Shown: piece by piece, positions 1 through 64,000 of the stretch
Position numbering within the stretch: the first letter of the stretch is position 1
Layout of the letters: every line of letters starts with the position of its first letter
IMG/VR virus record: IMGVR_UViG_3300037882_002578
Coordinates: 62,001-126,000 of that record
Direction: 5' to 3' (one strand)
DNA: 64,000 bases
Source of the DNA: a virus
Made by a program: the position numbers and the translations under genes
The notes under the pieces: generated by a model
Told to the model about the DNA's origin: nothing
Database searches by the model: none
What the model saw: only the letters and a program-made list of their open reading frames with translations

Positions 1-1
1 T

Positions 2-2281
2 GTTGTAAATAACCTACAAAGAGGCATGGACTTTGCTCAAATGGCTGCCAAATACATAGGAAGCAGAGGAGCTTTAAATAAAGTTCCAGGAGGAGTAGGT
101 TCAGCTTTTGGTATATTAGATGCTTTTCAAAATTCAAAAAATATGAACCCTGCTGACGTAATAGGACTAATACCTTTTGTACCTGCTCAAATTTTGTCTG
201 AAACAATTGACCAAGGAATTAGACAAAAGAAATTAATGGAAGATTATGCTAAGAAAGCAAAAAAAAATAACTTAAACATACAATTAAAAGATAATAGTTA
301 TACAATTAAAGACACTACTTTAGATACCAATAAATATCAAGAGGGAGGACAGACAGGGCAAGACCAAGTTATGCAGATAATTCAAATGTATGCTCAAATG
401 GCGCAACAAGACCCTCAAACTATAATGGAACAGTTGCAACAAATGTCTCCAGAAGAACAACAAATGGCTATTCAAGAAATGGCACAAGCTGTACAACAAC
501 CACAACAGGAACAGCAGTTTCAGAAAGGAGGCGAATTTGTAAAAAAGCTTACGGGGGAATATACAACCCCCTTAGATGAGAATGACCCAACTATAAATGC
601 GGAAGTGGAGCAGGGAGAATACTTGCAATCACCTGATGGAGAGATAAGTAAAGCTTTAGGGGAAACTCATGAGGCAGGTGGCACAAAAGTAAATCTCGAA
701 GGAGGAACACGAATAGTTTCTGACCATTTAAAACTAGGCGGTATTAATGCAAAACATTATAAAGAAAATTTTGACTTAGAAGTAAAAGCTACTGACACTT
801 ATGCAAAAGTATTAGACAAATTTACTCAAAAATCGGGACTACAAAAAATAGTAGACGAGCAAGAAAAAGTGATAGAACAGTTAAAAAAATCAGAAGAGTC
901 TGCTCAAGGAAGTAGCGTATCTGAGTCTACAAACAATCTTAACAAAATGTTCTTATCTGAAAAATTAGCTGAATTAGAGCAAGAAAAAGCCCCTTTATTA
1001 GAGGCTAGAAAATCTTTAATGGAAGATGTATTTAATAGACAAGAAGCTTCAAAACCTGTAGAAGAAAGTTCAGAAGAGCAGTATGAAAAAGGGGGAGAAG
1101 TGCCACAATATCAAAGGGGAGACCTTACACCATATCAAGGAGAGGGAAGCTTCAGTCTTGATAATTTAGAGAACTTCTACAGACAATCAAGAGGTTTAGG
1201 ATATACAGGTAAAAAGCAGATAGGAGATATTCAACAATGGATGGCTAAAAATTATCCAGAAGAAGTAGTGAACTATTTTACAAAAAGCGGACAACCATTA
1301 ACAGCAAAACATGTAGATTTAATAAAGTCTAATTCTAGAGATGTGTTTGCTAAAACAGGTATTTCTCCAAACAAGACTTCTGCTGATTATACAAGTGAAG
1401 AAAAGGTAGCTCTACAAAATGCTTTAGGAGAGAGAGCTAATAAAGAATTTTATTTACAAGGTTTTACAGACAATAAGTGGGATTGGAGAGCACCTGTAAT
1501 GGGAGTACCACCTTTAGCTCCAGCAGGTTTAAACGCTCAAAAAATATCTGCTCCACAATTACCAAACTTTTATAGAGAACCCGAAAAGTCTCCAATACTA
1601 GAAGATACAGAAGTAGGTAAAATTAAAGATAAGCAAGAAGATACAAGAAAAAGTTTAAATCTTATGTCACTTCCAAACCAAGCACCTATGATGCCTGATA
1701 GCTTAGAAGGAGCTTTAAAAGTTACTAGAAGGTATGACAGAGTTAATCCTATGCAATTATCTCCTGAACAACAAATAGGAGCTATAAAAGGACAAGAAGC
1801 CCAAGCTATTGAACAAATAAATCAGTTACCTGAATCTCAAAGAGCAGGAGCTTTAGCTAATTTATCTGCAATAACGCAAGAAAACTTAGCTAAAGTTTAT
1901 TCAGATATCAATAGAGCAAACTTAGCCTCTGACAATCAAGCTCAACAGTTTAATGCTCAAACTCAAGCTCAAGAAGAAAACGCAAGAGCTTCTGACTTAC
2001 AAAGTTATGAAAATAAAATTATGAGAGCTAAAGCAACTACAGATTCTGATAGAAGAGGTTATTATAACCAATTAGAGGCGGTTAATTTAGCAAACTACAA
2101 CGCCGTGAATAATGTAAATTTGTTAAACCAAATGTATGATAACTATGGTTACAATGGAAGTAGTGTAGAGCAGACTCAAGGAGCACCAAAATGGAACGCC
2201 TCGCAAGCAACAGCAAATGGTATCCCCATAACAAACACAAAGAAAAAAACGACTAAAAAACGTTTTGGAGGTAAAATATAA
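2..2281 (+). CDS. Large virion structural protein, probably 5' truncated by window edge
   Basis: The frame is open to the left edge. The first ATG is at 26, but the eight preceding codons have no stop and read naturally into the protein, so the gene probably starts outside the window. At least 751 aa. A hydrophobic stretch near the N-terminus (VIGLIPFVPAQI) is followed by a Gln/Met-rich region (residues about 110-170), then a domain with GEYLQSPDG and HEAGGTKVNLEGGT. That type of sequence is familiar from virion proteins of Bacteroidetes phages (recollection, not a search). The C-terminal half is Gln/Ala/Asn-rich and ends in a basic KKKTTKKRFGG tail. It is first in a same-strand series of giant proteins, which suggests a structural or ejected protein. 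Exact role unknown. Confidence 0.8.
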   Translation, partial: VVNNLQRGMDFAQMAAKYIGSRGALNKVPGGVGSAFGILDAFQNSKNMNPADVIGLIPFVPAQILSETIDQGIRQKKLMEDYAKKAKKNNLNIQLKDNSYTIKDTTLDTNKYQEGGQTGQDQVMQIIQMYAQMAQQDPQTIMEQLQQMSPEEQQMAIQEMAQAVQQPQQEQQFQKGGEFVKKLTGEYTTPLDENDPTINAEVEQGEYLQSPDGEISKALGETHEAGGTKVNLEGGTRIVSDHLKLGGINAKHYKENFDLEVKATDTYAKVLDKFTQKSGLQKIVDEQEKVIEQLKKSEESAQGSSVSESTNNLNKMFLSEKLAELEQEKAPLLEARKSLMEDVFNRQEASKPVEESSEEQYEKGGEVPQYQRGDLTPYQGEGSFSLDNLENFYRQSRGLGYTGKKQIGDIQQWMAKNYPEEVVNYFTKSGQPLTAKHVDLIKSNSRDVFAKTGISPNKTSADYTSEEKVALQNALGERANKEFYLQGFTDNKWDWRAPVMGVPPLAPAGLNAQKISAPQLPNFYREPEKSPILEDTEVGKIKDKQEDTRKSLNLMSLPNQAPMMPDSLEGALKVTRRYDRVNPMQLSPEQQIGAIKGQEAQAIEQINQLPESQRAGALANLSAITQENLAKVYSDINRANLASDNQAQQFNAQTQAQEENARASDLQSYENKIMRAKATTDSDRRGYYNQLEAVNLANYNAVNNVNLLNQMYDNYGYNGSSVEQTQGAPKWNASQATANGIPITNTKKKTTKKRFGGKI

Positions 2282-2349
2282 GTATAGATTTAAGCAATTT
2301 GAAGATACCACAGAAATGTGGTATTTTTGCATATAAATAATTCAAAGAA

Positions 2350-5190
2350 ATGGCAAACTTTCTCTCAGAAAAACAACAATATAATAAGATAATTGACCCT
2401 GTTAACATTAACTTAGTCAATACAGTACTTTCAGCAAAACAAGGAAAATTTGACCAAGGAGTTGCCGCAATTGACTCTGCTTTAGGAGAGCTAGGACGTA
2501 TTGATGGAATGCTTTTAAGAGACAAAGATAGAGAATATTTAGCTAATAATGTAAAAAGTTTATTAGACGTAGTTAATAATAGTGGCAAGTTAGACTTATC
2601 TAAGTCAGGTGTAACTAGAAATATTCAAAGTCAAATAAAGTCTGCTTTAGATTCAACAGTTATTAATGCTGTAGCTCAAAGCAGTAAGATTAGAACTTTT
2701 CAGTCTGAAATAGCAGACAAACAAAAAAATAAACCTGAATTATATTCTGACGATAACTATCAATATGCATTAAAAAATGCAGGAGTTCAGAGCTACTTGA
2801 ATGGAGAGACAGAAGAAGTAGGGACTTTAAGATACGATGATTATATTGACGCACAAAAAGTTTTAGATGAATCTGTAGCTAAATGGGCTAAAGATTTTGG
2901 ATACAAAACAGAGTTTAAATCAGGAGATACAAGTCAACTAATATATGCTAATGAAGAAAAGAAAGTCCTTTCTAAGAACGATATTATAAATAAATTAAAA
3001 ACGAGTTTAGACCCAAAGATATCAAAGCAGTTACAAATTAATTCAGATGCTTACTACAGCAAAAGACCCGAAGGGCAAATTTTAACAGATGCAACTAATT
3101 ACTATAACAAACAAAACTCTGAAATAGATGTGAAACTTTTAGGAATAAAAGCGGAAAAAACTAGTGCATCAACATCAAGAAAAGTAGAATTAGAAAATGA
3201 TGAAAAGTACTACACAGACTTAAAAAAAGAAAATTCTAAAAAACTAGAAGATAAAGATTTTGACAACATTTATCAAAAGTATGAAATATACACTACAAAC
3301 TTATTTGATAACATAGCAGATAACTATGATAGAGACGAGGTAGTAGATATTAAGTACAATGATAGTAATTTAAAGATAGCTCAATTCAATTCAGATATAG
3401 AGTACAAGCAAGCCACTTTAAGACAAGGGCAAGAAAGAATAGACATAGCTAAACAACAAGCTAGAGCAGCAGATACAGCCAACATGATTGTTTCAGGAGG
3501 AAGTATAACAGATACTCCAGACCAAACAGCAGGAGAAAAAACAAATTCACAAAAAGCTTTAGAAAAACATAATTCAGACTTTAATGAATTAAAAGCTGTT
3601 CTTGAAGCTTCGGATGAAAACTTTAGAGATTTAAATACAGAACAACAAAAAGAAGATTACATAAAAAACTTAGCAAGCGTAAAAGGCTCTGTAAGTATTA
3701 ACAACGACTCTTTAAATCCAGAAGCTAGAGAAAAATTAGAGGTTTACAAAAATTCTTTGAACGTAATTAAGTCAACTAGACAAAACATAGCAAACAAAGT
3801 AGGAAATTCAATAATTGAAAATTATAATAATTTGCTAGGCAGTAGTACTAACTTTAGTAATCTTGCAAAAACAGCACCTTTAGCAGCAAACGCAGCTTCA
3901 AAAGGAGTACCTCTAACTAAATTACCTAAAGCTGATGTAGCTGCAATAAAACATGAAATAGCTGTAAACTCTTTAAACTTTGACGGCACATTAAGCCCAG
4001 AAGAAAGAAGCACCTTAAAAACTTATGTCAGAAACCTAGAACAACAACCTTACTTAACTCCTGCACAATCAAAAGCTATGAGAAGTAAAGATAAAGATGA
4101 AGTAGGTTATTTTGCAGGTACAGGCGACCTAATATCAGGTACACTTAAAGCATGGGGTTCTAGCCTAGTTTACGGAGGAGAAAGATTTATAAATTCAGTT
4201 ACAAACAATTCTAGTAAGAATGTTCAGGCAGAACAGGATTATAAAAACAGAAATAAAACAATAGTAAACCAACTTAATAGAGGTTGGGATAGAATGGAAA
4301 AAAGCAGACTGGATAAAGATATAACTAGCGAAGATACAAACTATACAGAATTAGATACAGGAGATTTAAAACCAACAGCTAAGTTAGGTTTTAGTGAGGC
4401 AGTAAAAAATGCAATTAGAAACGCAACAACTAACTCAGAAGACAGTTATAAAAAAATAGTTCAGGATACTAAAAATTTAAGAAGCATATCTTTTAACCCA
4501 GAAAATAAAAGTCAAGCAGGTATAACTCAAGCTATAAAAACTCAGTTGTCTGCAGTAAGTGAAACACCTGTAGAAATAGAAAAAGGGAGTATATTTGAAA
4601 CTGTACTAGCTAGTGACGGAAAGAATATAAACATAACTTACATTCCAAAAGGAGAAACTGAAAAAGTAGTAAGAACAATACCAGCAGAAAGTTTACCAGT
4701 TTTAAGTCAAGATTTAACAGATAAATCAGTACCTTTTATAAACAGTAAACTAAACAGAAACGCTCCTCCTAGAAGATTGACTTATGAAACTCCAAGAGAC
4801 TCAAAATCAAGAGAAGATTTGCTTTACAACATTTATAACATGTATGGAGAACAAATCCTACCTCAAAAAGAGTTAATAAAACAAGTTCAAACAGGGCAAG
4901 ATATTCCTACTCAAATAGAGATGAGAGCTATTGCAGAAAAAACTCCACCTGAAGTAGCAACACAAATAAACAAATTAGCCGAAGAAGTCTTTGACGTAAT
5001 TTGGACACCAACAGGAAGCGGATGGAGAGCCACAGCAGTAGATTCAAATAATAATCCTATAACTTTAGAGGGAAGACAAGTAGAGAAAGTAATCCCAAGG
5101 GATTATAATGAAGGAGCTATGAAATTAGAAGCTATGGGATTAATAAATCAATATAAAGTTTTAAAAATAAAACAGTTAATAACAGAATAG
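2350..5190 (+). CDS. Large virion-associated protein (946 aa)
   Basis: Long, mostly helical, Asn/Lys/Ser-rich protein without a recognisable enzyme motif. The N-terminus (MANFLSEKQQYNKII) and heptad-like spacing suggest an elongated coiled-coil virion or internal protein. There is no signal peptide. It follows the 751-aa gene by 68 nt and its stop is one nt from the next start (ATAGTATGG), so the three large genes form one late operon. Assignment as a structural or ejected protein rests on size, position and strand only. Confidence 0.75.
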   Translation: MANFLSEKQQYNKIIDPVNINLVNTVLSAKQGKFDQGVAAIDSALGELGRIDGMLLRDKDREYLANNVKSLLDVVNNSGKLDLSKSGVTRNIQSQIKSALDSTVINAVAQSSKIRTFQSEIADKQKNKPELYSDDNYQYALKNAGVQSYLNGETEEVGTLRYDDYIDAQKVLDESVAKWAKDFGYKTEFKSGDTSQLIYANEEKKVLSKNDIINKLKTSLDPKISKQLQINSDAYYSKRPEGQILTDATNYYNKQNSEIDVKLLGIKAEKTSASTSRKVELENDEKYYTDLKKENSKKLEDKDFDNIYQKYEIYTTNLFDNIADNYDRDEVVDIKYNDSNLKIAQFNSDIEYKQATLRQGQERIDIAKQQARAADTANMIVSGGSITDTPDQTAGEKTNSQKALEKHNSDFNELKAVLEASDENFRDLNTEQQKEDYIKNLASVKGSVSINNDSLNPEAREKLEVYKNSLNVIKSTRQNIANKVGNSIIENYNNLLGSSTNFSNLAKTAPLAANAASKGVPLTKLPKADVAAIKHEIAVNSLNFDGTLSPEERSTLKTYVRNLEQQPYLTPAQSKAMRSKDKDEVGYFAGTGDLISGTLKAWGSSLVYGGERFINSVTNNSSKNVQAEQDYKNRNKTIVNQLNRGWDRMEKSRLDKDITSEDTNYTELDTGDLKPTAKLGFSEAVKNAIRNATTNSEDSYKKIVQDTKNLRSISFNPENKSQAGITQAIKTQLSAVSETPVEIEKGSIFETVLASDGKNINITYIPKGETEKVVRTIPAESLPVLSQDLTDKSVPFINSKLNRNAPPRRLTYETPRDSKSREDLLYNIYNMYGEQILPQKELIKQVQTGQDIPTQIEMRAIAEKTPPEVATQINKLAEEVFDVIWTPTGSGWRATAVDSNNNPITLEGRQVEKVIPRDYNEGAMKLEAMGLINQYKVLKIKQLITE

Positions 5191-5191
5191 T

Positions 5192-8100
5192 ATGGCAGGT
5201 ATAAATATATTTGGAATAGACACTACAATTGATTTAACAAATGAAGTGCGTAAAAAAAATCCAATTGACTCTGCTATGCCAAAAACTTCTGGGTTTTTTG
5301 AATCAAACCAAGGTCAAGATAACGGAGGATTATACTCAAGTTACTTTTCAAAGCCAGAGTCTTTCAACATAAATCAATGGACAAATGAAGATAGAAACGT
5401 CTCTCAAACCAGGTTAAATGATGGAACTTATGTAGATAAATTTGAAGATTATTATGCTGGAACTAACAATGAAGAGCGTCTAGCACAAGGGCAATCCACT
5501 TCTGATAAATGGATAAATGGACTTGAAAAATTAGTTTTAAAAACAGGTAATGTTGTTCTAGGCAATACAGTAGGTTTTGTTAATGGTTTTATAGAAGCTG
5601 CCAAACAAGGAAGTATGTCTGCTATATATGACAATGACTTTACTAAGACACTTGATGATTGGAATACTAAATTAGATTATAAGCTACCAAACTATTATAC
5701 TCAACAGGAAAAAGATGCAGGATTCACAGACAGTTTAGGTAGTGCAAACTTATGGGCTAACGACGTACTAGCAGGAACAGCATTTACTTTAGGTACAGTA
5801 GTTTCGGAAGCAATATGGGCTTATGCTACAGGAGGAGCAAGTTTAGCTTTAAGAGGAGCTAGGATAGGATCAGAAATAGGCGTTACAGCAAGAGCAGTAG
5901 AAAAAATGAAAGGGTTTTTAAAAATACCTTTAAAATCAACAGCTAGTAAGGGATTAGTAAATAGAGAAGGAGCTATATTAGGAAGCAAGGCAGGAGAAAT
6001 ATTAAACACTGTAAGATTTGGATTAACTTCAGCCTCTGGAGAAGCATCTACAGAAGCTTGGCACTATAAAAAAGAAGCTAAAGAAAACTTTTACAATAAC
6101 TTCGAGTCTTTAAATGGAAGAAAACCTACAGACGAGGAAATAAGTAAGTTTGAAGAAGACTTATCTAATTCAGCAAACACAGTTTTTGCCACTAACTACT
6201 TACTTGTGGGCGGAGCTAACTTGGCATTTTTTGGCGGACAATTTGGTATAAAAAACCCTTTAAAATCTTTATCAAAAGACATAAATAAAAGTTTATTTGG
6301 AGTAGGGACTGAAGTAGTAGAGACAGGAGGTAAAAAAGCTATTCAAGCTTTAAAAGCTACTAAATTTCAAAACTTTGCAGGAAAAGCTTATGGAGTAACT
6401 CGAAACTTATTCAACGAAGTAATACTTGAAGAAGGTTTACAGGGGGTTACTGCAAAGACTGCTAATAGTTGGTTAGATAGTACTTATGACCCTAAAAAAA
6501 CTGCGGAAAATCTAGACATGATGGGAATGGTCTATGAAGCTATGGCAGACACCTATGGTACAAAAGAAGGATGGAAAGAGTTAGGTACAGCCGCATTGAC
6601 AACAATTATAGGTGGAGCAGCAACAGGCAACTTGTTTGGAGACGCAAAAGCTATTGACAACAAGAGAAAAGGAATGGAATACAATGCAAGTGGTTTAAAT
6701 ACCTTTGCAGGAGACATTTTCATTAAAAGATTAGCTATGACTAATCAAATACAGGGAGCTAATGAACGTAAAGCAGAAGCAGACGCTAAAGGAGATTTAG
6801 TTGGAGGAGAAATAGCTAGAAATGATAGCATGTTTTCTAGACTTAATTTCAATTATAACATCCAGAGAGACTCTAAAGAAGACATTTCAGACTTACAAGA
6901 CTCTTTAAACTTAATGACTGAAGAGCAGTTCAAGGAAGCAGGGATAGACGCAGAAAACATAGAGCAGTTTAAAACTAATACTATTGAAGAGTACAAAACT
7001 TTATCCGAGTCATTTGAGAAAAATAAAGAGTTTGCTGAGGCTATCATAGGAAAAGGACAATTTGTTGGGGGGAATGAAGCAGGACTTACAAATAAGTCTG
7101 CAATAATAGAAGCTTTAACTTATAACCTTACAATGGGAGAAGTTACAGGTGGGTTACAATCTGATTTATTATCAAGTATTAAAAAAGAAATACTTGGAAG
7201 TTTTACGCAGAGTAATCAACTTGTAGACGCTTTAGATGTAGATAGAGTTCTTATAAATGCCAATAAAAGTACTCAAAAAGATTATCAAAAAGTAAGTAAA
7301 AAGCTAAAAGAAACTTTTTCAAAAAAAGAAGCTTTAAAAAAAGAACTTTTAAGCCTAGAAAGAAATAAAAACACTAAAGAAGATAATACAACCTATAATC
7401 AAAGATACGCTCAAGTATCTAACAAACTATTAGAGTTAGAGGGAGAGTACATAAAACTTACGACGGAAAGAAAGTTGGTATTTAAAACAGCTAAAGTAGA
7501 GAACCCTTTTATAAAAGATGATACCTCAGTTTCAGAAATTGACTTAGATAATACTGAAAAAAAGTTATCGGATTTAAATAAACTTGTTGAAAACTTAAAG
7601 GAGACTAATTTACCAGCACACTTAAAAATTAGTAAATTAATCTCGGAGTACAACCGTTCAGTAGAGCAGTTTAAAGAGTTTAATAATACCGCAAAAAAAC
7701 TTTCAGACCCTAAGTATAAGCCTAAAGACCAAAATAGTTTTCTTTCAAAAATAATTAATGGTAAAAAGTCTATGGACGAATTTACTAGAGACTTTTTCTT
7801 AGAAACTATTAAAAAGTATTCGGACGTAAAGAATGAGTACTTAAAAGAACAGGCAGAAGATATAATTGCAGACGTGTCTAATGAAGAGTATAAAAATTTT
7901 CAAGACAACAAAGAGGTTTCTGAAGAATTGTTAAAAATTATTTCTCAAAAAGTAAAAAACAATGAAACACTTTTACCAAGAGAGAAAGAGATTTATGACG
8001 CTAAAAAAGAAGAAGTAGATGCTATTAGAGATACCATAGAAGTTAAAACACCAGAAGCAGAAACTCCTCAACTATCCTCTACAAAGCAACTAGTAAAAAG

Positions 8101-9994
8101 AATAGAACAAGCTATAGAAGCTAACAGTGTTTCTATGACTTACGTAGGTAATAGTTATGACGACATAGTAAACAAACAACCTACTCAAGAAGAGCTTGAC
8201 GAGTATGAGAGTTATTTAGAGAAAATAAATAATAGTAAGCGAAAAGATAAAGATTTTGCTACAAGAGTTAATCCAAGTTTTTCAACAAATACAAAAGCTG
8301 AGATAGGATTAACTAAAGAAGAACTTGTAAAATTTCAAGCTTTGAACTTAAAACTTTCTCAATGGAGAATGCTTGACGGAGCAGTTAGCGGAGAGAGTGA
8401 AAGTATTGCAGACTTAATTGAAATTTTAAATCAAATGAAGATTTCAATAGAGCAGGAAAATACTAAAAACACTATAAGCAGTCAAGAATTTGTAACCATA
8501 AATGAAACAGATGAATTACAATCTGCCAATGATGTAACTCAAAACAGTTTTACTCAAGTTCATAATAACGTTACAGCTAAAATAGTAACTATAAACAAAG
8601 AAAATGCTATAAGATTTAGCGACCTAAACATAGCAACGGTTATAGAAAGACTACAAATAATCCCAAACATAATTACACTAGATGGACAAACTAGACAAGC
8701 TACTCCAGAGTTAATTCAAGAGTTTGGAAAAGTAAAAGGTACAAAATTTACTTTTGGGGATATAAATTTTACTATAGAAGATAGAGCTAGGATATCTATT
8801 ATGGAGACCAACTATAATTCGATAAAAGAAACTTTAAATTTAATACCTTTATCTTCTAATTTAACTTACAGTACATATTCCCCTGTTTATCAAAAAGCAG
8901 GAGATGAAGTAGTTCAAGTAAGTTCTGACTTTACACCTTCTGCACCTATAGATTATAATCCAGAAGCAAACTATGAAGTTTCAGAGGGAGAAGATGTAGA
9001 ACTAGAAGTTAGATTCGATGACCCTTACAATGCTTTTTTAATTGAAGAACTTAGAAAGGCGGGTAAAAAAATAAGTAAAGAATTAGCAGAAAGAGTAGAA
9101 AAGTCATTAGTAATATTTACAACTCTAAAAGGAAATCAAATATCAGGCTCTTTAAAAGCCACTCACAGTACAATAGGAGAAGGAGTAACGGATAACAAGT
9201 TTTTAGAAATTAGAAAAAATGCGTATCTAACTTTACTAGAAAACCTTAACAACGGTTCTACAGGTTTTAAATTAAATTCAAAAGTACAAGTTAGAAATTT
9301 AGTTTTAGGTTTTCCAAACATGAACGTTCAACAAACTGAAGAAGGCTACGAACCATTAAATGTAGATTTTACAGATGAAAGCTTAGGAGTTGTAGTTAAT
9401 ACAGGCTATGTGCTAAATGGAAAAAGTTTTCTTTCAAAAGACGATAAAGGAGTAAGATTTGATTTTACTACAAAAATATCCAAGAAAAATAAAACTACTA
9501 AAATACCTGTAGTCGTATTTGAATACAAAGGAGTTAAAATAGCTTATCCTATAAGTTTAGTAACAACTACTGTACAAAAAAGCGGAGAAATAGCAGAGAT
9601 ATTCAATAATCCCCAGCTTTCAGAAGCAGAAAAGATTAAGAAAATTAATGCAAAGCTTGTAGAGAATAACATAGAACCTAAACAGTTTGAATTAACAAGT
9701 TTAGACCCTGTGAAATTAAAAAGTATCGCAGAAGCTATGGATAACATTCAAGATTTTATCTCTGTTGAAACTTTAGCGGATAAAGACTATGATAAAAACT
9801 TATTAAAATCTCAAGCACGAATAGCTATAAACTTACTAGATAAACCAGTAACAGCTCCTAAACTAGTTCTAGATTTATCAGGATATTCAGGAGAAGGTTT
9901 TACAGCTCCCGAAGTGGAAGTAGGAGAAGAGGAAGTTTTTACAGTACCTGCAGAAGACTTGGAAGAAGTTGAAGACTTAACAGATTGTGATTAA
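5192..9994 (+). CDS. Giant internal/ejected virion protein (1600 aa) with hydrophobic segments
   Basis: 1600 aa. Residues about 105-215 and 330-350 carry long Gly/Ala-rich hydrophobic stretches (e.g. VVSEAIWAYATGGASLAL, LLVGGANLAFFGG) that could insert in or cross a membrane. The middle (about 560-1000) is strongly charged and coiled-coil-like. The C-terminus is very acidic (EVEVGEEEVFTVPAEDLEEV). The pattern fits an internal virion protein delivered with the DNA, as in podovirus ejection proteins and the cargo proteins of crAss-like phages. No catalytic motif recognised, and no DxDGD-type RNA polymerase motif seen. Function is inferred from architecture and position. Confidence 0.75.
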   Translation: MAGINIFGIDTTIDLTNEVRKKNPIDSAMPKTSGFFESNQGQDNGGLYSSYFSKPESFNINQWTNEDRNVSQTRLNDGTYVDKFEDYYAGTNNEERLAQGQSTSDKWINGLEKLVLKTGNVVLGNTVGFVNGFIEAAKQGSMSAIYDNDFTKTLDDWNTKLDYKLPNYYTQQEKDAGFTDSLGSANLWANDVLAGTAFTLGTVVSEAIWAYATGGASLALRGARIGSEIGVTARAVEKMKGFLKIPLKSTASKGLVNREGAILGSKAGEILNTVRFGLTSASGEASTEAWHYKKEAKENFYNNFESLNGRKPTDEEISKFEEDLSNSANTVFATNYLLVGGANLAFFGGQFGIKNPLKSLSKDINKSLFGVGTEVVETGGKKAIQALKATKFQNFAGKAYGVTRNLFNEVILEEGLQGVTAKTANSWLDSTYDPKKTAENLDMMGMVYEAMADTYGTKEGWKELGTAALTTIIGGAATGNLFGDAKAIDNKRKGMEYNASGLNTFAGDIFIKRLAMTNQIQGANERKAEADAKGDLVGGEIARNDSMFSRLNFNYNIQRDSKEDISDLQDSLNLMTEEQFKEAGIDAENIEQFKTNTIEEYKTLSESFEKNKEFAEAIIGKGQFVGGNEAGLTNKSAIIEALTYNLTMGEVTGGLQSDLLSSIKKEILGSFTQSNQLVDALDVDRVLINANKSTQKDYQKVSKKLKETFSKKEALKKELLSLERNKNTKEDNTTYNQRYAQVSNKLLELEGEYIKLTTERKLVFKTAKVENPFIKDDTSVSEIDLDNTEKKLSDLNKLVENLKETNLPAHLKISKLISEYNRSVEQFKEFNNTAKKLSDPKYKPKDQNSFLSKIINGKKSMDEFTRDFFLETIKKYSDVKNEYLKEQAEDIIADVSNEEYKNFQDNKEVSEELLKIISQKVKNNETLLPREKEIYDAKKEEVDAIRDTIEVKTPEAETPQLSSTKQLVKRIEQAIEANSVSMTYVGNSYDDIVNKQPTQEELDEYESYLEKINNSKRKDKDFATRVNPSFSTNTKAEIGLTKEELVKFQALNLKLSQWRMLDGAVSGESESIADLIEILNQMKISIEQENTKNTISSQEFVTINETDELQSANDVTQNSFTQVHNNVTAKIVTINKENAIRFSDLNIATVIERLQIIPNIITLDGQTRQATPELIQEFGKVKGTKFTFGDINFTIEDRARISIMETNYNSIKETLNLIPLSSNLTYSTYSPVYQKAGDEVVQVSSDFTPSAPIDYNPEANYEVSEGEDVELEVRFDDPYNAFLIEELRKAGKKISKELAERVEKSLVIFTTLKGNQISGSLKATHSTIGEGVTDNKFLEIRKNAYLTLLENLNNGSTGFKLNSKVQVRNLVLGFPNMNVQQTEEGYEPLNVDFTDESLGVVVNTGYVLNGKSFLSKDDKGVRFDFTTKISKKNKTTKIPVVVFEYKGVKIAYPISLVTTTVQKSGEIAEIFNNPQLSEAEKIKKINAKLVENNIEPKQFELTSLDPVKLKSIAEAMDNIQDFISVETLADKDYDKNLLKSQARIAINLLDKPVTAPKLVLDLSGYSGEGFTAPEVEVGEEEVFTVPAEDLEEVEDLTDCD

Positions 9995-9998
9995 TTAA

Positions 9999-10030
9999 TT
10001 TGCCAAAGTTAAAAATAATATTTACATTTG
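9999..10030 (+). promoter_or_regulatory. Bacteroidetes-type promoter
   Basis: TTTG at 9999-10002, exactly 20 nt, then TACATTTG at 10023-10030. This is the -33/-7 arrangement of the Bacteroidetes housekeeping sigma factor. It lies 16 nt upstream of the ATG at 10047, so transcription of the 477-aa gene probably restarts here with a very short leader. Confidence 0.8.
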
Positions 10031-10046
10031 TAAAAAATAACAGTAA

Positions 10047-11480
10047 ATGAGTTGTATAGTAATATATGGGGATAGTGGAAATATAGTTGGAACTCAAACT
10101 CCAAAAGAAGAGGTATCTAAACTATTCCCAGAAGTTTTAAATAAAATAAAGAATCCAAAAAGAGCTGCTGACTTAGTGGCTCTAACTTATACAGAAAGAT
10201 TTAAAGAACAAGTTACAACTCCTTTAAAGAGCAAGTACAAATCTTTTATAAGAAAGAGCTTAGATAATTTAGAACCAAGTGACAGAGTAATAAGTCTTTT
10301 ACATAAAGGTAAAGAATATCCTGTAGACTTGAAAAACCTACAGTATAAAACGGTGGAAGTTAATGGATTTACTACTTTTCAAGCTTTTACTAAAGCAGGG
10401 GAAGAATTTGTAATGCTAGGTAAAGTAAGAATGAAACCTTACAAAGATGGATTAGCAATTGAAAGTACTAGTTTAGGTACTTCTCAAGTGTATAACAACG
10501 GCAATATAGAAAATTTACAAGGTAAGGGAATAGGAACAGAGATATACAAGTATGCTATACAAAAAACACTATCTCAAAACAAGCCTTTTTATTCAGACCA
10601 AGCCCAAACAGCGTCTGCAAATGGAGTGTGGGAAAAATTAAAATCTTTAAAAATTGTAAAGCAAGAAGAAGGCAGAAATAAAATTGAAAGTACTCCAAGC
10701 AGTCATTTTGACAACAATGGAGAAGTGCTTCCTCAAGTATTGTTCACTTATTTAAGAGGAGAACAGAATAAAGGAGCTGTACTTACTTTTGAGCAAAAGC
10801 AAGATATAAAAAACGCTTTGTTAACACTCCCTTTTGTGGATTCTCAAGAAATGGCAGATGCTTTAGAAAAAGCTTTCTACAATAATGAAGGAGAATTTAA
10901 AGTAGAAGATAGTAAGCTTAGAGAAATTTATTCTGACTATGAAATCCTTAACATCAAAACAGATTTAGAGCTTCAAAAAAATATTAAAAACATAATAAAA
11001 GCTTTAAAAAATATAGACGAAGTATTTACTAAGGAGAGTTACTCTGAAAGTGATTTTTTAGCAAAGCAGTCTACAATAAACAGTTTAGGAAAGCTTGTAA
11101 ACAACAATCCCCTTTTAACAGAAAAAAAAGTTATTGAAGAGTTAGGCGGAGTATCTGACAGAGAAGAGTTTCTAAGCAAAGCAGAAGCTTTAGAAATACC
11201 AAAAGTACTTGAATTAGCAAAAGAAGAGCCAAAAGAAATAGAAACTCCAAAAATAATAAAAACTAAAAAAATAGTAAAAGAAGTTAGGATTATTAAAGAA
11301 GAAATTATATCTTTGCCAGAAATAAGTAAATTAGAGCTTATTAAATTGCCTTTAATATCTATATCTGAGATAGCAAATGCAAAAACATCTAAAGATATGA
11401 CAAGAATAAGATTAGTTCAAGAAGAGTTGAAAAAAGAGTGGCAAGATTTAGAAGAGTTAAATAATTGTGTATGGAGTTAG
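10047..11480 (+). CDS. Virion cargo-like protein with N-terminal MSCI domain and GNAT-like segment
   Basis: 477 aa. Residues 1-55 (MSCIVIYGDSGNIVG...) resemble the start of the 1850-aa protein at 19230, suggesting a shared N-terminal domain. Residues about 150-215 contain NLQGKGIGTEIYKYAIQK and later ASANGVWEKL, which resembles the acetyl-CoA loop and following helices of a GNAT acetyltransferase fold; no substrate can be inferred. The C-terminus is a Lys/Glu-rich helical tail. It has its own promoter (9999-10030) and overlaps the next gene by 10 nt. GNAT assignment is moderate; virion location is inferred from neighbours. Confidence 0.7.
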   Translation: MSCIVIYGDSGNIVGTQTPKEEVSKLFPEVLNKIKNPKRAADLVALTYTERFKEQVTTPLKSKYKSFIRKSLDNLEPSDRVISLLHKGKEYPVDLKNLQYKTVEVNGFTTFQAFTKAGEEFVMLGKVRMKPYKDGLAIESTSLGTSQVYNNGNIENLQGKGIGTEIYKYAIQKTLSQNKPFYSDQAQTASANGVWEKLKSLKIVKQEEGRNKIESTPSSHFDNNGEVLPQVLFTYLRGEQNKGAVLTFEQKQDIKNALLTLPFVDSQEMADALEKAFYNNEGEFKVEDSKLREIYSDYEILNIKTDLELQKNIKNIIKALKNIDEVFTKESYSESDFLAKQSTINSLGKLVNNNPLLTEKKVIEELGGVSDREEFLSKAEALEIPKVLELAKEEPKEIETPKIIKTKKIVKEVRIIKEEIISLPEISKLELIKLPLISISEIANAKTSKDMTRIRLVQEELKKEWQDLEELNNCVWS

Positions 11481-11875
11481 ATGATTTTAAACACGTCCTT
11501 GAAGATAAGAGGCATCAAGAAATACTAACATTACTTTCAAATGCAAATACGGCAAATAAGGGTGTAGTTGAAATAGTTGATGCCAATACAAAAACACTTG
11601 AAAAGTTTATAGAAAAACTCCAAGAAATAAGTAAAGAAACTCCTGCTGATATAACAGTTGAAGTTAACCAAGACTTAGTTATCAGAGAGCTAGCAAAATT
11701 AACTCAAGAGTTTAAAAACAATCTTACGGATTTAAAAAATAATTTAAATAACCCTATAACTTTAGATGTAGAAGAATTAAAGCCTTTACTAAAAAGAGAA
11801 GAACAAAAAAAGAATTGGGTTTTTGACATAAAAAGGGACACTCAAGGATTTATACAAACAATTACAGCAAGATAA
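11471..11875 (+). CDS. Hypothetical coiled-coil protein, late region
   Basis: 134 aa counting from the ATG at 11471 (MELDDFKHVL). A TTG at 11465 lies upstream, but the ATG is the better start because it overlaps the preceding stop by 10 nt. Mainly amphipathic helix with Leu/Ile heptads and no cysteines. It lies directly before the fibre-like gene. It could be a small tail-associated or chaperone protein, but nothing in the sequence proves this. Confidence 0.65.
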   Translation: MELDDFKHVLEDKRHQEILTLLSNANTANKGVVEIVDANTKTLEKFIEKLQEISKETPADITVEVNQDLVIRELAKLTQEFKNNLTDLKNNLNNPITLDVEELKPLLKREEQKKNWVFDIKRDTQGFIQTITAR

Positions 11876-11880
11876 AATAA

Positions 11881-12108
11881 CCTAAAACCAACAGCCTTAT
11901 CGCAGCATTTACAGTAACTACGGCGCAAAACCTAGACCAAATTACAGGAAAGACAGGGGGGGATACCTATTCAATAAACGGAGGAATTCTAACTATAGAC
12001 CAAGACTCTAGAACAGGTTTAAACCAAACAACTTCTACAAGTTTAGGTAGTATTACCTTATCCGCTTCTTTAGGAGGAGTAGTAAACATTGATGGAACTG
12101 CTATATGG
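11881..12108 (+). other. In-frame 76-codon extension of fibre-like gene without a start codon
   Basis: The frame of the 12109 gene stays open back to a TAA at 11878-11880. The 76 codons read as convincing protein (e.g. LIAAFTVTTAQNLDQITG, and GSITLSASLGGVVNIDG just before the ATG). There is no ATG, GTG or TTG in this stretch. The TAA sits exactly where an ATG before CCTAAAACC would be expected. Either the start codon is mutated, a non-canonical start (ATC, ATT, ACG) is used, or there is a sequence error. Confidence 0.6.
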
Positions 12109-14451
12109 ATGATACCATTTTCAGCAGGAACAGGAAATGTCCCTGCATTTAATACAGTAATCAGTAACGGTACAGGTACAGGAAAGTTGATTGGAGTTCA
12201 CGCTACTCTTACATCGGCTTCTACAGCATCGGGTGCTGTTATGCCAACCACAGGGTTTATCAGAGTAAAACAAAAAACAGGAGCTTATTCAGCAGGAACT
12301 TTAACAGGCATAGGAGCTACAGCAGACAATGTAGGAAGAGTAGGGTGGATAGAAATAGTTGGGGATGAAGCAAGTACTATAAACGCAAACCGTTTAGGTG
12401 TTTATAACTCTAATGGTGCTTGGTACGAAGTAGGCACAACTTCTGGAGTTTCTAATCAGACTATGCAAATCCCTAATAACGGTTTACAAAGATATTGTGG
12501 AGGAGTTTACATAGAAAAAACAGTGGGTAGTAATGATTTTGAATTTTATCCTAATAACGGAACTAACACAACAACAGGTACAGAAGCTACTAGAGGAAAG
12601 GTAGTTTGGATTGATGCTACAGGACTTGTAAGAATAGGTAACTCTGGAGCTGCAACAAATGGTTTTACACCAATTGCAGGATTAAAAGTAGTAGTAGGAA
12701 ATATATTTTTTGAGAATTGTACAACTGCAGCAAGAACAGCAAATGTAATACCTAGTGCTACGTTAGCTACAAGATATGATTTTACTACCACAGGAGGAGG
12801 AGTTATAAATATTACAAAATCAACTTATGCTTGGTATTTATCATGTGCTCAAGCTTACTCAGTAAATATATCTGAATCTTCCTTTATAGATTCTATATTT
12901 CTATCCGAAGTTGCAACAGCAATGACTTTTAATAAAGTCGGAGTTGGAAACAAACCAACTACTCCATTACTTACATCACCATTAATAATGACGTTTTGTT
13001 TTGCAGGAGGAACGTTTACAGATTGTGTTTGGTTAAGAGTTAGTATGTCAGCATCAGGAGCACACACAAATACTTTGTCAGATTGTTCAGGATTTACTTT
13101 TATAAGAAATAGAATAGCTGCTGGAGTTATTAGAGCAAATGCAACAACCTTTTCTGTAAATGCCACACGTATTAAAAACTGTACTTGGACAACTCCTACC
13201 ATCATACAAGGAGCTATGACATTTACTACTTGTGACAACATACAAATAACGAATACCATTTATTGTGAAGCGGTTTCAGGTACAACACTAACTACTCAAG
13301 TAGGTTATGTATGGACACTAAGTACAAATACCATTAACTGTAAAATATCTGGATTAACAATTCCAGTTTTAAATACACAACCTTATACAGGACTTTTGCA
13401 AATAACAACAGGGTGTTCAAATAACAAACTTAGAAATATTGGTACTAGAGCTTTACCTTTAAGCATGGGTACAGTAAATAACTGTGGATTAATATACACA
13501 ATAGCTTCGGCATGCTTTGAGACTAAGATTCAAAGAGTCTATGTAAGTAATACTCGAACAGGTATTATGACAGGAGATAACTCTTCAAAAGGTCTTACAG
13601 AAGAAAATGTTTTTGGAGATTACGCAGATGCCGTAGACGTTATGGCAGTATTAAACATGGAACGAAAAGGAATGGGAGGTACAGGATTATTAACTGGGCA
13701 AGTTTCTGTTTATGGCACTCATTGGAGGGATGGATTTACTTCTACAACAGCAGGAAGAATAGCAATATTAATGAACGAACCCACAGCCGAAACAACAACT
13801 CAGGTTACACTTACAAACGGTGCTGCCTTTACTTCTGCAGGTGGATTATATATGCCTGTTATAGGACACAAAGCTCTGTTTGAAACACCAAGTTACATAA
13901 TAGGACATAACTCTTTTACCAATACGCCTTTAATAATGGCAGGAGGGACGGCAACAAACTATACTTATAGGTATCAAATAGATAAAGGAGCAGGTTTTGG
14001 GAATTTTAGTTCAGTTTTAACATCTGCAACGTTAGCTACAACTTTAAGTGGAGAAACAGGTATAAATCCCAGTATAGGTATAAAATTAAGATTAGAAATA
14101 ACAACTTCAGTTACGAATACAACAGCAATAACAAGTGTGTTTTTAACAACAGTAAGTTCAACTACTTCTCAAGATTTTCAATACCCCTTAGATACATTTA
14201 AGTTAACACTAAACGGAATAGTCAATGGTTCGGATGTAGTTGTTTTACAAGCAGGGACAGAAACAGTTTTAGCACAAGTAGACCAAAACAGTACAAACAG
14301 TTGGGATTACATCTATGAAATACCTACTATAATTGACATATTTGTTTCTAAAGCAGGTTTTGTACCTTTTTATATTAGAAACTTTACTTTACAATCTTCA
14401 AATGCAACTTTACCAATAGCACAAATTAACGATAGAAACTATATAAATTAA
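12109..14451 (+). CDS. Beta-rich tail fibre/spike-like protein (780 aa or longer)
   Basis: Thr/Asn/Gly/Ser-rich protein with repeated short beta-strand patterns (e.g. NITKSTYAWYLSCAQAY, NCTWTTPTIIQGAMTFTTC) typical of a right-handed beta-helix adhesin or fibre. The C-terminal 150 residues look like beta-sandwich modules (FKLTLNGIVNGSDVVVL...). The first ATG is at 12109, but coding sequence clearly continues upstream to 11881 (separate entry), so the native protein is probably about 856 aa. It is followed after 7 nt by another structural gene. A host-binding role is inferred from composition and position. Confidence 0.7.
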   Translation: MIPFSAGTGNVPAFNTVISNGTGTGKLIGVHATLTSASTASGAVMPTTGFIRVKQKTGAYSAGTLTGIGATADNVGRVGWIEIVGDEASTINANRLGVYNSNGAWYEVGTTSGVSNQTMQIPNNGLQRYCGGVYIEKTVGSNDFEFYPNNGTNTTTGTEATRGKVVWIDATGLVRIGNSGAATNGFTPIAGLKVVVGNIFFENCTTAARTANVIPSATLATRYDFTTTGGGVINITKSTYAWYLSCAQAYSVNISESSFIDSIFLSEVATAMTFNKVGVGNKPTTPLLTSPLIMTFCFAGGTFTDCVWLRVSMSASGAHTNTLSDCSGFTFIRNRIAAGVIRANATTFSVNATRIKNCTWTTPTIIQGAMTFTTCDNIQITNTIYCEAVSGTTLTTQVGYVWTLSTNTINCKISGLTIPVLNTQPYTGLLQITTGCSNNKLRNIGTRALPLSMGTVNNCGLIYTIASACFETKIQRVYVSNTRTGIMTGDNSSKGLTEENVFGDYADAVDVMAVLNMERKGMGGTGLLTGQVSVYGTHWRDGFTSTTAGRIAILMNEPTAETTTQVTLTNGAAFTSAGGLYMPVIGHKALFETPSYIIGHNSFTNTPLIMAGGTATNYTYRYQIDKGAGFGNFSSVLTSATLATTLSGETGINPSIGIKLRLEITTSVTNTTAITSVFLTTVSSTTSQDFQYPLDTFKLTLNGIVNGSDVVVLQAGTETVLAQVDQNSTNSWDYIYEIPTIIDIFVSKAGFVPFYIRNFTLQSSNATLPIAQINDRNYIN

Positions 14452-14458
14452 ATAAAAA

Positions 14459-15811
14459 ATGGCAAAAATAACAAGCCCCTCCCAAATTTCGGTAGGCACA
14501 GAATTAACAATTGACACAACAGCAAAAACATTTACTTTAAATGTAGCAGGAAATTTAGTAGCAAAAGATGGTGTATCTTTTCAAGCGTTATATTCTAAAT
14601 TTATACAATTATGGGAAACAACCGCTTATAATAAATTTGAATTTGGATTTTACGCCATTGATGCATTATCAGGACAATTCCAAATAGGTACAAATGGGCA
14701 AACTTTTAATGGATGGAAGCCTTCAAATGACGCAACTAGACAAATGATTAGAGATGGGGGATGGTCTGAGTTTTCAGCTACGGGGCAATTGCTTAGGCAG
14801 TACGTAGGTATAGTATCTTTGGGAGAAGTTAACACAGGAGCGCAACTTTACTACCAAAAAGTTTTAAACGGGACATCTTCTAATTTTACTTTTTCAGATG
14901 AAGTGAATGAAGGTATTCAAGTTTTTGGTGATATTAATAATGGCAACTTTGATAATCGTAGTTTTTTTAAAGGTTATGTAAGAGAACAAGGAAAAAAATA
15001 TAAAGACTCTATACTTACAGATACAGGTAAAACATCCACAGGTGCGAATATTGTAAATTTACTTTTATCTAATGAAGATGACTTAAAAATACAAGTATCT
15101 GACGCTACCGTAGTTGCAAGTACTCCGTATACAAATATAAATGTTGAGTATTTTGCAACAGACCAAAATAGAACTATTGGAGGAGTGTCTTATCCATTTA
15201 GAACTATTATTAATGGAGCTAATGCCACAGCGGAGCAAATATATACTAAAATACAATACTTACTTAGGCAAGGAACTGATATTGATAATGGAACAGGTAC
15301 TGTAGTAGGAAAAACAGCAAACTTACTTTTAAATTTTGTTGGAGATACTTTAATAACTACAAACGGTGTCTACATTGACAACTATAACACAAATGATGTA
15401 AACAGGCTTGTATTTACAGATAAAAACGGAGTAACAAGAACTGAACCCTTTACCGCTACAGGAACACTAAATTTTAATTCTTTTCTTACACTAGGTGGTA
15501 CAGGATATTATAGAATGTACTTTACAGATTTAGCAGGTGTTGCAGATTATGGGTTGTCTGGAGCAATTACAGTTAATAATGCTGCTGGAGCAGGTGTATT
15601 TGGAACTATCACAAGTTCTTCAATACCCTTTAGTTTCTCTTATGACCAAAATTCACAAGGAGGGCGTACACCAGGGACAGACGCACAAGTTACAGTAGTA
15701 GCAGGTAATGCAGGAAGTGCAAAGCCAGTGGTTACAACTTATACAATTACAAAATCAACAGGTCAAGGTATTTCCCTTATAGCTGAAAATGACCGTGCAT
15801 ATTTAGCTTAA
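14459..15811 (+). CDS. Tail/baseplate-like structural protein (450 aa)
   Basis: 450 aa beginning MAKITSPSQISVGTELT. The first 100 residues contain ALYSKFIQLWETTAYNKFEF and GWKPSNDATRQMIRDGGW, a pattern I associate with phage structural proteins next to fibres. The rest is beta-rich, Gly/Thr-rich and without cysteines, consistent with an extended virion appendage. It sits 7 nt after the fibre-like gene and 20 nt before the 185-aa gene, so these form one tail cluster. Function inferred from context. Confidence 0.65.
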   Translation: MAKITSPSQISVGTELTIDTTAKTFTLNVAGNLVAKDGVSFQALYSKFIQLWETTAYNKFEFGFYAIDALSGQFQIGTNGQTFNGWKPSNDATRQMIRDGGWSEFSATGQLLRQYVGIVSLGEVNTGAQLYYQKVLNGTSSNFTFSDEVNEGIQVFGDINNGNFDNRSFFKGYVREQGKKYKDSILTDTGKTSTGANIVNLLLSNEDDLKIQVSDATVVASTPYTNINVEYFATDQNRTIGGVSYPFRTIINGANATAEQIYTKIQYLLRQGTDIDNGTGTVVGKTANLLLNFVGDTLITTNGVYIDNYNTNDVNRLVFTDKNGVTRTEPFTATGTLNFNSFLTLGGTGYYRMYFTDLAGVADYGLSGAITVNNAAGAGVFGTITSSSIPFSFSYDQNSQGGRTPGTDAQVTVVAGNAGSAKPVVTTYTITKSTGQGISLIAENDRAYLA

Positions 15812-15831
15812 CTTATATAAAAACCAAATAA

Positions 15832-16389
15832 ATGAGTTATATTTTTAATGGTATACAAAAAACAATAACCCTGTCACAAGGAACTGCTAAAATTTCAGTT
15901 AGAGATTTGTGGTCTAGATGGGTAAATTGGTTTTTGACAGACGATAATAGTAAATTCTTACCTGCTTTTAAGATGGTAGGTGGAGAAGATATCAATGCTT
16001 CAGAGGGAACACGTATACCTATATACTCTTTTTTAGAAAATGGGTGGAGAATAAAACCTCAAGAGTCAAACCATACTTTAACAGTAAATGATGGGATACT
16101 TTTAGTAAACGGAGGAGGAGACCCTTTTATAAATACTTCTGGAGCATATACAGTAAGAATAAATTATCAACAACCCTTACAAGCTATATCTTTCTCTTCT
16201 AGTAACACGTCAAACAGCAGTGCAGATTTAGAAGAAATAAAACTTAAAATAGACGAGATGTATAAATTAAGCGGGTTAGATGTTAATAACCCAGCAGTAA
16301 CTACAGCTAATGATATAATAGTAGGAGATATTGTTATAGACATTACAGGAGACGGAGAAACTTCAACAACACTTACAAGAAATGATTAG
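15832..16389 (+). CDS. Small tail/baseplate-like structural protein (185 aa)
   Basis: 185 aa. The start resembles small phage structural proteins: DLWSRWVNWF, then FKMVGGEDINA, NGWRIKPQESNHTLTVNDG and GGDPFINTSG. These pieces recur in tail-associated proteins of diverse phages (recollection). The C-terminus is a helical DLEEIKLKIDEMYKLSGL followed by a beta strand. Its last 8 nt overlap the start of the 85-aa gene, so the two are probably translationally coupled. Exact place in the virion unknown. Confidence 0.65.
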   Translation: MSYIFNGIQKTITLSQGTAKISVRDLWSRWVNWFLTDDNSKFLPAFKMVGGEDINASEGTRIPIYSFLENGWRIKPQESNHTLTVNDGILLVNGGGDPFINTSGAYTVRINYQQPLQAISFSSSNTSNSSADLEEIKLKIDEMYKLSGLDVNNPAVTTANDIIVGDIVIDITGDGETSTTLTRND

Positions 16390-16639
16390 TCCTATATCTA
16401 TAGCCACTAGAGGTAGAATAAGTAAGAGTATTAAAAAAACTTTAACTTACTCTACTTTAGGTTTAATGGTTATTATGGCTCAGGAAATTCCTGTAAAACC
16501 GACTGTAATAAAAGGTTCTACCACTCACAGTAAAAAGTTTGTACAGAACATAGAAAAAAACATCCTATATGAAAAAATAATTCGAGAAGATGATGAAATG
16601 TTAACAATGATAAAAATATTTTTACAATGTCAAAAATAA
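16382..16639 (+). CDS. Small hypothetical protein with hydrophobic segment
   Basis: 85 aa. Basic N-terminus followed by a hydrophobic stretch (LTYSTLGLMVIMA) and a charged C-terminal helix ending in LQCQK. Overlaps its upstream neighbour by 8 nt and its downstream neighbour by 13 nt, supporting expression in the tail operon. No family recognised. Confidence 0.55.
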   Translation: MISPISIATRGRISKSIKKTLTYSTLGLMVIMAQEIPVKPTVIKGSTTHSKKFVQNIEKNILYEKIIREDDEMLTMIKIFLQCQK

Positions 16640-18450
16640 AATGTTTTCAAGGGAATTTTTTACAAAGCGAACTTGAATCAAAAATGTCGCAAGGCATAGA
16701 GGAAACACAATCCATAAAAGAAGTTATTACAGAACAAGCAAATAAAATAATTGATAAAGTTAATAGGTTAAGAGAAGAATTAGAACTACCTTTGCTAGAA
16801 AAAATAATTTTAGAAACTCCAAAAATCACCCAAGAAGAAAAACCCATACAAGATGAACAAATTGTAGAAGTAAAACAAGAGATAGAAGAAATTATAATAG
16901 AAGATATAATTGTTATAGAAAACAAAACTTTATTTCAAAAAATGCAAGAGTTTAAACGTATACCCGAAATGAAAATTGAAGGCAACACTTTAACTCCCGT
17001 AGTTGAAAACAACACAGCAGTTCAATTAGAACAAACTTTAAAGTTAAGCGATGATTTATCTATATCTTCTGACATAATTTACTTAAATGAATTAGCTCAA
17101 GATTTATATAATGAAAACATTGAAGATGTAAAGCAACTTATAAAAGAGGTAGAAGTAAGAGCAGCTAAACAAGGAGTAGACATAGCAGGACTTTCAAGTA
17201 AAGTATTCTCTAAAACTAGAGATGAAATATATGACTTACTAGAGAGTTTAAACACTTTACTTTTAGACCCTTCAGAGCAATCTTTTAATGAGTTTATAGT
17301 AGAACATCAATCAGTTTTTGATTTAGAAGTAAAGCCTAGCGTTAAGGTAGAAGTAGTTTCGGAAAATAATTTAAATAAAAGCCTTATATACTTAAAAACT
17401 AATCTTTCAGAGTATTCGCTTTTCAATGATTTTGGATTACTAAAAGTTTCTGAAGATATATATCAAAGAGTTGAAAAAGAGGATTTAGAAACCCTTTACA
17501 ACAAACTATATGATATATCTCAATACAATCAAAACATATTACCTTTAGAAGCATTCCCTTTAGCAAATCAAGAAGGAGTTATAAGCACAGAAGATTTACA
17601 GAACGCTGAAAATAGAGATTTAATAGTTGCGGACATAAAAAGATTTATAGAAAATGAAGTATCTAAGTTAGACATACCAACTATACCTTTAGATAATACT
17701 GTTTTACAACAAATGGTTATTAATAAATATGCTTTTGGACATCCTATGGCTTTTAAAAAGAATGTATATTTTCAAGAAGAGTTTAACAGTTTTGAAGCCT
17801 TTGATGGGAACGAAGAATACTTAAAAACAGATTTTATAGCTGACTTCTATTCCGAATTTTTGCAAGAAAAAATAAAAGACCGTGAAAAATATAAAGAGTT
17901 CTACAGTAACTTTGCAATAAATGAGAGAGGAATAATACTTGTAAATGATGATGCAATAACAGTTCAAAAAATTAAAGATTATTTAGCCGAAAAAAACATT
18001 AAACAAGCTAAAGATTTAGAGAACTATTCATTATTAACAGACCAAGTACCAAACTTAAAAACTTTAGAAAAACCTAGTTCAGATTACACTAGAGATTTCT
18101 ACAGAGCAAATTATAGTAACAATCCAATGAGTTTGGACAAAGTAAAGGGAGAGTATAAGTTTATAACAGACACTACGATAGTAAAAAACAACAGTATAGA
18201 CAATTTTATAAGAGTTAAAGATAGAGTGTTTGAACTTGTAGACACAAAGGGAGGCAATAGTTTTTATGAAGAAATTCCTGTAAACACATCTGAGTATAAA
18301 ACTTTTAATTTAGCTCAACCTGTTTTAAGTGTTAATATAGATAACTATGGAGCAGAAAGATTAGATGAAATTCCGCCAGTAAAAACTGAAAAATATTACT
18401 CCAAAGCAGAAGAACAAAAAATAAACGAGGAAAGTTTTGAATGTTTATAA
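16627..18450 (+). CDS. Large acidic hypothetical protein, probable virion/cargo protein
   Basis: 607 aa. Residues about 1-120 are strongly helical and very acidic (EEIIIEDIIVIEN), then alternate helical segments, with a Tyr/Phe/Asn-rich C-terminal third. No enzyme motif, signal peptide or membrane segment is visible. It lies between the tail cluster and the methyltransferase, in the same direction as the other giant proteins. A virion-associated role is only positional inference. The promoter for the next gene overlaps its last codons. Confidence 0.6.
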   Translation: MSKIKCFQGNFLQSELESKMSQGIEETQSIKEVITEQANKIIDKVNRLREELELPLLEKIILETPKITQEEKPIQDEQIVEVKQEIEEIIIEDIIVIENKTLFQKMQEFKRIPEMKIEGNTLTPVVENNTAVQLEQTLKLSDDLSISSDIIYLNELAQDLYNENIEDVKQLIKEVEVRAAKQGVDIAGLSSKVFSKTRDEIYDLLESLNTLLLDPSEQSFNEFIVEHQSVFDLEVKPSVKVEVVSENNLNKSLIYLKTNLSEYSLFNDFGLLKVSEDIYQRVEKEDLETLYNKLYDISQYNQNILPLEAFPLANQEGVISTEDLQNAENRDLIVADIKRFIENEVSKLDIPTIPLDNTVLQQMVINKYAFGHPMAFKKNVYFQEEFNSFEAFDGNEEYLKTDFIADFYSEFLQEKIKDREKYKEFYSNFAINERGIILVNDDAITVQKIKDYLAEKNIKQAKDLENYSLLTDQVPNLKTLEKPSSDYTRDFYRANYSNNPMSLDKVKGEYKFITDTTIVKNNSIDNFIRVKDRVFELVDTKGGNSFYEEIPVNTSEYKTFNLAQPVLSVNIDNYGAERLDEIPPVKTEKYYSKAEEQKINEESFECL

Positions 18451-18467
18451 AATTCTTTCTATATTTG
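18436..18467 (+). promoter_or_regulatory. Bacteroidetes-type promoter for methyltransferase
   Basis: TTTG at 18436-18439, 20 nt, TATATTTG at 18460-18467. The upstream box lies inside the end of the 607-aa gene. The ATG at 18483 is 15 nt downstream of the -7 box, so the methyltransferase can be read by host RNA polymerase independently of the virion genes. Confidence 0.8.
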
Positions 18468-18482
18468 TAAAAAATAAAATAT

Positions 18483-19229
18483 ATGTATAGTAGAGATAAT
18501 TTAAAAAATTTAATACTTAAAGGAGATTGCCTTGAAATAATGAAAAGTATTCCTGATTGTAGTATTGATATGATACTTTGTGACTTACCTTATGGGACAA
18601 CAAAATGTAAGTGGGATACAATTATTGACTTAAAAATGTTATGGTTACAATATGAAAGAATTATAAAAGACAATGGAGCGATTATATTGACTGCACAAAC
18701 CCCATTTGATAAAGTTCTAGGAGCTTCAAATTTAAAGTTGTTAAAGTACGAATGGATTTGGGAAAAAACAAGTGCAACTGGACATTTAAATTCAAAGAAA
18801 ATGCCTATGAAAGCACATGAAAATATACTAGTTTTTTATAAAAATCCCCCTGTTTATAATTATCAAAAAACAGAAGGACATAAAAGGAAAGTAAGTAGGG
18901 CGGAACATAAAATTAATTGTAAAGAAAGTGAGGTTTACAATAAAGGTCAAAAACTAACTACTTATGATTCTACTGAACGTTACCCAAGAAGTGTGTTAAA
19001 ATTTGCAAGTGATAAACAAAAATCAAAATTACATCCAACACAAAAGCCTCTTGACTTAATGAAGTATTTTATTAAAACTTATAGTAACGAAGGAGATATT
19101 GTTTTAGATAACTGTGCAGGTTCAGGAACAACAGGAGAAGCTTGTATAGAGACAAATAGAAATTTTATACTTATAGAAAACGAAGATAAGTACATTAAAA
19201 TAATTAAAGATAGACTTAATAAAAAATAA
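18483..19229 (+). CDS. DNA (adenine-N6 or cytosine-N4) methyltransferase
   Basis: 248 aa, beta-class amino-methyltransferase order: catalytic motif IV near the N-terminus (DMILCDLPYG, a DPPY variant) and the SAM-binding FxGxG-like motif near the C-terminus (DNCAGSGTTGEA). HPTQKPLDLMKYFI, a standard conserved segment of this class, precedes motif I. Transfers methyl from SAM to an exocyclic amino group of a base in DNA. The target sequence cannot be read from the protein. No restriction endonuclease is adjacent, so self-protection or regulation is more likely than a restriction-modification pair. It has its own promoter, and its stop abuts the ATG of the 1850-aa gene. Confidence 0.9.
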   Translation: MYSRDNLKNLILKGDCLEIMKSIPDCSIDMILCDLPYGTTKCKWDTIIDLKMLWLQYERIIKDNGAIILTAQTPFDKVLGASNLKLLKYEWIWEKTSATGHLNSKKMPMKAHENILVFYKNPPVYNYQKTEGHKRKVSRAEHKINCKESEVYNKGQKLTTYDSTERYPRSVLKFASDKQKSKLHPTQKPLDLMKYFIKTYSNEGDIVLDNCAGSGTTGEACIETNRNFILIENEDKYIKIIKDRLNKK

Positions 19230-22200
19230 ATGAGCTGTATACTAGAATATAATGCACAAAACAAAATAACAGGAGTAAAAGATGCAGAGGGTAACACTTC
19301 TGCATTATTTAATTCTATAATCTCTAACCCTCACTTATCAGTAGAGCAATCTGTTGATTTGTTTAAAAATACTTTTACTAAAAAGTTTAAGGGAGAGCAG
19401 TTACCTATAGAGTACCGAAACAACAATAATGAAGTCTTTCAAACTTTTAAAGAAGCTTTAGATAACACAACTTCAGGAGATATTCAAGGATATAGTGGAG
19501 ATAATTTAATGTTTTCTGTAACTAGCAGTTCAAATCCTGAGTCACTACCTGGGTTTTTGAATTCAATGATTAAGGAAGATGTTATTCTAGGAGAAACTTT
19601 GTTAGATAATGGGCAAAAAGTAATTCAAGTTTCGGGAGCTTCGGAAACTATGAAAGCTATAAAGTCTCAACTTTTCCAAAATAGTTCTTTTAGCTACTTA
19701 GGGATTAACAAAGTTAAAAAACTAAGTAATGGTAACTTTATAATAGCAGAAGAAGAAGAGCAGAAAGAATTGCCAAAAGATTACAAAACATTTGAAGAGG
19801 AGTTAAGTTCTGACCCAATGTACAGACCTTATGGAGATTCAAAAGTAATTCAAGACGAAGTAGAATTACCTAACGAGGGTAAATTAAAAGTTCAAATACT
19901 TTCTCTTTTAAATAAGTTGGGCATAAAAACTATGGGTATATCAGAATACGTTTCAAAATACACCATAAAAAATGGAGTAGAACCTACAGCTCAAGCCTTA
20001 ATAGACATAGCAAATAGAGTAATAGCTTTTCAAGGAAATCAAATTTCAGTAGAAGATTTAACAGAAGAAACGGCTCACTTAATTGTGGAAGGTTGGAATT
20101 CGCAAGAGATAGAAAACCTTTTAAGAAATATACACAAGACAGAAGAGTGGGCAGAATTAAGCGAACAATACAGAGAAATCTATTCTAAAAATTATAGCGG
20201 AGAAGAATTAGAAACCGTATTAAGAAAAGAGATTTTAGGTAAAGTTTTAAAGAACGCAATTCAAAACAGTTTTCAAGTAGAAAACAAGACAGAAACACAA
20301 CAAAATTTTATTGAAAAAGTAAGAACCTTATTTGAAAGTTTTTTCACTAAAGTACAAGTTTTATTTAAGCCTCAATATGTTTCCGATTTGCAAGAATTTA
20401 ACAATCAAGTTATTCAATTGCTTCAACAAGAGGAGTTACAAAACTACTTATCTAATGAGCAGTTATCGACTAGTAAGTTAACTCTGTATAGTGTACCAAA
20501 CAGTCCAAAAGACCCTATGGCATTACAAGTAGCAGTAGCTAGAAAAGCTATAGAAGTGTTAGAAATAACTCAGAACCAACTTTCAAAGGTAAATGGAATT
20601 TCTTCTAGTAAAGAGTCTATTCTTCGTTTAAAAAGAAATCTTGACGATATTGATGAACAGAATAAACTCGCTTCTTTTGCAGGTATAGCCGCTTCAGTAA
20701 AAAATCAAATAAAGTATTTAAATAAAGCTTTAAAAAATAACGATAAAAAGAAGCACCCTTTCTCAACAGAAGAGAATGTTGTCTACATGACATTGCTTAA
20801 TCAAATGAGACCTATACTTAGTGAAGTAGGAGCTTTATTAGAACCTTCAAACTATAATGACAGACTCATAAAAACAGAAATAGATGAAGCTATTATAGGT
20901 ATTCAAGATTTATATGGGCAAGTTAAAAGCATAGATAACTATGAAGTTTTGGAAAACTTAGTTGAAGATTTAGCTGTAAAGCACAATTGGTCGGAAGAGT
21001 CTAAAATAAACTATTTAAAAGTAGCAAAAGCAGCAAAAAAAGATACAAATTGGGCACATGCTTACTTTGGAAGTTTAAATCATGCTGAAAACCCTTTACT
21101 TAATCTTTTTGGTGAAAACATTAAGAAGATTACTATGCAAACTTATAGAGACCATGCTAATCCAACAACAGATTTACTGTTAACTTTAGAGTCTTTAGGA
21201 GTTAGTCAAAAAGAGTTAAATTCTTTAAGAAGAAGTAGTTTTTTAATTGATGAAGTAGACCATCAAAAAGTTGAAGACAAAGTAAATGAGATAGAACTTA
21301 AAGCTTACAATCAATTTTCTGGACAAGAGCCTTTAGAAATTAAAGAGTATTTAATAAAGAAGAGAGAAGGTAATTTACCCGATGTTCCAAACGATAAGTT
21401 GCAAGAGTATAGAGAGGAAATTAAAGACGAATTAAATCAGTACTTAGAAAGACCTTTTAAAGATGAATACTATGCTAAAAAAGAAGCTCTATACGAACAA
21501 GAGAATATTTCTCTAGAAACTAGAAAATGGTTAAGTACTATTTCAAGTGACGTAGCTTCAATATATCAGAGAGCTAAAGATGAGAATGGAACTATAATAT
21601 TGACAGAAGACTTAAAGTTTAATTTAGAACAAATTGCTAAAGAAAGAGCTTTTGCTAAAAGTCCTTATACAACAGATGGCAGTTACAAGCAAGGACTTGG
21701 AGGAGTTATAGATTCAGAAGGTAATCTAGAAATAGTTATAGTTGGAAACACATCTGAAGAAGCTTTAAGGGCTTATGAACTTGCAAAGTTAGATAAGATT
21801 TTCCTAGAGGATTTAAAAAATAATAAGAAAGATGCCAAAGGCATACCTGTTAAGTTTATTCAGGAAATAGAAAAATTAGAATCTAAAGGAGACTTTAAAG
21901 GAGCTTTTGATTTCTTAAAACTAAATTCTTACTTAGGGTTTAACAGAGAATTTTGGGACAGTTTGGGCGCAAAAGAAAGTTTAATAGAGAGACTTTCAAA
22001 CGTACAAGGAGATAATCAACAAAGAGCAGAAGAATTAATTTTCTCCATTAAAGAATTACAAAGCAAGAGAAACAATATAATAAAAGGTAATAGAGTACTT
22101 AACCAACCTTCAGAAACAGATGTAGAAAGAATGTCTAAATCTGAGAAAGAATACATAAAAGAGTACACAGAAAAGTTACAGTTATTATATCAAGAAGCTT

Positions 22201-24782
22201 CTACATTTTTTAAGAAAGAAGCTAGTGAGGAAGATGTTGAAGAAACTTCTGAAAATACAGTAAATCAAGCTTATAGAGACGCTCTAAAAGACTTAGGAAT
22301 AGTAGGAGTTGCAGAGTTAGATTTTATAAGAGAGCATACAACGTCAAACGGTAAGGCAGATATAGATTCAGCTAGAACTTTTGTAAATATGTTGTTAAAA
22401 GGGCAGTTAGTAAACATACCTAAAAAGTTTGAAAAATATTTTAGGACTAATTATCCTAAAGACCCTATTCAAAGACAAATTGCTGTAGAGAAAGATTTAA
22501 TAAGATATGCTCAAACAAGATTATTACCTTATTACACTAAGTTTTCTCCTGCAGGGTATGATGCTTTAATTCAGGGCTTAAACAGTGGAAATAAGAAAGT
22601 TTCAGAATTACTTCAAGAAGTAGCCGATGGACAATCGCCTTTGACAGTAACTCCAAATTATAGTTTCTTTGAAGCAGAAGAAAGAACAGATTTAAATGAG
22701 AAGTACGTAAGAAATTATGAAGGTGGAAGATATCAATTTAAAGGAGATGATTTTAAAAGTGCAGACTATGTAAATCTTTTTGAGCCAGATGAAAATGGAA
22801 ATCCAACAAAAAATGAAAAGCTGTTTAAAGCTAGACAAGCATTATTAGATTACCATAGAGAATCATTACAAGCAACAGATACTTTAAATCAGCATAATAT
22901 ATACAAACTGCCTCAACAAAGTAAATCTAGTTTAAGAAAATTAGAAGCTTTTGCAAAACAGCCTTCGTTTGGTAAAATTAGAGAAGGTATAAAAGATACA
23001 GTAGGATACAGAGAAGAAGACATAGCTACAGGAGAAGTTATAGAAGGAAGCGAAGAGTTCAAGATAGAGAATATGAAAATTATTCCTAAATATGGCTTTA
23101 AAGACTTAGCTAATCAAGATGACTTATCAGACGAACTTTTAACTAGCTACAGTTGGATGCACGAACAAAGTATGTTGTATAGAGCTAGAAAAGAACATAT
23201 AGGACAAGCTTTAATGCTACAAAGTTCCATACTAAATGACACTTACATAGGCAAGCAAGCAGCAGCTACAGCAACATATAAAATGTTTCAATCTCACATG
23301 GATGAAGCTTATTTTGGAGTTAAAGAGGATATCGATTACAACATAAACTTTTTTAAGAATTATAATGTAAACGTTTCAAAACTTTTAAGAATATTTTCAA
23401 CTTTTGTAAGATTTAGAAACTTAGGTTTTGCAGTCATTTCTCCAGCAACATCTTGGATAACGGCTCAAACTCAATTTTACTTGGAAAATAAAGTAGGGGA
23501 GCACGTAGATATGTCATCTACTAAGATGGCTAATAAAGAGTTTAGAAAACTAGCAGGAGCAGCTATAGCAGAAACGGGCGAAATAAATTCAAAAGCAAGG
23601 TTAAACATACTGTTGGAAAACTTTCTAGTGTACGACAAATCAGAAAGACTTAAAAACTCTTCCTTTGGAAAAGTTATGAGAAACATGGTAAAATTACCTT
23701 ATGCAACACACTCAATGGGTAACTTTCCAGTAATCCCTAGAATAGCTTTAAGTGTAATGTATGATTACAGAATTGTAGATGGAAACATTCAAAACTTCAA
23801 TGAGTTTAAAAGAGCTAATCCAACTTTGTCAAGTCTAGAACTTAGAAATACTTGGAATGCGAATGAAGAGAACGCCATGTACAAGTTTATGCTTACAGAT
23901 GATGGAAAGTTTAATTATGACAAAGCTAAAATGGAAACTTTATTAGGTAGGTCGGGAGAAGAATTAGAAAAATATCTAAAACTTAAGAACGAAGCAATCT
24001 ATCAAAGAATTAGTTATGCAGTTCAGAACATAGATGGTCAAATGCCTGAAGAAGAGAAGAGCATTTCGGCTCGTAACCTATTTTTACAGTTACTCACCGT
24101 TCATAGGTCTTTTATACCTATAGCAACAGCTAGAAGATTTAAAAATAAACACATTTCTCTAATGTCAGGACAAGTTGAAGAAGGCTCTTATAGGACTTTA
24201 GGTAGGTTTATAAAAGGTTACTTTGAGCAGTTTACTAAAGATGACGTAAAAAACTTAGGTAAAGATATAAAAACTTATTGGGCAGAGTTCACTAAAGATG
24301 ACGATAACGCTAGAATGAACATGCAAAGAAACGGTAAAGATTTTCTAATGTTAAATTTAATTGCAGGTTTAAGTATTCTACTATCTAAAATAGCTGATGA
24401 CGAAGAGAATAAAGACGTTTTCGCTATACAGGCTGTCAACTACTTAATGTTAAGGTTAACAAATGAAACAGCCTCTGTAGGTGTTGCACTTCCAGCAACT
24501 TATTATGAAGTCGTAGAGTCAAGTTTTGTCGGATTAAATGTTATTCCTGATGTTTTATCAGTTGGTGATATTGGAAATGATGAACTAGTAACAAGTGGTA
24601 AGTGGTATGGAGCTACAAAGAATCTTAGGTATTGGGGACGCAATACTGGGTTGATAAAATCTTATTTTGATTTAAAAAACGTGCAACGTGTTAAGGATTC
24701 TTACGTTAGAAATTCTGGAACTTTTATGTATTTTACACCCGCTTATCTTTTATCTGAGAGTAAAGATGAAAAAGAAAACTAA
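19230..24782 (+). CDS. Giant virion-associated protein (1850 aa) with MSCI N-terminal domain
   Basis: 1850 aa. Residues 1-55 (MSCILEYNAQNKITGVKDA...) match in pattern the start of the 477-aa protein at 10047. Around residues 265-285, VEDLTEETAHLIVEGW resembles an HExxH-like helix with the first His replaced, a form seen in large polyvalent phage proteins; activity is doubtful. The middle is helical and highly charged. Residues about 1390-1480 and 1700-1760 contain hydrophobic or aromatic stretches. No RNA polymerase DxDGD motif is visible. Size, position and the shared start suggest a packaged or ejected protein. Precise function unknown. Confidence 0.75.
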   Translation: MSCILEYNAQNKITGVKDAEGNTSALFNSIISNPHLSVEQSVDLFKNTFTKKFKGEQLPIEYRNNNNEVFQTFKEALDNTTSGDIQGYSGDNLMFSVTSSSNPESLPGFLNSMIKEDVILGETLLDNGQKVIQVSGASETMKAIKSQLFQNSSFSYLGINKVKKLSNGNFIIAEEEEQKELPKDYKTFEEELSSDPMYRPYGDSKVIQDEVELPNEGKLKVQILSLLNKLGIKTMGISEYVSKYTIKNGVEPTAQALIDIANRVIAFQGNQISVEDLTEETAHLIVEGWNSQEIENLLRNIHKTEEWAELSEQYREIYSKNYSGEELETVLRKEILGKVLKNAIQNSFQVENKTETQQNFIEKVRTLFESFFTKVQVLFKPQYVSDLQEFNNQVIQLLQQEELQNYLSNEQLSTSKLTLYSVPNSPKDPMALQVAVARKAIEVLEITQNQLSKVNGISSSKESILRLKRNLDDIDEQNKLASFAGIAASVKNQIKYLNKALKNNDKKKHPFSTEENVVYMTLLNQMRPILSEVGALLEPSNYNDRLIKTEIDEAIIGIQDLYGQVKSIDNYEVLENLVEDLAVKHNWSEESKINYLKVAKAAKKDTNWAHAYFGSLNHAENPLLNLFGENIKKITMQTYRDHANPTTDLLLTLESLGVSQKELNSLRRSSFLIDEVDHQKVEDKVNEIELKAYNQFSGQEPLEIKEYLIKKREGNLPDVPNDKLQEYREEIKDELNQYLERPFKDEYYAKKEALYEQENISLETRKWLSTISSDVASIYQRAKDENGTIILTEDLKFNLEQIAKERAFAKSPYTTDGSYKQGLGGVIDSEGNLEIVIVGNTSEEALRAYELAKLDKIFLEDLKNNKKDAKGIPVKFIQEIEKLESKGDFKGAFDFLKLNSYLGFNREFWDSLGAKESLIERLSNVQGDNQQRAEELIFSIKELQSKRNNIIKGNRVLNQPSETDVERMSKSEKEYIKEYTEKLQLLYQEASTFFKKEASEEDVEETSENTVNQAYRDALKDLGIVGVAELDFIREHTTSNGKADIDSARTFVNMLLKGQLVNIPKKFEKYFRTNYPKDPIQRQIAVEKDLIRYAQTRLLPYYTKFSPAGYDALIQGLNSGNKKVSELLQEVADGQSPLTVTPNYSFFEAEERTDLNEKYVRNYEGGRYQFKGDDFKSADYVNLFEPDENGNPTKNEKLFKARQALLDYHRESLQATDTLNQHNIYKLPQQSKSSLRKLEAFAKQPSFGKIREGIKDTVGYREEDIATGEVIEGSEEFKIENMKIIPKYGFKDLANQDDLSDELLTSYSWMHEQSMLYRARKEHIGQALMLQSSILNDTYIGKQAAATATYKMFQSHMDEAYFGVKEDIDYNINFFKNYNVNVSKLLRIFSTFVRFRNLGFAVISPATSWITAQTQFYLENKVGEHVDMSSTKMANKEFRKLAGAAIAETGEINSKARLNILLENFLVYDKSERLKNSSFGKVMRNMVKLPYATHSMGNFPVIPRIALSVMYDYRIVDGNIQNFNEFKRANPTLSSLELRNTWNANEENAMYKFMLTDDGKFNYDKAKMETLLGRSGEELEKYLKLKNEAIYQRISYAVQNIDGQMPEEEKSISARNLFLQLLTVHRSFIPIATARRFKNKHISLMSGQVEEGSYRTLGRFIKGYFEQFTKDDVKNLGKDIKTYWAEFTKDDDNARMNMQRNGKDFLMLNLIAGLSILLSKIADDEENKDVFAIQAVNYLMLRLTNETASVGVALPATYYEVVESSFVGLNVIPDVLSVGDIGNDELVTSGKWYGATKNLRYWGRNTGLIKSYFDLKNVQRVKDSYVRNSGTFMYFTPAYLLSESKDEKEN

Positions 24783-24877
24783 TATTTAATTAGTTTTAAA
24801 AAGTAAATTTTTATTATCATATTTACAAGGTAATTATTCAGTGAAGGCTTAATTACAATTAAAGTATTATTATATTT

Positions 24878-24919
24878 CCGCTTGTAGGGCTACTTCACTT
24901 AGCTTTACTTGCGGATTTT
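24878..24919 (+). terminator. Candidate terminator after the virion operon
   Basis: CCGC at 24878-24881 can pair with GCGG at 24911-24914 (extended by G-T-A/T-A-C beyond a small internal loop), followed by ATTTTTATTT. A competing 7-bp pairing AGTGAAG (24840-24846) with CTTCACT (24893-24899) overlaps it. The rest of the 144-nt gap shows no gene. Confidence 0.4.
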
Positions 24920-24926
24920 TATTTAT

Positions 24927-26210
24927 ATGAAAAGAAAAGTTATTATAGGGATTTACAAAATCACGTCTCCAACAGGAAGAGTTTACATAGGCGAAAGTAA
25001 AGATATTTACAAAAGATTTTCCAACTATAAAAAACATAATCAAACAAAAGCCCAACCTAGAGTACATCACTCTCTAAACAAATATGGGTGGGAGGCTCAT
25101 ATTTTTGAAATAATTGAAGAATGTGAATTTGATGATTTATTTTGTAGAGAAAGATATTGGCAAGACCACTATAATGTGCTAGGGGAGATGGGTCTTAACT
25201 GTAAACTAACTAAATGCGGGGAGTCTAAAGCTGTTTTTTCAAAAGAAATACTTAGCAAGATGAGTACAAGCTCTTCTGGTAGTAATAACCCAATATCTAA
25301 AAAAGTTATTGACACTCATTCTGGAGAAATATGGGGTAGTATAGGAGAAGCTGCTAAATATTTAAAAATTAATATGTCAACTCTAAGAGGATTTTTAAAT
25401 GGAAGTAATCCAAACAAAACTACTTTATTGTTTTTGTCTGAGTACAAAGGAGAAAAAACTTACCCATGTATGTCAGAACAAAGAAAAATAATTGACACAA
25501 GTACTAAAATTGTGTATAACACTCAAAAAGAAGTAAGAGAAAGCGGATTGCCAAATACAGATAACATTTCAAACAAGCTAAATGGTAAGACTTTTAATAA
25601 TTCTTTTTTAATGTATTTAGATGAATATGATGAAAGTATAGGTATAAGGGATAATACACCTCCTCCAAAAGGTAAAAAAGTTATTGACACAAAAAGTGGA
25701 AAAATATTTAATAATGTCAAAGAGGCTGCTCGTACTTTAGATATTCCACCAACTAGACTTAAAAGTTATCTATTAGGAAACGCTGCAAATCCAACAGATA
25801 TGGAGTACTTACACAATTACGAGAAAGGTATAATATTAAACAAATTTAAAACTATAGTTAGAAAAGTTTACGATACATTTTTAAAAATTGAGTTTAACTC
25901 TATAGCTTCCGCAGCTAGGTATCATAATATAAAAGTAGGCACACTTAGAAAAAAATTATCAGGAGAGCTTTCGAATAACACTTATATGGTATATTTAGAA
26001 GAAGCATTAAACAGTAAAATAAAAATCCCTGATAGTTTAAAATTAAAAGCAAGAAAAGTTTTAAATACAGAAACACAAGTTGTTTATTTATCAATTACAG
26101 AAGCTTCTAAAAAAGAGAAAATATTATATCATAATTTAAGAAAGTACTTAAACAACTTGTTACCTAATCCAACACCATTAGTATATTTTTATAATCAAAT
26201 CAACCCGTAA
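24927..26210 (+). CDS. GIY-YIG homing endonuclease with five C-terminal DNA-binding repeats
   Basis: 427 aa from the ATG at 24927; an in-frame TTG at 24909 is a less likely start. Residues 1-95 are a GIY-YIG nuclease: GIYKITSPTGRVYIGES, then FEIIEECEFDDLFCRERYWQ with the catalytic Glu region, close to the second GIY-YIG protein at 44253. Residues about 125-427 hold five repeats of about 63 aa, each opening with K/R-V/I-IDT-like (KKVIDTHSGEIW, RKIIDTST, KKVIDTKSGKIF, RKVYDTF, RKVLNTET) and containing an AA-xx-L/I...L-R/K helix, as in NUMOD1-type DNA-binding modules. Probably free-standing; no intron boundary is evident in its neighbours. Its stop codon lies in the stem of the following terminator. 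Confidence 0.9.
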   Translation: MKRKVIIGIYKITSPTGRVYIGESKDIYKRFSNYKKHNQTKAQPRVHHSLNKYGWEAHIFEIIEECEFDDLFCRERYWQDHYNVLGEMGLNCKLTKCGESKAVFSKEILSKMSTSSSGSNNPISKKVIDTHSGEIWGSIGEAAKYLKINMSTLRGFLNGSNPNKTTLLFLSEYKGEKTYPCMSEQRKIIDTSTKIVYNTQKEVRESGLPNTDNISNKLNGKTFNNSFLMYLDEYDESIGIRDNTPPPKGKKVIDTKSGKIFNNVKEAARTLDIPPTRLKSYLLGNAANPTDMEYLHNYEKGIILNKFKTIVRKVYDTFLKIEFNSIASAARYHNIKVGTLRKKLSGELSNNTYMVYLEEALNSKIKIPDSLKLKARKVLNTETQVVYLSITEASKKEKILYHNLRKYLNNLLPNPTPLVYFYNQINP

Positions 26211-26240
26211 AAAGCCATTTTGGTAATTTACGGGTTTTTT
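26202..26240 (+). terminator. Rho-independent terminator
   Basis: 10-bp perfect stem AACCCGTAAA (26202-26211) with TTTACGGGTT (26227-26236), then a T run. The stop codon of the GIY-YIG gene is in the left arm. It separates that gene from the promoter at 26241. Confidence 0.9.
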
Positions 26241-26272
26241 CTTGTTTAATATATTTTTTATTGTTATCTTTG
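26241..26272 (+). promoter_or_regulatory. Bacteroidetes-type promoter
   Basis: CTTG at 26241-26244, 20 nt, TATCTTTG at 26265-26272. It drives the rightward run of small genes 26324-29373. The CCCGCC at 26301-26308 in the leader resembles the GGCG-type motif that recurs in the minus-strand arm. Confidence 0.85.
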
Positions 26273-26323
26273 TATTTGAAAAAGACTGTTTTATATTTTA
26301 TTCCCGCCAAAAAACTAAAATCA

Positions 26324-26500
26324 ATGGATAAACAACAAATACAAAAACTAAAAAGACTTGGTATAAATACTGATAAAAATACAATTGAGGTATTTGAAGA
26401 TTTAATCAACGTAGCTACTCATCTATTTGATGAACTAGAAGTTAGAGAAGAAGATAGGTTTAAAGCAGAGCTCTTCCGTCACAGAAAACCAAAAAATTAA
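26324..26500 (+). CDS. Small hypothetical protein
   Basis: 58 aa from the ATG at 26324 (MDKQQIQKLKRLG). The frame is open upstream to 26261, but that would overlap the promoter, so the later ATG is chosen. Charged, helical, no cysteines. First gene of the small rightward operon. Function unknown. Confidence 0.65.
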   Translation: MDKQQIQKLKRLGINTDKNTIEVFEDLINVATHLFDELEVREEDRFKAELFRHRKPKN

Positions 26501-26506
26501 AATATT

Positions 26507-26659
26507 ATGATAGTACCTAATACAAGTAAGACTTTAAACCAAGACGGAAACACTTTCAATTTTGAAAATTTAATTATAGCTTCTGTGTATATTAATGGAC
26601 AAATAAAAAATATAAATGATTTAACACAAGAAGAAAAAGAACAAATACTAAATTTATGA
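26507..26659 (+). CDS. Small hypothetical protein (50 aa)
   Basis: Starts MIVPNTSKTLNQ and ends with an acidic helix (LTQEEKEQILN). Six nt after the preceding gene; its TGA overlaps the next ATG (ATGA), which supports real translation. No family recognised. Confidence 0.6.
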   Translation: MIVPNTSKTLNQDGNTFNFENLIIASVYINGQIKNINDLTQEEKEQILNL

Positions 26660-26991
26660 AAAAGTATAAAAACCATATATTCGTAGAATTACCAAACAGT
26701 CAAGGAGGAGTTAGTGCAGACACATCCGATGGATATTTAACTTCAACAAGCGGTGAAAGAGTAAAACTGCCCCATAAAAATTACACTCTACTAGGAATAG
26801 CAGATGAATGTATAAATGCACCTTATGCAGAAAAATTTTCTAGAGATATTGTAAGTATAGGTGAAAATGGGCTATACCTTGACTATGACATAGGACAACA
26901 TCATTATGAATCAGCAAGTGACAGTTTTCAAACTTTAGTAACAAATTTAGATTTAAAACCAACAGATTATATTTTAAGAGATGAAAGATAA
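26656..26991 (+). CDS. Hypothetical protein (111 aa)
   Basis: Soluble mixed alpha/beta protein (MKKYKNHIFVELPNSQGG...) with an aromatic-rich C-terminus. It overlaps both neighbours, by 4 nt (ATGA) upstream and 11 nt downstream, in the accessory operon driven from 26241. Function unknown. Confidence 0.65.
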   Translation: MKKYKNHIFVELPNSQGGVSADTSDGYLTSTSGERVKLPHKNYTLLGIADECINAPYAEKFSRDIVSIGENGLYLDYDIGQHHYESASDSFQTLVTNLDLKPTDYILRDER

Positions 26992-27238
26992 AGAAACACC
27001 AGGAATAAATCCTCAAAAATTTGAGATAGTTTTAGATAAAGAGTGGCAAGAAGGAAAAGTACACTACATAGCAGGATTTGATTGTTATGAAAAAGAAAGG
27101 TGTATTAATTTATATCATAAAATTAGAAAGTTTTTAGGTTTAAAATATAAAATTAAAGAGCCTAACAGTAAAGTGAACATAATGAAATATCATGCTAACG
27201 GTTTAATCACGCATTTAGAATATGAAGGTAGGCAATAA
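26981..27238 (+). CDS. Hypothetical protein (85 aa)
   Basis: Starts MKDKETPGINPQKFEIV. Lys/Tyr-rich with two Cys (CYEKERC). Overlaps the upstream gene. The next 117 nt (27239-27355) contain no convincing gene, only a 19-codon frame beginning at 27222. Confidence 0.6.
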   Translation: MKDKETPGINPQKFEIVLDKEWQEGKVHYIAGFDCYEKERCINLYHKIRKFLGLKYKIKEPNSKVNIMKYHANGLITHLEYEGRQ

Positions 27239-27355
27239 CAATTGGATTAAACAACAAGAAGTAGAGTTTTTTAAAACTTAGCAAAAACTACAAATTAAAT
27301 TACATTGGGAAAATGGTAGAATAAACTCAGAAGTAGAAAATGAAAATACAAAAAT

Positions 27356-27736
27356 ATGGAAGAAATTAAGAAAATAGTTAGAATAGGTGTTTCAGGTTCA
27401 CGTACAATTACAGACAAAGATTTTGTTTTTCAACAACTTGATTTTTATTTAAGCCGACTTTTAAGAGATAACGAATGTATAATAGTGCATGGAGGAGCTG
27501 TTGGGGTTGACAGTCTATGTGAGTTATATGCGCAAGAAAAAGGAATAAAAACAGAAATCTATTTACCTGATTATAAAAATAATCCTTCAAAAATAGCCCC
27601 AATTCTAAGAAACCAAACCATAACAGACAACTCAGACTATTTTATAGCAATGCAACAAAACAAGTCAAGAGGAACTCAAGATGCAATAAACAAAGCAATT
27701 AAAAGAGGAATACCAATAAAAATAATTACAATATGA
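27356..27736 (+). CDS. SLOG-superfamily (DUF2493-like) nucleotide-binding protein
   Basis: 126 aa with the Rossmannoid pattern of the DUF2493/SLOG family: IRIGVSGSR-like strand and GSR turn (VRIGVSGSRTITD), IIVHGGAVGVDSLCELYAQ (glycine-rich nucleotide-sensing loop and helix), then a late GTQDAINKAIKRGIP. SLOG proteins bind nucleotide-derived ligands; several phages carry one in accessory regions. No partner nuclease or effector is visible next to it. Overlaps the next gene by 4 nt. Confidence 0.75.
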   Translation: MEEIKKIVRIGVSGSRTITDKDFVFQQLDFYLSRLLRDNECIIVHGGAVGVDSLCELYAQEKGIKTEIYLPDYKNNPSKIAPILRNQTITDNSDYFIAMQQNKSRGTQDAINKAIKRGIPIKIITI

Positions 27737-28008
27737 AAGAAAGTATTTGCCAATTATGTGAATATTCAAGAAGAGTCTCTTCAAGAGAGTTAGAAAATAA
27801 AGGTTATGTAGGTTGTTGCTTGCCCATAAAAAAAGAAAAAGCAGGGTTTAATGTTGATAGAGAATATTCTTTCATAGAATCAGGAGAAGAAGTTGCAGAA
27901 GGTTGGGTAGATTTAAGGTCAAAACCTTTTGGAGATGGAAGTGGAGTTTCAACAAACTTTCAGTTGATTACTTTAGGTATAAAAAGATGTTCAGAATTTA
28001 AAGAGTAG
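27733..28008 (+). CDS. Small cysteine-containing protein, possible zinc binding
   Basis: 91 aa. CQLC near the N-terminus (ICQLCEYSRRVSS) and CC plus a late Cys (VGCC, KRCSEF) could ligate zinc. Overlaps the SLOG gene by ATGA, so translation is probably coupled. No family recognised. Confidence 0.6.
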   Translation: MKESICQLCEYSRRVSSRELENKGYVGCCLPIKKEKAGFNVDREYSFIESGEEVAEGWVDLRSKPFGDGSGVSTNFQLITLGIKRCSEFKE

Positions 28009-28011
28009 AGT

Positions 28012-28452
28012 ATGAAAAAAGAATTTAAATTAAGTAACATACCTTTTGAAGTACAAAAAGTATGGGCGTACCAAAGCTTAAATCAGCCTGTAGGTCTAGA
28101 ACTATATAGAGAGATAGAAGCTACAATAGAAAAGTACCCTCAATACTTTCAATGGGAACATACTTATAACAGTATTCCTAGAGAAGTGCACAGTAAATAT
28201 GCAGAAGAACAGTTAATCCTTTATTATAGTTTTTATCCGCCAAAAGAGTCAAACATTAAACCAGGAGAAGGTATCTACAATTGGACTAGGAGACAAGAAG
28301 CTATACCTGCTAAAATAAATGTAAAAGGTTTAGAGAAATCTCTAAAATATATATTTGAAACCGCACCAAAAATTAAAAAAGAATATGAAACAGAAAAAAG
28401 AAAATTGTGGGACAAACACTATAAAGAATATAAACTCAAATACAGAGAATAA
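28012..28452 (+). CDS. Hypothetical protein (146 aa)
   Basis: Starts MKKEFKLSNIPFEVQKVWAY. Aromatic-rich middle (YYSFYPP) and a strongly basic helical C-terminus. Three nt after the previous stop, same operon. Function unknown. Confidence 0.6.
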   Translation: MKKEFKLSNIPFEVQKVWAYQSLNQPVGLELYREIEATIEKYPQYFQWEHTYNSIPREVHSKYAEEQLILYYSFYPPKESNIKPGEGIYNWTRRQEAIPAKINVKGLEKSLKYIFETAPKIKKEYETEKRKLWDKHYKEYKLKYRE

Positions 28453-28508
28453 AACACCATACTACAAATACCATTACAAAAAATGGATACTAAACGGATA
28501 CTTAGAAA

Positions 28509-28766
28509 ATGAAACAAATAGCAACACTATACGCAAAATACAGAAGTAAAAGTACAAAGGAAGAAGGGTCTTACTATGATTTTGAAGCAGGTTATCTTTG
28601 CGCCGAAAAAGATTATAATAAAAGAATCCTTGACGAACTAAATAACCTACGTAGCAAGCTCTCTCAAGAAGAAACTCCTAAATTAGGTAAGATTATAAGT
28701 CAAGATAAAATAAAGGTTTTAAATAGCCAAATTGAAGTACTATTAAAAATAATAAAATACAAATGA
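28509..28766 (+). CDS. Hypothetical helical protein (85 aa)
   Basis: Charged, coiled-coil-like (ILDELNNLRSKLSQEE). The stop overlaps the next ATG (ATGA). Function unknown. Confidence 0.6.
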   Translation: MKQIATLYAKYRSKSTKEEGSYYDFEAGYLCAEKDYNKRILDELNNLRSKLSQEETPKLGKIISQDKIKVLNSQIEVLLKIIKYK

Positions 28767-28960
28767 TAACAAAAGAGGATTTAAAATTAGCTGTAAATTA
28801 CCTATTTAAAGAGGATAAAAAAGAATATCCTATTAAAATAGAAATGAGTTTAATGAAAGAAAACATTCAAAGGTATTTAATAGGTGAAATGACTAGTGAA
28901 GAGCTAATGTTAACAAAACCAGGAGATGCTAAATTAACTTTTTATGATAACGGAAATTAG
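28763..28960 (+). CDS. Hypothetical protein (65 aa)
   Basis: Starts MITKEDLKLAVNYLFKE. Acidic/basic helical protein without cysteines. Coupled to its upstream neighbour by a 4-nt overlap. Function unknown. Confidence 0.6.
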   Translation: MITKEDLKLAVNYLFKEDKKEYPIKIEMSLMKENIQRYLIGEMTSEELMLTKPGDAKLTFYDNGN

Positions 28961-28961
28961 A

Positions 28962-29048
28962 ATGGAAATAGAATCAAAAAATCACTATTGTGAAAGCTCA
29001 GGAGAAAAATGTAATCAACAATGTAAGTTTTGTAAAAATGAAGAGTAA
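28962..29048 (+). CDS. Possible 28-aa cysteine-rich miniprotein
   Basis: Short frame with four cysteines arranged C-x6-C-x3-C-x2-C (HYCESSGEKCNQQCKFC), which looks like a minimal zinc knuckle. Its stop overlaps the next start by 11 nt. Very short, so tentative. Confidence 0.4.
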   Translation: MEIESKNHYCESSGEKCNQQCKFCKNEE

Positions 29049-29373
29049 AGAGCAGTTAGCAAAAGAGTATATAAACCATCTTTATGGAGATGTAAAAAAA
29101 GAAGATTTGCCTATGTATGAACTTGATGTACACCAATCATTTTTGGATTTTAAATCAGGATTTAAAGTGGCTGAAGGATTGTTTAAACCAAAATGGTTAA
29201 GTGTTGAAGAGTATCTTCCAAAAAATGTAACTCCAGTACTCGTAAAAGGAAAGTGTTGTGATATATGTGAACCTAAAGTAATAGCTGAAATAGAAGATGG
29301 AGAATGGTTCTTAAGTGGACACGGAGAAAACTTAACTTTTAAACCTACGCATTGGATACAAATTCCACAATAA
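29038..29373 (+). CDS. Hypothetical protein with CDIC motif (111 aa)
   Basis: Start chosen at the ATG 29038 (MKSKEQLAKEYINHLYG). An in-frame GTG at 28990 would overlap the miniprotein more. Contains KGKCCDICEPKVIAEIEDGEW and ends with an aromatic beta strand (PTHWIQIP) like DUF551-type small phage proteins. Last gene before the bidirectional terminator. Confidence 0.6.
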   Translation: MKSKEQLAKEYINHLYGDVKKEDLPMYELDVHQSFLDFKSGFKVAEGLFKPKWLSVEEYLPKNVTPVLVKGKCCDICEPKVIAEIEDGEWFLSGHGENLTFKPTHWIQIPQ

Positions 29374-29418
29374 AAAAGAAACCCCTAAAGACTAACAATC
29401 TCTAGGGGTATTTTTTAA
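29374..29418. terminator. Bidirectional terminator between converging arms
   Basis: Stem ACCCCTA (29380-29386) with TAGGGGT (29403-29409), flanked by TAAAAAAGAA on the left and ATTTTTTAA on the right, so each strand sees a hairpin followed by a T run. The minus-strand gene 29392-29592 ends inside the loop. This marks the meeting point of the rightward and leftward halves. Confidence 0.9.
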
Positions 29419-29592
29419 GTCAATAAGTAAATCGTAACGCTCCCTTTTAAGTAATTCTCTTTCTAAGTCAGTTTCAAATTGTATAGTGTCACACACATTA
29501 CCAAACTCATCTAAATATTTCCAGGTTTTAAAATCTTTCAAAGAAATTTCATCTAAAACCTTTTCTCTGATTTGTAAATACTCTATTTCCAT
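29392..29592 (-). CDS. Small hypothetical protein (66 aa)
   Basis: Highly charged helical protein (DLERELLKRERYDLLIDL). Last gene of the long leftward operon that starts at the 34.4-kb promoter. Overlaps its upstream neighbour by 10 nt. Function unknown. Confidence 0.6.
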   Translation of the reverse strand: MEIEYLQIREKVLDEISLKDFKTWKYLDEFGNVCDTIQFETDLERELLKRERYDLLIDLKNTPRDC

Positions 29593-30104
29593 ATCATATC
29601 TAAATCTCCAAAAACATTTGAATTTTCATTCTCCCACCAAAATAGCAACATACCATCATCTTCTCTGCTAAAAACTTCAACACAGTAGTCTGCATAAAAA
29701 ATAGCGTTATCTTGGCAATACAGGCAAGCAAAGTCGTAACTAGCAGACTTATGTGCATAAAGTTCTAAATTATCATGTAAAGTTTTAAAATTACGACCTC
29801 TAAGTATTCCACTATCTATGAAAACATAGTGAGTATTCGGCTCTAAATTTTGAGCAAACTCTTTACAATAAACAGGATATATTTCTTCAAACGGAGTATT
29901 AGGATATGGCATCTCAAAGTTGGTCATTTGAAGTGGGTTGTCATAATAAGCGTGAATAACTCTCTGACTAATCATTGAAGAAAAGTCAGGACTGCAGTTA
30001 ACTATTACCGTTTTTTCTGTTACTATAGGTCGTAACATTTCTATTAGAGTTCCAATATCTTCAAACTCTTTCTCTCTTGATATTCTAAAATATTTATTTT
30101 TCAT
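29583..30104 (-). CDS. Hypothetical protein, possibly phosphoribosyltransferase-like fold
   Basis: 173 aa. A central strand-loop THYVFIDSGILRGRNFKTL resembles the hydrophobic strand, D-S-G and RG turn of a PRPP-binding loop, followed by FACLYCQDNAIFYADYCVEVF. The match is weak and activity is unproven. C-terminus is tryptophan-rich (LLFWWENENSN). Overlaps both neighbours by about 10 nt. Confidence 0.55.
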   Translation of the reverse strand: MKNKYFRISREKEFEDIGTLIEMLRPIVTEKTVIVNCSPDFSSMISQRVIHAYYDNPLQMTNFEMPYPNTPFEEIYPVYCKEFAQNLEPNTHYVFIDSGILRGRNFKTLHDNLELYAHKSASYDFACLYCQDNAIFYADYCVEVFSREDDGMLLFWWENENSNVFGDLDMIWK

Positions 30105-30345
30105 TTCTTAATAATTTTAATTCTTTTTCCGAAATACATCTTCTACACCCATCAGAGTAAACTTCGTGCCCACATTCTTCGCACAAGTCAAACCACTCAA
30201 AGTATTCAACTTCTTCTCTAGGAATTTCATAAAGATAGTTCATGTCTAGAACGTAACAATCTTTAGTTTCTTGAAAATCAGGTTCTTCTAAAGGGTCATA
30301 AGAATCCCAACTCCCGTCTTTCATTTTAAATTTTATCCCTTTCAT
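30094..30345 (-). CDS. Small zinc-ribbon protein
   Basis: 83 aa, acidic. C-terminal CEECGHEVYSDGCRRC forms a four-cysteine zinc ribbon. The N-terminal half is acidic and aromatic. Probable protein- or nucleic-acid-binding adaptor; target unknown. ATGA-type overlap with the upstream gene. Confidence 0.65.
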   Translation of the reverse strand: MKGIKFKMKDGSWDSYDPLEEPDFQETKDCYVLDMNYLYEIPREEVEYFEWFDLCEECGHEVYSDGCRRCISEKELKLLRNEK

Positions 30346-30569
30346 TTCAAATCATCTGTTAAATCATACCAACCAATAACATTTTCCATAGGGAAAGTTT
30401 CCCAATCTTGCCACTCTTTTTTAGAGGGAATATAAACTGCTTTATCGAAAAATATGTAATCCCCGACTTTGTGTTTTACTAGAAGAGCTTTAGTGCAAAT
30501 TATTTCTCTTTCATTGTAAAAAGTTAACTCACTTCTATCAGTGGGTTTTGTTGTTTTCCATTTTATCAT
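30342..30569 (-). CDS. Hypothetical protein (75 aa), DUF551-like C-terminus
   Basis: Ends ETFPMENVIGWYDLTDD, recalling the W-x-PLP ending of DUF551-type small phage proteins. Beta-rich and soluble. Overlaps both neighbours by 4 nt. Confidence 0.55.
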   Translation of the reverse strand: MIKWKTTKPTDRSELTFYNEREIICTKALLVKHKVGDYIFFDKAVYIPSKKEWQDWETFPMENVIGWYDLTDDLK

Positions 30570-30820
30570 CTTAATTTTATATCTATTAATTTAAACAATT
30601 CTTTTATATGCAGAGGTTCTAAATTTTGAGGGAAATCAAAAAACTTATCCCATTCATTATCCATAGCATTTTCTTGATGTAGGCGCAAGAAAAAATTAAA
30701 GCCATCAAATTCCAAGTAAAATATATCACTGTGGTTTTTAATTAAAAGAAGTTTACCTGTAAAGCCAAGGTTATTAAACCTTACAGACATATCTTTCCAT
30801 TGTGATTGTGTATAATTCAT
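30566..30820 (-). CDS. Hypothetical protein (84 aa)
   Basis: Starts MNYTQSQWKDMSVRF. Aromatic-rich alternating strands (FYLEFDGFNFFLRL) and a C-terminal helix. 4-nt overlap downstream; 2-nt gap to the upstream gene. Function unknown. Confidence 0.6.
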   Translation of the reverse strand: MNYTQSQWKDMSVRFNNLGFTGKLLLIKNHSDIFYLEFDGFNFFLRLHQENAMDNEWDKFFDFPQNLEPLHIKELFKLIDIKLR

Positions 30821-30822
30821 AA

Positions 30823-31077
30823 CTAATCTTTTACTTCAAAAGTTACAAAATCTACTCCAACATCTTCTAATGTGTGTTCATTTCTAATTTTCCACAAAAA
30901 GTGAGACTTAAAATTATCCTCTAAATTATCAAGAACAGTTTTAATATCTTCTTCTGATAAATGATAGTAATTACTAATATGATTTACTTTAACTTTAAAA
31001 TTTAGAGTCATATCATACTCTCTATCTACTGTGTAATGCCTATTTGCCATTTTCTTCCATAAATTTTTTAAGTTCAT
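30823..31077 (-). CDS. Hypothetical protein (84 aa)
   Basis: Starts MNLKNLWKKMANRHYTVDREY. If the start is instead the internal ATG of MANRHYT, the protein is 75 aa and overlaps the upstream gene by 11 nt instead of 38, which is more likely. Acidic C-terminal half, no cysteines. Function unknown. Confidence 0.55.
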   Translation of the reverse strand: MNLKNLWKKMANRHYTVDREYDMTLNFKVKVNHISNYYHLSEEDIKTVLDNLEDNFKSHFLWKIRNEHTLEDVGVDFVTFEVKD

Positions 31078-31225
31078 CTAAACATCCCATTTCAATACAA
31101 CTCTTCATCTCTAAAAGCCTTTTCTCTCTTCTTTCTATAGATTTTTTGATTCTTTCAGGAGATAGGTTGTTGTCTATGGTATATTCAATCATTTCTTCAT
31201 CTAGCGTTTTTAGTATCTTCTTCAT
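31040..31225 (-). CDS. Hypothetical helical protein (61 aa)
   Basis: Charged helix (PERIKKSIERREKRLLEMK) with two Cys. Its 3' end overlaps the next gene by 38 nt unless that gene uses its internal ATG. Function unknown. Confidence 0.55.
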   Translation of the reverse strand: MKKILKTLDEEMIEYTIDNNLSPERIKKSIERREKRLLEMKSCIEMGCLDELKKFMEENGK

Positions 31226-31226
31226 T

Positions 31227-31358
31227 CTAATCTTTTAAATATTTATATACTATACTTCTTAGTTTACCAGGACTAAGTTGAAATTCTTTGTGTTTATTTT
31301 TAGGAATTGCTATTAAATTATTCCAAATACCTTGTACTAATTCTTCTCTTTGTGTCAT
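31227..31358 (-). CDS. Small hypothetical protein (43 aa)
   Basis: Reads MTQREELVQGIWNNLIAI... with a basic C-terminus. It fits exactly between its neighbours (one base before 31225, seven bases after 31366). Function unknown. Confidence 0.55.
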   Translation of the reverse strand: MTQREELVQGIWNNLIAIPKNKHKEFQLSPGKLRSIVYKYLKD

Positions 31359-31365
31359 ACTTTAT

Positions 31366-31590
31366 TTAATCAGGTATTTGTAAGTATCTTACTATTTCAT
31401 TTGTTATTTCCCAGTCACTGCTATCCCACCACTCTTCAAAACTTGAACCATCCATAAATCCTTCACAATAATGAGTTAAATATCTTTTACCATCTTTATC
31501 TTCGGCAATTACTTGGTCACTATTCTTACCATCCCAATGCCCTGTTTTATAGGTTAAAGGTTTCCTATCTTTTGTGTAAATCCATTCCAT
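31366..31590 (-). CDS. DUF551-like protein
   Basis: 74 aa. Starts MEWIYTKDRKPL (W-I-x-x-x-D-R-x-P), then QVIAEDKDGKRYLTHYCEG and a late W-S-x-W, the layout of DUF551, common in phage accessory regions and of unknown function. Its ATG overlaps the stop of the upstream gene by one base. Confidence 0.65.
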   Translation of the reverse strand: MEWIYTKDRKPLTYKTGHWDGKNSDQVIAEDKDGKRYLTHYCEGFMDGSSFEEWWDSSDWEITNEIVRYLQIPD

Positions 31591-31718
31591 TATTGTTTTC
31601 TTTTAAATATTAATAAAACATATAAATATAAAAATACTCTCACTAATAATTTTGCGCCAAAAACAATTAAAAAAACAGCAATTGACTCTAAAAAATTAAA
31701 CTTCCAAATTATTTCCAT
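31590..31718 (-). CDS. Single-pass membrane miniprotein (42 aa)
   Basis: Starts MEIIWKFNF. Nearly all hydrophobic from residue 8 to 38 (AVFLIVFGAKLLVRVF, then LYLYVLLIF) with a basic KRKQ tail, so probably an inner-membrane peptide. Overlaps the downstream start by one base and the upstream gene by 10 nt. Confidence 0.55.
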   Translation of the reverse strand: MEIIWKFNFLESIAVFLIVFGAKLLVRVFLYLYVLLIFKRKQ

Positions 31719-31867
31719 TGTTCCCACTTTTTTAAAGACTCTTGTAACTCTAAAGTGATAAAATGAATAAAAATGTTTATTTCTTTGGCTTCAAGGTTAT
31801 CCATTATTTCATTCATTTTAGGGTACAACAAATTACTTATATGTTCAATTATATTTTTATTTTCCAT
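31709..31867 (-). CDS. Hypothetical helical protein (52 aa)
   Basis: Starts MENKNIIEHISNLLYPKM and ends SLKKWEQWK. Amphipathic helices. Overlaps the downstream membrane miniprotein by 10 nt, with 2 nt to the upstream gene. Function unknown. Confidence 0.55.
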   Translation of the reverse strand: MENKNIIEHISNLLYPKMNEIMDNLEAKEINIFIHFITLELQESLKKWEQWK

Positions 31868-31869
31868 AA

Positions 31870-32175
31870 CTATTTAATTTCATTTTTACTATCCAAAACT
31901 AACCAATAATCTCCATTTCCAAAATCACTTTCAACTAAAATTAAAGTTAACTCTTCTCCTCTATAAACACCTTTTACATCAGAAGAGTAAACATCGTCTG
32001 TATCTTCTAATATGTCTTCCTCAGTATCTGCCCAGTAAACAGTTTCTTCATTACAAAGTTGCCAAAAAGACTTAGCATGGGACGTATCAATTTGATAATT
32101 CTCTATATATCCTTCATAACCTACATGTTTTGCAATCTTATTGCAAACTTCATCAAACTCCAGTATTAATTTCAT
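31870..32175 (-). CDS. Acid-rich hypothetical protein (101 aa)
   Basis: Strongly acidic in the middle (ADTEEDILEDTDDVYSSD). DNA mimicry is conceivable but unproven. 4-nt overlap with the upstream gene. Confidence 0.6.
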   Translation of the reverse strand: MKLILEFDEVCNKIAKHVGYEGYIENYQIDTSHAKSFWQLCNEETVYWADTEEDILEDTDDVYSSDVKGVYRGEELTLILVESDFGNGDYWLVLDSKNEIK

Positions 32176-32435
32176 AATTTTTTAAATATTTTTGCAGGAA
32201 TAACAGCTATAATAGCATGGTCAGTATCTAAACGGTTATTTCTAAATACAAATCCCTCATCAGTTCTAGTACCATTACCAAATTGACCTTCATTTAATTC
32301 TCCATCTAACCACAAATATTTAACCGAATGGTCATAATAATTTTCTTTAGGTAGAGGCTCTAAATATTCTAAAATAGCTCCATGTTTTGAGATTAAAATA
32401 TCTCCTTGTTCGCAATTTCTTAAATCTACTTTCAT
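32172..32435 (-). CDS. Hypothetical protein (87 aa)
   Basis: Contains CEQGDILISKHGAILEYLEP and later TDEGFVFRNNR and DTDHAIIAVIP, a small beta-barrel-like pattern seen in many phage proteins of unknown function. Overlaps its downstream neighbour by 4 nt. Confidence 0.6.
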   Translation of the reverse strand: MKVDLRNCEQGDILISKHGAILEYLEPLPKENYYDHSVKYLWLDGELNEGQFGNGTRTDEGFVFRNNRLDTDHAIIAVIPAKIFKKL

Positions 32436-32441
32436 AATTTT

Positions 32442-32765
32442 CTAATATGCTGTTGTTGCTACTATTTCTATGTATTTAGCTGTTTTTAAATATTCCGCAA
32501 AAGATTCAGAAATTAAATAACCATCACAGAAGTCTTCTTCGGTTAAGTCTCCTTCATAGGTATCCCAATCAGGCTCTGATTCGTTTATATCTAAAATATA
32601 ACTATTTTCTAACTCTTTCTTAGTTAATTTTTTAATTATAGTCTCTTCAAAAGAGCTTAATCCTGTTTCACTAGAATAAAAATCTCTTGCACTTTTAATG
32701 TTAGGAGCACAAACCCAATCAGTTTCTCCTCCTTTTATGTTGTGTTCAAATTTATAAATGTTCAT
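32442..32765 (-). CDS. Hypothetical protein (107 aa)
   Basis: Acidic, with WDTYEGDLTEEDFCDGYLIS. Starts MNIYKFEHNIKGG and overlaps the upstream gene by 4 nt. Function unknown. Confidence 0.6.
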   Translation of the reverse strand: MNIYKFEHNIKGGETDWVCAPNIKSARDFYSSETGLSSFEETIIKKLTKKELENSYILDINESEPDWDTYEGDLTEEDFCDGYLISESFAEYLKTAKYIEIVATTAY

Positions 32766-33292
32766 AATCCTAATTTATTAATTGCTGTTTGAGTTAAAGT
32801 TAAATCAAATCTAGTTAAGTCTTCAACAGTTTCTATAAAATAAGAGTGTTCGGAAATCATTTCAAACGTTCCTGTTAATTTGTCAAAAACCAACATTAAA
32901 TCTTTATGTTTTAAGTAAATAAAATCATCTGCTTCACCATCAAATCTCCAACCTTCAAACAAAACTTTTTCTTTTGCTTCTTCAAATACATCTAAATAAT
33001 TTTCACCTGCTATTTCACAACGACTTCCCTCGCAAGAATCTCCAATTGAGTTTGATTTCCAATCACCTATTGGGCAATATTTACATAATTCTTCATCAAT
33101 GGGGTCTTTTAAAATATCACTATAGTCATCACAAGGCACAAACATTTCCAGTTTTGGAGATTTTTCTACTAATTTAGCATAGTTAGCCGTACTATAAATA
33201 TATCTTGCTGAGGCTTGTAAATCAGGGTTATTATCATTTTCCCAAACCCTGTAACGTTCTAGTAAAAATTTTGATGATGATATTAGTTTCAT
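32762..33292 (-). CDS. Cysteine-rich hypothetical protein (176 aa)
   Basis: Residues about 75-95 carry CKYCPIG followed by SCEGSRC, a plausible four- or five-cysteine zinc site. The rest is mixed alpha/beta with an acidic middle. Coupled to its neighbours by 4-nt overlaps. Function unknown. Confidence 0.6.
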   Translation of the reverse strand: MKLISSSKFLLERYRVWENDNNPDLQASARYIYSTANYAKLVEKSPKLEMFVPCDDYSDILKDPIDEELCKYCPIGDWKSNSIGDSCEGSRCEIAGENYLDVFEEAKEKVLFEGWRFDGEADDFIYLKHKDLMLVFDKLTGTFEMISEHSYFIETVEDLTRFDLTLTQTAINKLGL

Positions 33293-33480
33293 TTTAATAA
33301 GTTTTTAGTATTTTTAATAACTTCTTGCATTCCAGACTCTATATCTAAAGCTAACATTAAGTCTCTAATAATTTCTGTATAAACTTTTCTCTTGTCTAAG
33401 TTCATTTCTTTATTTCTTCTTTCCGAGTAATCAATAAACATCTCGGACAATAACAATCTATAATTCATAATTAAAACCAA
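33289..33480 (-). CDS. Hypothetical helical protein (63 aa)
   Basis: Starts MVLIMNYRLLLSEMF; an internal ATG (MNYRLL) is a possible alternative start that nearly removes the overlap with the upstream gene. Helical, charged. Function unknown. Confidence 0.55.
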   Translation of the reverse strand: MVLIMNYRLLLSEMFIDYSERRNKEMNLDKRKVYTEIIRDLMLALDIESGMQEVIKNTKNLLK

Positions 33481-33935
33481 TTGTCATTAGTAACTTCTGC
33501 AGGTCTAACCCCTGTCTCTATAGTCACTAAATCATTAATATGCTTTAAAACACCTTTCTTAGCATAACTCTTTTTCCAAAACAAAATATCTCTCAACTTA
33601 GAAACATTATAAGTAAAATCTTCAAACTCTATTTTATCAAAAGAAGGTTCTGGGTTTACTCTTAAATCCATTTTTACGTAAAGACCTTCCTCATTGATAA
33701 CCTTGCTTGTGCAAAAATCAAAATCATTACCTTCACTTGTCAAATCAAGTCTGTCAACTTCAAGATTTTTCACTTCATACTCGTCAATAGTTACATCTAA
33801 ATCAGATGAAATTAAATCTCTCTGTAAGTCAATACCTCTAAGCATTAAACCTAGACTGCCTCCTAAATGTGCAGTAGGATTTTGCAATTGAAAATCTCTA
33901 AACACTTGTAATTTTAAATCAATTCCTTTTTTCAT
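33471..33935 (-). CDS. Nucleotidyltransferase-fold-like protein
   Basis: 154 aa. TAHLGGSLGLMLRGIDL is followed by SSDLDVTIDEYEV, the G-G/S...D-x-D arrangement of the DNA polymerase beta-type nucleotidyltransferase fold. A later acidic strand (YVKMDLRV) could give the third carboxylate, and FWKKSYAKKGVLKHINDL fits the following helices. Ligand unknown. A second, unrelated-looking protein of this kind is at 55568-56290. Confidence 0.6.
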   Translation of the reverse strand: MKKGIDLKLQVFRDFQLQNPTAHLGGSLGLMLRGIDLQRDLISSDLDVTIDEYEVKNLEVDRLDLTSEGNDFDFCTSKVINEEGLYVKMDLRVNPEPSFDKIEFEDFTYNVSKLRDILFWKKSYAKKGVLKHINDLVTIETGVRPAEVTNDNWF

Positions 33936-33944
33936 AATTTTAAT

Positions 33945-34181
33945 TTATTTAATTGTATCTCCAACATTATACCTTTCGGAATCAAAAGTAAGAACATTTG
34001 TTTCAATTATAGTATCTCTATTTTTTAAAGCTATAAAGCAAGCATAAGGTTCTCCTGTTTTGGAAAACCAATCACTCTTTCTAGCTACAACAAAACCTTC
34101 ATACTTTTCAATAGGCTCTACTTTGCTTCCTTCAAAGCATGAAGTTAAGGCAAGAGCTGTAATAATCACTAATTTTTTCAT
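33945..34181 (-). CDS. Small phage-encoded lipoprotein
   Basis: 78 aa. Signal peptide MKKLVIITALALTSC with a lipobox (LTSC) places a lipidated Cys at residue 15, followed by a short beta-rich domain (EGFVVARKSDWFSKTGEPYA...). It is probably exported and anchored by a diacylglyceryl group. Phage lipoproteins of this size often act in superinfection exclusion by blocking a receptor, but that role is inference. It lies second in the operon from the 34.4-kb promoter, so expression is likely early. Confidence 0.7.
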   Translation of the reverse strand: MKKLVIITALALTSCFEGSKVEPIEKYEGFVVARKSDWFSKTGEPYACFIALKNRDTIIETNVLTFDSERYNVGDTIK

Positions 34182-34186
34182 AATTT

Positions 34187-34345
34187 TTAATTTATTAAAT
34201 CTAATACTATTTCTTCTTTTAACCTACCTGTACAAATAGCCAATGCTTCACTAATAGCAAAAGCATTAACACAATCTTCACTTAAAGTATCTGCATTTTT
34301 AAGATACTCTTTAGCATTGTTAATCATCATTTTGTAATATTCCAT
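34187..34345 (-). CDS. Small hypothetical helical protein (52 aa)
   Basis: First gene after the 34.4-kb promoter. Reads MEYYKMMINNAKEYLKN... with two Cys. Five nt before the lipoprotein gene. Function unknown. Confidence 0.6.
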   Translation of the reverse strand: MEYYKMMINNAKEYLKNADTLSEDCVNAFAISEALAICTGRLKEEIVLDLIN

Positions 34346-34371
34346 AATTTTTAAGTTTTATTTCTATTTTT

Positions 34372-34394
34372 CGCCGCATACGAGGCACGAGTGC
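34372..34394 (-). repeat. Inverted copy of the CACTCGTGCCTCGTAT repeat
   Basis: On the minus strand this leader carries CACTCGTGCCTCGTAT followed by GCGGCG. The same 16 bases occur in the opposite orientation at 45317-45339. It lies between the promoter and the first ATG of the operon. Confidence 0.6.
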
Positions 34395-34423
34395 TTAAAC
34401 AACTAAAACAGAAGATTATAAAG

Positions 34424-34455
34424 CAAAGATAAACATAAAAAACGGTTTAAACAAC
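34424..34455 (-). promoter_or_regulatory. Bacteroidetes-type promoter
   Basis: On the minus strand GTTG (34455-34452), 20 nt, TATCTTTG (34431-34424). No internal promoter was seen in the approximately 20 small genes down to 29392, so this one may serve all of them. Confidence 0.8.
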
Positions 34456-34485
34456 AAAAACCCTCACAAATTTTTGCAAGGGTTT
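34455..34485 (-). terminator. Rho-independent terminator
   Basis: Minus strand: AAACCCT, 14-nt loop, AGGGTTT, then TTGTTG. It ends the operon that finishes with the metallophosphoesterase gene and overlaps the next promoter. Confidence 0.75.
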
Positions 34486-34492
34486 AAAATAT

Positions 34493-35728
34493 CTAAAAAA
34501 TATGTGTAATTCTGGAGATTTGACCGTGTTCTTTTGAATGTAAAAAACCTTCGATAGCTTTTGGAGCATGTTGATACCCATTCCTTGAATGCCACCCATC
34601 TGCACTACTTGGACTCCTAAGACTTTCTACAGTTACCCCAATAAAGTCCTTAGCTGTTTTATGGTGTACATGGTGAGTGTAAATATATCTATGTTTTGTA
34701 TCACTCCAGTCTTTACTTTCTTGAGCCATGAGAAGAGGTAAATCCTGAGTTTTAGCTCCATCTCCATGAGAAGTTCCAATAAGGTTGTTGTAATACCTAA
34801 AATATTTTCTATGTCTTATATCACAATCAAAAGAAATATTTTTACAATCCTTAAAATAAGTTTGAATCACATCTGCTAGGAAAAATCCATGAGTAAAATC
34901 ATGGTTACTAGGATTAAATACAAAATGAACATCTGAAACTTGCAGTAATCTTTTTAATATATCAATATATAACTCTTTAGCGATTAGGAAGTTCGTATGC
35001 CACATCCCATCAGTATCCTGAGCAGTTCCTGATGTAGTAGTCCTTTTAGGATTGTCAATGTGAAGTATATCATTTCCACCTATAAAAAGAATTTTATCAA
35101 TAGGAAAACCTTTTGTTTTTTCAATAATACCTTCTACACCCTCTTTAACTCTTTGAACAGCTATTTGATTATTATAATCTTCTCCTGTTTCAAAGCTCTT
35201 AGAGAGTTTGCCTATGTGACAATCTGCAGGGTCTACAATTAAAAGATAACTTTCTTCGCCTATAGGTCTTTGTCTAAATATACTTGTAGGTTTATTTGGT
35301 AATTCGGATAAATCTTTAAGTAAATCCAAATAGAACTGTTCAAAACCCTCACCTTTTATAGGATTAGAAGCTATGTTATAATAAGCACCTTTAGATGTAT
35401 GGGTAACAAGTTTATAAGTTCTAACCTCTTCAAAAGGAATTTTATAATGTTCGCAATACTCTTTAATTGACATTATAGTTCCATCTGGTTTTAGAGCTGA
35501 TAACTGACTGATACTGTTATTATATTGATTAGTTTCTGTCCCCGTCACATTGTCCAAATCGTTATCCACAGTCTCTACTTTACCGCTATTAACAAGTCTA
35601 CTAAGTCTGTGCCTATACTTTTCTGAGTATTCAATACCCAACTCTGAGCAATGTACTTTACATGCTTCTGTAATGTTTTGCTCTTTTAGATAATGCTCTA
35701 GAGCTTTTTCAATTTTAAATTCTGTCAT
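34493..35728 (-). CDS. Calcineurin-like metallophosphoesterase with N-terminal helical domain
   Basis: 411 aa. The N-terminal 90 residues are helical and may bind DNA. Residues about 160-411 carry the metallophosphoesterase metal motifs in order: VDPADCHIG (D-x-H), FIGGNDILH (GND), NPSNHDF (NHD), GTSHGDG and YTHHVHH (GHxH variant). This is the fold of Mre11/SbcD-type nucleases and of phage phosphoesterases near replication genes. Whether it cuts DNA or a nucleotide cannot be told. Last gene of the operon, 5 nt after its upstream neighbour. Confidence 0.85.
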   Translation of the reverse strand: MTEFKIEKALEHYLKEQNITEACKVHCSELGIEYSEKYRHRLSRLVNSGKVETVDNDLDNVTGTETNQYNNSISQLSALKPDGTIMSIKEYCEHYKIPFEEVRTYKLVTHTSKGAYYNIASNPIKGEGFEQFYLDLLKDLSELPNKPTSIFRQRPIGEESYLLIVDPADCHIGKLSKSFETGEDYNNQIAVQRVKEGVEGIIEKTKGFPIDKILFIGGNDILHIDNPKRTTTSGTAQDTDGMWHTNFLIAKELYIDILKRLLQVSDVHFVFNPSNHDFTHGFFLADVIQTYFKDCKNISFDCDIRHRKYFRYYNNLIGTSHGDGAKTQDLPLLMAQESKDWSDTKHRYIYTHHVHHKTAKDFIGVTVESLRSPSSADGWHSRNGYQHAPKAIEGFLHSKEHGQISRITHIF

Positions 35729-35733
35729 TTACC

Positions 35734-36138
35734 TTACTTTAAGTTTTCTAATTGTTTTTTAAGTCTTTCAATATCATTTTTTAATCTTTCTTTTTCAGCT
35801 TTTTTCTCTTTTTCTTGTTTAGCTAGTTGTGTTTTAATTTCATTTTCTACCCAATCTTCCAAATCTTTTTCGCCGAAAGAAAGCAAAACAGAGGGAAAGT
35901 AAGAATAATCATCATTTGTATACGACTCGTATGGAATAGCATCATCGTTAAAAACTGTAATAATATAATCATCAATTTTAAAACTGTAGTACTCTAAGAA
36001 ACCTTCAAAAGACAAACTTACATAATTAGACCTATGACCTAAAAAATCAATGTAAATATTATCCTCTGCTAATTCATATCTTTTATCTGAAAGCGTATTA
36101 CAAATTAAGCGTACTTTTTCTAAATCTAATGTTTTCAT
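35734..36138 (-). CDS. Hypothetical protein with C-terminal coiled coil (134 aa)
   Basis: Beta-rich acidic first 100 residues, then a long charged helix (QLAKQEKEKKAEKERLKND). A copy of the TTTCGSCGAAA motif falls inside the gene at about 35870. Overlaps the upstream gene by 4 nt. Confidence 0.6.
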   Translation of the reverse strand: MKTLDLEKVRLICNTLSDKRYELAEDNIYIDFLGHRSNYVSLSFEGFLEYYSFKIDDYIITVFNDDAIPYESYTNDDYSYFPSVLLSFGEKDLEDWVENEIKTQLAKQEKEKKAEKERLKNDIERLKKQLENLK

Positions 36139-36383
36139 ATTTTGTTATCTAAGTATAATGTTGGCGGGTCAAAAGAAATAACAGCAGAGTAAATATCTTT
36201 AAACTCTTTATCTACTATAACTAATAACTCCTCTAAATGGTTAAAATCTTTCACTTCTATTTCTAAAACCTCAAAGGGAAGGTATTTGTCGCTTCCTGTA
36301 GGTACTACTTTAGCTCCTAACCTGTTAATTAAAAACTTGTCATTGTAATAGTCTGTAGCATTAAAATCTATTTGAAATTTCAT
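36135..36383 (-). CDS. Hypothetical protein (82 aa)
   Basis: Starts MKFQIDFNATDYYND. Alternating beta strands and one helix, ferredoxin-like pattern. 4-nt overlaps on both sides. Function unknown. Confidence 0.6.
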   Translation of the reverse strand: MKFQIDFNATDYYNDKFLINRLGAKVVPTGSDKYLPFEVLEIEVKDFNHLEELLVIVDKEFKDIYSAVISFDPPTLYLDNKI

Positions 36384-36637
36384 AACTTTTTCAATTTAAT
36401 ATTAATAAACTTACCCCAATATCTTTTTATAAAACTGAAATCTACTCTTTTTTCTAAAAACTCATACAATGCAGTAAATAACCAAGAAATAATAAAAAAT
36501 ATGTTAAAAAAAGGAGTTAAGAAAACCCACCAGTAATCAAGTAAATCTTTAACAGTTTTCGCTTCCTCTTCAAAAAACACCACAAGAAAAAGTAAAAGAA
36601 ATAAAGGTAACAAATACCCTAAATAAAATATCATCAT
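36380..36637 (-). CDS. Small membrane protein (85 aa)
   Basis: Two strong hydrophobic segments (LGYLLPLFLLLFLVVFF and FLTPFFNIFFIISWLFTAL) separated by an acidic loop, basic C-terminus: a two-pass inner-membrane protein. Overlaps both neighbours by 4 nt. Role unknown. Confidence 0.6.
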   Translation of the reverse strand: MMIFYLGYLLPLFLLLFLVVFFEEEAKTVKDLLDYWWVFLTPFFNIFFIISWLFTALYEFLEKRVDFSFIKRYWGKFINIKLKKL

Positions 36638-37071
36638 AATCCTAATTTTTTATACATTGAATCTCTTTCTTCCCAAGAACTTTCTAAAAACTTTTTAACT
36701 ATTTCATCTAACATACCTTGATGAACATAATCAAGACTATCTTGTAAATAATTAGAGTCATCTGTAACTGTATAACCACTTTCAATTAAGTAGTCAATCA
36801 TTTCATCCTCTTCAATTTCACCTAAAAAGCTAAAATCTCTTCTGTGTTTTAATTCATAAACTAAATCATAATTAGAAGCATCTTCAACACTTTCACATTC
36901 ACAATCGTCAGGATGAATTAAATCTAAGTGGTACTCTACATAATCTTTAAGAGCTTCCGTATCGACTTCATCTAGAAATTCACTTACATTTATGACCATT
37001 TCTACAAGACCTTCTTCAAGCTCTTCTTCTCCGTCAAAAACTTGTTTACCAACCCATTTAATTTCTTTCAT
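36634..37071 (-). CDS. Very acidic hypothetical protein (145 aa)
   Basis: Unusually rich in Asp and Glu throughout (e.g. HPDDCECESVEDASNYD and GEIEEDEMIDYL) with few basic residues, which would suit a DNA-mimic or charge-based inhibitor; this is inference from composition. Overlaps the downstream gene by 4 nt. Confidence 0.6.
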   Translation of the reverse strand: MKEIKWVGKQVFDGEEELEEGLVEMVINVSEFLDEVDTEALKDYVEYHLDLIHPDDCECESVEDASNYDLVYELKHRRDFSFLGEIEEDEMIDYLIESGYTVTDDSNYLQDSLDYVHQGMLDEIVKKFLESSWEERDSMYKKLGL

Positions 37072-37211
37072 AACTTATTTTTTCTTTTTTCACATTCTCC
37101 CATAAGAAAGTTCCATTTATCCCTATGTCTTTTAAATTCACCTGGTTTTAAACCTAAAGCTAAACTTATAGTAAAATGATACATTTCTAGTATTAAATCT
37201 TTATCTCTCAT
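37068..37211 (-). CDS. Small hypothetical protein (47 aa)
   Basis: Starts MRDKDLILEMYHFTIS, basic C-terminus (ECEKRKNKL). ATGA overlaps at both ends support translation. Function unknown. Confidence 0.55.
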   Translation of the reverse strand: MRDKDLILEMYHFTISLALGLKPGEFKRHRDKWNFLMGECEKRKNKL

Positions 37212-37387
37212 AACTCCTCTATTTCTGATATAAAATCTCCTGGTTCTAATTTAACTCTCCCTCTAATCAAGTCAACAACCATATCTTTTGTAATTGTAAA
37301 CACATTTTCAATATCTCCTGCATCTTCAAATTGCTCGTCTGTCCAAGCATTATTGTCTAAATAATATTTAATTTTAAATTCTTTCAT
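37208..37387 (-). CDS. Small hypothetical protein (59 aa)
   Basis: Starts MKEFKIKYYLDNNAW and ends acidic (GDFISEIEEL). ATGA overlaps at both ends. Function unknown. Confidence 0.55.
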   Translation of the reverse strand: MKEFKIKYYLDNNAWTDEQFEDAGDIENVFTITKDMVVDLIRGRVKLEPGDFISEIEEL

Positions 37388-37569
37388 AATACATTTATTT
37401 TTAATTCTATTAAATCACCTGGTTTTGCCACTCTATATTTCTTTAATGTTTGCCAATTAAAAGTATAAGGGCAGTCATCCATAAGCTCATACACAATTTC
37501 AACCATAATATTAAAACCGAATAATTTCTTCTTAATATACCAATTTCCTGTCAGTTCTGCTTTTTTCAT
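37384..37569 (-). CDS. Small hypothetical protein (61 aa)
   Basis: Starts MKKAELTGNWYIKKKLFGF, beta-rich. Contains KPGDLIELKI, a fold fragment also seen in its neighbour at 37208 (EPGDFISEI), so the two may share ancestry. 4-nt overlaps. Confidence 0.55.
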   Translation of the reverse strand: MKKAELTGNWYIKKKLFGFNIMVEIVYELMDDCPYTFNWQTLKKYRVAKPGDLIELKINVL

Positions 37570-37793
37570 AATATTTCAAATTTAATTTTATGCGAATAAA
37601 AGTCTCCATTACCGCCACTATGACACCCAATCAAAGCATCAATCTCAACATAAGTTCCATCATCTAAAGTAACTCTATCAAACAAATCAAAATCATTTAA
37701 AAAATAAGCCATAGACCAAACATTGTCCATAGATTCTATGGTGGTAAAATTATATTCAACTATTTCTTCATTTAATATTGCTTCTATGTCCAT
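37566..37793 (-). CDS. Hypothetical protein (75 aa)
   Basis: First gene after the 37.8-kb promoter. Acidic and beta-rich (MDIEAILNEEIVEYNFT...), containing IGCHSGGNGDFYSH. Function unknown. Confidence 0.6.
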   Translation of the reverse strand: MDIEAILNEEIVEYNFTTIESMDNVWSMAYFLNDFDLFDRVTLDDGTYVEIDALIGCHSGGNGDFYSHKIKFEIL

Positions 37794-37796
37794 AAT

Positions 37797-37955
37797 TTAT
37801 TTTATTTCCGTTATACAAATATACCTTTTCTTTTCTTCTTGTACAAGTAAATTTGAATATTTTTTTATTTCTATTCCGCATTTATCACAAAGCATTAAAA
37901 ATTTCTTTTTATCTGTTTTCCAAGTCTCCTTATAAAAATACTCTTTACTCTTCAT
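37797..37955 (-). CDS. Small CDKC zinc-knuckle-like protein (52 aa)
   Basis: Contains MLCDKCGIEIKK, a two-cysteine knuckle, plus one later Cys. Overlaps the end of the primase gene by 11 nt. The 37.8-kb promoter lies inside its 3' end, so the coding call is moderately uncertain. Confidence 0.5.
   Translation of the reverse strand: MKSKEYFYKETWKTDKKKFLMLCDKCGIEIKKYSNLLVQEEKKRYICITEIK
37816..37847 (-). promoter_or_regulatory. Bacteroidetes-type promoter
   Basis: Minus strand: CTTG (37847-37844), 20 nt, TATATTTG (37823-37816). Drives 37793 leftward to the metallophosphoesterase gene, ending at the 34.47-kb terminator. Confidence 0.8.
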
Positions 37956-38865
37956 CCTCTCTAACTTTTAATGGCGCAGTCATACCTTTGTTAATCATTT
38001 GTACACAAGTAGTTTTATAAGTTTTAGTCTTAGATAGCAAGTAAGGTGTAGAATCAATAAGTTCAAATAGATACTCTTGCATATCGTCATAAGACATGTA
38101 ACCGTAAGCTATCCAGCCACCTCCAAGGAGTCCACATGACCTTACAGTTTGATGTCCTGCATCTGTGATATTAGCAAACATTCTTTTAAGGATAAGCTTT
38201 ATTTTTTCAACATCTTTCTCATCAACTTCTTCTAAAGGCTCTAGTTCTCCTGTAAACTCTTGAAATTCATCTAATTGAACACCCTCTTTAGTCCACTCTG
38301 TAGCGTCTAACCTGTAAAGTAACTCAGCATCATAGGTTAAGTAATTTGCTAAGACAGCGTTTTTCGGAGTAAAATCCATTCCTTTATAATACTGCCATTC
38401 AGACATTAAACCGTAAAATAAAGATTTAAACTGATTTATAGATGAAACTTTTGGAATTTTTATTATAACCTTAACTCCTTTTTTAGAGGCGGATAAAAAA
38501 CTAGCAATGACAAACGGATAATTATAAAACAAGTGTTCTTTTAACTCTTTTGCAAATTCATGTTCTAAGTTATCCATATCAGCAATCATAAGCCCTGAAA
38601 ACCCTGTAATATTCTCATAACTTCTACCAAGACCATCTAACTCAACACAAGGTAAAAAATAGTAAAGCTTACTTTTTAATTCGTCCTTTAACTTTTTATT
38701 TCCTTCTAAAGAAGCTTTTTCTATCCCTTTAAAAAGTTCCACAATATGAGGTTGAGGGTTTTTAATAGCTTTTAAGTAATCAAATAATTTAACTTTACCT
38801 AAAGGTTTTTTAGTTTCTATATTTGCGGGAAAATAATAAAACGGAATATCTAAATAATTACTCAT
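37945..38865 (-). CDS. BT4734/VirE-N-like primase-polymerase domain protein
   Basis: 306 aa. The central part (about residues 85-190) contains GFSGLMIADMDNLEHEFAKE, IASFLSASKKGVKVIIKIP and the following FTPKNAVLANYLTYDAELLY, the pattern of the BT4734-like/VirE N-terminal domain found in Bacteroidetes mobile elements and related to primase-polymerase folds (D-x-D for metal, SxSGxGxK-like loop). It probably primes phage DNA synthesis together with the DnaB-like ATPase and family-B polymerase in neighbouring operons. No helicase domain is fused. Assignment from motif recollection. Confidence 0.75.
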   Translation of the reverse strand: MSNYLDIPFYYFPANIETKKPLGKVKLFDYLKAIKNPQPHIVELFKGIEKASLEGNKKLKDELKSKLYYFLPCVELDGLGRSYENITGFSGLMIADMDNLEHEFAKELKEHLFYNYPFVIASFLSASKKGVKVIIKIPKVSSINQFKSLFYGLMSEWQYYKGMDFTPKNAVLANYLTYDAELLYRLDATEWTKEGVQLDEFQEFTGELEPLEEVDEKDVEKIKLILKRMFANITDAGHQTVRSCGLLGGGWIAYGYMSYDDMQEYLFELIDSTPYLLSKTKTYKTTCVQMINKGMTAPLKVREDEE

Positions 38866-39067
38866 ACAAATCCTCCACTATAGAGTCAACAAACTTCTCA
38901 TCCAAAATATTCTGTAAATCAATATTACTGTCTTGAGCACATATTGAAATTATCTCTATTTCTGGATGTTCCTCTGGGTCTAAATTTGTAGCGGACATAT
39001 AGCTACCATGTTCCACATAACATACAGTTAATGAAACTCCATATAATTCTATATCTTTGTATTGCAT
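38858..39067 (-). CDS. Small acidic hypothetical protein (69 aa)
   Basis: Starts MQYKDIELYGVSLTV and ends in an acidic helix. Overlaps the primase start by 8 nt, so it may be coupled to it. Function unknown. Confidence 0.6.
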   Translation of the reverse strand: MQYKDIELYGVSLTVCYVEHGSYMSATNLDPEEHPEIEIISICAQDSNIDLQNILDEKFVDSIVEDLYE

Positions 39068-39072
39068 TTGTT

Positions 39073-39228
39073 TTATCTTTTATAATAATATTCACACTCT
39101 TTTTTCTCTTTATCGTAAGGCACTTCCACAAAATAACTTTGCCACATATCATCTACAGGCGCAGTAAACCTGTAACAAGTTTCTTTTAGTGGACAGTTCT
39201 TAGGCTTACATTTAGTTATATCACTCAT
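39073..39228 (-). CDS. Small cysteine-rich protein (51 aa)
   Basis: Starts MSDITKCKPKNCPLKETC. The C-x4-C-x5-C arrangement plus a late Cys resembles a compact zinc-binding patch. ATG overlaps the upstream stop (ATGA). Similar Cys-rich miniproteins lie before the polymerase (43519) and at 50755. Confidence 0.55.
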   Translation of the reverse strand: MSDITKCKPKNCPLKETCYRFTAPVDDMWQSYFVEVPYDKEKKECEYYYKR

Positions 39229-39380
39229 ATTTCAAATATTAATCGTTTTCTAATTTTTGCTCCGTTTTCAGATTTCGCCGAATAAAAAATAAGAAGAAGT
39301 CTCTGACTCTTCAAATAGTCAAATCTAGGTTTAAAATAAATCTCTATAGTAAGCGCAAGTAATAATGTTAGTACTATCAT
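39225..39380 (-). CDS. Small membrane-anchored protein (51 aa)
   Basis: N-terminal hydrophobic helix (MIVLTLLLALTIEIYF) then a basic tail. ATGA overlaps at both ends. A TTTCGCCGAA motif copy lies inside the gene at 39273. Confidence 0.5.
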   Translation of the reverse strand: MIVLTLLLALTIEIYFKPRFDYLKSQRLLLIFYSAKSENGAKIRKRLIFEI

Positions 39381-39511
39381 GATTTTTTATAATTTAGTTT
39401 TAAAAATTCTCTTTTAAGGTTACTATTATTGTTTAATCTGTCTTGTAAATTCTCGATTTGCGAATCAAGAATAACATTATAAATCTCAATTAATTTTTTA
39501 GGTGTCGGCAT
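39377..39511 (-). CDS. Small helical protein (44 aa)
   Basis: Reads MPTPKKLIEIYNVILDSQIE... and ends in a basic helix. ATGA overlap with the next gene supports translation. Function unknown. Confidence 0.5.
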   Translation of the reverse strand: MPTPKKLIEIYNVILDSQIENLQDRLNNNSNLKREFLKLNYKKS

Positions 39512-39513
39512 AA

Positions 39514-39675
39514 TTATTTATTTTTAAATTTACAAAATGCCACAAAAATCGCCAAAACAAATAAAACAGAAATTCCATCGTCTATAGGTAAAGAATTCTT
39601 ACAGTTAGGATTATTAGGTCTAGTCTCACACCAACATGGAGTGAATGGAGGACAAGGTTGTGGAGGTCTATTCAT
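39514..39675 (-). CDS. Pro/Cys-rich miniprotein with C-terminal membrane helix (53 aa)
   Basis: N-terminus MNRPPQPCPPFTPCWCETRP, then NSLPIDDGISVLFVLAIF and a basic KFKNK tail. The P-I-D-D-G start of a single terminal membrane helix with a lysine tail resembles the endings of many Flavobacteriia proteins, hinting at the host group. ATGA overlap with the DUF262 gene. Confidence 0.55.
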   Translation of the reverse strand: MNRPPQPCPPFTPCWCETRPNNPNCKNSLPIDDGISVLFVLAIFVAFCKFKNK

Positions 39676-40205
39676 ATCTTATTGTTTAATTTTTCCATGT
39701 GTTCTTTATCTTGAGGTGTCCCTGCAAAATTTATAAATTTAAACCAATTCACTTTCTGTTCATCTGTAATTTTAACATCCCAAGGTTCATTTACAACATA
39801 GTATCTGAAGTAAAATCTGTTTATTACTGTCTTATAATCTTCAGGTAAATCTGAAAAGCAGTATACTTTTCCTTCCAATATTATTGCAAAATTATCCTCT
39901 AAGAAGAATTTTATAGTAGAAAGTCTTTGACGACCATCGATAATTTGAAATATCTCTTTTTTATTATCTTTTGGGTCAATTACATTTATTACGGCACAAT
40001 GAGGAATATGCCTCCCAATAAGTATAGACATAATAAGTTCTCTTTTTTGTTCTAAAGTCCAGACAAAACCTCTCTGTAAATTAATACCTTTATTAGGTAA
40101 GTATACATCCCAATCGATGTTATTTTCAAAAAAATATTTAACAGAAGAACTAACTTCTTGAGGATATAAATCTAAAGCATATTTTAAATCTCTTGCTGGT
40201 CTCAT
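39672..40205 (-). CDS. DUF262 (ParB-like/GmrSD N-terminal) protein
   Basis: 177 aa. NLQRGFVWTLEQKRELIMSI followed by the hallmark IIDGRQRLSTIKFFLE: the DUF262 domain, a ParB/Srx-like NTPase and DNA-binding fold found in the GmrS part of type IV restriction proteins and in phage proteins. Only the DUF262 half is present, with no GmrD-like HNH domain, so it may act alone as a regulator or anti-defence factor rather than as a nuclease. First gene of its operon, with the promoter directly upstream. Confidence 0.8.
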   Translation of the reverse strand: MRPARDLKYALDLYPQEVSSSVKYFFENNIDWDVYLPNKGINLQRGFVWTLEQKRELIMSILIGRHIPHCAVINVIDPKDNKKEIFQIIDGRQRLSTIKFFLEDNFAIILEGKVYCFSDLPEDYKTVINRFYFRYYVVNEPWDVKITDEQKVNWFKFINFAGTPQDKEHMEKLNNKI

Positions 40206-40224
40206 ATATTCTTGTTTTATTCTA

Positions 40225-40256
40225 CAAATATAGACATAATATTTAATTCCCGCAAA
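40225..40256 (-). promoter_or_regulatory. Bacteroidetes-type promoter with extended upstream element
   Basis: Minus strand: TTTG (40256-40253), 20 nt, TATATTTG (40232-40225). The preceding ACGAAGTTTATTTGCG is shared exactly with the promoter at 45254-45285. Confidence 0.85.
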
Positions 40257-40285
40257 TAAACTTCGTAAAAAACTAAAAAATAATT

Positions 40286-40316
40286 AAAATAAAAAAGAGC
40301 CTATTAACTAGACTCT
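40286..40316 (-). terminator. Rho-independent terminator
   Basis: Minus strand stem AGAGTC with GGCTCT, then TTTTTTATTTTAATTATTTT. The stop codon of the 320-aa homing endonuclease lies in the hairpin. The T-rich tail is almost identical to that of the terminator at 51.7 kb. Confidence 0.8.
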
Positions 40317-41266
40317 AAATAAGTAATGATTTCTTGAATTGGTAATTCAGTTGTGAAACATTCGTACTTACCATTAAAATGTATATTAGGTATGTATTTT
40401 ATATCCTTGTATAATTTCTTCAATCTTTCCTCTATTTTTACTATTCTATAACCATCAGATATTATTTCTAAACTTATCTCATACCTATATGGTAACGTAT
40501 TTTTCTTTTTAAATCTATTTTTAACTGTTGTAAAAGTTTTACCTATTTTATAAAACTCTTCTTCATCATTCCAACATCTAATTATATAAACTTTAAAAGA
40601 ATCAAAATTTTCAGATTCTAATCCTGCACTCACCCAATTTGAATAGCTCCACCCTGTTGGATTTTCAGACATGTTAATACTGTTTTTATCATCAGAACAC
40701 TTCTTACATCCTACGCCACTACTATGCTGATATTTATAAATTTTAAAATCCCCATGTTTTCTACAAGTAACTGTTATTTTTTCTTTTGGTTTTACATAAA
40801 GTGTATTACTATAATCATAATAATCTCCGTGTAATTTCTTAAACTCGTTTATACAAAAAGATGTTTTATCTACAACATTGTATATACTAGGTAGTCTACC
40901 TTTTAGCATATTATCAGGCATCATTTCAAATAGTAGATTATCTTGCTCTATAAGAATAGTTTTACTTGAGTTTTTATACTCAGATAATATCCTGTATGGA
41001 ATATCATAGTTATATATTTTATTTAATTCATTAATAAAAGTTGTATTACTTTTTGATAACTTAGTTGATGTTGAAACTCTACCACATTTTACACACCCAT
41101 ATTTATAATGTTCTACAGCTCTAATATTAAAGTCTCCATGTATAGGACAAGATACTACAATAAAATCTTTTGATTTTAAGTATTGTGTTTTTTCATAATT
41201 ATATTTAAAATTATGAATAGTAGAAACTTTTTCTATGTATTCGTTTTGATTAATCCTCTTATTCAT
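40304..41266 (-). CDS. Zinc-ribbon plus T5orf172/MUG113-type putative homing endonuclease
   Basis: 320 aa. Two copies of a zinc-ribbon segment: CPIHGDFNIRA...GCVKC (about residues 40-80) and CRKHGDFKIYK...GCKKC (about 165-190). The C-terminal third, VYIIRCWNDEEEFYKIGKT then NRF and GKYECF, matches the T5orf172/MUG113 branch of the GIY-YIG fold. It lies between the polymerase and DUF262 genes and is related to the shorter protein at 60713. Probably a free-standing mobile endonuclease. It has no promoter of its own. Confidence 0.75.
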   Translation of the reverse strand: MNKRINQNEYIEKVSTIHNFKYNYEKTQYLKSKDFIVVSCPIHGDFNIRAVEHYKYGCVKCGRVSTSTKLSKSNTTFINELNKIYNYDIPYRILSEYKNSSKTILIEQDNLLFEMMPDNMLKGRLPSIYNVVDKTSFCINEFKKLHGDYYDYSNTLYVKPKEKITVTCRKHGDFKIYKYQHSSGVGCKKCSDDKNSINMSENPTGWSYSNWVSAGLESENFDSFKVYIIRCWNDEEEFYKIGKTFTTVKNRFKKKNTLPYRYEISLEIISDGYRIVKIEERLKKLYKDIKYIPNIHFNGKYECFTTELPIQEIITYLESS

Positions 41267-41289
41267 ACCTATTTTGGCTTATAAATGCA

Positions 41290-41337
41290 GAAAAGTCTGA
41301 ACAAAGGTGATACGAGCACACATTGAACAGACTTTTC
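41290..41337 (-). terminator. 10-bp perfect stem-loop after polymerase gene, possible terminator
   Basis: GAAAAGTCTG (41290-41299) pairs perfectly with CAGACTTTTC (41328-41337) around a 28-nt loop. The right arm ends in T's, but no long T run follows on the minus strand. The 165-nt gap 41267-41431 otherwise shows no gene. Confidence 0.5.
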
Positions 41338-41431
41338 CAAAAATCTTAATATTTTAATTGTAAATCAGACTCGTATTTCTAAATCACTCTATAAATATAA
41401 AACTTTAATTTTAAATATTCAAATTAATTAA

Positions 41432-43522
41432 CTAATTTTTAAATTTTGATGGCTTGATTTCAACAGGAACTCCATATTTTTTAATTATCCAATCTTTTTT
41501 ATAAAGGTCAAATTGACGTTGTGTCGGAACTTTGTCTAAACAATGTTTTTTATAATTTTCATATTCTTTTTCTTTTTTAAGTTTTTCTCTTAATTCTTTA
41601 GCTTCATTTTCTAATCTTTCTGCCGTACCATCAATAACAAAAATAATTTTTTCACATTCTGCCACATAATAATCATAGTCAATATCGTATTCTTCAAAAG
41701 GAACTTTAAAAAACTTATTAAATACCTTTATTTTTTTATCAGCTTCATATTCAGTTGTTGATAATTTAGGTTCTCCTGTAACTTTATCAGGTTTATAAGT
41801 ACATTTTCTAAACCTTACTCCATTTTTAGATAAATAATATCGATTTGTCTTTTGAACTTTATTTACATTAATTTCGTTTCCATTTTCATCTAAATCAAAA
41901 GTTTCTGCCCACCATTGCCCAACAGTATTTCCTGTTTTACAAAATTCATAAATATCTTGACATTCGTGTAAAGTTTCTAAAATAGGTTTGTTATATAGAA
42001 AATAATTATTAACTGCTGTTGATACTACACCTTGATTAAAAGCTTTATGATACTCACCGTCTTTACGCATTTCTACATTCGGTTTAAAAGTACCTTTATA
42101 TTTAACTTTACCATCTTTTTGAGTTACAGCTATATAGTTATTTACATCACGTATAATCATTTGAGAATAAGCAACATATTCTAAAATTAATTTTGTTTGA
42201 GCTTCCCATTCTTGACAAATTTCCCAATACAGTTGTTTATGCTCATTTGGAATAATTACTGTTAAACCATCAGTATTAATTTGAAGCATTTTTAACTTAG
42301 GTACTCGTGTCATTAACATTTCAGATAACATACATAAAGCTAACTGTCCTGCTAAAGTAGTTTTGATTGTATATAAAGGGTCATATAAAAAACTGTATTC
42401 ACTATTAGATTTTCCGTAAACACTATTGGCTGAAAGTTTGAAACCGTCTGCCATAACCATATCTTTAGCTTTTTTTGCTTCTAAACGTGGTTTTACAATA
42501 CCTTCTTCATAAATTTTACAAAACTCAGACCCTAATTGTTCAGGATATAGACCTAGTGTAATTCCTAAGCTGGGATAAAGTGAAGAAACATCACAATCCA
42601 CCACAGTCTCATTTTCAGTACTTTTATAAACTCCTGCTTTAATACAACCATGAATACCACCCGTTCCTAAGTCAAAAGTAAATCCGTCATATTCAAAACC
42701 ATATTTAAAAGATTCTTTTAATTCAGTAACTTCAATACTTTTAATATAATCTAATAATTGGTTAAATTCTGGAGTATTAAATTTTATATAATCAGGAATA
42801 CATTCTGAAAATTTAAATAACTTTCTATGAGTTCTACGTTTTTTTACTTCATCTTCAGATTGATTAGTATAATGACAATACAGTTTTAACATTAATTGTT
42901 CTCCAATTTTACTATCTGGAAAATTTAAACATTCTAATCCATATTTTTTTTGCAGACCTTTTCTAAGTTCTAACTTATCTTTTGTTAATTCATAGAATGA
43001 TTTAGTAGCTAAAATATCGTTTATGTTATAATCTAATATTTCTTCAACTTCTTTTTCTGTTTTAATTTTATGTTCGTGCGAATATGGCATATCTTGAACA
43101 TTTTCAAAACACATTGCTATTTCTAGTTTTTTAAGACCTGTCATCCTGGCTTTATTATCATAATGCCAAATTCTAAAAAGGTCTAATTGAGGAATTAAAA
43201 TTTCATTCTCTTTTATAGCTGAGTATTCTTGAGAAATAACAGACTGCGCTTTTTTGTAAATAATTTTAGCAATTTTATCACCATCTAATTTAATAAGTTT
43301 TTCACGTTCTTTTATGATATAATGCATTACAGGGTAATCGAAATTAATGTTATTAAATCCAATCATACCTTTAACATTCATTAAATGCATGATTAAATCA
43401 TATAAATCATTTCTTTCTTTCCATATTACAAATTTTACTATATTATCAGAATCTCTATCTACTGCACTATAAGTGAAGCAGTTAGATAGTGTCTCTATAT
43501 CATAAATTTCTGTTATTTTCAT
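41432..43522 (-). CDS. Family B DNA polymerase with 3'-5' exonuclease
   Basis: 696 aa from the ATG at 43522, which overlaps the upstream stop as ATGA; an in-frame ATG at 43558 would add 12 residues but overlaps that gene more. Exonuclease motifs: IYDIETL near the N-terminus (DxE), FNNINFDYPVM, and YNINDILATKSFYEL. Polymerase motifs: A, VDCDVSSLYPSLG; B, KLSANSVYGKSNSEY; C, QINTDGLTVI. This is a short polymerase of the kind in protein-primed or small phage systems and in some crAss-like phages. It replicates the phage genome, with the primase and DnaB-like ATPase nearby. Confidence 0.93.
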   Translation of the reverse strand: MKITEIYDIETLSNCFTYSAVDRDSDNIVKFVIWKERNDLYDLIMHLMNVKGMIGFNNINFDYPVMHYIIKEREKLIKLDGDKIAKIIYKKAQSVISQEYSAIKENEILIPQLDLFRIWHYDNKARMTGLKKLEIAMCFENVQDMPYSHEHKIKTEKEVEEILDYNINDILATKSFYELTKDKLELRKGLQKKYGLECLNFPDSKIGEQLMLKLYCHYTNQSEDEVKKRRTHRKLFKFSECIPDYIKFNTPEFNQLLDYIKSIEVTELKESFKYGFEYDGFTFDLGTGGIHGCIKAGVYKSTENETVVDCDVSSLYPSLGITLGLYPEQLGSEFCKIYEEGIVKPRLEAKKAKDMVMADGFKLSANSVYGKSNSEYSFLYDPLYTIKTTLAGQLALCMLSEMLMTRVPKLKMLQINTDGLTVIIPNEHKQLYWEICQEWEAQTKLILEYVAYSQMIIRDVNNYIAVTQKDGKVKYKGTFKPNVEMRKDGEYHKAFNQGVVSTAVNNYFLYNKPILETLHECQDIYEFCKTGNTVGQWWAETFDLDENGNEINVNKVQKTNRYYLSKNGVRFRKCTYKPDKVTGEPKLSTTEYEADKKIKVFNKFFKVPFEEYDIDYDYYVAECEKIIFVIDGTAERLENEAKELREKLKKEKEYENYKKHCLDKVPTQRQFDLYKKDWIIKKYGVPVEIKPSKFKN

Positions 43523-43638
43523 AAACCTATTTTCTTTCTCATTAATTTTAAAGCACAATCACTTATTTCAGAACACTTTTCTAAGTAGCAGGTACAGTTG
43601 TTGTTTTCGTTTAATTTACAGTCTTTAATTTCTTCCAT
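43519..43638 (-). CDS. Cysteine-rich miniprotein upstream of polymerase (39 aa)
   Basis: Starts MEEIKDCKLNENNNCTC, with five cysteines (7, 15, 17, 22, 28), probably zinc-binding. Its TGA overlaps the polymerase ATG, so the two are coupled, and this overlap fixes the polymerase start. Confidence 0.6.
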   Translation of the reverse strand: MEEIKDCKLNENNNCTCYLEKCSEISDCALKLMRKKIGL

Positions 43639-43644
43639 TTGTTT

Positions 43645-43878
43645 TTAATTTTCTTTCGCCGAAAAATATATAGCTTGATTAGGATTAAATACTTTAGTAT
43701 AACTGCCATCTTCAAAGTGCACGCAATAATTAGGAATAGCTTCAAAGAATAGTTCTTCGATTAGTACCACTCCTTTTTCTCCTAAAGTAAATCTTTCCCA
43801 GTCTTCTCCTGCTCCGTCTCTCTCTTGTGTCGAACCAACTTGTCTCCAATTATAATATAATGTTTTTATCTTTTCCAT
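43645..43878 (-). CDS. Hypothetical protein (77 aa)
   Basis: Starts MEKIKTLYYNWRQVGSTQ, ends NQAIYFSAKEN. The last codons carry a TTTCGSCGAAA motif copy (43654-43664). Beta-rich, aromatic. Two nt from the upstream gene. Confidence 0.6.
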   Translation of the reverse strand: MEKIKTLYYNWRQVGSTQERDGAGEDWERFTLGEKGVVLIEELFFEAIPNYCVHFEDGSYTKVFNPNQAIYFSAKEN

Positions 43879-43880
43879 AA

Positions 43881-44066
43881 TTAATCTATATAAACTTCCG
43901 TGTCTTCTTCAAACCACTTAGAAGTATTAGTTAATATCTCCAACCCAAAACAATCTGAAATCTTCTCATACTGCTCTATCTTCATATAGTCTCCTATACA
44001 GTAGAAAGTATCTCCTAGAAATAACATGTTAAATTTTAATTTTTTCATAATTAAACTTTTTCCCAA
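43881..44066 (-). CDS. Small hypothetical protein (61 aa)
   Basis: Starts MGKSLIMKKLKFNMLFLGDTF; the internal ATG MKKLKF may be the real start because it reduces the 16-nt overlap with the upstream gene. Function unknown. Confidence 0.55.
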   Translation of the reverse strand: MGKSLIMKKLKFNMLFLGDTFYCIGDYMKIEQYEKISDCFGLEILTNTSKWFEEDTEVYID

Positions 44067-44233
44067 AATTCTGGATTATTTTCTACTTCTGAATTATTAA
44101 GTCTCTTATAGTCAGAATACTTACTTGAACATGTAGAATACATGTAACTTCTATCTCCTAAACCTACTACCACACCTTCTTTCCAATCCTTTGGTAAAGA
44201 AGGGTATTTTTTAATTAATTTATATTCTTTCAT
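44051..44233 (-). CDS. Small hypothetical protein (60 aa)
   Basis: Starts MKEYKLIKKYPSLPKDWKEG, a short beta-rich domain seen in many phage proteins of unknown role (K-Y-P-x-L-P-x-D-W). Follows the GIY-YIG gene by 19 nt. Confidence 0.6.
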   Translation of the reverse strand: MKEYKLIKKYPSLPKDWKEGVVVGLGDRSYMYSTCSSKYSDYKRLNNSEVENNPEFWEKV

Positions 44234-44252
44234 TTTAAAAATATTTTTAAAA

Positions 44253-44903
44253 TTAACACTGTATTAAGTTTGTTTTATTAGGGGTGTAACCATTTAAATG
44301 GCGTTTCAGTGTACTATAATTAATACCATAAGCGTAAGAGGCATCTTTTATACAATCATAAAAAATACCTGTTTCTAAACAAAGAACTATTTTTGATAGT
44401 TTACTCTTACCCCCTAAACTTCTACCTATATTACTAAGACTTATTTTATTTTTTGTTTCATCAGAATGAGTCTTTCCAAAATTAGGATTACCCTCACCAG
44501 ATACCCTTTTACTCATTTCATTTTTAGCTGAATCTGTCCAAGTTTTCCCATACATAGGATTCTTATCTCCCGTGTACTGAAGACTCTTTTTTAATAAGAC
44601 TTCTTCAGAATAAACTCTTACCATGTCACCGCATTCTGTAAGTATGCAATTTAAACCTTTTTCTCCTAAAACGTTAAATTTGTCTTGCCAAAATCTTTCC
44701 CTACAATTCAAATCCTCTATACTAGTTTGTTCTATTATCTCAAATATATGATTATCAACACCAAATAAAATCAAAGACTCTAAAATTTTAGGTTGTGCTT
44801 TACAAGCTAGTCTTTTGTAAGCTGACCATCTGCTATTAATGTTTTTACTTGCTCCGATATATATTTTACCTATCGGATTTAATATTTTATAAATACCTGT
44901 CAT
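44253..44903 (-). CDS. GIY-YIG homing endonuclease with NUMOD3 motifs
   Basis: 216 aa. GIYKILNPIGKIYIGASKN opens the GIY-YIG domain, with IEQTSIEDLNCRERFWQ carrying the catalytic Glu region. Three NUMOD3-like DNA-binding motifs follow (GDKNPMYGKTW, GEGNPNFGKTHS, KNKISLSNIG), then a NUMOD1-like end (YDCIKDASYAYGINYSTLKR). Clearly paralogous to the nuclease domain at 24927. Its ATG overlaps the stop of the 50-aa gene, so it has captured an expression signal. It sits between the DnaB-like ATPase and the polymerase. Confidence 0.9.
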   Translation of the reverse strand: MTGIYKILNPIGKIYIGASKNINSRWSAYKRLACKAQPKILESLILFGVDNHIFEIIEQTSIEDLNCRERFWQDKFNVLGEKGLNCILTECGDMVRVYSEEVLLKKSLQYTGDKNPMYGKTWTDSAKNEMSKRVSGEGNPNFGKTHSDETKNKISLSNIGRSLGGKSKLSKIVLCLETGIFYDCIKDASYAYGINYSTLKRHLNGYTPNKTNLIQC

Positions 44904-45052
44904 CTGTTTATCTTTAAGTTACTAAAATGATTCATTCCATACTCAAACCCTGCTTGAAACATCCTTTTGTCATCTTCAAGACTTAATCTTTGCATGTAAG
45001 CAGATTGTTGAAGTGTTTCTTTATATTCTTCCCAAGCTTTTTTATAACTCAT
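44900..45052 (-). CDS. Small hypothetical protein (50 aa)
   Basis: Starts MSYKKAWEEYKETLQQS. Helical with Gln/Met. ATGA overlap with the GIY-YIG gene and 11-nt overlap with the upstream coiled-coil gene. Confidence 0.55.
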   Translation of the reverse strand: MSYKKAWEEYKETLQQSAYMQRLSLEDDKRMFQAGFEYGMNHFSNLKINR

Positions 45053-45233
45053 AATCGTTTAATGTATTTTTTAGCTCCTCAACTACTTCTTCTAAAGATT
45101 CAATTTGGGTATCTTTCTTAGAAATTTCATTTTGTAAACTTTCAACTTCTGTTTCTAATCTTTCTATTTCCGCAACTAAAGAATCAATACCATCTTTAGC
45201 ATAATCTACATTCCTTTCTAACTGTCTATCCAT
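45042..45233 (-). CDS. Short coiled-coil protein (63 aa)
   Basis: Almost entirely a heptad-repeat coiled coil (IERLETEVESLQNEISKKD...). First gene after the 45.25-kb promoter. Probably oligomerises. Partner unknown. Confidence 0.65.
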   Translation of the reverse strand: MDRQLERNVDYAKDGIDSLVAEIERLETEVESLQNEISKKDTQIESLEEVVEELKNTLNDYEL

Positions 45234-45253
45234 GTTTATATTATTTTATTCTA

Positions 45254-45285
45254 CAAATATACTACTAAATATTTTATCTCGCAAA
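45254..45285 (-). promoter_or_regulatory. Bacteroidetes-type promoter with extended upstream element
   Basis: Minus strand: TTTG (45285-45282), 20 nt, TATATTTG (45261-45254), preceded by the same ACGAAGTTTATTTGCG as the 40.2-kb promoter. Drives the polymerase operon. Confidence 0.85.
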
Positions 45286-45316
45286 TAAACTTCGTAAAAA
45301 CTTTAATTCATTTAAT

Positions 45317-45339
45317 CACTCGTGCCTCGTATTCAGCGC
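45317..45339 (+). repeat. CACTCGTGCCTCGTAT repeat
   Basis: Sixteen bases identical, in opposite orientation, to the copy at 34372-34394; 20 of 22 match when extended. Here it lies between the DnaB-operon terminator and the polymerase-operon promoter. Confidence 0.6.
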
Positions 45340-45340
45340 A

Positions 45341-45379
45341 AAAGAAAAAAATACAGAAGAAATTAATCAACTGTATTTT
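45341..45379 (-). terminator. Rho-independent terminator
   Basis: Minus strand stem AAATACAG with CTGTATTT, followed by TTTTTCTTTT. Ends the helicase operon. Confidence 0.8.
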
Positions 45380-45390
45380 ACATTAACCTT

Positions 45391-46509
45391 CTAAAAAGGA
45401 GGGTCTTCTCCAAAAGCATCTTTTAAACTACCTAAAGGCACTATAGACTCTTTCTCAAACACAGGAGTAGAACTAAATATAGGAGCTGAAGTTGAGAAAG
45501 TGTTTTCTACAATAGACTGTTTCATCTTTTTCAGTTGGTCTTCATTTAAGTCTAAACGCTTGACAAATAAGTCTTTCCAAGGATTATCTGATTCTCTAGT
45601 TTTTGTCACAAAAAAGAACAAGTTACCAACAGTAGAAAAAGAAACTCTGTCATTTTTATCTTCCTCGCCAAAAAATTCTGACAAGTAGTCATATCTATTT
45701 ACATTAACTTTTAAGTATTGGTCAATAGACTGTTTAAAAGGGTTAGTTATAATCACTATGTAAGAAGCTAACTGTTCCATAAAGGAAGACCCAAATATTA
45801 AAGAATTAGTTGGTATCATATCATTAGACTTGGCTTTTATTACCGCATTGTGAGAACGATTCAATTGAGATAGTAAAATAAAATATATGTTCTTAAACTC
45901 TAACTTTAGTAAATTAATACACTCAGAAATTCTTTCAAGAACAGATTGTTTATCAGAGCCTGAGAATAACAGTAAGTGGTCAATTGATAAAAGTATAGCA
46001 TCTTTTGATACGTTTAATAAACAAAAATCTCTAGTCATTTTGTAAAACTCTTCTGGAGTAACAGGAGCTTGAACTACATATCTTCTATTATCTTTTAAGT
46101 TTTCATAATACTCTTTTACTTTTTTTGCTTCATCTTCGTTAAAAGGTTCAAAAAGAATATCTGACTTCTTTTTTCCTAGTAAAGTATGAGTAGAGCGAAG
46201 CAGTTTATTTAACATTCTCATCTCCATGCTAAATTCTAGACTTACAAAATTATCGGCAAAAAAATTAATTTCTTTACTCATAATTTTTTCAATCATTCTA
46301 TAAAGAGTCTCTGACTTACCTGAACTTGGAGCACCAGCTAATAAAACACAGTCACCGACTAACAATCCTCCAATGTGACAGTCTATCATTTCTTCTCCTG
46401 TTTTAAGTATTAACTTTTCTTTTTTCTGTAGTTTATTTAATTCAGAGAAAGCTTCTGTAGCTGCATCACCTACTTTTCTTATTCTGTTATCTAGTTTAAT
46501 TTCTTGCAT
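45391..46509 (-). CDS. DnaB-like RecA-fold ATPase (replicative helicase)
   Basis: 372 aa. Walker A is GAPSSGKSETL, preceded by an H-I-G-G-L strand typical of DnaB/RadA ATPases. Walker B-like strand ILLSIDHLLLFSG and sensor FILLSQLNRSH follow. No N-terminal DnaB domain is present, so this is an ATPase-domain-only helicase. The C-terminal 60 residues are disordered and end in EDPPF, possibly for protein contacts. It should unwind DNA at the phage fork. It follows the winged-helix-like gene 46510 directly. Confidence 0.8.
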   Translation of the reverse strand: MQEIKLDNRIRKVGDAATEAFSELNKLQKKEKLILKTGEEMIDCHIGGLLVGDCVLLAGAPSSGKSETLYRMIEKIMSKEINFFADNFVSLEFSMEMRMLNKLLRSTHTLLGKKKSDILFEPFNEDEAKKVKEYYENLKDNRRYVVQAPVTPEEFYKMTRDFCLLNVSKDAILLSIDHLLLFSGSDKQSVLERISECINLLKLEFKNIYFILLSQLNRSHNAVIKAKSNDMIPTNSLIFGSSFMEQLASYIVIITNPFKQSIDQYLKVNVNRYDYLSEFFGEEDKNDRVSFSTVGNLFFFVTKTRESDNPWKDLFVKRLDLNEDQLKKMKQSIVENTFSTSAPIFSSTPVFEKESIVPLGSLKDAFGEDPPF

Positions 46510-47100
46510 TTAATTGTTGTTTATTCTTGAAAAAGCATCTTCAAAAAAATCTTTTCTTTTTTCGTAATATTGATATAGACGGCTTTGATAAATATCAAAT
46601 TTTGTCGAGAACAGGTTCGCACCTTTAAAAAATAAAAATTCTAGTTTTTGACTGAATTCTATTTCTTTATCATCATTTATAAATGTTTGGCAAAGAAAAG
46701 CTAAATGATTTTTAGAAATACCTGAGTTAGCTCTAAATTGGGAAATAAAATTTTTACATTTTCTTTTATTCCCAGATTCTTTATTCATAGACTTATATAC
46801 ATTTTCTAACCAATTAAACAGTTTAATATCGTCCTCGGTTATACTAGAGGTAGTAATATCATCTATCCAATCATTACCTACAGAAGTTAAACGAACAGTG
46901 TTATGCTCGTTTTCAGACTTGTTTTTAGGTTTTATGAATGTTATTAAGTTTGTCTCTTTAAACTTGCTTAAAACATCTTTAAAGTGATATTCTATAACTC
47001 CTGAGTTGTCTTCTATTTTATTAGCTTTTACCGCCAAAAGAAACATAAATTCGTTAGGAGAAATACCTCTACCATTTAACAGTTTAAAATTTATGTACAT
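46510..47100 (-). CDS. Putative replication accessory protein with winged-helix-like N-terminus
   Basis: 196 aa. The N-terminus (INFKLLNGRGISPNEFMFLL...IEYHFKDVLSKFKETNLI) looks like a winged helix. The second half is helical and contains KRKCKNFISQFR. Its stop is immediately before the DnaB-like ATPase start, the usual position of an initiator or helicase loader. Family unknown; role inferred from context. Confidence 0.6.
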   Translation of the reverse strand: MYINFKLLNGRGISPNEFMFLLAVKANKIEDNSGVIEYHFKDVLSKFKETNLITFIKPKNKSENEHNTVRLTSVGNDWIDDITTSSITEDDIKLFNWLENVYKSMNKESGNKRKCKNFISQFRANSGISKNHLAFLCQTFINDDKEIEFSQKLEFLFFKGANLFSTKFDIYQSRLYQYYEKRKDFFEDAFSRINNN

Positions 47101-47102
47101 GG

Positions 47103-47477
47103 CTATACAATTTTATTTAAACCTTCTTCTAACATCTCTGAAAAGCAAGTGCCTCCATTGTAAAATAAATATGTAAAATCTACAGTACCATCTTCATTCT
47201 TACTTGTAATATCTAAAAAGTCTGCATCCCTTTCTCCTGAATGTTGAATCATTTCATATAAAGTTTCTTTGTTGTATATATACTTAATATACATAGATTC
47301 TTTATATTTCTTAGATTTATCTCTTACTTGAAAAAGGGTGTAACCGTCTTCTAAATACTCCTCAAAGTCTTCTACTTCAAATCCATCTTTTGTTTTTAAC
47401 CATTTTTTAAAATCTTCAATACTTACATTATATTGAATAGGTTTTAATTTTCCTGTGTGTAATTCTGTACAACTCAT
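47103..47477 (-). CDS. Hypothetical acidic protein (124 aa)
   Basis: Starts MSCTELHTGKLKPIQYNVS. Acidic and aromatic, with a C-terminal helix. In the helicase operon. Function unknown. Confidence 0.6.
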   Translation of the reverse strand: MSCTELHTGKLKPIQYNVSIEDFKKWLKTKDGFEVEDFEEYLEDGYTLFQVRDKSKKYKESMYIKYIYNKETLYEMIQHSGERDADFLDITSKNEDGTVDFTYLFYNGGTCFSEMLEEGLNKIV

Positions 47478-47480
47478 ACT

Positions 47481-47729
47481 CTATCCTATTAATTCATCAA
47501 CATTTATATTCCAATTGTCTAATATCTCTTGAATACCTGAAAAAGAAACTTCTATTCCATCAAACACATCATTATTAGTGTTGTCTATATTTTCAAATTT
47601 CTGTTCTAATCTTTTTTTAAGCCGATTTATTTCCCATAAAGCTTGTACTAAATCATCTGCAATTAAACAGCGTTTAAGCTTTAAAGCATCTTCTGGATTA
47701 TCGTTATCAAATTTAATTTTAGTTTTCAT
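47481..47729 (-). CDS. Hypothetical protein (82 aa)
   Basis: Acidic, helical middle (LIADDLVQALWEINRLKKRL). Overlaps the upstream gene by 11 nt. Function unknown. Confidence 0.6.
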   Translation of the reverse strand: MKTKIKFDNDNPEDALKLKRCLIADDLVQALWEINRLKKRLEQKFENIDNTNNDVFDGIEVSFSGIQEILDNWNINVDELIG

Positions 47730-47928
47730 ATTTTAAAAGTATCAGTTTAGCTAATTGTATAGCATCTTTCTTTTCTATTTCTGTCTGCATTAGAACTCTA
47801 TCTTCTGAAGTGTCCATAAGATTAATAATTAAACATTTTTCATTTAAACAGAAAGTGTTTTCATCATTTTCAGAATGAGGGGTTGTGTCAAACTCTGTGA
47901 CATTACAATCAAATATTATTGTACTCAT
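47719..47928 (-). CDS. Hypothetical protein (69 aa)
   Basis: Starts MSTIIFDCNVTEFD. First gene of the helicase operon, 14 nt downstream of the promoter -7 box. Function unknown. Confidence 0.6.
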   Translation of the reverse strand: MSTIIFDCNVTEFDTTPHSENDENTFCLNEKCLIINLMDTSEDRVLMQTEIEKKDAIQLAKLILLKYEN

Positions 47929-47942
47929 AATTTATTTTTTTA

Positions 47943-47974
47943 CAAATATAATATTAATTTCCGCCGAAAACAAA
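47943..47974 (-). promoter_or_regulatory. Bacteroidetes-type promoter containing a GGCG motif
   Basis: Minus strand: TTTG (47974-47971), 20 nt, TATATTTG (47950-47943). The palindromic TTTCGGCGGAAA (47969-47958) occupies the spacer, where a bound regulator would compete with RNA polymerase. Confidence 0.85.
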
Positions 47975-48007
47975 TAAAATAGGAGAAACTTTTAAAAAAT
48001 ATCTCCT
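47971..48007 (-). terminator. Rho-independent terminator
   Basis: Minus strand stem AGGAGA with TCTCCT, then ATTTTATTTG. It ends the thyA operon and abuts the next promoter. Confidence 0.7.
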
Positions 48008-48099
48008 ATTAAATATGTAATAAATCTAAATACCACATAACATAAACCATATATAGCTATGTAAGGTATGGTACCTAAAATAAAATCTTTGCATTTCAT
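47992..48099 (-). CDS. Membrane miniprotein (35 aa)
   Basis: MKCKDFILGT followed by a hydrophobic helix (IPYIAIYGLCYVVF). Its end reaches into the terminator stem. Short, so moderately uncertain. Confidence 0.45.
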   Translation of the reverse strand: MKCKDFILGTIPYIAIYGLCYVVFRFITYLIGDIF

Positions 48100-48101
48100 G
48101 T

Positions 48102-48242
48102 TTAAGGTTTTAACTTGTAAAAGAGCACGTACCCTTCAGAATGTACACCTGCTGAAGCTATCGATATAATCTGACTAATTTGTATGTTACTGTTAACCCA
48201 ATCAGTTAACTCGTCTGTGTATTTAAAATGTCTCGTGTCCAT
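48102..48242 (-). CDS. Small hypothetical protein (46 aa)
   Basis: Starts MDTRHFKYTDELTDWVNS and ends with a beta strand (GYVLFYKLKP). Its ATG overlaps the stop of the MazG-like gene by one base (TAATG). Confidence 0.55.
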   Translation of the reverse strand: MDTRHFKYTDELTDWVNSNIQISQIISIASAGVHSEGYVLFYKLKP

Positions 48243-48658
48243 TACAAAAATTGTTTAAGGTTAGGTTTAAAATAATGTTTAGGTTTTAAAATTTTACCTA
48301 AAGGTCTTGACTCATCTAAAACTCCGTCCTCTCCGTTAATAATAGGTAAACCTTCTTCATCTAATTTACTCATATTACTACGCCAAACTTCTTCAAAACA
48401 CTTTTCAATGATATTTTGCATGCCATGCTCTAAGATTGTTCCGCAAAGGATAAAGAGTTGGTCAGTGAGCGCATCAGCGACTTCTATTAAATCATTGTTT
48501 TTAGCAGCTTCTAAATACTCCTCGTTTTCTTCTTTCATAAGTTCAAAACGGAGGTTAGCTTTTTCTAAACCTATTAGTGTCGGGCTTGGCTCTACATTTT
48601 GACCAAAGGCTACTTGAAAATCTCTTACTTGTGATAATTGTTTTTGCATTTTATTCAT
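48242..48658 (-). CDS. MazG-like / phosphoribosyl-ATP pyrophosphohydrolase-family protein
   Basis: 138 aa. LRFELMKEENEEYLEAAKNN followed by DLIEVADALTDQLFIL gives the E-x2-E...D-x3-D helices of the all-alpha NTP pyrophosphatase (MazG/PRA-PH) superfamily. The C-terminal RPLGKILKPKHYFKPN is a usual tail of this family in Bacteroidetes and their phages. Probably hydrolyses non-canonical or alarmone-type nucleotides or adjusts dNTP pools alongside thymidylate synthase in the same operon. Confidence 0.8.
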   Translation of the reverse strand: MNKMQKQLSQVRDFQVAFGQNVEPSPTLIGLEKANLRFELMKEENEEYLEAAKNNDLIEVADALTDQLFILCGTILEHGMQNIIEKCFEEVWRSNMSKLDEEGLPIINGEDGVLDESRPLGKILKPKHYFKPNLKQFL

Positions 48659-48917
48659 TTAAAGGTTCATATCTGTAAATACTGTTTAAAGTTTCAAAAG
48701 TGTTTTCATTAATTATTTTTGTTACGGGAGAAGTAGATATACCACTATTTTGATAATTAATATAACTTAAGTTAAATCTTTCTCCTACTGTAGGTTCTTT
48801 AATAAAATCTCCTACGTGAAACTCTTTAGATTCTCCAAAATCTGAATATGGGTGAAAAGGATTTTCTACTTTTCCTATTTTTGTTATTTTATAAATCATT
48901 TGTTTTTTATATTGCAA
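48651..48917 (-). CDS. Hypothetical protein (88 aa)
   Basis: Starts MQYKKQMIYKITKIGKVE; an internal ATG (MIYKITKI) would remove most of the 11-nt overlap with thyA. Small beta-barrel-like pattern ending in TFETLNSIYRYEPL. Function unknown. Confidence 0.6.
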   Translation of the reverse strand: MQYKKQMIYKITKIGKVENPFHPYSDFGESKEFHVGDFIKEPTVGERFNLSYINYQNSGISTSPVTKIINENTFETLNSIYRYEPLNE

Positions 48918-50577
48918 TTTCTAATTTCTCTGTTAAAGGTTTAATACCTTCCAAATTACTAAACTTAAAATCTTCAACTGTATGTTCATAAAAGTTCTTA
49001 GGTTCGCAAATCAATTCTATCTTAGGTTGTAATTTAGTAGGTTTTCTTTTTAATATTTCTTTGGCGGCATATAAATGCCTATCATAAATGTGACAGTTTT
49101 GAACTACATGTAACAGCTTACCAACTTCATGTTTAATTCCTGTTTTAAAAGTCAAATGATTACAAACCATCATACCTAGCATTACATATTGAATAGAATT
49201 AATACTTGAAGTCATTACATAATCTTGGCTTCTTTGACTTAAAGTTAAATCGATATATCTTGTTTTATACCATTTACCTTGCATTTCGTCTCCATTTTCA
49301 TTATCTCTAACACTCCACACTGTCTCGAATGCACATTCCATTAATTGTTTTTTATTTTGATTCTCGAAATTAAAAAATGATAGTAGATGCCTTCTGCCAA
49401 AGGGGTTATTTTCTATATTGAATAATAATTCATTTAGTTGGTTTTTTACTATAGGTAGCCTATACACATTATCTAAATCATTGACTATTTCGATTTTATC
49501 TAATATATTTTTATTTTTTTCTGTAATATTTTTAGGTGATGTGCTTAATATGTTTAAAACTTTTTTACCTGTAATACCTAAATACTCCCCTACCTCCCTA
49601 GTAGAGCCAAAAAAATTATTATCTACCTTATATATTTTCTGACTACTCCTATACAATAGATTTTCCTTATTTTTTATAAAAGCACAAGTGTTCTTACTAT
49701 AAAAATTAGCCCCATAATAATCTTTGTCTAAAACCCAATCTTTGAATTCATCCCTTTTTGCAGAGAAATAGTGAGGCACATGTACAATATCTTCTAAGAA
49801 ATTACTAAAAGAATGCCATCTATCGGTAACATTACTAATATTATATTTTTTATTATTATTCCCTTTACCTACTATTCTGTCTGTCATGTTACGCCACACT
49901 TTCATTAACAGTCTTATTGTAATTTCATCTAGTTTTGATTTACTATAGTCTCCGTAATAAAAAATATTTCCTATAGATTTATAAAAGGGGCTCATCACAT
50001 CTTTTCTAAGTCCCGATTCAATGACAATTCCGCAATCTAATAATTGTATTTTATATTTAAAGTAGGATATTCTATCTAAAACTCTATAATCGCAAAATTT
50101 ACCTTTAATTACTCTGTTTGATTGAGCATATTTTTCAGAAGTATACAGTTCTTCAAATTTTGGTAAATACTCACAATTTTCACTTAAAGGTTCTTTTTTA
50201 GTAACTTTTGTAAAATATTTTCTATTGCTTTCACAGTAAGGTTCTAAATTCCAAGCGTATGCTGTTCCTAAATTACCTTCTTCATTCATCCAATATCCCC
50301 ACCAATTAACCCCGTTTCTTAAAAAATCTTTTTGCTTATTAGACTGTTCAATGTAAATTGTTTTTATCTCTTGGAAAGCTCCTTTTAAAGCAGTTGTTCT
50401 CAAAGTGTTAATGGGAAAATCTCCTTTACTAATATCGTATTTAAAAACTTTTTGAGTTACAAACTTTGAATTTGCAGGTGTACCATCAGCCCAACGTGTT
50501 CTAGGCTCTTTATCCCACTGACCTTCTTCAAGGATTTCATATATAGTTTCTTTTAAGTATCTGTCTGCTTTTATCAT
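48907..50577 (-). CDS. thyA: Thymidylate synthase (ThyA type) interrupted in frame by an HNH endonuclease domain
   Basis: 556 aa, about 250 more than a normal ThyA. Residues 1-120 (LRTTALKGAFQEIKTIYIEQ, then NLGTAYAWNLEPY) and 373-556 (NNPFGRRHLLSFFN; catalytic Cys415 in QLMECAFETV; LSQRSQDYV; NCHIYDRHLY) are ThyA. Between them about 250 residues form an HNH-type homing endonuclease: beta-barrel region GKFCDYRVLDRISYFKYKI, then WRNMTDRI, DRWHSFSNFLED, WVLDKDYYGANFYSKNTCAF and a NUMOD1-like end. Enzyme role: dUMP to dTMP with methylene-THF. The frame is continuous, and intein splice residues (His-Asn before Ser/Thr/Cys) are not evident. Confidence 0.85.
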   Translation of the reverse strand: MIKADRYLKETIYEILEEGQWDKEPRTRWADGTPANSKFVTQKVFKYDISKGDFPINTLRTTALKGAFQEIKTIYIEQSNKQKDFLRNGVNWWGYWMNEEGNLGTAYAWNLEPYCESNRKYFTKVTKKEPLSENCEYLPKFEELYTSEKYAQSNRVIKGKFCDYRVLDRISYFKYKIQLLDCGIVIESGLRKDVMSPFYKSIGNIFYYGDYSKSKLDEITIRLLMKVWRNMTDRIVGKGNNNKKYNISNVTDRWHSFSNFLEDIVHVPHYFSAKRDEFKDWVLDKDYYGANFYSKNTCAFIKNKENLLYRSSQKIYKVDNNFFGSTREVGEYLGITGKKVLNILSTSPKNITEKNKNILDKIEIVNDLDNVYRLPIVKNQLNELLFNIENNPFGRRHLLSFFNFENQNKKQLMECAFETVWSVRDNENGDEMQGKWYKTRYIDLTLSQRSQDYVMTSSINSIQYVMLGMMVCNHLTFKTGIKHEVGKLLHVVQNCHIYDRHLYAAKEILKRKPTKLQPKIELICEPKNFYEHTVEDFKFSNLEGIKPLTEKLEIAI

Positions 50578-50595
50578 TATTTCTTTATTATATTA

Positions 50596-50627
50596 CAAAT
50601 GTAGTCACTGAGATTGTTAATTACATT
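50596..50627 (-). promoter_or_regulatory. Likely promoter of the thyA operon
   Basis: Minus strand TACATTTG (50603-50596), with AATG at the -33 position 20 nt upstream, a degenerate upstream box. The thyA ATG is 18 nt downstream. Confidence 0.6.
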
Positions 50628-50712
50628 GACAAGTTCCATAAGGATTACTCTCTGAAAATGTTGACATTTGTTGGCATAATCCACACCAACGTGTCCAAGT
50701 TTCTTCTTCCAT
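50617..50712 (-). CDS. Possible 31-aa cysteine-rich miniprotein
   Basis: Reads MEEETWTRWCGLCQQMS... and ends TCQCN: a CxxC and a CxC, zinc-knuckle-like. Preceded by its own -7 box (50727-50734). Very short. Confidence 0.45.
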   Translation of the reverse strand: MEEETWTRWCGLCQQMSTFSESNPYGTCQCN

Positions 50713-50726
50713 AATTTATTTTTTTA

Positions 50727-50758
50727 CAAATGTATTACTTTTATTTTGATATTCCTAG
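50727..50758 (-). promoter_or_regulatory. Possible promoter, -7 box only clear
   Basis: Minus strand TACATTTG (50734-50727) 14 nt before the ATG at 50712. The -33 region reads CTAG, so only half of the consensus is present. Confidence 0.45.
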
Positions 50759-50934
50759 TAAATAGTTATTTTTTTCTGACTTGTTAGATACCACATTTTT
50801 GAAATTTCACAAAAATAATATCGACATGGCTTAACAGCTTTACAACTATTATAATTGGTATTTATTATTCTTTCTAGTTCCTCTCGAACCTCTTTTTCTG
50901 AATTAAATCCTCGTTTTTCTTTTTTATCTTCCAT
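50755..50934 (-). CDS. Small cysteine-containing protein (59 aa)
   Basis: Charged N-terminal helix (MEDKKEKRGFNSEKEV...), then C-K-A-V-K-P-C and YYFCEIS, three cysteines of a likely metal site. Similar in layout to the miniprotein at 39073. Confidence 0.55.
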   Translation of the reverse strand: MEDKKEKRGFNSEKEVREELERIINTNYNSCKAVKPCRYYFCEISKMWYLTSQKKITIY

Positions 50935-50957
50935 GATTATTTATTTACTATTTTATA

Positions 50958-51023
50958 CTAAATTTTACTAGCTCCCCACTTTATTACTTCCCAAATTACA
51001 ATTGTAATAATAATTGTTTTCAT
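50958..51023 (-). CDS. Possible 21-aa membrane peptide
   Basis: Reads MKTIIITIVIWEVIKWG plus four residues. ATGA overlap with the upstream 65-aa gene is the main support. Too short to be sure. Confidence 0.3.
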   Translation of the reverse strand: MKTIIITIVIWEVIKWGASKI

Positions 51024-51217
51024 ATTATCATTTTTAAGTATTCTTCAACATTTTCTATGTCTTGGAATGGTGTGTTATTCAAATCCTGTCCTATTGTTTT
51101 TCGCCGAAATAAAAAATTAAAATAATAAACTGATTTTACAATATAATACTCAGGTAATTCATTCCTATCTCCTAAACTACGATACAAAGGTTGTATCTCA
51201 AAGACCACCCGTTTCAT
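51020..51217 (-). CDS. Hypothetical protein (65 aa)
   Basis: Starts MKRVVFEIQPLYRSLGD. Contains FNFLFRRKTIG, whose codons are a TTTCGSCGAAA motif copy (51099-51109). 4-nt overlap with the upstream gene. Confidence 0.55.
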   Translation of the reverse strand: MKRVVFEIQPLYRSLGDRNELPEYYIVKSVYYFNFLFRRKTIGQDLNNTPFQDIENVEEYLKMII

Positions 51218-51624
51218 TTCTTAACTATTTCTATTAGCTTTTTAAGACATTCTAATTCAGCTTTTTCGTATACTTTACTATAAACATCATAATCAACTTC
51301 AATAATTTTAAAAAAATCTAAACTACTATCAGGATATGTTATTTCCCCAACATATAAAGAAATATTCCCATCGTCACATTGATGTTCCCAAGTTAAATTG
51401 TATTTTTCTCTAAAAAATTTAAAAGCTTGTGAATAAATTGGAGCTGTACAACATTTATTTTGTATAGGAAAATTTCCTTTACCTTCGGATATATTCAAAA
51501 TTAATTCTATATCATTTTCAGATATATCCCAACTACCTTTTTGATACTCACCAAAACAAGGTTCATCAAATCCTAATTCTTTTAACTCTAAAGCTAATTC
51601 ATAAGGCACAAATAAATCTTCCAT
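51214..51624 (-). CDS. Hypothetical protein (136 aa)
   Basis: Acidic mixed alpha/beta protein (MEDLFVPYELALELKELG...; QAFKFFREKYNL) with four Cys, one of them in KCCTAP. First gene after the 51.65-kb promoter. Function unknown. Confidence 0.6.
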   Translation of the reverse strand: MEDLFVPYELALELKELGFDEPCFGEYQKGSWDISENDIELILNISEGKGNFPIQNKCCTAPIYSQAFKFFREKYNLTWEHQCDDGNISLYVGEITYPDSSLDFFKIIEVDYDVYSKVYEKAELECLKKLIEIVKK

Positions 51625-51650
51625 AATTACTTCTTTTTAAATTTCTTTTA

Positions 51651-51682
51651 CAAATGTATAACTAATTTTTCACTCCTGCAAG
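51651..51682 (-). promoter_or_regulatory. Bacteroidetes-type promoter
   Basis: Minus strand: CTTG (51682-51679), 20 nt, TACATTTG (51658-51651). Drives 51624 leftward. Confidence 0.8.
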
Positions 51683-51704
51683 AAAAAAACTGAAAAATAA
51701 TTAA

Positions 51705-51735
51705 AATAAAAAAGACCCACTTTTTAGGTGAGTCT
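51705..51735 (-). terminator. Rho-independent terminator after nrdA
   Basis: Minus strand stem AGACTCAC with GTGGGTCT (one T-G pair), then TTTTTTATTTTAATTATTTT, the same T-rich tail as at 40.27 kb. Confidence 0.85.
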
Positions 51736-51758
51736 TAGTCTTGTTGTTTATTTATATA

Positions 51759-53459
51759 TCAATCTGCGCAACTTATGCATGAGTCCCATGATTCTCCGTC
51801 CTTTTCTAAAGCAGCATGTGCAGAAGAATAGGCATAGTATAAAGTCTTAATTCCTTTTTCCCAAGCATATTTATGTATGTCGTAGATATCCTTCATAGAG
51901 TAATTTTTTCTAAACATCAGATTCAAACTTTGTCCCATATCTATAAATTCTTGTCTATCAGAAGCTAAATCTATTATATCTTTTGGCGATATTTCAGAAA
52001 AAGTTAGAAATACATCTTTTTCATACCTACTTAAAAAATTTAAATGTTGAACAGAACCATTGTTGTCTTGAATAGACTCCCAAACATCAGGCGTGTTTTT
52101 ATTCTTTGAAGCTAACAAAGTTTCTAAGTGTTTATTTTTAAACACAAATTGTATTTTTGCCAAAGACTTCATAAAAATATTACTCATAAAAGGCTCGAAC
52201 CCTCCAGAGGTAGCTCCTGATATAAAAGAAGTTGATTTATTAGGAGCAATCATCATTAAAGAACAGTTCCTTCTAACCATGCCTGCCATTTCACAGTACT
52301 TAGGACTACCTAAACGATTACCTAAATCATAAGTAACTTCTTCCCCTATTTCTCTAATAGTCTTGAATATCTCCTTGTTTAAAGCTCTACTGTACATGTC
52401 TCCATAAGCGTAACCTTTAATTTGAAATAGTTCTGCTAATCCTAATGCACCTAAACCAATATCTGCTTTTTCTTTTGCAGATTTATGGGCTTTTTCTAAA
52501 AATGGGATACCCTCACTCAGTTTTATATACTCTTGATTAACAATGTCTAAAAACATAAACATATCTCTAATCATTTGAGGATTAGCTTTTATTTCGTCCC
52601 AATGAACAAGATTAGCCGCAGATATTACACATACAGATGTTAAATCAGGTGTTAAAATATTTAAAAATTCCGTGCAAATATTACTTGTTTTTACACTAAG
52701 ACCTAATTTTTTGTATACAGGAGAAGAGTTTCTATTTGCGTTCTCTTCGTCTAACATGTAAACTTTACCAGTTTTTTTTCTTTCTATAAGTACTTTTAAA
52801 TATCTTCTTTGAGATTCTTTATCTAAAATCAACTTTTGCCTGAAACCTTTTGGTAAGATAATACCGACTGTATTATTAACTAATCTATCTTTTTTATCAG
52901 GGTTTGTCTTAGATATTCTATCCATTAGCCCATCAAAATCATTATCTTCAATAGATATGAATGGAGTGTTATAACCCCTTCTTAAAGAAGATTGACTAAC
53001 TTTTTGACCAGCGCCTACTGAGTCTTCAATCCAATCTAATTTAGAGTTAGAGTAAAACCCTTCATCAAGCTTTGTTCCTTTTTGAGCTACTAATTGAAAG
53101 TCGCTACCTACACCCCCTCCAAGTTTAGAAGCAACAGCTACTTGACCTATTGCATTGTATATCCCCTCTATCGAGTCGCCAACAGAAACTATGTAACAGG
53201 AAGCGGGTAAAGGATGAGTGTTCTTACCTTCTTTTGTGACTTTTCCGAAGTTAGCTAAAACAGGGGTAGAAAGACTCAATATATTCTTGTCTAACATATA
53301 TTCGATTCTGTCTGCTAATCCTTCAGAGTATAAACGTTCATACTCTCTAACCTTACTGACAATTTCTTTAAATCTTTGTTGAGGGGTTTCATCATCTTGG
53401 ATATACTTCCCCTCTCTTAAAAACTCTAACTGAGGAGCTTGTAAAAATTCTAATTTCAT
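51759..53459 (-). CDS. nrdA: Ribonucleotide reductase class I, large subunit
   Basis: 566 aa, shorter than typical NrdA (about 700-760) because the N-terminal ATP-cone is missing, so dATP feedback at that site is presumably absent. Key residues: SCYIVSVGDSIEGI (redox Cys), SNICTEFLN (catalytic N-x-C-x-E), TSVCVISAANLVHW (second redox Cys), LYYAYSS (radical-transfer Tyr pair) and a C-terminal SCISC shuttle pair. Reduces ribonucleoside diphosphates to deoxy forms with NrdB, which is encoded 6 nt upstream. Operon order is nrdB then nrdA. Confidence 0.95.
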   Translation of the reverse strand: MKLEFLQAPQLEFLREGKYIQDDETPQQRFKEIVSKVREYERLYSEGLADRIEYMLDKNILSLSTPVLANFGKVTKEGKNTHPLPASCYIVSVGDSIEGIYNAIGQVAVASKLGGGVGSDFQLVAQKGTKLDEGFYSNSKLDWIEDSVGAGQKVSQSSLRRGYNTPFISIEDNDFDGLMDRISKTNPDKKDRLVNNTVGIILPKGFRQKLILDKESQRRYLKVLIERKKTGKVYMLDEENANRNSSPVYKKLGLSVKTSNICTEFLNILTPDLTSVCVISAANLVHWDEIKANPQMIRDMFMFLDIVNQEYIKLSEGIPFLEKAHKSAKEKADIGLGALGLAELFQIKGYAYGDMYSRALNKEIFKTIREIGEEVTYDLGNRLGSPKYCEMAGMVRRNCSLMMIAPNKSTSFISGATSGGFEPFMSNIFMKSLAKIQFVFKNKHLETLLASKNKNTPDVWESIQDNNGSVQHLNFLSRYEKDVFLTFSEISPKDIIDLASDRQEFIDMGQSLNLMFRKNYSMKDIYDIHKYAWEKGIKTLYYAYSSAHAALEKDGESWDSCISCAD

Positions 53460-53465
53460 ATTTAT

Positions 53466-54449
53466 TTAAAAGTTAAATGTGCTTAAATCTACTTCTTCAT
53501 CATCAGACGCATAGCCTGAAATCATACTGTCAAAAAAGTCTCCTTCTGTTGTCATAAAAACTTTAGTTTTAAACCAAGAGTTTCTATAGTTAAACAAATC
53601 TTCATCCACTTCAAATTTCAAATCTAATTTTAAATCTTTACTTACAGTGTTAAAATTATAGTTTAAGAAATTTACAACTTCCTCTTTGGTAAGATGTTCA
53701 GGAGTGCCTTTTTCAAAAAACCAATTTATTAGGTTTAATTCTGATTGGTAGGCAACTTGAATATTATCTGTTATTAACTCTATCAAGTACTCATCCCACA
53801 TCTGAGGGTACTGTCTTTTTATTATGTTAGTTATATCTATTCCAAATTTATAGTGAATATCTTCCTCTATAGCTGTACTTTCTTGAAGGGCTGATATGGT
53901 CTTTAACCCTCTGTTTCTATAAGCATAAGACATTAAAATATAAAACTGTGTAAACAAACTACATCTTTCCACTAAAGCTGTAAACAAAATTACTTTTTTA
54001 AGTATTCTTTTCTTTCCAATGATTTTAGGGTCTTTTTCTATGTGCTTAGTAAGGTAATTTAATCTCCCTTCTAAGGCTGCATACTTACTTAAATCGTTTA
54101 CATTTACATTTAATACTTCTCCTAGAGCGTGATATGAACGACGGTGGGTCACTTCGCTCTGAGCAAATAGTCCTCCAACATCTCCTATAATTGTTTGAGG
54201 TAAGTCTAAAGGTAACGTAGACCAAAACGTTTTAACTTTATTTTCTACAGACAAAATTGCCAAAATACAACGTCTAATAGCTTCTTGATCGATAGGTTGC
54301 ATTACATTGTAGAAGTGTGGTGCATCTACTTCATTTATCCCCTTTTCGTATTTTGCAGGAGTCCAAAATCCTTTGTACATTATGTGAATGTACTTCTCTA
54401 AAAATTGGTACTCTGGGTCTAAATGTAAGTTATTCTCAAAAATACTCAT
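53466..54449 (-). CDS. nrdB: Ribonucleotide reductase class I, small (radical) subunit
   Basis: 327 aa. Metal ligands fit the R2 pattern: a Glu in SVENKVKTFW, then SEVTHRRSYHAL (E-x2-H-x3-Y, with the radical Tyr conserved), LVERCSLF, and IEEDIHYKFG (E-x2-H). Ends with an acidic DEEVDLSTFNF tail that should bind the large subunit. Provides the tyrosyl radical for NrdA. It is preceded by a 250-nt non-coding leader with a terminator (separate entries), so expression may be attenuated. Confidence 0.95.
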   Translation of the reverse strand: MSIFENNLHLDPEYQFLEKYIHIMYKGFWTPAKYEKGINEVDAPHFYNVMQPIDQEAIRRCILAILSVENKVKTFWSTLPLDLPQTIIGDVGGLFAQSEVTHRRSYHALGEVLNVNVNDLSKYAALEGRLNYLTKHIEKDPKIIGKKRILKKVILFTALVERCSLFTQFYILMSYAYRNRGLKTISALQESTAIEEDIHYKFGIDITNIIKRQYPQMWDEYLIELITDNIQVAYQSELNLINWFFEKGTPEHLTKEEVVNFLNYNFNTVSKDLKLDLKFEVDEDLFNYRNSWFKTKVFMTTEGDFFDSMISGYASDDEEVDLSTFNF

Positions 54450-54501
54450 ATTAAATTCCTGTTTTTGTTTTCATTATTATTTTTAGTTAATCAATTTAGA
54501 T

Positions 54502-54533
54502 AAAAAAGCCTGACGATTTAACGCATCAGGCTT
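54502..54533 (-). terminator. Terminator directly upstream of nrdB
   Basis: Minus strand: GCCTGA (54531-54526), loop, TCAGGC (54513-54508), then TTTTTTATC. It lies 50 nt before the nrdB ATG, so read-through would be needed if the only promoter is upstream. Confidence 0.85.
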
Positions 54534-54606
54534 ATGTTTGAATTCTCAGCACTCGTTAAAGTCTGCTGTAATCCAGGTGTCTCAGACAACCTCTTATGTA
54601 ATATTT
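54502..54606 (-). ncRNA. Candidate short RNA or attenuator leader of nrdBA
   Basis: About 105 nt from a predicted start after the degenerate promoter to the terminator. Two further hairpins are visible on the minus strand: GG-TGTC/GACA-CC around 54587-54572, and CAGCA/TGCTG around 54567-54546. There is no open frame. It could be an independent sRNA or a regulatory leader for nrdBA. No known riboswitch consensus was recognised. Confidence 0.45.
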
Positions 54607-54609
54607 CTG

Positions 54610-54641
54610 TAAAAGTACAACATTTATGTTTAAATATAAAA
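54610..54641 (-). promoter_or_regulatory. Degenerate promoter upstream of nrd leader
   Basis: Minus strand TTTT (54641-54638), 20 nt, TACTTTTA (54617-54610). Correct spacing, but each box deviates in one base from the consensus. Confidence 0.4.
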
Positions 54642-54686
54642 TAAATTATACTTTAGTTTTTAAATTAAAGACTGTTTAATTTTTCA

Positions 54687-54698
54687 TTTCCGCCGAAA
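54687..54698. promoter_or_regulatory. TTTCGSCGAAA-type motif
   Basis: TTTCCGCCGAAA between the 109-aa gene and the nrd leader. One of about ten copies in the early arm. Confidence 0.45.
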
Positions 54699-54704
54699 AT
54701 AAAT

Positions 54705-55034
54705 TTAGAATTGTTTAAAGTTTCTATCCAAATCTTCTATAATCTTTAAAACCTTATTTTCTTTTTGAATAATCTCTTCTAAAGTAGTAGAACTGTTTAA
54801 AGACTTCTCTACGTAGTATTTTAAACCTTGAGCTATTCTAGTGTGATAGGTTCTACTTTCATAGAGGTAATCTTCTTGTTCTCCTGTTTTAATTGCTTTG
54901 CCGTTTTCTTTAACTGTTTTATCTCTTTTTCTCATTTCCGAGAATACAAGTACAATTCCGTTATCTCCATCTGGCTCGATATAGTACTTTTCGTCTAGTA
55001 CTATTTTAGTCTGTTGTGTGAAAGATTTATTCAT
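54705..55034 (-). CDS. Hypothetical protein (109 aa)
   Basis: Starts MNKSFTQQTKIVLDEKYYIE, then a beta-hairpin region and a charged helical end (VLKIIEDLDRNFKQF). Overlaps the upstream gene by 8 nt. Last gene of its operon. Function unknown. Confidence 0.6.
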   Translation of the reverse strand: MNKSFTQQTKIVLDEKYYIEPDGDNGIVLVFSEMRKRDKTVKENGKAIKTGEQEDYLYESRTYHTRIAQGLKYYVEKSLNSSTTLEEIIQKENKVLKIIEDLDRNFKQF

Positions 55035-55317
55035 ATACAGTTATAGTTTTTAACTTAGGTTTTACTTCTTCTCCAAACCCTTCTTCAAAATCCGTACCAT
55101 TGTAAGAAGAGTAAAAACCATCTGTTCTGATATATACATCATGGTCTTTAAAAAACTTAACAGAATACCAAGTCTCACCTTGACCTTCTCCTCCATATTG
55201 TTCAATTTCTTCCCATTCTCCAATATTTTCTAAAGGATTATCTAACTCTCCATATCCAAAATCACTTACATCAATTCCTTGTCTTTCTACTTCTTCTATA
55301 ATTTCTTTTGCTGTCAT
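55027..55317 (-). CDS. Hypothetical acidic protein (96 aa)
   Basis: Starts MTAKEIIEEVERQGIDVSDF and continues with GGEGQGETWYSVKFF, acidic and aromatic. Function unknown. Confidence 0.6.
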   Translation of the reverse strand: MTAKEIIEEVERQGIDVSDFGYGELDNPLENIGEWEEIEQYGGEGQGETWYSVKFFKDHDVYIRTDGFYSSYNGTDFEEGFGEEVKPKLKTITVYE

Positions 55318-55323
55318 GTTTAC

Positions 55324-55587
55324 TTAATCTATTAATTCGAAATCTGTTATTTGTTTGATAATTGGTTTAACAATCTGAACTGAGTGTACAAACTCATTGT
55401 CACCATAACTGTCAGTTCTTAAAACCAACTTTATATGTAAATTATCCTGCCCTAAAGAGTAAATTTCAGTAGTTTCAGAGTAGTCATATTCATTGTCTAC
55501 TGTATTAGTAGTAATTTTTGAAAACCTGTGATTATATCTTAGTTTAGGTATATCATTCAATGCCTCATTAATTAATTTGTAACTCAT
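55324..55587 (-). CDS. Hypothetical protein (87 aa)
   Basis: Starts MSYKLINEALNDIPKLRYN. Beta-rich single domain (LHIKLVLRTDSYGDNEFV). Overlaps the upstream nucleotidyltransferase-like gene by 20 nt. Function unknown. Confidence 0.6.
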   Translation of the reverse strand: MSYKLINEALNDIPKLRYNHRFSKITTNTVDNEYDYSETTEIYSLGQDNLHIKLVLRTDSYGDNEFVHSVQIVKPIIKQITDFELID

Positions 55588-56290
55588 TTTCTATTTTTGT
55601 TTTAAAGTTATATTTTGGTTTTTCTAAGTGTTTGTAGTTTTCTATTGCGAAAATTGATATGTAAAAAGGAAAGTGTTTTATAATATTATCTTTTAATTGC
55701 CTTTTATAAGATACTCTATAGTTTAATTTTGAATACCTCTCCCAAGCCATTACAGCAGTTTCTTCAAAAACTACATCACATTTTTCTTCAAAAGAAAGCG
55801 CATACCATTTATTTTCATCCAACTCTACTTCACACCCTTCTTTTAAAAGCTGAGTATAGGCAGGGTTACATTCTAAAAGGGTATGTAAGTAGTCATGCTG
55901 TTCTGTAGACATATTTACATTATTAGTAAAAAAATCCTGTTTGTTTGACTCTAAGTTACTCCGTCTTATTTTTGGTAGTGTATTTTCCCAATAAGAACGA
56001 AGCTTTAAGATTAAATTTAAGTCATACTTGCACCCCTTACTTATTAAAAACTGAACATCAAATAAATGTTTTTCCCAATTATTATCCCAAAATAAATGAG
56101 ATATTTTTAAAGAGAGCATTAAATCAGGCTTTAAATATCCTTCATTTTGATATTCTAATATTATAGGGTTGACTAGGAATTCAGTGTGCCCTTCTCTCCT
56201 TTTTGCCTGTAAAACAACAATATCTAAGTCTTTAGGGTCTCTTGGAAAATCTAAAAAGTAATGTTTTATAGCGGTTGAACCTATTACCAT
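55568..56290 (-). CDS. Nucleotidyltransferase-like protein
   Basis: 240 aa. Opens MVIGSTAIKHYFLDFPRDPKDLDIVVL: G-S followed by D-x-D, the catalytic signature of the polymerase-beta-type nucleotidyltransferase fold. HLFDVQFLISKG could provide the third acidic residue. The remaining 150 residues are helical. Related phage proteins are annotated as putative nucleotidyltransferases without known substrate. One base from the upstream membrane-protein gene. Confidence 0.7.
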   Translation of the reverse strand: MVIGSTAIKHYFLDFPRDPKDLDIVVLQAKRREGHTEFLVNPIILEYQNEGYLKPDLMLSLKISHLFWDNNWEKHLFDVQFLISKGCKYDLNLILKLRSYWENTLPKIRRSNLESNKQDFFTNNVNMSTEQHDYLHTLLECNPAYTQLLKEGCEVELDENKWYALSFEEKCDVVFEETAVMAWERYSKLNYRVSYKRQLKDNIIKHFPFYISIFAIENYKHLEKPKYNFKTKIENELQIN

Positions 56291-56291
56291 A

Positions 56292-56513
56292 TTAATTTAA
56301 AATATTAAAAAATTTCGCCCAAAAGAAAGACTGATAAAAAAGAGATAAATAAAATATCCAATAACCTACTAGCCCATAAAAAGGTTTTACCTTAGTATAA
56401 ACTAAAGATTCTATAAAAGTCTCTAAACCTTTTTTAAATAATATTGTATGTGATAGTAAGTACATTACTCCAAATACAAATGTAAAGCTGAATAAAAATT
56501 CTGTTGTTGTCAT
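56292..56513 (-). CDS. Small membrane protein (73 aa)
   Basis: Two hydrophobic segments (FLFSFTFVFGVMYLLSHTIL and LVGYWIFYLSLFYQSFFW), likely two-pass. First gene after the 56.53-kb -7 box. Function unknown. Confidence 0.55.
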   Translation of the reverse strand: MTTTEFLFSFTFVFGVMYLLSHTILFKKGLETFIESLVYTKVKPFYGLVGYWIFYLSLFYQSFFWAKFFNILN

Positions 56514-56533
56514 AGTTTTAATTTTTTGTTGTG

Positions 56534-56565
56534 CAAATATAAGACATTAATATCTTTTTACATAA
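56534..56565 (-). promoter_or_regulatory. Probable promoter
   Basis: Minus strand TATATTTG (56541-56534) with TTAT at the -33 position. It lies 21 nt upstream of the ATG at 56513. Confidence 0.55.
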
Positions 56566-56768
56566 TTTTGAGCCAAATATCTTTCTATATATTTTCCATT
56601 GCTATCCCACCAAAGTCGTTGTCTTTCTCTTTCGGCTTCTCTTATAGGTTCTCCTCTATCATAATCATCACAAGATTTACATTGATTTGTTTCTAAGTTA
56701 AATCCTTCGCTTATAGACCATTCGTTGTTGCAAAATGAACACTCTCTTTGTAGATTTATATCTTCCAT
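56547..56768 (-). CDS. Zinc-finger-like protein (73 aa)
   Basis: CSFC and CKSC separated by about 20 residues (RECSFCNNEWSISEGF...QCKSCDD) form a four-Cys zinc ribbon. The rest is an Arg/Glu-rich helix (IREAERERQRLWW). It starts just after a GGCG motif and the terminator-like end of the structured region. Confidence 0.65.
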   Translation of the reverse strand: MEDINLQRECSFCNNEWSISEGFNLETNQCKSCDDYDRGEPIREAERERQRLWWDSNGKYIERYLAQNYVKRY

Positions 56769-56780
56769 ATTTTAAACTTT

Positions 56781-56792
56781 TTTGCGCCGAAA
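56781..56792. promoter_or_regulatory. TTTCGSCGAAA-type motif
   Basis: On the minus strand ATTTCGGCGCAAA between the T run of the structured RNA and the ATG at 56768, the only sequence available as a start signal for that gene. Confidence 0.45.
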
Positions 56793-56800
56793 TAAAAAAT

Positions 56801-56887
56801 AAAGAAACAGCAACCATAGGCGGATTCTACTGATTTAATCTAAGGTATGTTAACCGCTAAAGTGTAACCTTAAATAACTGTTTCTTT
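56801..56887 (-). terminator. Long hairpin closed by a 10-bp stem, terminator-like
   Basis: AAAGAAACAG (minus, 56887-56878) pairs perfectly with CTGTTTCTTT (56810-56801) and is followed by ATTTTTTATTT. The 67-nt interior contains further complementary arms (AGCGG/CCGCC, AAGGT/ACCTT). It closes the structured non-coding region. Confidence 0.65.
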
Positions 56888-56912
56888 AAATATAAAGTGA
56901 CTGATAACTTTA

Positions 56913-57035
56913 GGAAAATGGCAGGGATTGAACCTACATACGTCACGCTGAGTAACCAACAACTCATAGCTTATAAAGCTAAGGGAATTGAACCCTTGCA
57001 AACGCCACTACCATACCAGTGTGTAAACATTTTCC
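56913..57035 (-). ncRNA. tRNA-like element with two elbows sharing one helix
   Basis: 123 nt. Outer stem GGAAAATG/CATTTTCC (8 bp). Two T-arms with canonical loops: AAGGG-TTCAATT-CCCTT (56997-56981) and GTAGG-TTCAATC-CCTGC (56937-56921). Two D-arm-like hairpins with 8-nt loops containing GG: CACT/AGTG (57021-57006) and GAGT/ACTC (56965-56950). A second acceptor-like stem AGCTT/AAGCT (56980-56968) abuts the first T-arm. The linkers GCGTTTGC (57005-56998) and GCGTGACGT (56948-56940) pair over 8 bp with one bulge, in the place of an anticodon stem. Hand-built model only. Confidence 0.5.
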
Positions 57036-57530
57036 TTTTTGATATATGTTTGTTGCCATATATCAGAGCTTCCGAGATTTAACCTATCTCGCTGAGGTTT
57101 AATAAACAGAATAGATGCCTAGGTATTATTGAGGCACACTTTAATAACTTCCATACTATTCTATCTATTTAAAATTAACAGACTTCAATTAAGCAACCAC
57201 ACTCGGTATCTTTTATGAGCAGGTGAATAAAACCATAAGTTTAAACGACCTTGTGGACAAAAGGAGACTCGACTTCCCTTACCAATCCCTGCCTCAAGAA
57301 TTACCTTGTGCAGTACATATTGCCCGTTTAAAAAGTAATAAGACATAGATAAGTTCCTGCGATGGAAGACACTACCTTTTACCCACCACATCCGTTAACA
57401 CTGTTCGGAATCTGCGCTATTAAGCCTAGTGACAGTTATTACTTTAATATCGAATGTTCGACCACTTGTCATCTTCGGTAGCTCTCACAAGTAATATGTT
57501 ACTAAAATTGTGAGTCGAATCTTCTATTTT

Positions 57531-57962
57531 TTATTCTCCTAGATATTGAAATACTTCTACAATTTTAGTTTCAGAAACAGCAGGAATTGAATAATCAGAA
57601 ACTGTACCTTTTAATGTAGCAATTGTGTTGTCATAAGCTTCTCTAGCACTATTTGCTTGTACTAACATATATATATTTTGTTTCTTTTCCTTGCCACTAT
57701 TTTCGTCGTAAACTAAAAGTGAAATCTTAGATTTAAACCATACATCAGTATCTTCAAAAGCAGCAATTTCTGAGTAATTTGTTAGTTTAATATTTACTAC
57801 TCTAAAATCCTCTCCAACATAAACCTTCATTTGCTCATTAATGTTACTCTCGGCTTCACTAAAAGATAAGGCACTTACAATGTAAGATTCTGTCACTACT
57901 TTATTAACTCCTTGTTCGTCTGTTTTTCTGTGTTTTACACAGCATTCAAAAAATTTATTCAT
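57531..57962 (-). CDS. DUF4494 family protein
   Basis: 143 aa. Starts MNKFFECCVKHRKTDEQG, then SYIVSALSFSEAESNINEQM, ISEIAAFEDTDVWFKSKI-like strand (EIAAFEDTDVWFKSKISLL) and QNIYMLVQANSAREAYDNTI, the layout of DUF4494, a family common in Bacteroidetes and their phages, with no known function. It is followed directly by the structured non-coding region. Confidence 0.8.
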   Translation of the reverse strand: MNKFFECCVKHRKTDEQGVNKVVTESYIVSALSFSEAESNINEQMKVYVGEDFRVVNIKLTNYSEIAAFEDTDVWFKSKISLLVYDENSGKEKKQNIYMLVQANSAREAYDNTIATLKGTVSDYSIPAVSETKIVEVFQYLGE

Positions 57963-57974
57963 ATTTATTTAATT

Positions 57975-58071
57975 TTAATCTGTTATTTCTACTTTATAGT
58001 TAATTAATGCTTGGTAAATATTTGGTTTATTTTTATAATCTAAAGCCAGTTTTTTTAGCTGTTTGTTCTTT
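57975..58071 (-). pseudogene. Detached C-terminal end of the HNH/AP2 endonuclease (+1 frame)
   Basis: In the frame one base later than the HNH gene, the sequence reads QLKKLALDYKNKPNIYQAL and ends NYKVEITD with no start codon. That is the usual ending of HNH/AP2 phage endonucleases. Joining at the A7 run (58050-58056, six A's would restore frame) gives a full-length protein. Frameshift mutation or homopolymer sequencing error. Confidence 0.65.
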
Positions 58072-58707
58072 TACAATTTTGTAAGATTCGAATGCTTCTA
58101 TTTCTGAACAAAATACTCCTAGATATTTAGACTCTCCGTTTACGTTACATACCGCTTTAAATTTATTAATTCTTTTATCAAAATATACACCTATCAAATA
58201 CTCACCTCTGTGGGATTTTCTTTTTGTAAATAAATTATTCACTTCCTGAGGAACAAAACAACAAGTATCAGGACTATAAACTTTGTTATCTTTTATAATA
58301 ATATCTTTATCTAAAGCATATCCTTCTATATAATTATCTTCAAACCATTTGGAAAAATTTTGGTAATTATGCCATTCTTTAGCTACTGAACATCCTATAT
58401 ATGTTGGCTGTTTCTCTTGATATTTTTTACTATAACATCTTTGCAACATATGATTCCAAGTCGTATAAGATTTACTTAATTTACCATTTATTTTTACTTT
58501 ATACCTACCAATACCAATAAATCCAATATTAAAGACTGATGGATGATTATAATTTTTAATAGAGCCCTTTTTTAAACTACTATAAGATACTCTTACGACA
58601 TGACCATCTTCAAATTTAATCTCTATGTTTAGACATGTTTTATAAGCTATAACTTCAACCAAATAACCTTCATTAGTTATAAATTTTTCACCTATTATAT
58701 TTTTCAT
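58033..58707 (-). CDS. HNH homing endonuclease with AP2-like C-terminus, 3' frameshifted
   Basis: 224 aa. The N-terminal small barrel (IGEKFITNEGYLVEVIAY, then GIGRYKVKI) is followed by TTWNHMLQRCYSKKY, AKEWHNYQNFSKWFEDNY, YALDKDIIIK and YSPDTCCFVPQEVNNLF, the phage HNH motif. An AP2-like DNA-binding repeat follows (GVYFDKRINKFKAVCNVNG). The reading frame ends at GFRL soon after an A7 tract, while the expected C-terminal helix lies in another frame downstream. Same class as the domain embedded in thymidylate synthase. Possibly now inactive. Confidence 0.8.
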   Translation of the reverse strand: MKNIIGEKFITNEGYLVEVIAYKTCLNIEIKFEDGHVVRVSYSSLKKGSIKNYNHPSVFNIGFIGIGRYKVKINGKLSKSYTTWNHMLQRCYSKKYQEKQPTYIGCSVAKEWHNYQNFSKWFEDNYIEGYALDKDIIIKDNKVYSPDTCCFVPQEVNNLFTKRKSHRGEYLIGVYFDKRINKFKAVCNVNGESKYLGVFCSEIEAFESYKIVKEQTAKKTGFRL

Positions 58708-58716
58708 AAATTTAAC

Positions 58717-58842
58717 CTATTCTTCGTAATGAGTTACAGTAGTTTTACCTGTTTCTGAATTGTAAGAACTGCTTCCTTGTACTTTTTCACTGTAATTACT
58801 TGCATTGTTTCTGCTGTAAAAATCTTTTGATACTTCTTTCAT
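58717..58842 (-). CDS. Small hydrophilic protein (41 aa)
   Basis: Ser/Asn/Tyr-rich (MKEVSKDFYSRNNASNYSE...) without hydrophobic core, probably disordered. Preceded by a GGCG motif 25 nt upstream. Function unknown. Confidence 0.5.
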   Translation of the reverse strand: MKEVSKDFYSRNNASNYSEKVQGSSSYNSETGKTTVTHYEE

Positions 58843-58866
58843 TTTAATTTTTGTTTTAAATTTATT

Positions 58867-58877
58867 TTTCGGCGAAA
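58867..58877. promoter_or_regulatory. TTTCGSCGAAA motif
   Basis: Exact TTTCGGCGAAA, placed between the T run of the short hairpin RNA and the ATG at 58842. Confidence 0.5.
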
Positions 58878-58970
58878 AAGAATAAAAACAGATAATCTTA
58901 ACGCTACTTCTTATTTAAGAATTCTCTACAAGCTTGTTATTAAAAGAGTGCTTTATCTGTTTCTAATTTT
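58876..58970 (-). ncRNA. Candidate short hairpin RNA with own promoter and terminator
   Basis: A consensus promoter (58978-59009) is followed within 10-20 nt by a hairpin closed by 10 perfect base pairs, AAACAGATAA (58962-58953) with TTATCTGTTT (58895-58886), then TTATTCTTTT. The interior holds about 57 nt with no open frame. Either a short RNA or an attenuator of the 58842-57531 genes. Confidence 0.5.
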
Positions 58971-58977
58971 TCTTCTA

Positions 58978-59009
58978 CAAAGATATTACTTTATTTTTTA
59001 TTGTGCAAA
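58978..59009 (-). promoter_or_regulatory. Bacteroidetes-type promoter
   Basis: Minus strand: TTTG (59009-59006), 20 nt, TATCTTTG (58985-58978). It lies over the end of the PD-(D/E)XK nuclease gene. Confidence 0.85.
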
Positions 59010-59794
59010 TATTTTTCGTATGTAGTTACAACACTTGAAATTCTTTTAGCTGTATCTATTAACATATTATGAGTCTCTTTTAATCTTTCTTCTGTCCAAG
59101 AATAAGGTTCATACCAAATTCTTTCCCCTATTGACAAAGATTTTCTCCCACCCCCATTCATACACTCTTTACCACCAAACCTTTCAATGATACAGTATTC
59201 TGCACTTTCCACTTCTAAGCCAACTTGTCGTTTACCTAAAATATAAATTTCTATTTGATGTTTTTTAAGGTCATGTAAATCTTTTTTAGAACTCTCTGAT
59301 TTTGTTTTATAGTCACGAAGTAACTTAATTTTACTACCTACTTCTTTTGTTCTATCATCCACATAACCTAAAACTATAATATCAAGCTCTTCAATATAGT
59401 AACAAATTTCATCTTGAAATACACCTAAAGGTTTAATTGTATCTAATACATCTTTTTCTTTATCTGTAAAATTTACTAAAGCGTCTTCTAATTCTTTTCT
59501 AACTTTTAACTCAAGTTTTTGTAACTCTTTTTTAGGTAAGTTTCTTAGAGTAATGTAAGCCTCTGTTTCTGAGCCAAATTGCCCCCAACCAAAATCTCCG
59601 AAATTAATATTAGATAGTTTATTTAATATCCATTCGTACTCTCCTAATAAACCTGTGTTAAAACCTGATTTATCATTAAAAGACTCACAAGTAGACCAAC
59701 TTATATAGTTTTTACCTATAAACTTTTTATGCTCTTTTCTTGAACCCCCTCTTTTCCAGGTATCTTCACTATATAATCCTACTAAGTTTAACAT
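58991..59794 (-). CDS. PD-(D/E)XK nuclease, RecB/Cas4-like
   Basis: 267 aa. SWSTCESF near the N-terminus, then the core VLGYVDDRTK and IKLLRDYKTKSE (D...D-x-K), and KKHQIEIYILGK (Q-x3-Y), the order found in RecB-family and Cas4-like nucleases. No four-Cys iron-sulfur cluster is evident. Likely a DNA exonuclease for recombination, repair or host DNA breakdown; genes of this kind are usual in crAss-like phages. Overlaps the exonuclease gene upstream by 7 nt. Confidence 0.85.
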   Translation of the reverse strand: MLNLVGLYSEDTWKRGGSRKEHKKFIGKNYISWSTCESFNDKSGFNTGLLGEYEWILNKLSNINFGDFGWGQFGSETEAYITLRNLPKKELQKLELKVRKELEDALVNFTDKEKDVLDTIKPLGVFQDEICYYIEELDIIVLGYVDDRTKEVGSKIKLLRDYKTKSESSKKDLHDLKKHQIEIYILGKRQVGLEVESAEYCIIERFGGKECMNGGGRKSLSIGERIWYEPYSWTEERLKETHNMLIDTAKRISSVVTTYEKYLHNKK

Positions 59795-60738
59795 AAACTA
59801 TCTATAAATTCGTTAATTTCTTGCTCTTTTTGTTTTTTTACTGCAACTTTATCCTTTTTTTGTTGATAATGAGCAATTAAAATCTTTTTTAAATTAGCTT
59901 TGTCTTCTTCTGTTGGGTCTTTTATTAATCCCTTTACTTGATTTTTAATTTCTTCGGTAAAAGCTCCGCTTGTATAAATACGTTGTAATAGTGGTAGTTC
60001 TTCTATAAAAGGTTCAAATTTTGTGTTTTCATTTTTATCAATAAATGTCTCAAATGGTTCTTCAAAACGCATTTTTTTGAATATGTTAATATTTGCAAAT
60101 ACATCTTGTTTTACGTATTTATTTATTTTTTCCAATCCATTTTTCCAATACTCCTCTGAAATTTGACTCCCATCTATCTCTGTTTTAGGTGATGGTAAAT
60201 CAAAATGATAACACATTTCGTCTACCGATGTATTCGCATAATGTGTGCCACGAAATATATCCATTAAGTCTAAACATCTATCTAAGTTCCAGGGCTTTTT
60301 TCCTGACGTAATAAATCGGTCTACAAGATTTGAAGTTACATCAAAATACTTCATTCCATTTACAGCTACTACGGGTAAATCATAACCTAAAATGTTTGCG
60401 CCAGCTACATAATCAAAAGAGTTTGCTATAGTACAAAATTGTCTTAATATGCTTTCTTCATCTCCTTCTAAAGCTTTAATGTGGACTACATTGTCTTTAA
60501 TAAAGCCAACACCCACAGATACAACTTTCATATAGCACATTTTTAATGCTCCATTTCTATTATATTGTTCTAAAACTTCTTCTTGAGGTAATAACTCATC
60601 TGTTTCTCTATTTCTAGTTTTTTTTTGAAACAGTTCAAACTCCTTAGAGTTTACATCTAATTCTTTGTTTTTACGTACAACTTTTAAATCAAAGAACAGT
60701 ACACTTTCTTGATTAACTTTTTTGATTGTTTGATTCAT
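59788..60738 (-). CDS. DnaQ/PolB-exo2-like 3'-5' exonuclease, motif I altered
   Basis: 316 aa. Motif I reads VLFFDLKVV where F-D-x-E is expected, so the second acidic residue is a Lys. Motif II ANILGYDLPVV and motif III KYVKQDVFANINI are intact, and MKVVSVGVGFI fits between. The layout resembles the predicted PolB-like exonuclease family (DNA_pol_B_exo2). The missing Glu may impair metal binding. C-terminus is a basic, coiled-coil-like helix. Its start overlaps the end of the upstream homing endonuclease by 26 nt; an internal Met is far downstream, so this start is kept. Confidence 0.75.
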   Translation of the reverse strand: MNQTIKKVNQESVLFFDLKVVRKNKELDVNSKEFELFQKKTRNRETDELLPQEEVLEQYNRNGALKMCYMKVVSVGVGFIKDNVVHIKALEGDEESILRQFCTIANSFDYVAGANILGYDLPVVAVNGMKYFDVTSNLVDRFITSGKKPWNLDRCLDLMDIFRGTHYANTSVDEMCYHFDLPSPKTEIDGSQISEEYWKNGLEKINKYVKQDVFANINIFKKMRFEEPFETFIDKNENTKFEPFIEELPLLQRIYTSGAFTEEIKNQVKGLIKDPTEEDKANLKKILIAHYQQKKDKVAVKKQKEQEINEFIDSLC

Positions 60739-61288
60739 TCTTATCTAATTTATAATTATAATAATATTCTAAAGGATTTTCTTTAAAACATTCATTTTTG
60801 CCTCTAAACTCCTCGTTTGGATGATACCTTAAACTTTTAAAGTCTTCTAGTATTTTACTTTCTGAAAAAGTGTGTGCATATAGATTTCCTTTTTCAAAAT
60901 AAATAACTTTAATACTGTAATTTTTGGGGAACTCTTTTAGTCTTTTGTTAATGTCCTCATTTGTAACTACACCTACTTTAAAGAAAATTTCATTATTGTT
61001 TTTTATTTCTAAAAAATATAACCACGCATCTATTTGTAACCATTGTTCTTTATGATTCTCTGCGTTACCTTTATTAAAAACTCCGAGTGGGTTACCTTGA
61101 TTACATTTTCTACATTTAATACCTCTTTCGTGGTGGTCTGCTCTAACTCTATAATATCCGTGTATTGGGCATCCCACTTCTATGTAGTCTCTTTTCTTAT
61201 TAAATACAACCCTGTCATACAAATAAAAATTATTATGTACATCAGAACACTTACTTAAATAATCTTTTTGTGAAGTTTTCCCTTTCAT
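60713..61288 (-). CDS. Zinc-ribbon plus T5orf172/MUG113-type putative homing endonuclease
   Basis: 191 aa. One zinc-ribbon segment (VGCPIHGYYRVRADHHERG, then CRKC) and a C-terminal GIY-YIG-related domain (LYFLEIKNNNEIFFKVGVV, ESKILEDFKS, GKNECF). It is a shorter relative of the 320-aa protein at 40304. Its 3' end overlaps the exonuclease start by 26 nt, so it may have arrived by insertion next to, or into, the 5' end of that gene. Confidence 0.75.
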   Translation of the reverse strand: MKGKTSQKDYLSKCSDVHNNFYLYDRVVFNKKRDYIEVGCPIHGYYRVRADHHERGIKCRKCNQGNPLGVFNKGNAENHKEQWLQIDAWLYFLEIKNNNEIFFKVGVVTNEDINKRLKEFPKNYSIKVIYFEKGNLYAHTFSESKILEDFKSLRYHPNEEFRGKNECFKENPLEYYYNYKLDKNESNNQKS

Positions 61289-61340
61289 TTTTATACCTCA
61301 ACTATTAGACTTGATTTAATGTTCTGTAATACTTTCATAT

Positions 61341-61763
61341 TTAATAAGCTAATGTAGTTCTACTTTGTTCTAATTCAGGTAAAAATTCTTTTACTATCTC
61401 TCTACATTTTTGTTCATCTTGAAGCAAGAAGGATGAGGCGACATTACTAACCGAGTGGGTGTAATAAGAATCGTAGAAACTAAACGGTGAGTTATTAAAC
61501 CAATAGTAGTATTTTTTTTGGCTGTCATCATTCATATCAGGCTTCCAACCATTATTCTTATAAGCCACAATCATAATCTCTTTTTGAAGATACTTCAAAT
61601 GTAATGGCAAATTTTTATAATCTTTTTCAAATTGTTCTTCCGTTGTATTATGGTATTTATATACTTTTTGCATAGCATTTTGACTTTCAATTTGCTTTAA
61701 CTGTTCCTTTGTAAGATTAATTTCTACCTCTTTTCCGTTGATATTAATTTTGATTGTTTTCAT
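61341..61763 (-). CDS. DGR variable protein 1 (C-type-lectin-like C-terminus)
   Basis: 140 aa. N-terminal strand-helix MKTIKININGKEVEINLTKEQ is shared with variable protein 2. The C-terminal half has GWKPDMNDDSQKKYYYWF followed by the variable segment FSFYDSYYTHSVSNVASS, as in small Bacteroidetes DGR targets that end in a C-type lectin fold. The variable codons sit at 61428-61485. The gene overlaps the end of the reverse transcriptase gene by 20 nt, so the two are co-expressed. Role: diversified binding protein; ligand unknown. No signal peptide or membrane helix seen. Confidence 0.85.
   Translation of the reverse strand: MKTIKININGKEVEINLTKEQLKQIESQNAMQKVYKYHNTTEEQFEKDYKNLPLHLKYLQKEIMIVAYKNNGWKPDMNDDSQKKYYYWFNNSPFSFYDSYYTHSVSNVASSFLLQDEQKCREIVKEFLPELEQSRTTLAY
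61428..61485 (-). repeat. DGR variable repeat VR1
   Basis: 58 nt aligned to the template repeat at 62795-62852. In the 47-nt core (61434-61480) there are 8 differences, every one at a template adenine (T on the plus strand). Three further differences, at the two ends, are at other bases, where homology fades. Confidence 0.9.
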
Positions 61764-62682
61764 GTATTTTTCTTAAATTTATTGAGTTACAGTGGACTAA
61801 CCAAGAGTTCCATCTTTCTTTGTTTTTACTTCTTTTGTAATTTTGTTTTATGCTTTTCCTTAATAGTGTGTAGTCTTTTCTATGAACAAAGCCAACAAAA
61901 TCAACCCCTCTATCTTCTACAGGAAATATTTGATAAGTGTGCTTTATTTCTAATTTTAATGTTTTTAAATAAGAACTTATTTTACTTAATATTAAATGCA
62001 GTTCTTTTTTATCATTAGATAAAATTACTATATCATCCATGTAACGCCACACATACCTTACTTTTAATTCTTGCTTTATGTAGTGGTCTAAATAACATAA
62101 ATAAAAATTAGCCAAATACTGACTTATAAGTGAACCAAGTGGAAGTCCTATAGGATTAGAATCTATAATATTATCTAATAAATTTAATAAATCTTTATCC
62201 TTGAACTTTTTTCTCAGCATCAACTTTAAAATATCATGGTCTACATTTTTATAAAACTTTTTAATATCTAATTTTAAACAGTTTTTATTATAATTTTCAT
62301 CTTGTAATGCTTTTCTTAAGCTATAAGATGCTTTACAAATACCTCTACCTTTTATACAACTGTAGGTATTTTTGTTAAATACCTTAACTAGTATTTCACC
62401 TATTTGTAATATAATTGCGTGGTGTAATATTCTGTCAGGGTAGTAAGGTAATCTTGAAATAGTTCTATGCTTAGGCTTTAATATTTCAAAGCTACTATAT
62501 TCAGAAGTCTTAAACTGCCTATGATTTAACAACTCATGTAAATTATTTATATTTTCAACTTCGTTTTCTATATGTTTATTAATACCAAATTGACCAATTT
62601 TTCCTTTTCTAGCAATTTTATCAGCTTTTTGCAAATTTTCAACACTTATTATTTTAGTATATAAATTTGATTTACATTTCAT
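61744..62682 (-). CDS. DGR reverse transcriptase
   Basis: 312 aa, a single RT domain. KPKHRTISRLPYYPDRILHH (N-terminal RT motifs), LKLDIKKFYKNVDHD (motif A Asp139), GLPLGSLISQYLANFY (DGR-type motif with SQ), VWRYMDDIVIL (catalytic YMDD, residues 214-217) and VDFVGFVHRKDY. There is no maturase or endonuclease domain, which argues against a group II intron RT. It copies the template-repeat RNA with adenine-specific errors that are then transferred to the variable repeats. It lies between the template and variable gene 1. No Avd-type accessory gene is visible. Confidence 0.93.
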   Translation of the reverse strand: MKCKSNLYTKIISVENLQKADKIARKGKIGQFGINKHIENEVENINNLHELLNHRQFKTSEYSSFEILKPKHRTISRLPYYPDRILHHAIILQIGEILVKVFNKNTYSCIKGRGICKASYSLRKALQDENYNKNCLKLDIKKFYKNVDHDILKLMLRKKFKDKDLLNLLDNIIDSNPIGLPLGSLISQYLANFYLCYLDHYIKQELKVRYVWRYMDDIVILSNDKKELHLILSKISSYLKTLKLEIKHTYQIFPVEDRGVDFVGFVHRKDYTLLRKSIKQNYKRSKNKERWNSWLVHCNSINLRKIHENNQN

Positions 62683-62704
62683 GTATTATTCTCTTGCTTC
62701 AAGA

Positions 62705-62735
62705 AACTCCTTTTCACTTTCATTACTAAGGAGTT
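62705..62735 (-). other. Stem-loop between template repeat and RT gene
   Basis: AACTCCTT (62705-62712) pairs perfectly with AAGGAGTT (62728-62735), and a smaller CACC/GGTG hairpin lies at 62755-62767. These may shape the template RNA or its priming region. Confidence 0.55.
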
Positions 62736-62794
62736 GAGGCTTATTTTTATTTTTCACCTTGTTGGTGAGGTCTCAGTTTAAATTTTATAAACAG

Positions 62795-62852
62795 GAGTGA
62801 TGAGGTGACATTACTATTCGAGTTGTTGTAATTAGAATTGTTGAAACGAAAG
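62795..62852 (-). repeat. DGR template repeat (TR)
   Basis: Non-coding 58-nt copy lying in the 203-nt gap between variable gene 2 and the RT gene. Translated in the variable-gene frame it reads FRFNNSNYNNSNSNVTSS: eight of its 18 codons are AAC/AAT, plus one ACC, the adenine-rich design that diversifies without creating stops. Confidence 0.93.
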
Positions 62853-62885
62853 CAGGGGACACTTCTTAAACTTAAACCTTTGTTA

Positions 62886-63335
62886 TTAATACATTAATCG
62901 TTTACAAATAGCTAAATAATTTTTATTATTACCTGCTGAGTTTGCTAATTTTTCTGTTTTGAAGGAGAGTGACGAGGCGACATCACTATCCGAGCCGTAG
63001 CAATTAGAACAGTCGAAACGAAAGTTATTATTTAAATAATACCAATTTCTCCATTTTTTTTCAGAATTGTTATTCCAATCAAAGATGTGTTTTTCATTTA
63101 AGGCTCTATTTATACAAACTGCTTCCTGATTAGCTAAGATTCTATCAGAAATATCTACTTTTTGCAACTGTCTTAAATTACTCACTTCTAAGTCATCCTC
63201 TCCAAGATAATCTATACAATCTTGTAAAGTACACGTTGAAGCATCTAATTGTTTTTGTTTGTTTATTTGAGCTAGTTGCTCTTTGGTTAAAGTGATTTCT
63301 ACATCTTTACCATTAATTTGAATTGTTGTTTTCAT
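62886..63335 (-). CDS. DGR variable protein 2 (C-type-lectin-like C-terminus)
   Basis: 149 aa. N-terminus MKTTIQINGKDVEITLTKEQ matches variable protein 1. The middle is helical (residues 30-90). The C-terminal part holds WNNNSEKKWRNWYYLNNNF, then the variable stretch FRFDCSNCYGSDSDVASS, then SFKTEKLANSAG, the usual ending of DGR lectin-fold targets in Bacteroidetes. First gene of the cassette, 24 nt below a consensus promoter. The ligand is unknown, and no export signal is visible, so whether it acts inside the cell, on the virion or after lysis is open. Confidence 0.87.
   Translation of the reverse strand: MKTTIQINGKDVEITLTKEQLAQINKQKQLDASTCTLQDCIDYLGEDDLEVSNLRQLQKVDISDRILANQEAVCINRALNEKHIFDWNNNSEKKWRNWYYLNNNFRFDCSNCYGSDSDVASSLSFKTEKLANSAGNNKNYLAICKRLMY
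62967..63024 (-). repeat. DGR variable repeat VR2
   Basis: 58 nt aligned without gaps to the template repeat. There are 11 differences and all 11 are at template adenines (coding strand). Homology stops at both ends of the 58 nt. Confidence 0.93.
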
Positions 63336-63358
63336 ACTATGTTTTTATTTTTTTTTTG

Positions 63359-63390
63359 CAAAGATAATACTTTATTTTTAATTGCACAAG
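63359..63390 (-). promoter_or_regulatory. Bacteroidetes-type promoter of the DGR cassette
   Basis: Minus strand: CTTG (63390-63387), 20 nt, TATCTTTG (63366-63359). It can transcribe variable gene 2, template, RT and variable gene 1; no terminator was seen before the exonuclease and nuclease genes. Confidence 0.85.
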
Positions 63391-63397
63391 AAAAATT

Positions 63398-63550
63398 TTA
63401 ATCTTGTTTATACCAAAACCTAATTGTATTCTCTAAGGTTTCAATGTTAATAATTTGTCTCCCTTCTAATTTTTCGTCTACTTCTGCTCTAACATAATGC
63501 ATTAAATAGTCTCTTCTATCTATATCTAAGTAATTTATTGTTTGTGTCAT
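63398..63550 (-). CDS. Small hypothetical protein (50 aa)
   Basis: Starts MTQTINYLDIDRRDYLMHYV. Charged helical protein ending RFWYKQD. Lies just upstream of the DGR promoter and is not similar to known DGR accessory proteins. Function unknown. Confidence 0.55.
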   Translation of the reverse strand: MTQTINYLDIDRRDYLMHYVRAEVDEKLEGRQIINIETLENTIRFWYKQD

Positions 63551-63566
63551 AATTTTTCATATTTTA

Positions 63567-63578
63567 TTTCGGCGCAAA
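63567..63578. promoter_or_regulatory. TTTCGSCGAAA-type motif
   Basis: TTTCGGCGCAAA in the 44-nt gap before the 50-aa gene. Confidence 0.45.
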
Positions 63579-63594
63579 AAGTTAAAAATAGATT

Positions 63595-63717
63595 TTAATA
63601 ATCTTGAATATACCTATACTGCAACAAACACATTAACTGATATTCTTTACTTCCTTTCTCTACTTGATTCATAATGGAGTTATAATAGTCCATAGCTTTA
63701 GTAAACTTAGTTTCCAT
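63595..63717 (-). CDS. Small hypothetical protein (40 aa)
   Basis: Reads METKFTKAMDYYNSIMNQ... and ends LLQYRYIQDY. Overlaps the upstream gene by 11 nt. Function unknown. Confidence 0.5.
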   Translation of the reverse strand: METKFTKAMDYYNSIMNQVEKGSKEYQLMCLLQYRYIQDY

Positions 63718-63907
63718 AATATTTATCTAAGAAATCATAAAATTTTATCATTTCTTCTTTAGTAAAACTCATTTCTTTTTCACCGAAAGAGATAATAAAA
63801 GTAGATTCTTCATACACATCTATAGACAAAGAGTCTACTTCATTTTCTTTAACTCTAATATAATTTATACTATCGTTAACATTACCATTATTTAACCATT
63901 TTTTCAT
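63707..63907 (-). CDS. Hypothetical protein (66 aa)
   Basis: Starts MKKWLNNGNVNDSINYIRV; ends in an acidic helix (SFTKEEMIKFYDFLDKYYG). 16 nt downstream of a -7 box. Function unknown. Confidence 0.6.
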   Translation of the reverse strand: MKKWLNNGNVNDSINYIRVKENEVDSLSIDVYEESTFIISFGEKEMSFTKEEMIKFYDFLDKYYGN

Positions 63908-63923
63908 ATCTGTTTATTTTTTA

Positions 63924-63955
63924 CAAATGTATTACTTTTTCGGCGAAATAAAAAA
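63924..63955 (-). promoter_or_regulatory. Promoter with GGCG motif in spacer
   Basis: Minus strand TACATTTG (63931-63924); the -33 region reads TTTT. The exact palindrome TTTCGCCGAAA (63948-63938) lies in the spacer, as at 47.95 kb. Confidence 0.65.
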
Positions 63956-64000
63956 TAAAACAGTAATTATTTTTCTAAAAAAGATTCCATTAATATCTTA

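Follow-up and report, generated by a model that had tools for sequence, protein, structure and literature searches.

A predicted phage RNA with two tRNA-type T-arms within one acceptor-like helix

INTRODUCTION

In circularly permuted tRNA genes, the parts of the molecule follow each other in the order T-arm, acceptor, and D-arm, and the precursors of permuted tmRNA have the same order of T-arm, acceptor, and D-arm. Both tmRNA and permuted tmRNA possess a tRNA-like domain without an anticodon arm. It is also already known that phage tRNA clusters contain tRNA-like and stable RNAs, namely, rnaC and rnaD of T4.

tRNA genes with their halves in reversed order are mentioned in the accessible part of PMC10085705, and the term "permuted tmRNA" occurs in the accessible part of one phage paper (PMC9004378). 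According to the accessible text of PMC4810234, one and the same motif serves RNase P, the L1 stalk, and T-boxes in recognizing the tRNA elbow, and some viruses employ tRNA decoys that include mimics of the elbow. The accessible literature on tRNA-like, permuted, and decoy phage RNAs, on the T4 stable RNAs, and on permuted tmRNA yielded no phage RNA with two T-arms, and there is no occurrence of phage, virus, permuted, or two T-arms in the accessible part of PMC7609411.

Here, we report on a double-T element in a window of 64,000 nt, which is the whole stretch of DNA analyzed and corresponds to bases 62001 to 126000 of a 135,902-bp virus record. A flavobacterium is the probable host, since the ribonucleotide reductase large subunit shares 67% identity with its counterparts in the Maribacter phages Colly_1 and Molly_1 (Molycolviridae). 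A first-pass annotation of this DNA had proposed that the element consists of two tRNA elbows joined through a shared central helix and knew of no described RNA with this layout. As to the latter, we indeed found no matching RNA in the accessible literature; the layout is, however, not confined to this locus and recurs elsewhere.

RESULTS

Anatomy and predicted fold of the element

The element covers about 123 nt of the minus strand (57035-56913) and lies in an intergenic stretch that we take to be noncoding, the internal open reading frames (ORFs) of 61 amino acids (plus strand) and 68 amino acids (minus strand) being taken as chance occurrences. Its parts and the neighboring genes are listed in Table 1. 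From 5' to 3', the order is acceptor-like helix, D-like arm, T-arm, closed acceptor-like hairpin, D-like arm, and T-arm. The MFE structure calculated with RNAfold (-35.8 kcal/mol) coincides with the fold that had been drawn by hand, and the centroid is identical. The individual arms were recovered as initially described: (i) two canonical T-arms with the loops TTCAATT and TTCAATC match the consensus exactly, (ii) two D-arm-like hairpins alternate with them, (iii) the acceptor-like outer stem consists of 8 Watson-Crick pairs and directly adjoins T2, and (iv) the second acceptor-like hairpin begins right after T1 without a spacer.

Table 1. Features of the element and of its surroundings (positions in the window)
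Feature	Position	Strand	Evidence or remark
Outer acceptor-like helix, 5' strand GGAAAAUG	57028-57035	minus	8/8 pairs with 56913-56920; probability 0.98-1.0
D-like arm 1 (D1), 5 bp, loop GUAUGG	57006-57021	minus	MFE; probability 0.86-0.90
Central helix, 5' strand GCGUUUGC	56998-57005	minus	Partner 56940-56948; probability 0.61-0.95
T-arm 1 (T1), loop UUCAAUU	56981-56997	minus	Exact consensus match; probability 0.88-0.95
Closed acceptor-like hairpin, 6 bp, 3-nt loop	56967-56981	minus	Probability 0.58-0.99
D-like arm 2 (D2), 5 bp, 8-nt loop with GG	56949-56966	minus	Probability 0.76-0.94
Central helix, 3' strand GCG-U-GACGU, one bulge	56940-56948	minus	MFE and pairing probability
T-arm 2 (T2), loop UUCAAUC	56921-56937	minus	Exact consensus match; probability 0.96-1.0
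Outer acceptor-like helix, 3' strand CAUUUUCC, CCA not encoded	56913-56920	minus	MFE
Intergenic stretch with the double-T element	56769-57530	minus	~760 nt; ORF list
DUF4494 gene, one border of the intergenic stretch	57531-57962	minus	Pfam DUF4494
73-amino-acid ORF, other border of the intergenic stretch	56547-56768	minus	ORF list
DUF7275 gene, beyond small ORFs	55568-56290	minus, same as element	Pfam
Exonuclease-like gene	59788-60738		Used to seek related loci

The lowest pairing probabilities were those of single pairs in the closed hairpin (0.58) and in the central helix (0.61), the latter of which contains a bulged U and three G-U pairs. The geometry departs from that of tRNA in the gap between acceptor and D1, which measures 6 nt (2 nt in tRNA), and in the D1 loop of 6 nt. 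The MFE had a z score of -2.5, and 6 of 200 dinucleotide shuffles were at least as stable, so that the energy by itself is just moderately unusual. The motif GGTTCAANYCC, searched on both strands, occurs without mismatch at two places in the window, both inside the element; if one mismatch is allowed, the window contains 5 in total versus 3.6 expected, and single T-like motifs are thus uninformative.

The layout at this locus exceeds chance

For the layout test, both T-arms were held fixed and the remainder was dinucleotide-shuffled to give 20,000 sequences. Some kind of double layout arose in 1,786 of them, and none reached the score of the element, 45.8 (best shuffle, 43.1). The presence of two elbows within one acceptor-like helix is supported by the MFE fold, by this comparison, and by other phage RNAs, including a covarying family described below.

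Two ordinary tandem tRNAs were considered and rejected, because the T-arms are just 60 nt apart, because the acceptor strand of T2 pairs at 7/7 positions upstream of T1 and at 5/7 positions at best between the T-arms, and because the acceptor strand of T1 pairs with the hairpin directly following T1. The latter strand has an alternative 6-pair partner 84 nt upstream, which was taken as chance.

Comparison with models of tRNA, intron-bearing tRNA, and tmRNA

ARAGORN detected no tRNA in the whole window in default mode and made no call there in intron mode; at standard cutoffs, there is thus neither a canonical nor an intron-containing tRNA prediction for the element. A search of the full 135,902-bp record with the tRNA model RF00005 (E up to 1) produced one match, which is the element itself, aligned to model positions 1 to 71 with 18.2 bits against a cutoff of 29. 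This alignment indicates that the outer half is tRNA-like and that the anticodon region is not. No tRNA above the RF00005 cutoff was present in the record. In agreement with the first-pass annotation, no 7-nt anticodon loop fitting a cloverleaf, on a 5-bp stem and with U33, was seen in the MFE structure or in the sequence by eye. The only 5-bp stem available as an anticodon stem would leave a variable loop of 2 nt, no position 26, and a position 33 that is not U, which makes an intron-bearing tRNA unlikely. With lowered limits, one ARAGORN run returned a poor tRNA-Thr that has different ends and three unpaired acceptor positions. Permuted tRNA genes were compared by the intervening sequence between the 3' and 5' halves of the acceptor, at the place of which the predicted fold has a 3-nt loop.

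At the gathering score, no Rfam family was found over the intergenic stretch of the window. Relaxed scans of the region returned T-arm fragments of tmRNA and mascRNA along with other matches, all far under the cutoff. Matches to the tmRNA model RF00023 were limited to the surroundings of T1 (13.8 and 11.7 bits versus a cutoff of 47), and the permuted tmRNA model RF04321 had no match at the site of the element.

Double-T layouts in other viral sequences

IMG/VR was scanned for paired T-arm cores that are spaced more closely than tandem tRNAs permit, and many phage loci were among the matches listed. The 324 viral sequences examined contained 312 distinct T-arm pairs 36 to 72 nt apart, and the 166 pairs outside ARAGORN tRNAs of less than 100 nt were kept. 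The enclosing-helix test required the 7 nt that follow the second T-arm to pair with a strand 26 to 66 nt upstream of the first, and for the null the acceptor strands were dealt out anew in 500 shuffles. In this set, the sequences of which are not all independent, 31 of 166 pairs had a strong enclosing helix by the stricter score (null mean, 2.4; maximum, 8) and 56 of 166 by the looser score (null mean, 12.4; maximum, 25). The window element, with 8/8 pairs in its outer helix, is among the 31. Leaving out the family described in the next section, 27 of 152 passed the stricter and 43 of 152 the looser score. This simpler test replaced an initial descriptor that imposed a strict rule on the hairpin and had given 30 matches against approximately 15 with swapped acceptors, the window and its copy L001 both being counted, and 24 against approximately 8 at a score of at least 32. 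Among the 308 T-arm pairs assessed with this initial descriptor, the window element had the top score of the 30 matches, tied solely with L001, which is a copy of the window itself. An earlier enrichment test was weaker (11 of 47 versus 3.9; null maximum, 10).

By the enclosing-helix test alone, a double elbow cannot be told from a tRNA whose insert bears a T-arm, and some of the 31 strong-helix places are probably interrupted tRNAs. In intron mode, ARAGORN made calls whose ends nearly coincide with those of the candidate in 18 of the 56 cases. Furthermore, three double-T places (L107 1387-1499, L004 4857-4977, and L084 1406-1536) exceed the RF00005 cutoff as tRNAs with long gaps, which blurs the border to interrupted tRNAs.

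A number of further arrangements were observed in these sequences. (i) L134:4219-4335 (Thr), L156:9373-9494 (Arg), and L294:498-635 (Asp) read as tRNAs interrupted after anticodon position 36; the inserts measure roughly 45 to 70 nt, each carries a T-arm, and that of L294 resembles a permuted tRNA. (ii) By eye, L110:408-537, L217:8301-8430, L169:294-425, and L306:8101-8223 seem to have three T-arms in one acceptor helix, and L169 seems to encode CCA. (iii) An arrangement termed family A is composed of a T-arm, a short TCG...CGA hairpin, a TGGTGAAG-like stretch, and a second T-arm, with starts 41 to 48 nt apart; it was seen in many phages (L230, L227, L161, L173, L194, L146, L148, and others), with weak matches in the Mycobacterium phages SlimJimmy and Bricole (approximately 73% over 69 nt; E, 0.1 to 0.4). 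(iv) L017, L069, and L077 contain tandem mini tRNA-like units, each with one hairpin and one T-arm and apparently no D-arm.

A covarying family of RNAs with two T-arms

A conserved D-T core was present at 25 places in IMG/VR, 16 of them distinct and 15 full length (116 to 121 nt). This group, referred to as family B, includes L158:8196-8316, L195:10487-10606, L240:12529-12649, and 12 others. The MAFFT alignment contains two T-arms and two D-like stretches, and the order of the parts is acceptor, D, linker, T, hairpin, D, T, and acceptor. The acceptor helix spans the whole RNA; changes on both sides occur in 7/7 pairs, and 96.2% of the cells are paired (n = 15). The covariation score of the whole named structure was 0.476, versus 0.030 to 0.138 for slid controls. 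Pairs 1 to 4 of T1 are kept in 15/15 members, with exchanges at pairs 3 and 4, and the fifth position pairs in 3 of 15. At the position of the anticodon arm, there is a hairpin of 4 to 8 bp, closed by a GGCA tetraloop in 9 of the 15 members; in L241, the loop at this position measures 7 nt. The second hairpin, of 3 to 5 bp, begins a few nucleotides after T1. Judged by these alignments, family B is an RNA clearly under selection, with two T-arms and without a conserved anticodon loop.

None of the family B members in L107, L109, L180, L195, and L239 reached the Rfam cutoff (best, 28.6 versus 29), and in the scans of these five members no Rfam family for a two-T-arm RNA without an anticodon appeared. 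The core had no exact match in sequenced bacterial and archaeal genomes (84,980 species). ARAGORN in intron mode called 3 of 13 members, as three different isotypes, and is thus unspecific here. In five of eight loci scanned, family B was located just 5' of tRNA-Ser(UGA) and tRNA-Gln(UUG); in a separate scan of three loci, it preceded tRNA-Ser(UGA)/tRNA-Gln(UUG) in L109 and not in L107 or L111.

Relationship of the element to family B

R1, a model built from family B, has a single match in the record (E up to 1), which extends over 56913-57034, covers the full model length (1 to 118), and has an E value of 0.0023, or 0.014 when 809 kb are searched. The alignment pairs both T-arms of the element with both T-arms of family B. 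The score of this match, 23.3 bits, reflects tRNA-likeness and not membership in family B, since R1 also scores ordinary tRNAs at 20 to 35 bits and one T4 tRNA-Leu at 42.1 bits. In L127, the R1 match (3003-3124) has one T-arm only.

The order of the main parts is alike in the element and in family B, whereas the sequence is different. The anticodon-arm position is occupied by a short hairpin of its own in family B and by a shared central helix made from the linkers in the element; the hairpin after T1 is short and a few nucleotides away in the former and directly adjacent in the latter. In addition, the family B core UAUGGUAYUANUG is absent at D2 of the element. Since the element lacks the family core and has a shared central helix in place of separate hairpins, we place it in the same layout class as family B and not in the family itself.

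The central helix and the search for homologues

When the entire intergenic stretch was compared with the phage collection by blastn, no close homologue of the element emerged, and two element-specific scans found no homologue either. The neighboring genes led to further loci, three through the exonuclease-like gene and three through the DUF7275 gene, and the exact double-T pattern was present in none of these six records. What supports the central helix of the window element is its predicted energy. The proposal of two elbows joined through this helix agrees with the MFE structure and its pairing probabilities. It found no counterpart in an enrichment among the candidates: linker-linker complementarity was observed in 10 of 56, versus 11.9 expected. 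The enclosing helix and both T-arms were drawn by their own MFE in just 21 of the 56 candidates. In 10 of these 21, among them the window element, the central helix comprises 4 or more pairs. Two of these 10, L134 and L156, are likely interrupted tRNAs, so that their central helix would be the anticodon stem. Closest in anatomy is L294, with 10 linker pairs between two elbows and, by eye, an inner acceptor closed by UUCG; the MFE structure of L294 shows a different inner part, and this locus may be an interrupted tRNA-Asp.

Genomic context and related phages

The interval from the exonuclease-like gene to the nrdB side, in which the element lies in the window, was inspected in related sequences, the gene order of which is not identical to that of the window. 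L123 has a tRNA-Met in this interval, L124 has a tRNA-like stretch with one T-arm and no ARAGORN call, and no such tRNA-like RNA was seen in the interval of L125. The contig L127, found via a neighboring gene, has a cluster of a tRNA-Met, a tRNA-like RNA, and a permuted tmRNA. The contents of L123, L124, and L127 point to an origin of the element from phage tRNA genes.

Several additional features of these loci are worth recording. The permuted tmRNA of the window-related phage contig L127 is located at 3132-3396 (RF04321, 58.4 bits), beside tRNA-like RNAs. A stretch of approximately 130 nt right after the tRNA-Met appears by eye to be conserved in two phages (L123:9183-9320 and L127:3504-3640) and had no match in an Rfam scan at the gathering score. 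In the window, a second stretch that is structured by eye and MFE lies just past the element on the minus strand (56801-56887); it is closed by 10 pairs (AAAGAAACAG/CUGUUUCUUU) and perhaps contains a pseudoknot. Further away, a reverse transcriptase gene (61744-62682; Pfam RVT_1) is flanked by two proteins (61341-61763 and 62886-63335) that both weakly match one and the same PHROG, and this locus is possibly a diversity-generating retroelement.

DISCUSSION

We consider the structure of the element well supported, and we see roughly even chances that it is a tRNA-derived, nondecoding double-elbow RNA, which may act as a mimic of the elbow or as a decoy. The outer elbow would be formed by the acceptor, D1, and T2, with an open acceptor end, and the inner one by T1, the hairpin, and D2, with the acceptor closed into a hairpin; the two would be joined at the place of the anticodon arms. 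Since there is no anticodon loop, the element should not decode. Such a molecule may have arisen from two tandem tRNA copies, the acceptor and anticodon strands of which pair across the copies. Its outer acceptor-T stack would be a substrate for tRNA 5' and 3' processing, by which a stable RNA could be released, and this RNA may then serve as a bivalent elbow mimic, both elbows acting together to bind or distract an elbow-recognizing host or phage factor. Candidate targets are RNase P, T-loop modifying enzymes, the ribosomal L1 stalk, and tRNA-targeting defense. Mimicry of the elbow or a decoy function appears to be the most likely action, to which we attach low to moderate confidence. We infer that the element is transcribed and processed, that the central helix is a conserved feature, and that the RNA has a function.

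A broader reading, which we put forward tentatively, is that phages encode an undescribed multi-elbow class of RNAs, in which one acceptor helix encloses two, and at some loci three, T-arms together with D-like arms and without a conserved anticodon. These RNAs would have evolved repeatedly from tandem tRNA genes and, by mimicking the elbow in a multivalent manner, would be directed against tRNA-reading machines or tRNA-targeting defenses, the window element being a member with a shared central helix. The three double-T places that pass RF00005 as gapped tRNAs and the 7-nt loop of L241 weaken this reading.

The alternatives were weighed against the double-elbow reading. It is unlikely, in our view, that the element is a functionless, decaying relic of recombined tandem tRNA genes. 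Such an origin would agree with the lack of close homologues among the sequences searched, the many odd tRNA-like stretches in phage contigs, the absence of above-cutoff tRNAs from the record, and the different RNAs that relatives carry in the same gene interval. However, each of the two acceptor-type helices is fully paired although they are not alike, and all arms are intact, which counts against a relic since decay should have disrupted some of these parts; moreover, family B, in which the main parts follow one another in the same order, is clearly selected.

Rather improbable is a tRNA gene with an intron in the anticodon loop, in which the inner T-arm, hairpin, and D-arm would form an insert whose removal yields a normal tRNA. 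L134, L156, and L294, read in intron mode as tRNA-Thr, -Arg, and -Asp with inserts after position 36, together with the 18 candidates with near-identical ends and the long-gapped RF00005 matches, speak for this possibility. The window is nevertheless left uncalled in intron mode, a mode that is itself unspecific in family B; neither the poor tRNA-Thr of one lowered-limit run nor the sole 5-bp stem yields a regular tRNA.

A comparably low probability is assigned to a leader or regulatory RNA of a neighboring transcript, the tRNA-like folds of which would steer processing or transcription. The element does lie in a long intergenic stretch that has genes of the same orientation downstream of it, and family B precedes the Ser and Gln tRNAs at the loci mentioned above; on the other hand, no above-cutoff tRNA is found beside the window element, promoter-like sites are below chance (1 versus 3.7), and the single terminator-like site is T2 itself. 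A relative of permuted tmRNA, in which the central helix would serve as P2 to the inner T-arm, closed acceptor, and D-arm, is very improbable, because RF00023 aligns only around T1, RF04321 is absent here, and 123 nt leaves no space for a tag-coding region, even though the inner order agrees with that of permuted tmRNA precursors and the related contig L127 has a permuted tmRNA adjoining the one-T-arm RNA matched by R1.

Returning to the double-elbow reading, the occurrence of comparable arrangements in further viruses suggests that there is a group of tRNA-derived RNAs that has received little notice and takes no part in codon reading. Gene finders seek a decoding cloverleaf, and two-elbow phage RNAs without an anticodon can therefore be overlooked both within tRNA arrays and next to them. 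If they are real products, double-elbow RNAs would be natural probes of elbow readers in infected cells and possibly an RNA counter-defense, and the proposed origin, if true, would provide a clean case of a domain-swapped RNA from tandem tRNA genes. The covarying family B makes the idea testable at once.

A comparison with known systems delimits the element as follows. (i) Like tmRNA (RF00023) and permuted tmRNA (RF04321), it is devoid of an anticodon arm; unlike them, it has no model match past T1 and is too short for a tag region. (ii) Its inner half runs in the order T-arm, acceptor, and D-arm, as in circularly permuted tRNA genes, from which it differs in that the inner acceptor is closed by a 3-nt loop, has no leader or trailer, and is part of a segment nested in another tRNA-like body. 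(iii) The T4 stable RNAs species 1 and 2 (rnaC and rnaD) are of similar size (139 and 119 nt) and belong to a phage tRNA cluster, and rnaC shares with the element a tRNA-type T-arm and has a weak full-model R1 match (17.7 bits); rnaC has, however, one T-arm and another MFE fold, rnaD has no consensus T-arm, and identity of either with the element was ruled out on the fold. (iv) In contrast to canonical tRNA (RF00005), the element has two T-arms, two D-like arms, no anticodon loop, and a 6-nt linker between acceptor and D-arm, and it shares with canonical tRNA the acceptor helix beside a T-arm, the 7-nt UUCRANY loop, and a D-like arm after the acceptor strand.

Follow-up and report, generated by a model that had tools for sequence, protein, structure and literature searches.

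In the diversity-generating retroelement (DGR) of Bordetella phage BPP-1 there is one target, the tail-fibre protein Mtd, an avd gene is present and the layout differs from that of the element described here; a template repeat (TR), a variable repeat (VR), an error-prone reverse transcriptase (RT) and mutagenesis at adenines, the last judged here by sequence, are common to both. Work on phage DGRs has been centred on tail fibres and host range. According to the survey of Roux et al. (PMC8144416), in the parts of it covered here, most targets of viral DGRs are connected with tails, and the DGRs of crAss-like phages covered here act on tail or receptor-binding proteins encoded in the structural region (PMC7290462, PMC11054128, PMC12386605). 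The element reported here belongs, as a DGR, to an already known kind; its putatively non-structural target family, its rearranged gene order and its presence-absence island make it a distinct variant.

The window, i.e. the whole stretch of DNA that was analysed, comprises 64,000 nucleotides (bases 62001-126000 of a virus record of 135,902 bases), and all positions below are counted within it. We read the element as a complete DGR in which one TR feeds two targets (probability about 0.94), as had been claimed in the preliminary description of this DNA, and the repeats, the type of the RT and a base control over the target family speak for this reading. A check of the sequence and of the ORFs found all parts of the DGR where they had been placed:

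62886..63335, minus strand: VP2, variable target gene 2, 149 aa (ORF; phrog_11581 E=1.5e-5; family HMM E=1.7e-16)
62967..63024, minus strand: VR2, variable repeat in VP2 (repeat alignment with the TR)
62795..62852, minus strand: TR, non-coding template repeat between VP2 and the RT gene (repeat alignment)
62683..62794, minus strand: TR-RT spacer, 112 nt, presumably within the DGR RNA
61744..62682, minus strand: DGR reverse transcriptase, 312 aa, with YMDD and GLPLGSLISQ (ORF, Pfam, PHROGs, PDB match, tree)
61341..61763, minus strand: VP1, variable target gene 1, 140 aa (ORF; phrog_11581 E=9e-4; family HMM E=3.8e-14)
61428..61485, minus strand: VR1, variable repeat in VP1 (repeat alignment with the TR)
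63359..63366, minus strand: TATCTTTG, a match to TAnnTTTG 24 nt upstream of VP2 (weak evidence)
60713..61288, minus strand: gene of a T5orf172-domain endonuclease at the island edge (Pfam T5orf172 7.9e-5, above the cut-off; phrog_681 endonuclease 1.2e-19)
60743..63904, no strand: 3.16-kb island with the endonuclease, VP1, RT, TR, VP2 and two small ORFs (comparison with the closest relative)

In the order of transcription the parts follow one another as VP2, TR, RT and VP1 (minus strand, 61341-63335), in agreement with the order given earlier; they are contiguous, with no room for an avd gene between them, and the start of VP1 overlaps the end of the RT gene by 20 nt. The TR was rightly called non-coding, lying outside all listed ORFs of at least 50 aa, and both VRs are within coding genes, in frame with it. 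The VRs had been described as gene-end repeats, which holds in so far as they are near the ends of the genes but not at the very ends: 26 codons separate VR2 from the stop of VP2, and 28 separate VR1 from the stop of VP1. The tract GTCrCCTCrTC is common to the repeat ends, and separate IMH and IMH* elements are not definable from it. The TR-RT spacer folds no more stably than shuffled sequence (z = -0.77). A single host-type promoter had also been proposed for the cassette. The motif TAnnTTTG, which we take to be that of Bacteroidota promoters, occurs 133 times in the AT-rich window versus 111 expected (sd 10.6), barely over chance, and a scan of the window for sigma-70-type promoters gave 22 versus 20 expected, so the match at 63359-63366 leaves the single promoter unsupported. 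The T5orf172 endonuclease gene is linked to the cassette and stands outside the DGR proper.

The differences between the TR and the two VRs follow the adenines of the template. VR2 differs from the TR at 11 positions in 57 nt, all of them TR adenines (hypergeometric P=4.1e-7), as had been counted before; VR1 differs at nine in a 50-nt core, again all at TR adenines (P=3.7e-5), which is the same signal as the eight of eight reported earlier for a 47-nt core. Over the 58 nt of VR1 nine of the 12 differences are at adenines and the other three are at the repeat edges, which points to a short or older rewrite. Neither the substituted positions nor the substituted letters are the same in VR1 and VR2, and the two genes were thus rewritten independently, which bears out the earlier claim of independent retargeting. 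The TR has 19 adenines in 57 nt and its translation in the frame of the targets is FRFNNSNYNNSNSNVTSSL; mutating every one of its adenines would give up to 1.1e10 protein variants, with no stop codon possible. From known DGR biology we infer a DGR RNA, mutagenic reverse transcription and homing in this phage: the TR would be transcribed to RNA, the RT would copy this RNA into cDNA with misincorporation opposite the template adenines, and the cDNA would take the place of both VRs, so that one template would diversify VP2 as well as VP1. Neither the window nor the other 72 kb of the 135.9-kb record holds a third copy of the repeat, and the search for strain-level variation met with this TR or its VRs in no other IMG/VR contig.

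VP1 and VP2 are divergent members of phrog_11581, a family of unknown function. Since VP2 had no tblastn match in phage records, a profile was needed; it was built on the targets of three related loci (L002-L004), VP1 and VP2 being left out, and among the ORFs of the window it matched just VP2 (1.7e-16) and VP1 (3.8e-14). The identity of the two proteins to other family targets is only about 21-34%, and no Pfam family was found for either of them. Family proteins are mostly 120-160 aa long, without a Pfam match; in most loci their genes accompany a DGR RT, and the family loci come mostly from Bacteroidota phages and prophages. Of 83 viral-contig loci with phrog_11581 genes, a set that includes near-identical and duplicate loci, 79 carry adenine-specific VRs within the family genes; 58 of these loci have two targets, 13 have a single one and 8 have three. 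The base control covered 132 loci (the viral ones, this window and 48 from bacterial genomes), and in it each base in turn was treated as the template letter that mutates. With A as the template letter the pattern was found in 109 of the 132 loci and in 218 of 248 ORFs, with C or T in none, and with G in six ORFs, where one VR may have been compared with another VR. The adenine-specific pattern in 218 of the 248 family ORFs, together with the zero counts for the C and T templates, shows that this DGR type is genuine.

The 48 bacterial loci are nearly all from Bacteroidota. In about 19 of them a family gene is present and an RT was not found within the flanks examined (L156, L158, L162, L163, L167, L170, L172-L174, L177, L179, L180, L183 and L185-L189); Bacteroides fragilis is among the genomes concerned. 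Possibly these are members of the family that are not controlled by a DGR. In 69 of the 77 RT-bearing family loci an ORF of about 98 aa (phrog_19665-like) follows or overlaps the RT gene, usually with an overlap of 10 nt (e.g. L002:4947-5240). This ORF, a candidate accessory gene of phrog_11581-type DGRs, is absent from the other DGR loci tested (L005-L020) and from the present phage, where VP1 occupies its place behind the RT; its lack here was counted against the DGR reading. VP1 is the sole family gene located downstream of its RT, among 217 in RT-bearing loci.

For VP2 and a typical family member AlphaFold2 gave models that are confident outside the VR (mean pLDDT 85.5 and 87.7, respectively, the VR under 50) and that show an N-terminal hairpin and helices. 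Foldseek against the PDB gave nothing at E<=0.001, with the C-type lectin not among the matches and the VR being the low-confidence part of the model, and the C-type lectin fold was not recognised by the Pfam or PDB profile searches either. The significant hits of Foldseek in BFVD are to uncharacterised proteins of viruses, one of them a crAss-like virus. As the models are least reliable in the VR, a C-type lectin fold could still be present. Furthermore, the VRs of family relatives end in SRLC, a motif ascribed to the CLec3 class (PMC7290462), and this agreement with the CLec3 description makes a reduced or diverged lectin domain possible.

The record carries an exact 99-base direct repeat at its ends (bases 1-99 and 135804-135902), which indicates a probably complete genome. 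In the capsid protein the phage shares 45% identity with Cellulophaga phi4:1 and phi17:2 and 38% with crAssE-Sib; the terminase and the portal match PHROGs of the head and packaging class. By these matches the phage is related to Cellulophaga phi4:1 and the epsilon crAss-like phages; the crAss-like placement is drawn from the capsid and packaging proteins, and the classification of the phi4:1 record goes no further than Lightbulbvirus, Caudoviricetes. Its relatives suggest that the phage infects Bacteroidota. The closest IMG/VR relative (L112/L124), with a capsid protein 97% identical, is colinear on both flanks of the island (window 59992-60742 and 63905-64204, 77-78% match), and in place of the 3,162 bases of the island (60743..63904) it has 275 bases. 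As this relative is without the whole cassette, the cassette was probably gained, and gain by this phage, probably a recent one, is the simplest reading. RT or VP matches were found neither in a relative with an 83% identical capsid protein nor in three more, some of these records being fragments.

The cassette perhaps moves as a 3.2-kb island together with the neighbouring homing-type endonuclease. Endonucleases of the T5orf172 kind often move neighbouring DNA in phages, and the one adjacent to the cassette may conceivably have moved it as its passenger. There are three T5orf172-type endonuclease genes in this phage (window 60713-61288 and 40304-41266; L021 15868-16395), and with three related genes homing-type gene movement seems common in it. 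Additionally, window 57992-58706, which contains a 224-aa ORF (58033-58707), differs from the closest relative, which has 455 unmatched bases between matching flanks at this place, and is possibly another mobile gene.

The reading would change if the RT were that of a group II intron, a retron or a defence system and the repeats were ordinary duplications. The RT, an intact ORF with YMDD and GLPLGSLISQ as had been stated, matches RVT_1 (Pfam, E=5e-20) and phrog_1423 (PHROGs, E=9e-94). It also scores on NCBIfam models of group II introns (111 bits against a cut-off of 300), Drt3a and retrons, but all of these scores are far under their cut-offs. Its best PDB match, with 3.8e-32 over nine entries, is 8ub7, presumably the Bordetella phage DGR RT, and group II or retron-type entries stay at about 1e-13. 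Motif 4 reads GxxxSQ instead of the QGxxxSP of the group II RTs compared here, and GxxxSQ is the motif of most DGR RTs (PMC12386605). In the tree, which had been proposed as a check, group II introns are set apart from the RT with a support of 100/99 and the RT stands among DGR RTs; the nearest RTs by tree path, up to 55% identical, are those of phrog_11581-type loci. A single clade of the RT with the family RTs is neither established nor rejected (p-AU 0.49), and one tree joins the RT to other DGRs. Cellulophaga phages are absent among the RT matches listed. Neutral divergence would not be expected to leave adenine-only differences in both repeats either, and such an origin is next to negligible: the RT is, by its sequence, of the DGR type. 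It would be another matter if the element had once diversified both genes and were now a dead, silent relic in this phage. Some weight is given to this by the non-adenine differences at the edges of VR1, by the absence of the accessory-like ORF of related cassettes and by the fact that many crAss-like DGRs are incomplete (PMC7290462). We regard it as improbable, as the RT ORF is intact and has its catalytic YMDD, all differences of VR2 from the present TR are at adenines, and the TR still matches VP1 and VP2 in frame.

The nature of the targets is a separate question, on which the genomic surroundings of the family cassettes give moderate guidance. Neighbours were scanned against PHROGs, taking two ORFs upstream and the downstream ORFs past the common small ORF. 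The commonest named families were RecT, metal-dependent hydrolase, replication initiation, exonuclease and primase, further frequent ones being ParB, NinB, DNA methyltransferase, helicase and HNH endonuclease. Tail and head families are missing from the top 25 neighbour families on both sides. Such neighbours tie the family to regions of replication and recombination genes, and the present phage fits in with this, its cassette adjoining a PolB-type exonuclease in a gene block that also holds a DnaB-type helicase. VP1 and VP2 might nevertheless be minor virion or host-attachment proteins of a real DGR that merely happens to lie in the replication module. Tail or receptor-binding proteins indeed make up nearly all of the phage DGR targets described so far, those of crAss-like phages included (PMC7290462, PMC11054128, PMC12386605 and the covered parts of PMC8144416), and a family relative in phage Versailles bears the depositor label 'tail protein', though it is situated among recombination and replication genes. 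Against this stand the surroundings of the family DGRs, which in dozens of phages consist of genes for replication and recombination, the small size of their proteins with no Pfam match, and the location of the cassette on the minus strand, opposite to the structural genes on the plus strand; a virion role is the less likely reading. We give about an even chance to VP1 and VP2 being small non-virion proteins made together with the replication genes, a location assigned because of gene position, with the VR as a surface binding a host component, possibly a defence protein.

With somewhat less confidence, a whole class of phage DGRs can be envisaged that would serve not host attachment but the rapid diversification of pairs of small intracellular early proteins, e.g. 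proteins that bind or inhibit host defence or replication factors which themselves vary. If the targets are intracellular, the same hypermutation machine would be used on a moving target within the cell. The target family is large and occurs in cultivable Bacteroidota (e.g. Chryseobacterium, Elizabethkingia, Pedobacter), and its proteins are small enough for binding tests; the present phage adds a probably recent gain of a cassette with rearranged gene order in a crAss-related genome.

Compared with the DGRs of crAss-like phages, the RT is about 46-50% identical to the LMMB-type RTs of crAssphages, which have GxxxSQ too, and LMMB has no avd (PMC7290462), a gene that was not identified in the present phage either; the RT of crAssE-Sib (PMC11054128), a relative by its capsid protein, has GxxxSP and is very divergent. 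The RT genes of cr53, cr7, cr6 and cr56 (L026, L027, L139, L140) are full-length only when TAG is read as an amino acid, and such readthrough fits the amber recoding in crAss-like phages. The DGR of the zeta group crAss-like phages has a tail or receptor-binding target in the structural region (PMC12386605), whereas the cassette described here is among replication genes. In Quimbyvirus the target ORF 80/84 is, as here, outside the structural module, near methyltransferase and nuclease genes, but unlike here there is an extra target in the tail module, both targets are called C-type lectins and the RT is frameshifted (PMC8008677). A published description of phrog_11581 targets as a class of their own was not found in the literature covered here, and the supplementary tables of PMC8144416 may include one. 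The closest systems are the phrog_11581-type DGRs of Bacteroidota phages and prophages (loci L002-L004, L029-L108 and L142-L184), which share with the present element the small targets of one family, a single TR, adenine-only VRs and surroundings of replication and recombination genes, and the nearest of their RTs are 51-55% identical to ours. They have the order VP-VP-TR-RT, usually with the ORF of about 98 aa next, whereas here the order is VP2-TR-RT-VP1 without that ORF and, unlike in those systems, the cassette is carried by a crAss-related phage.
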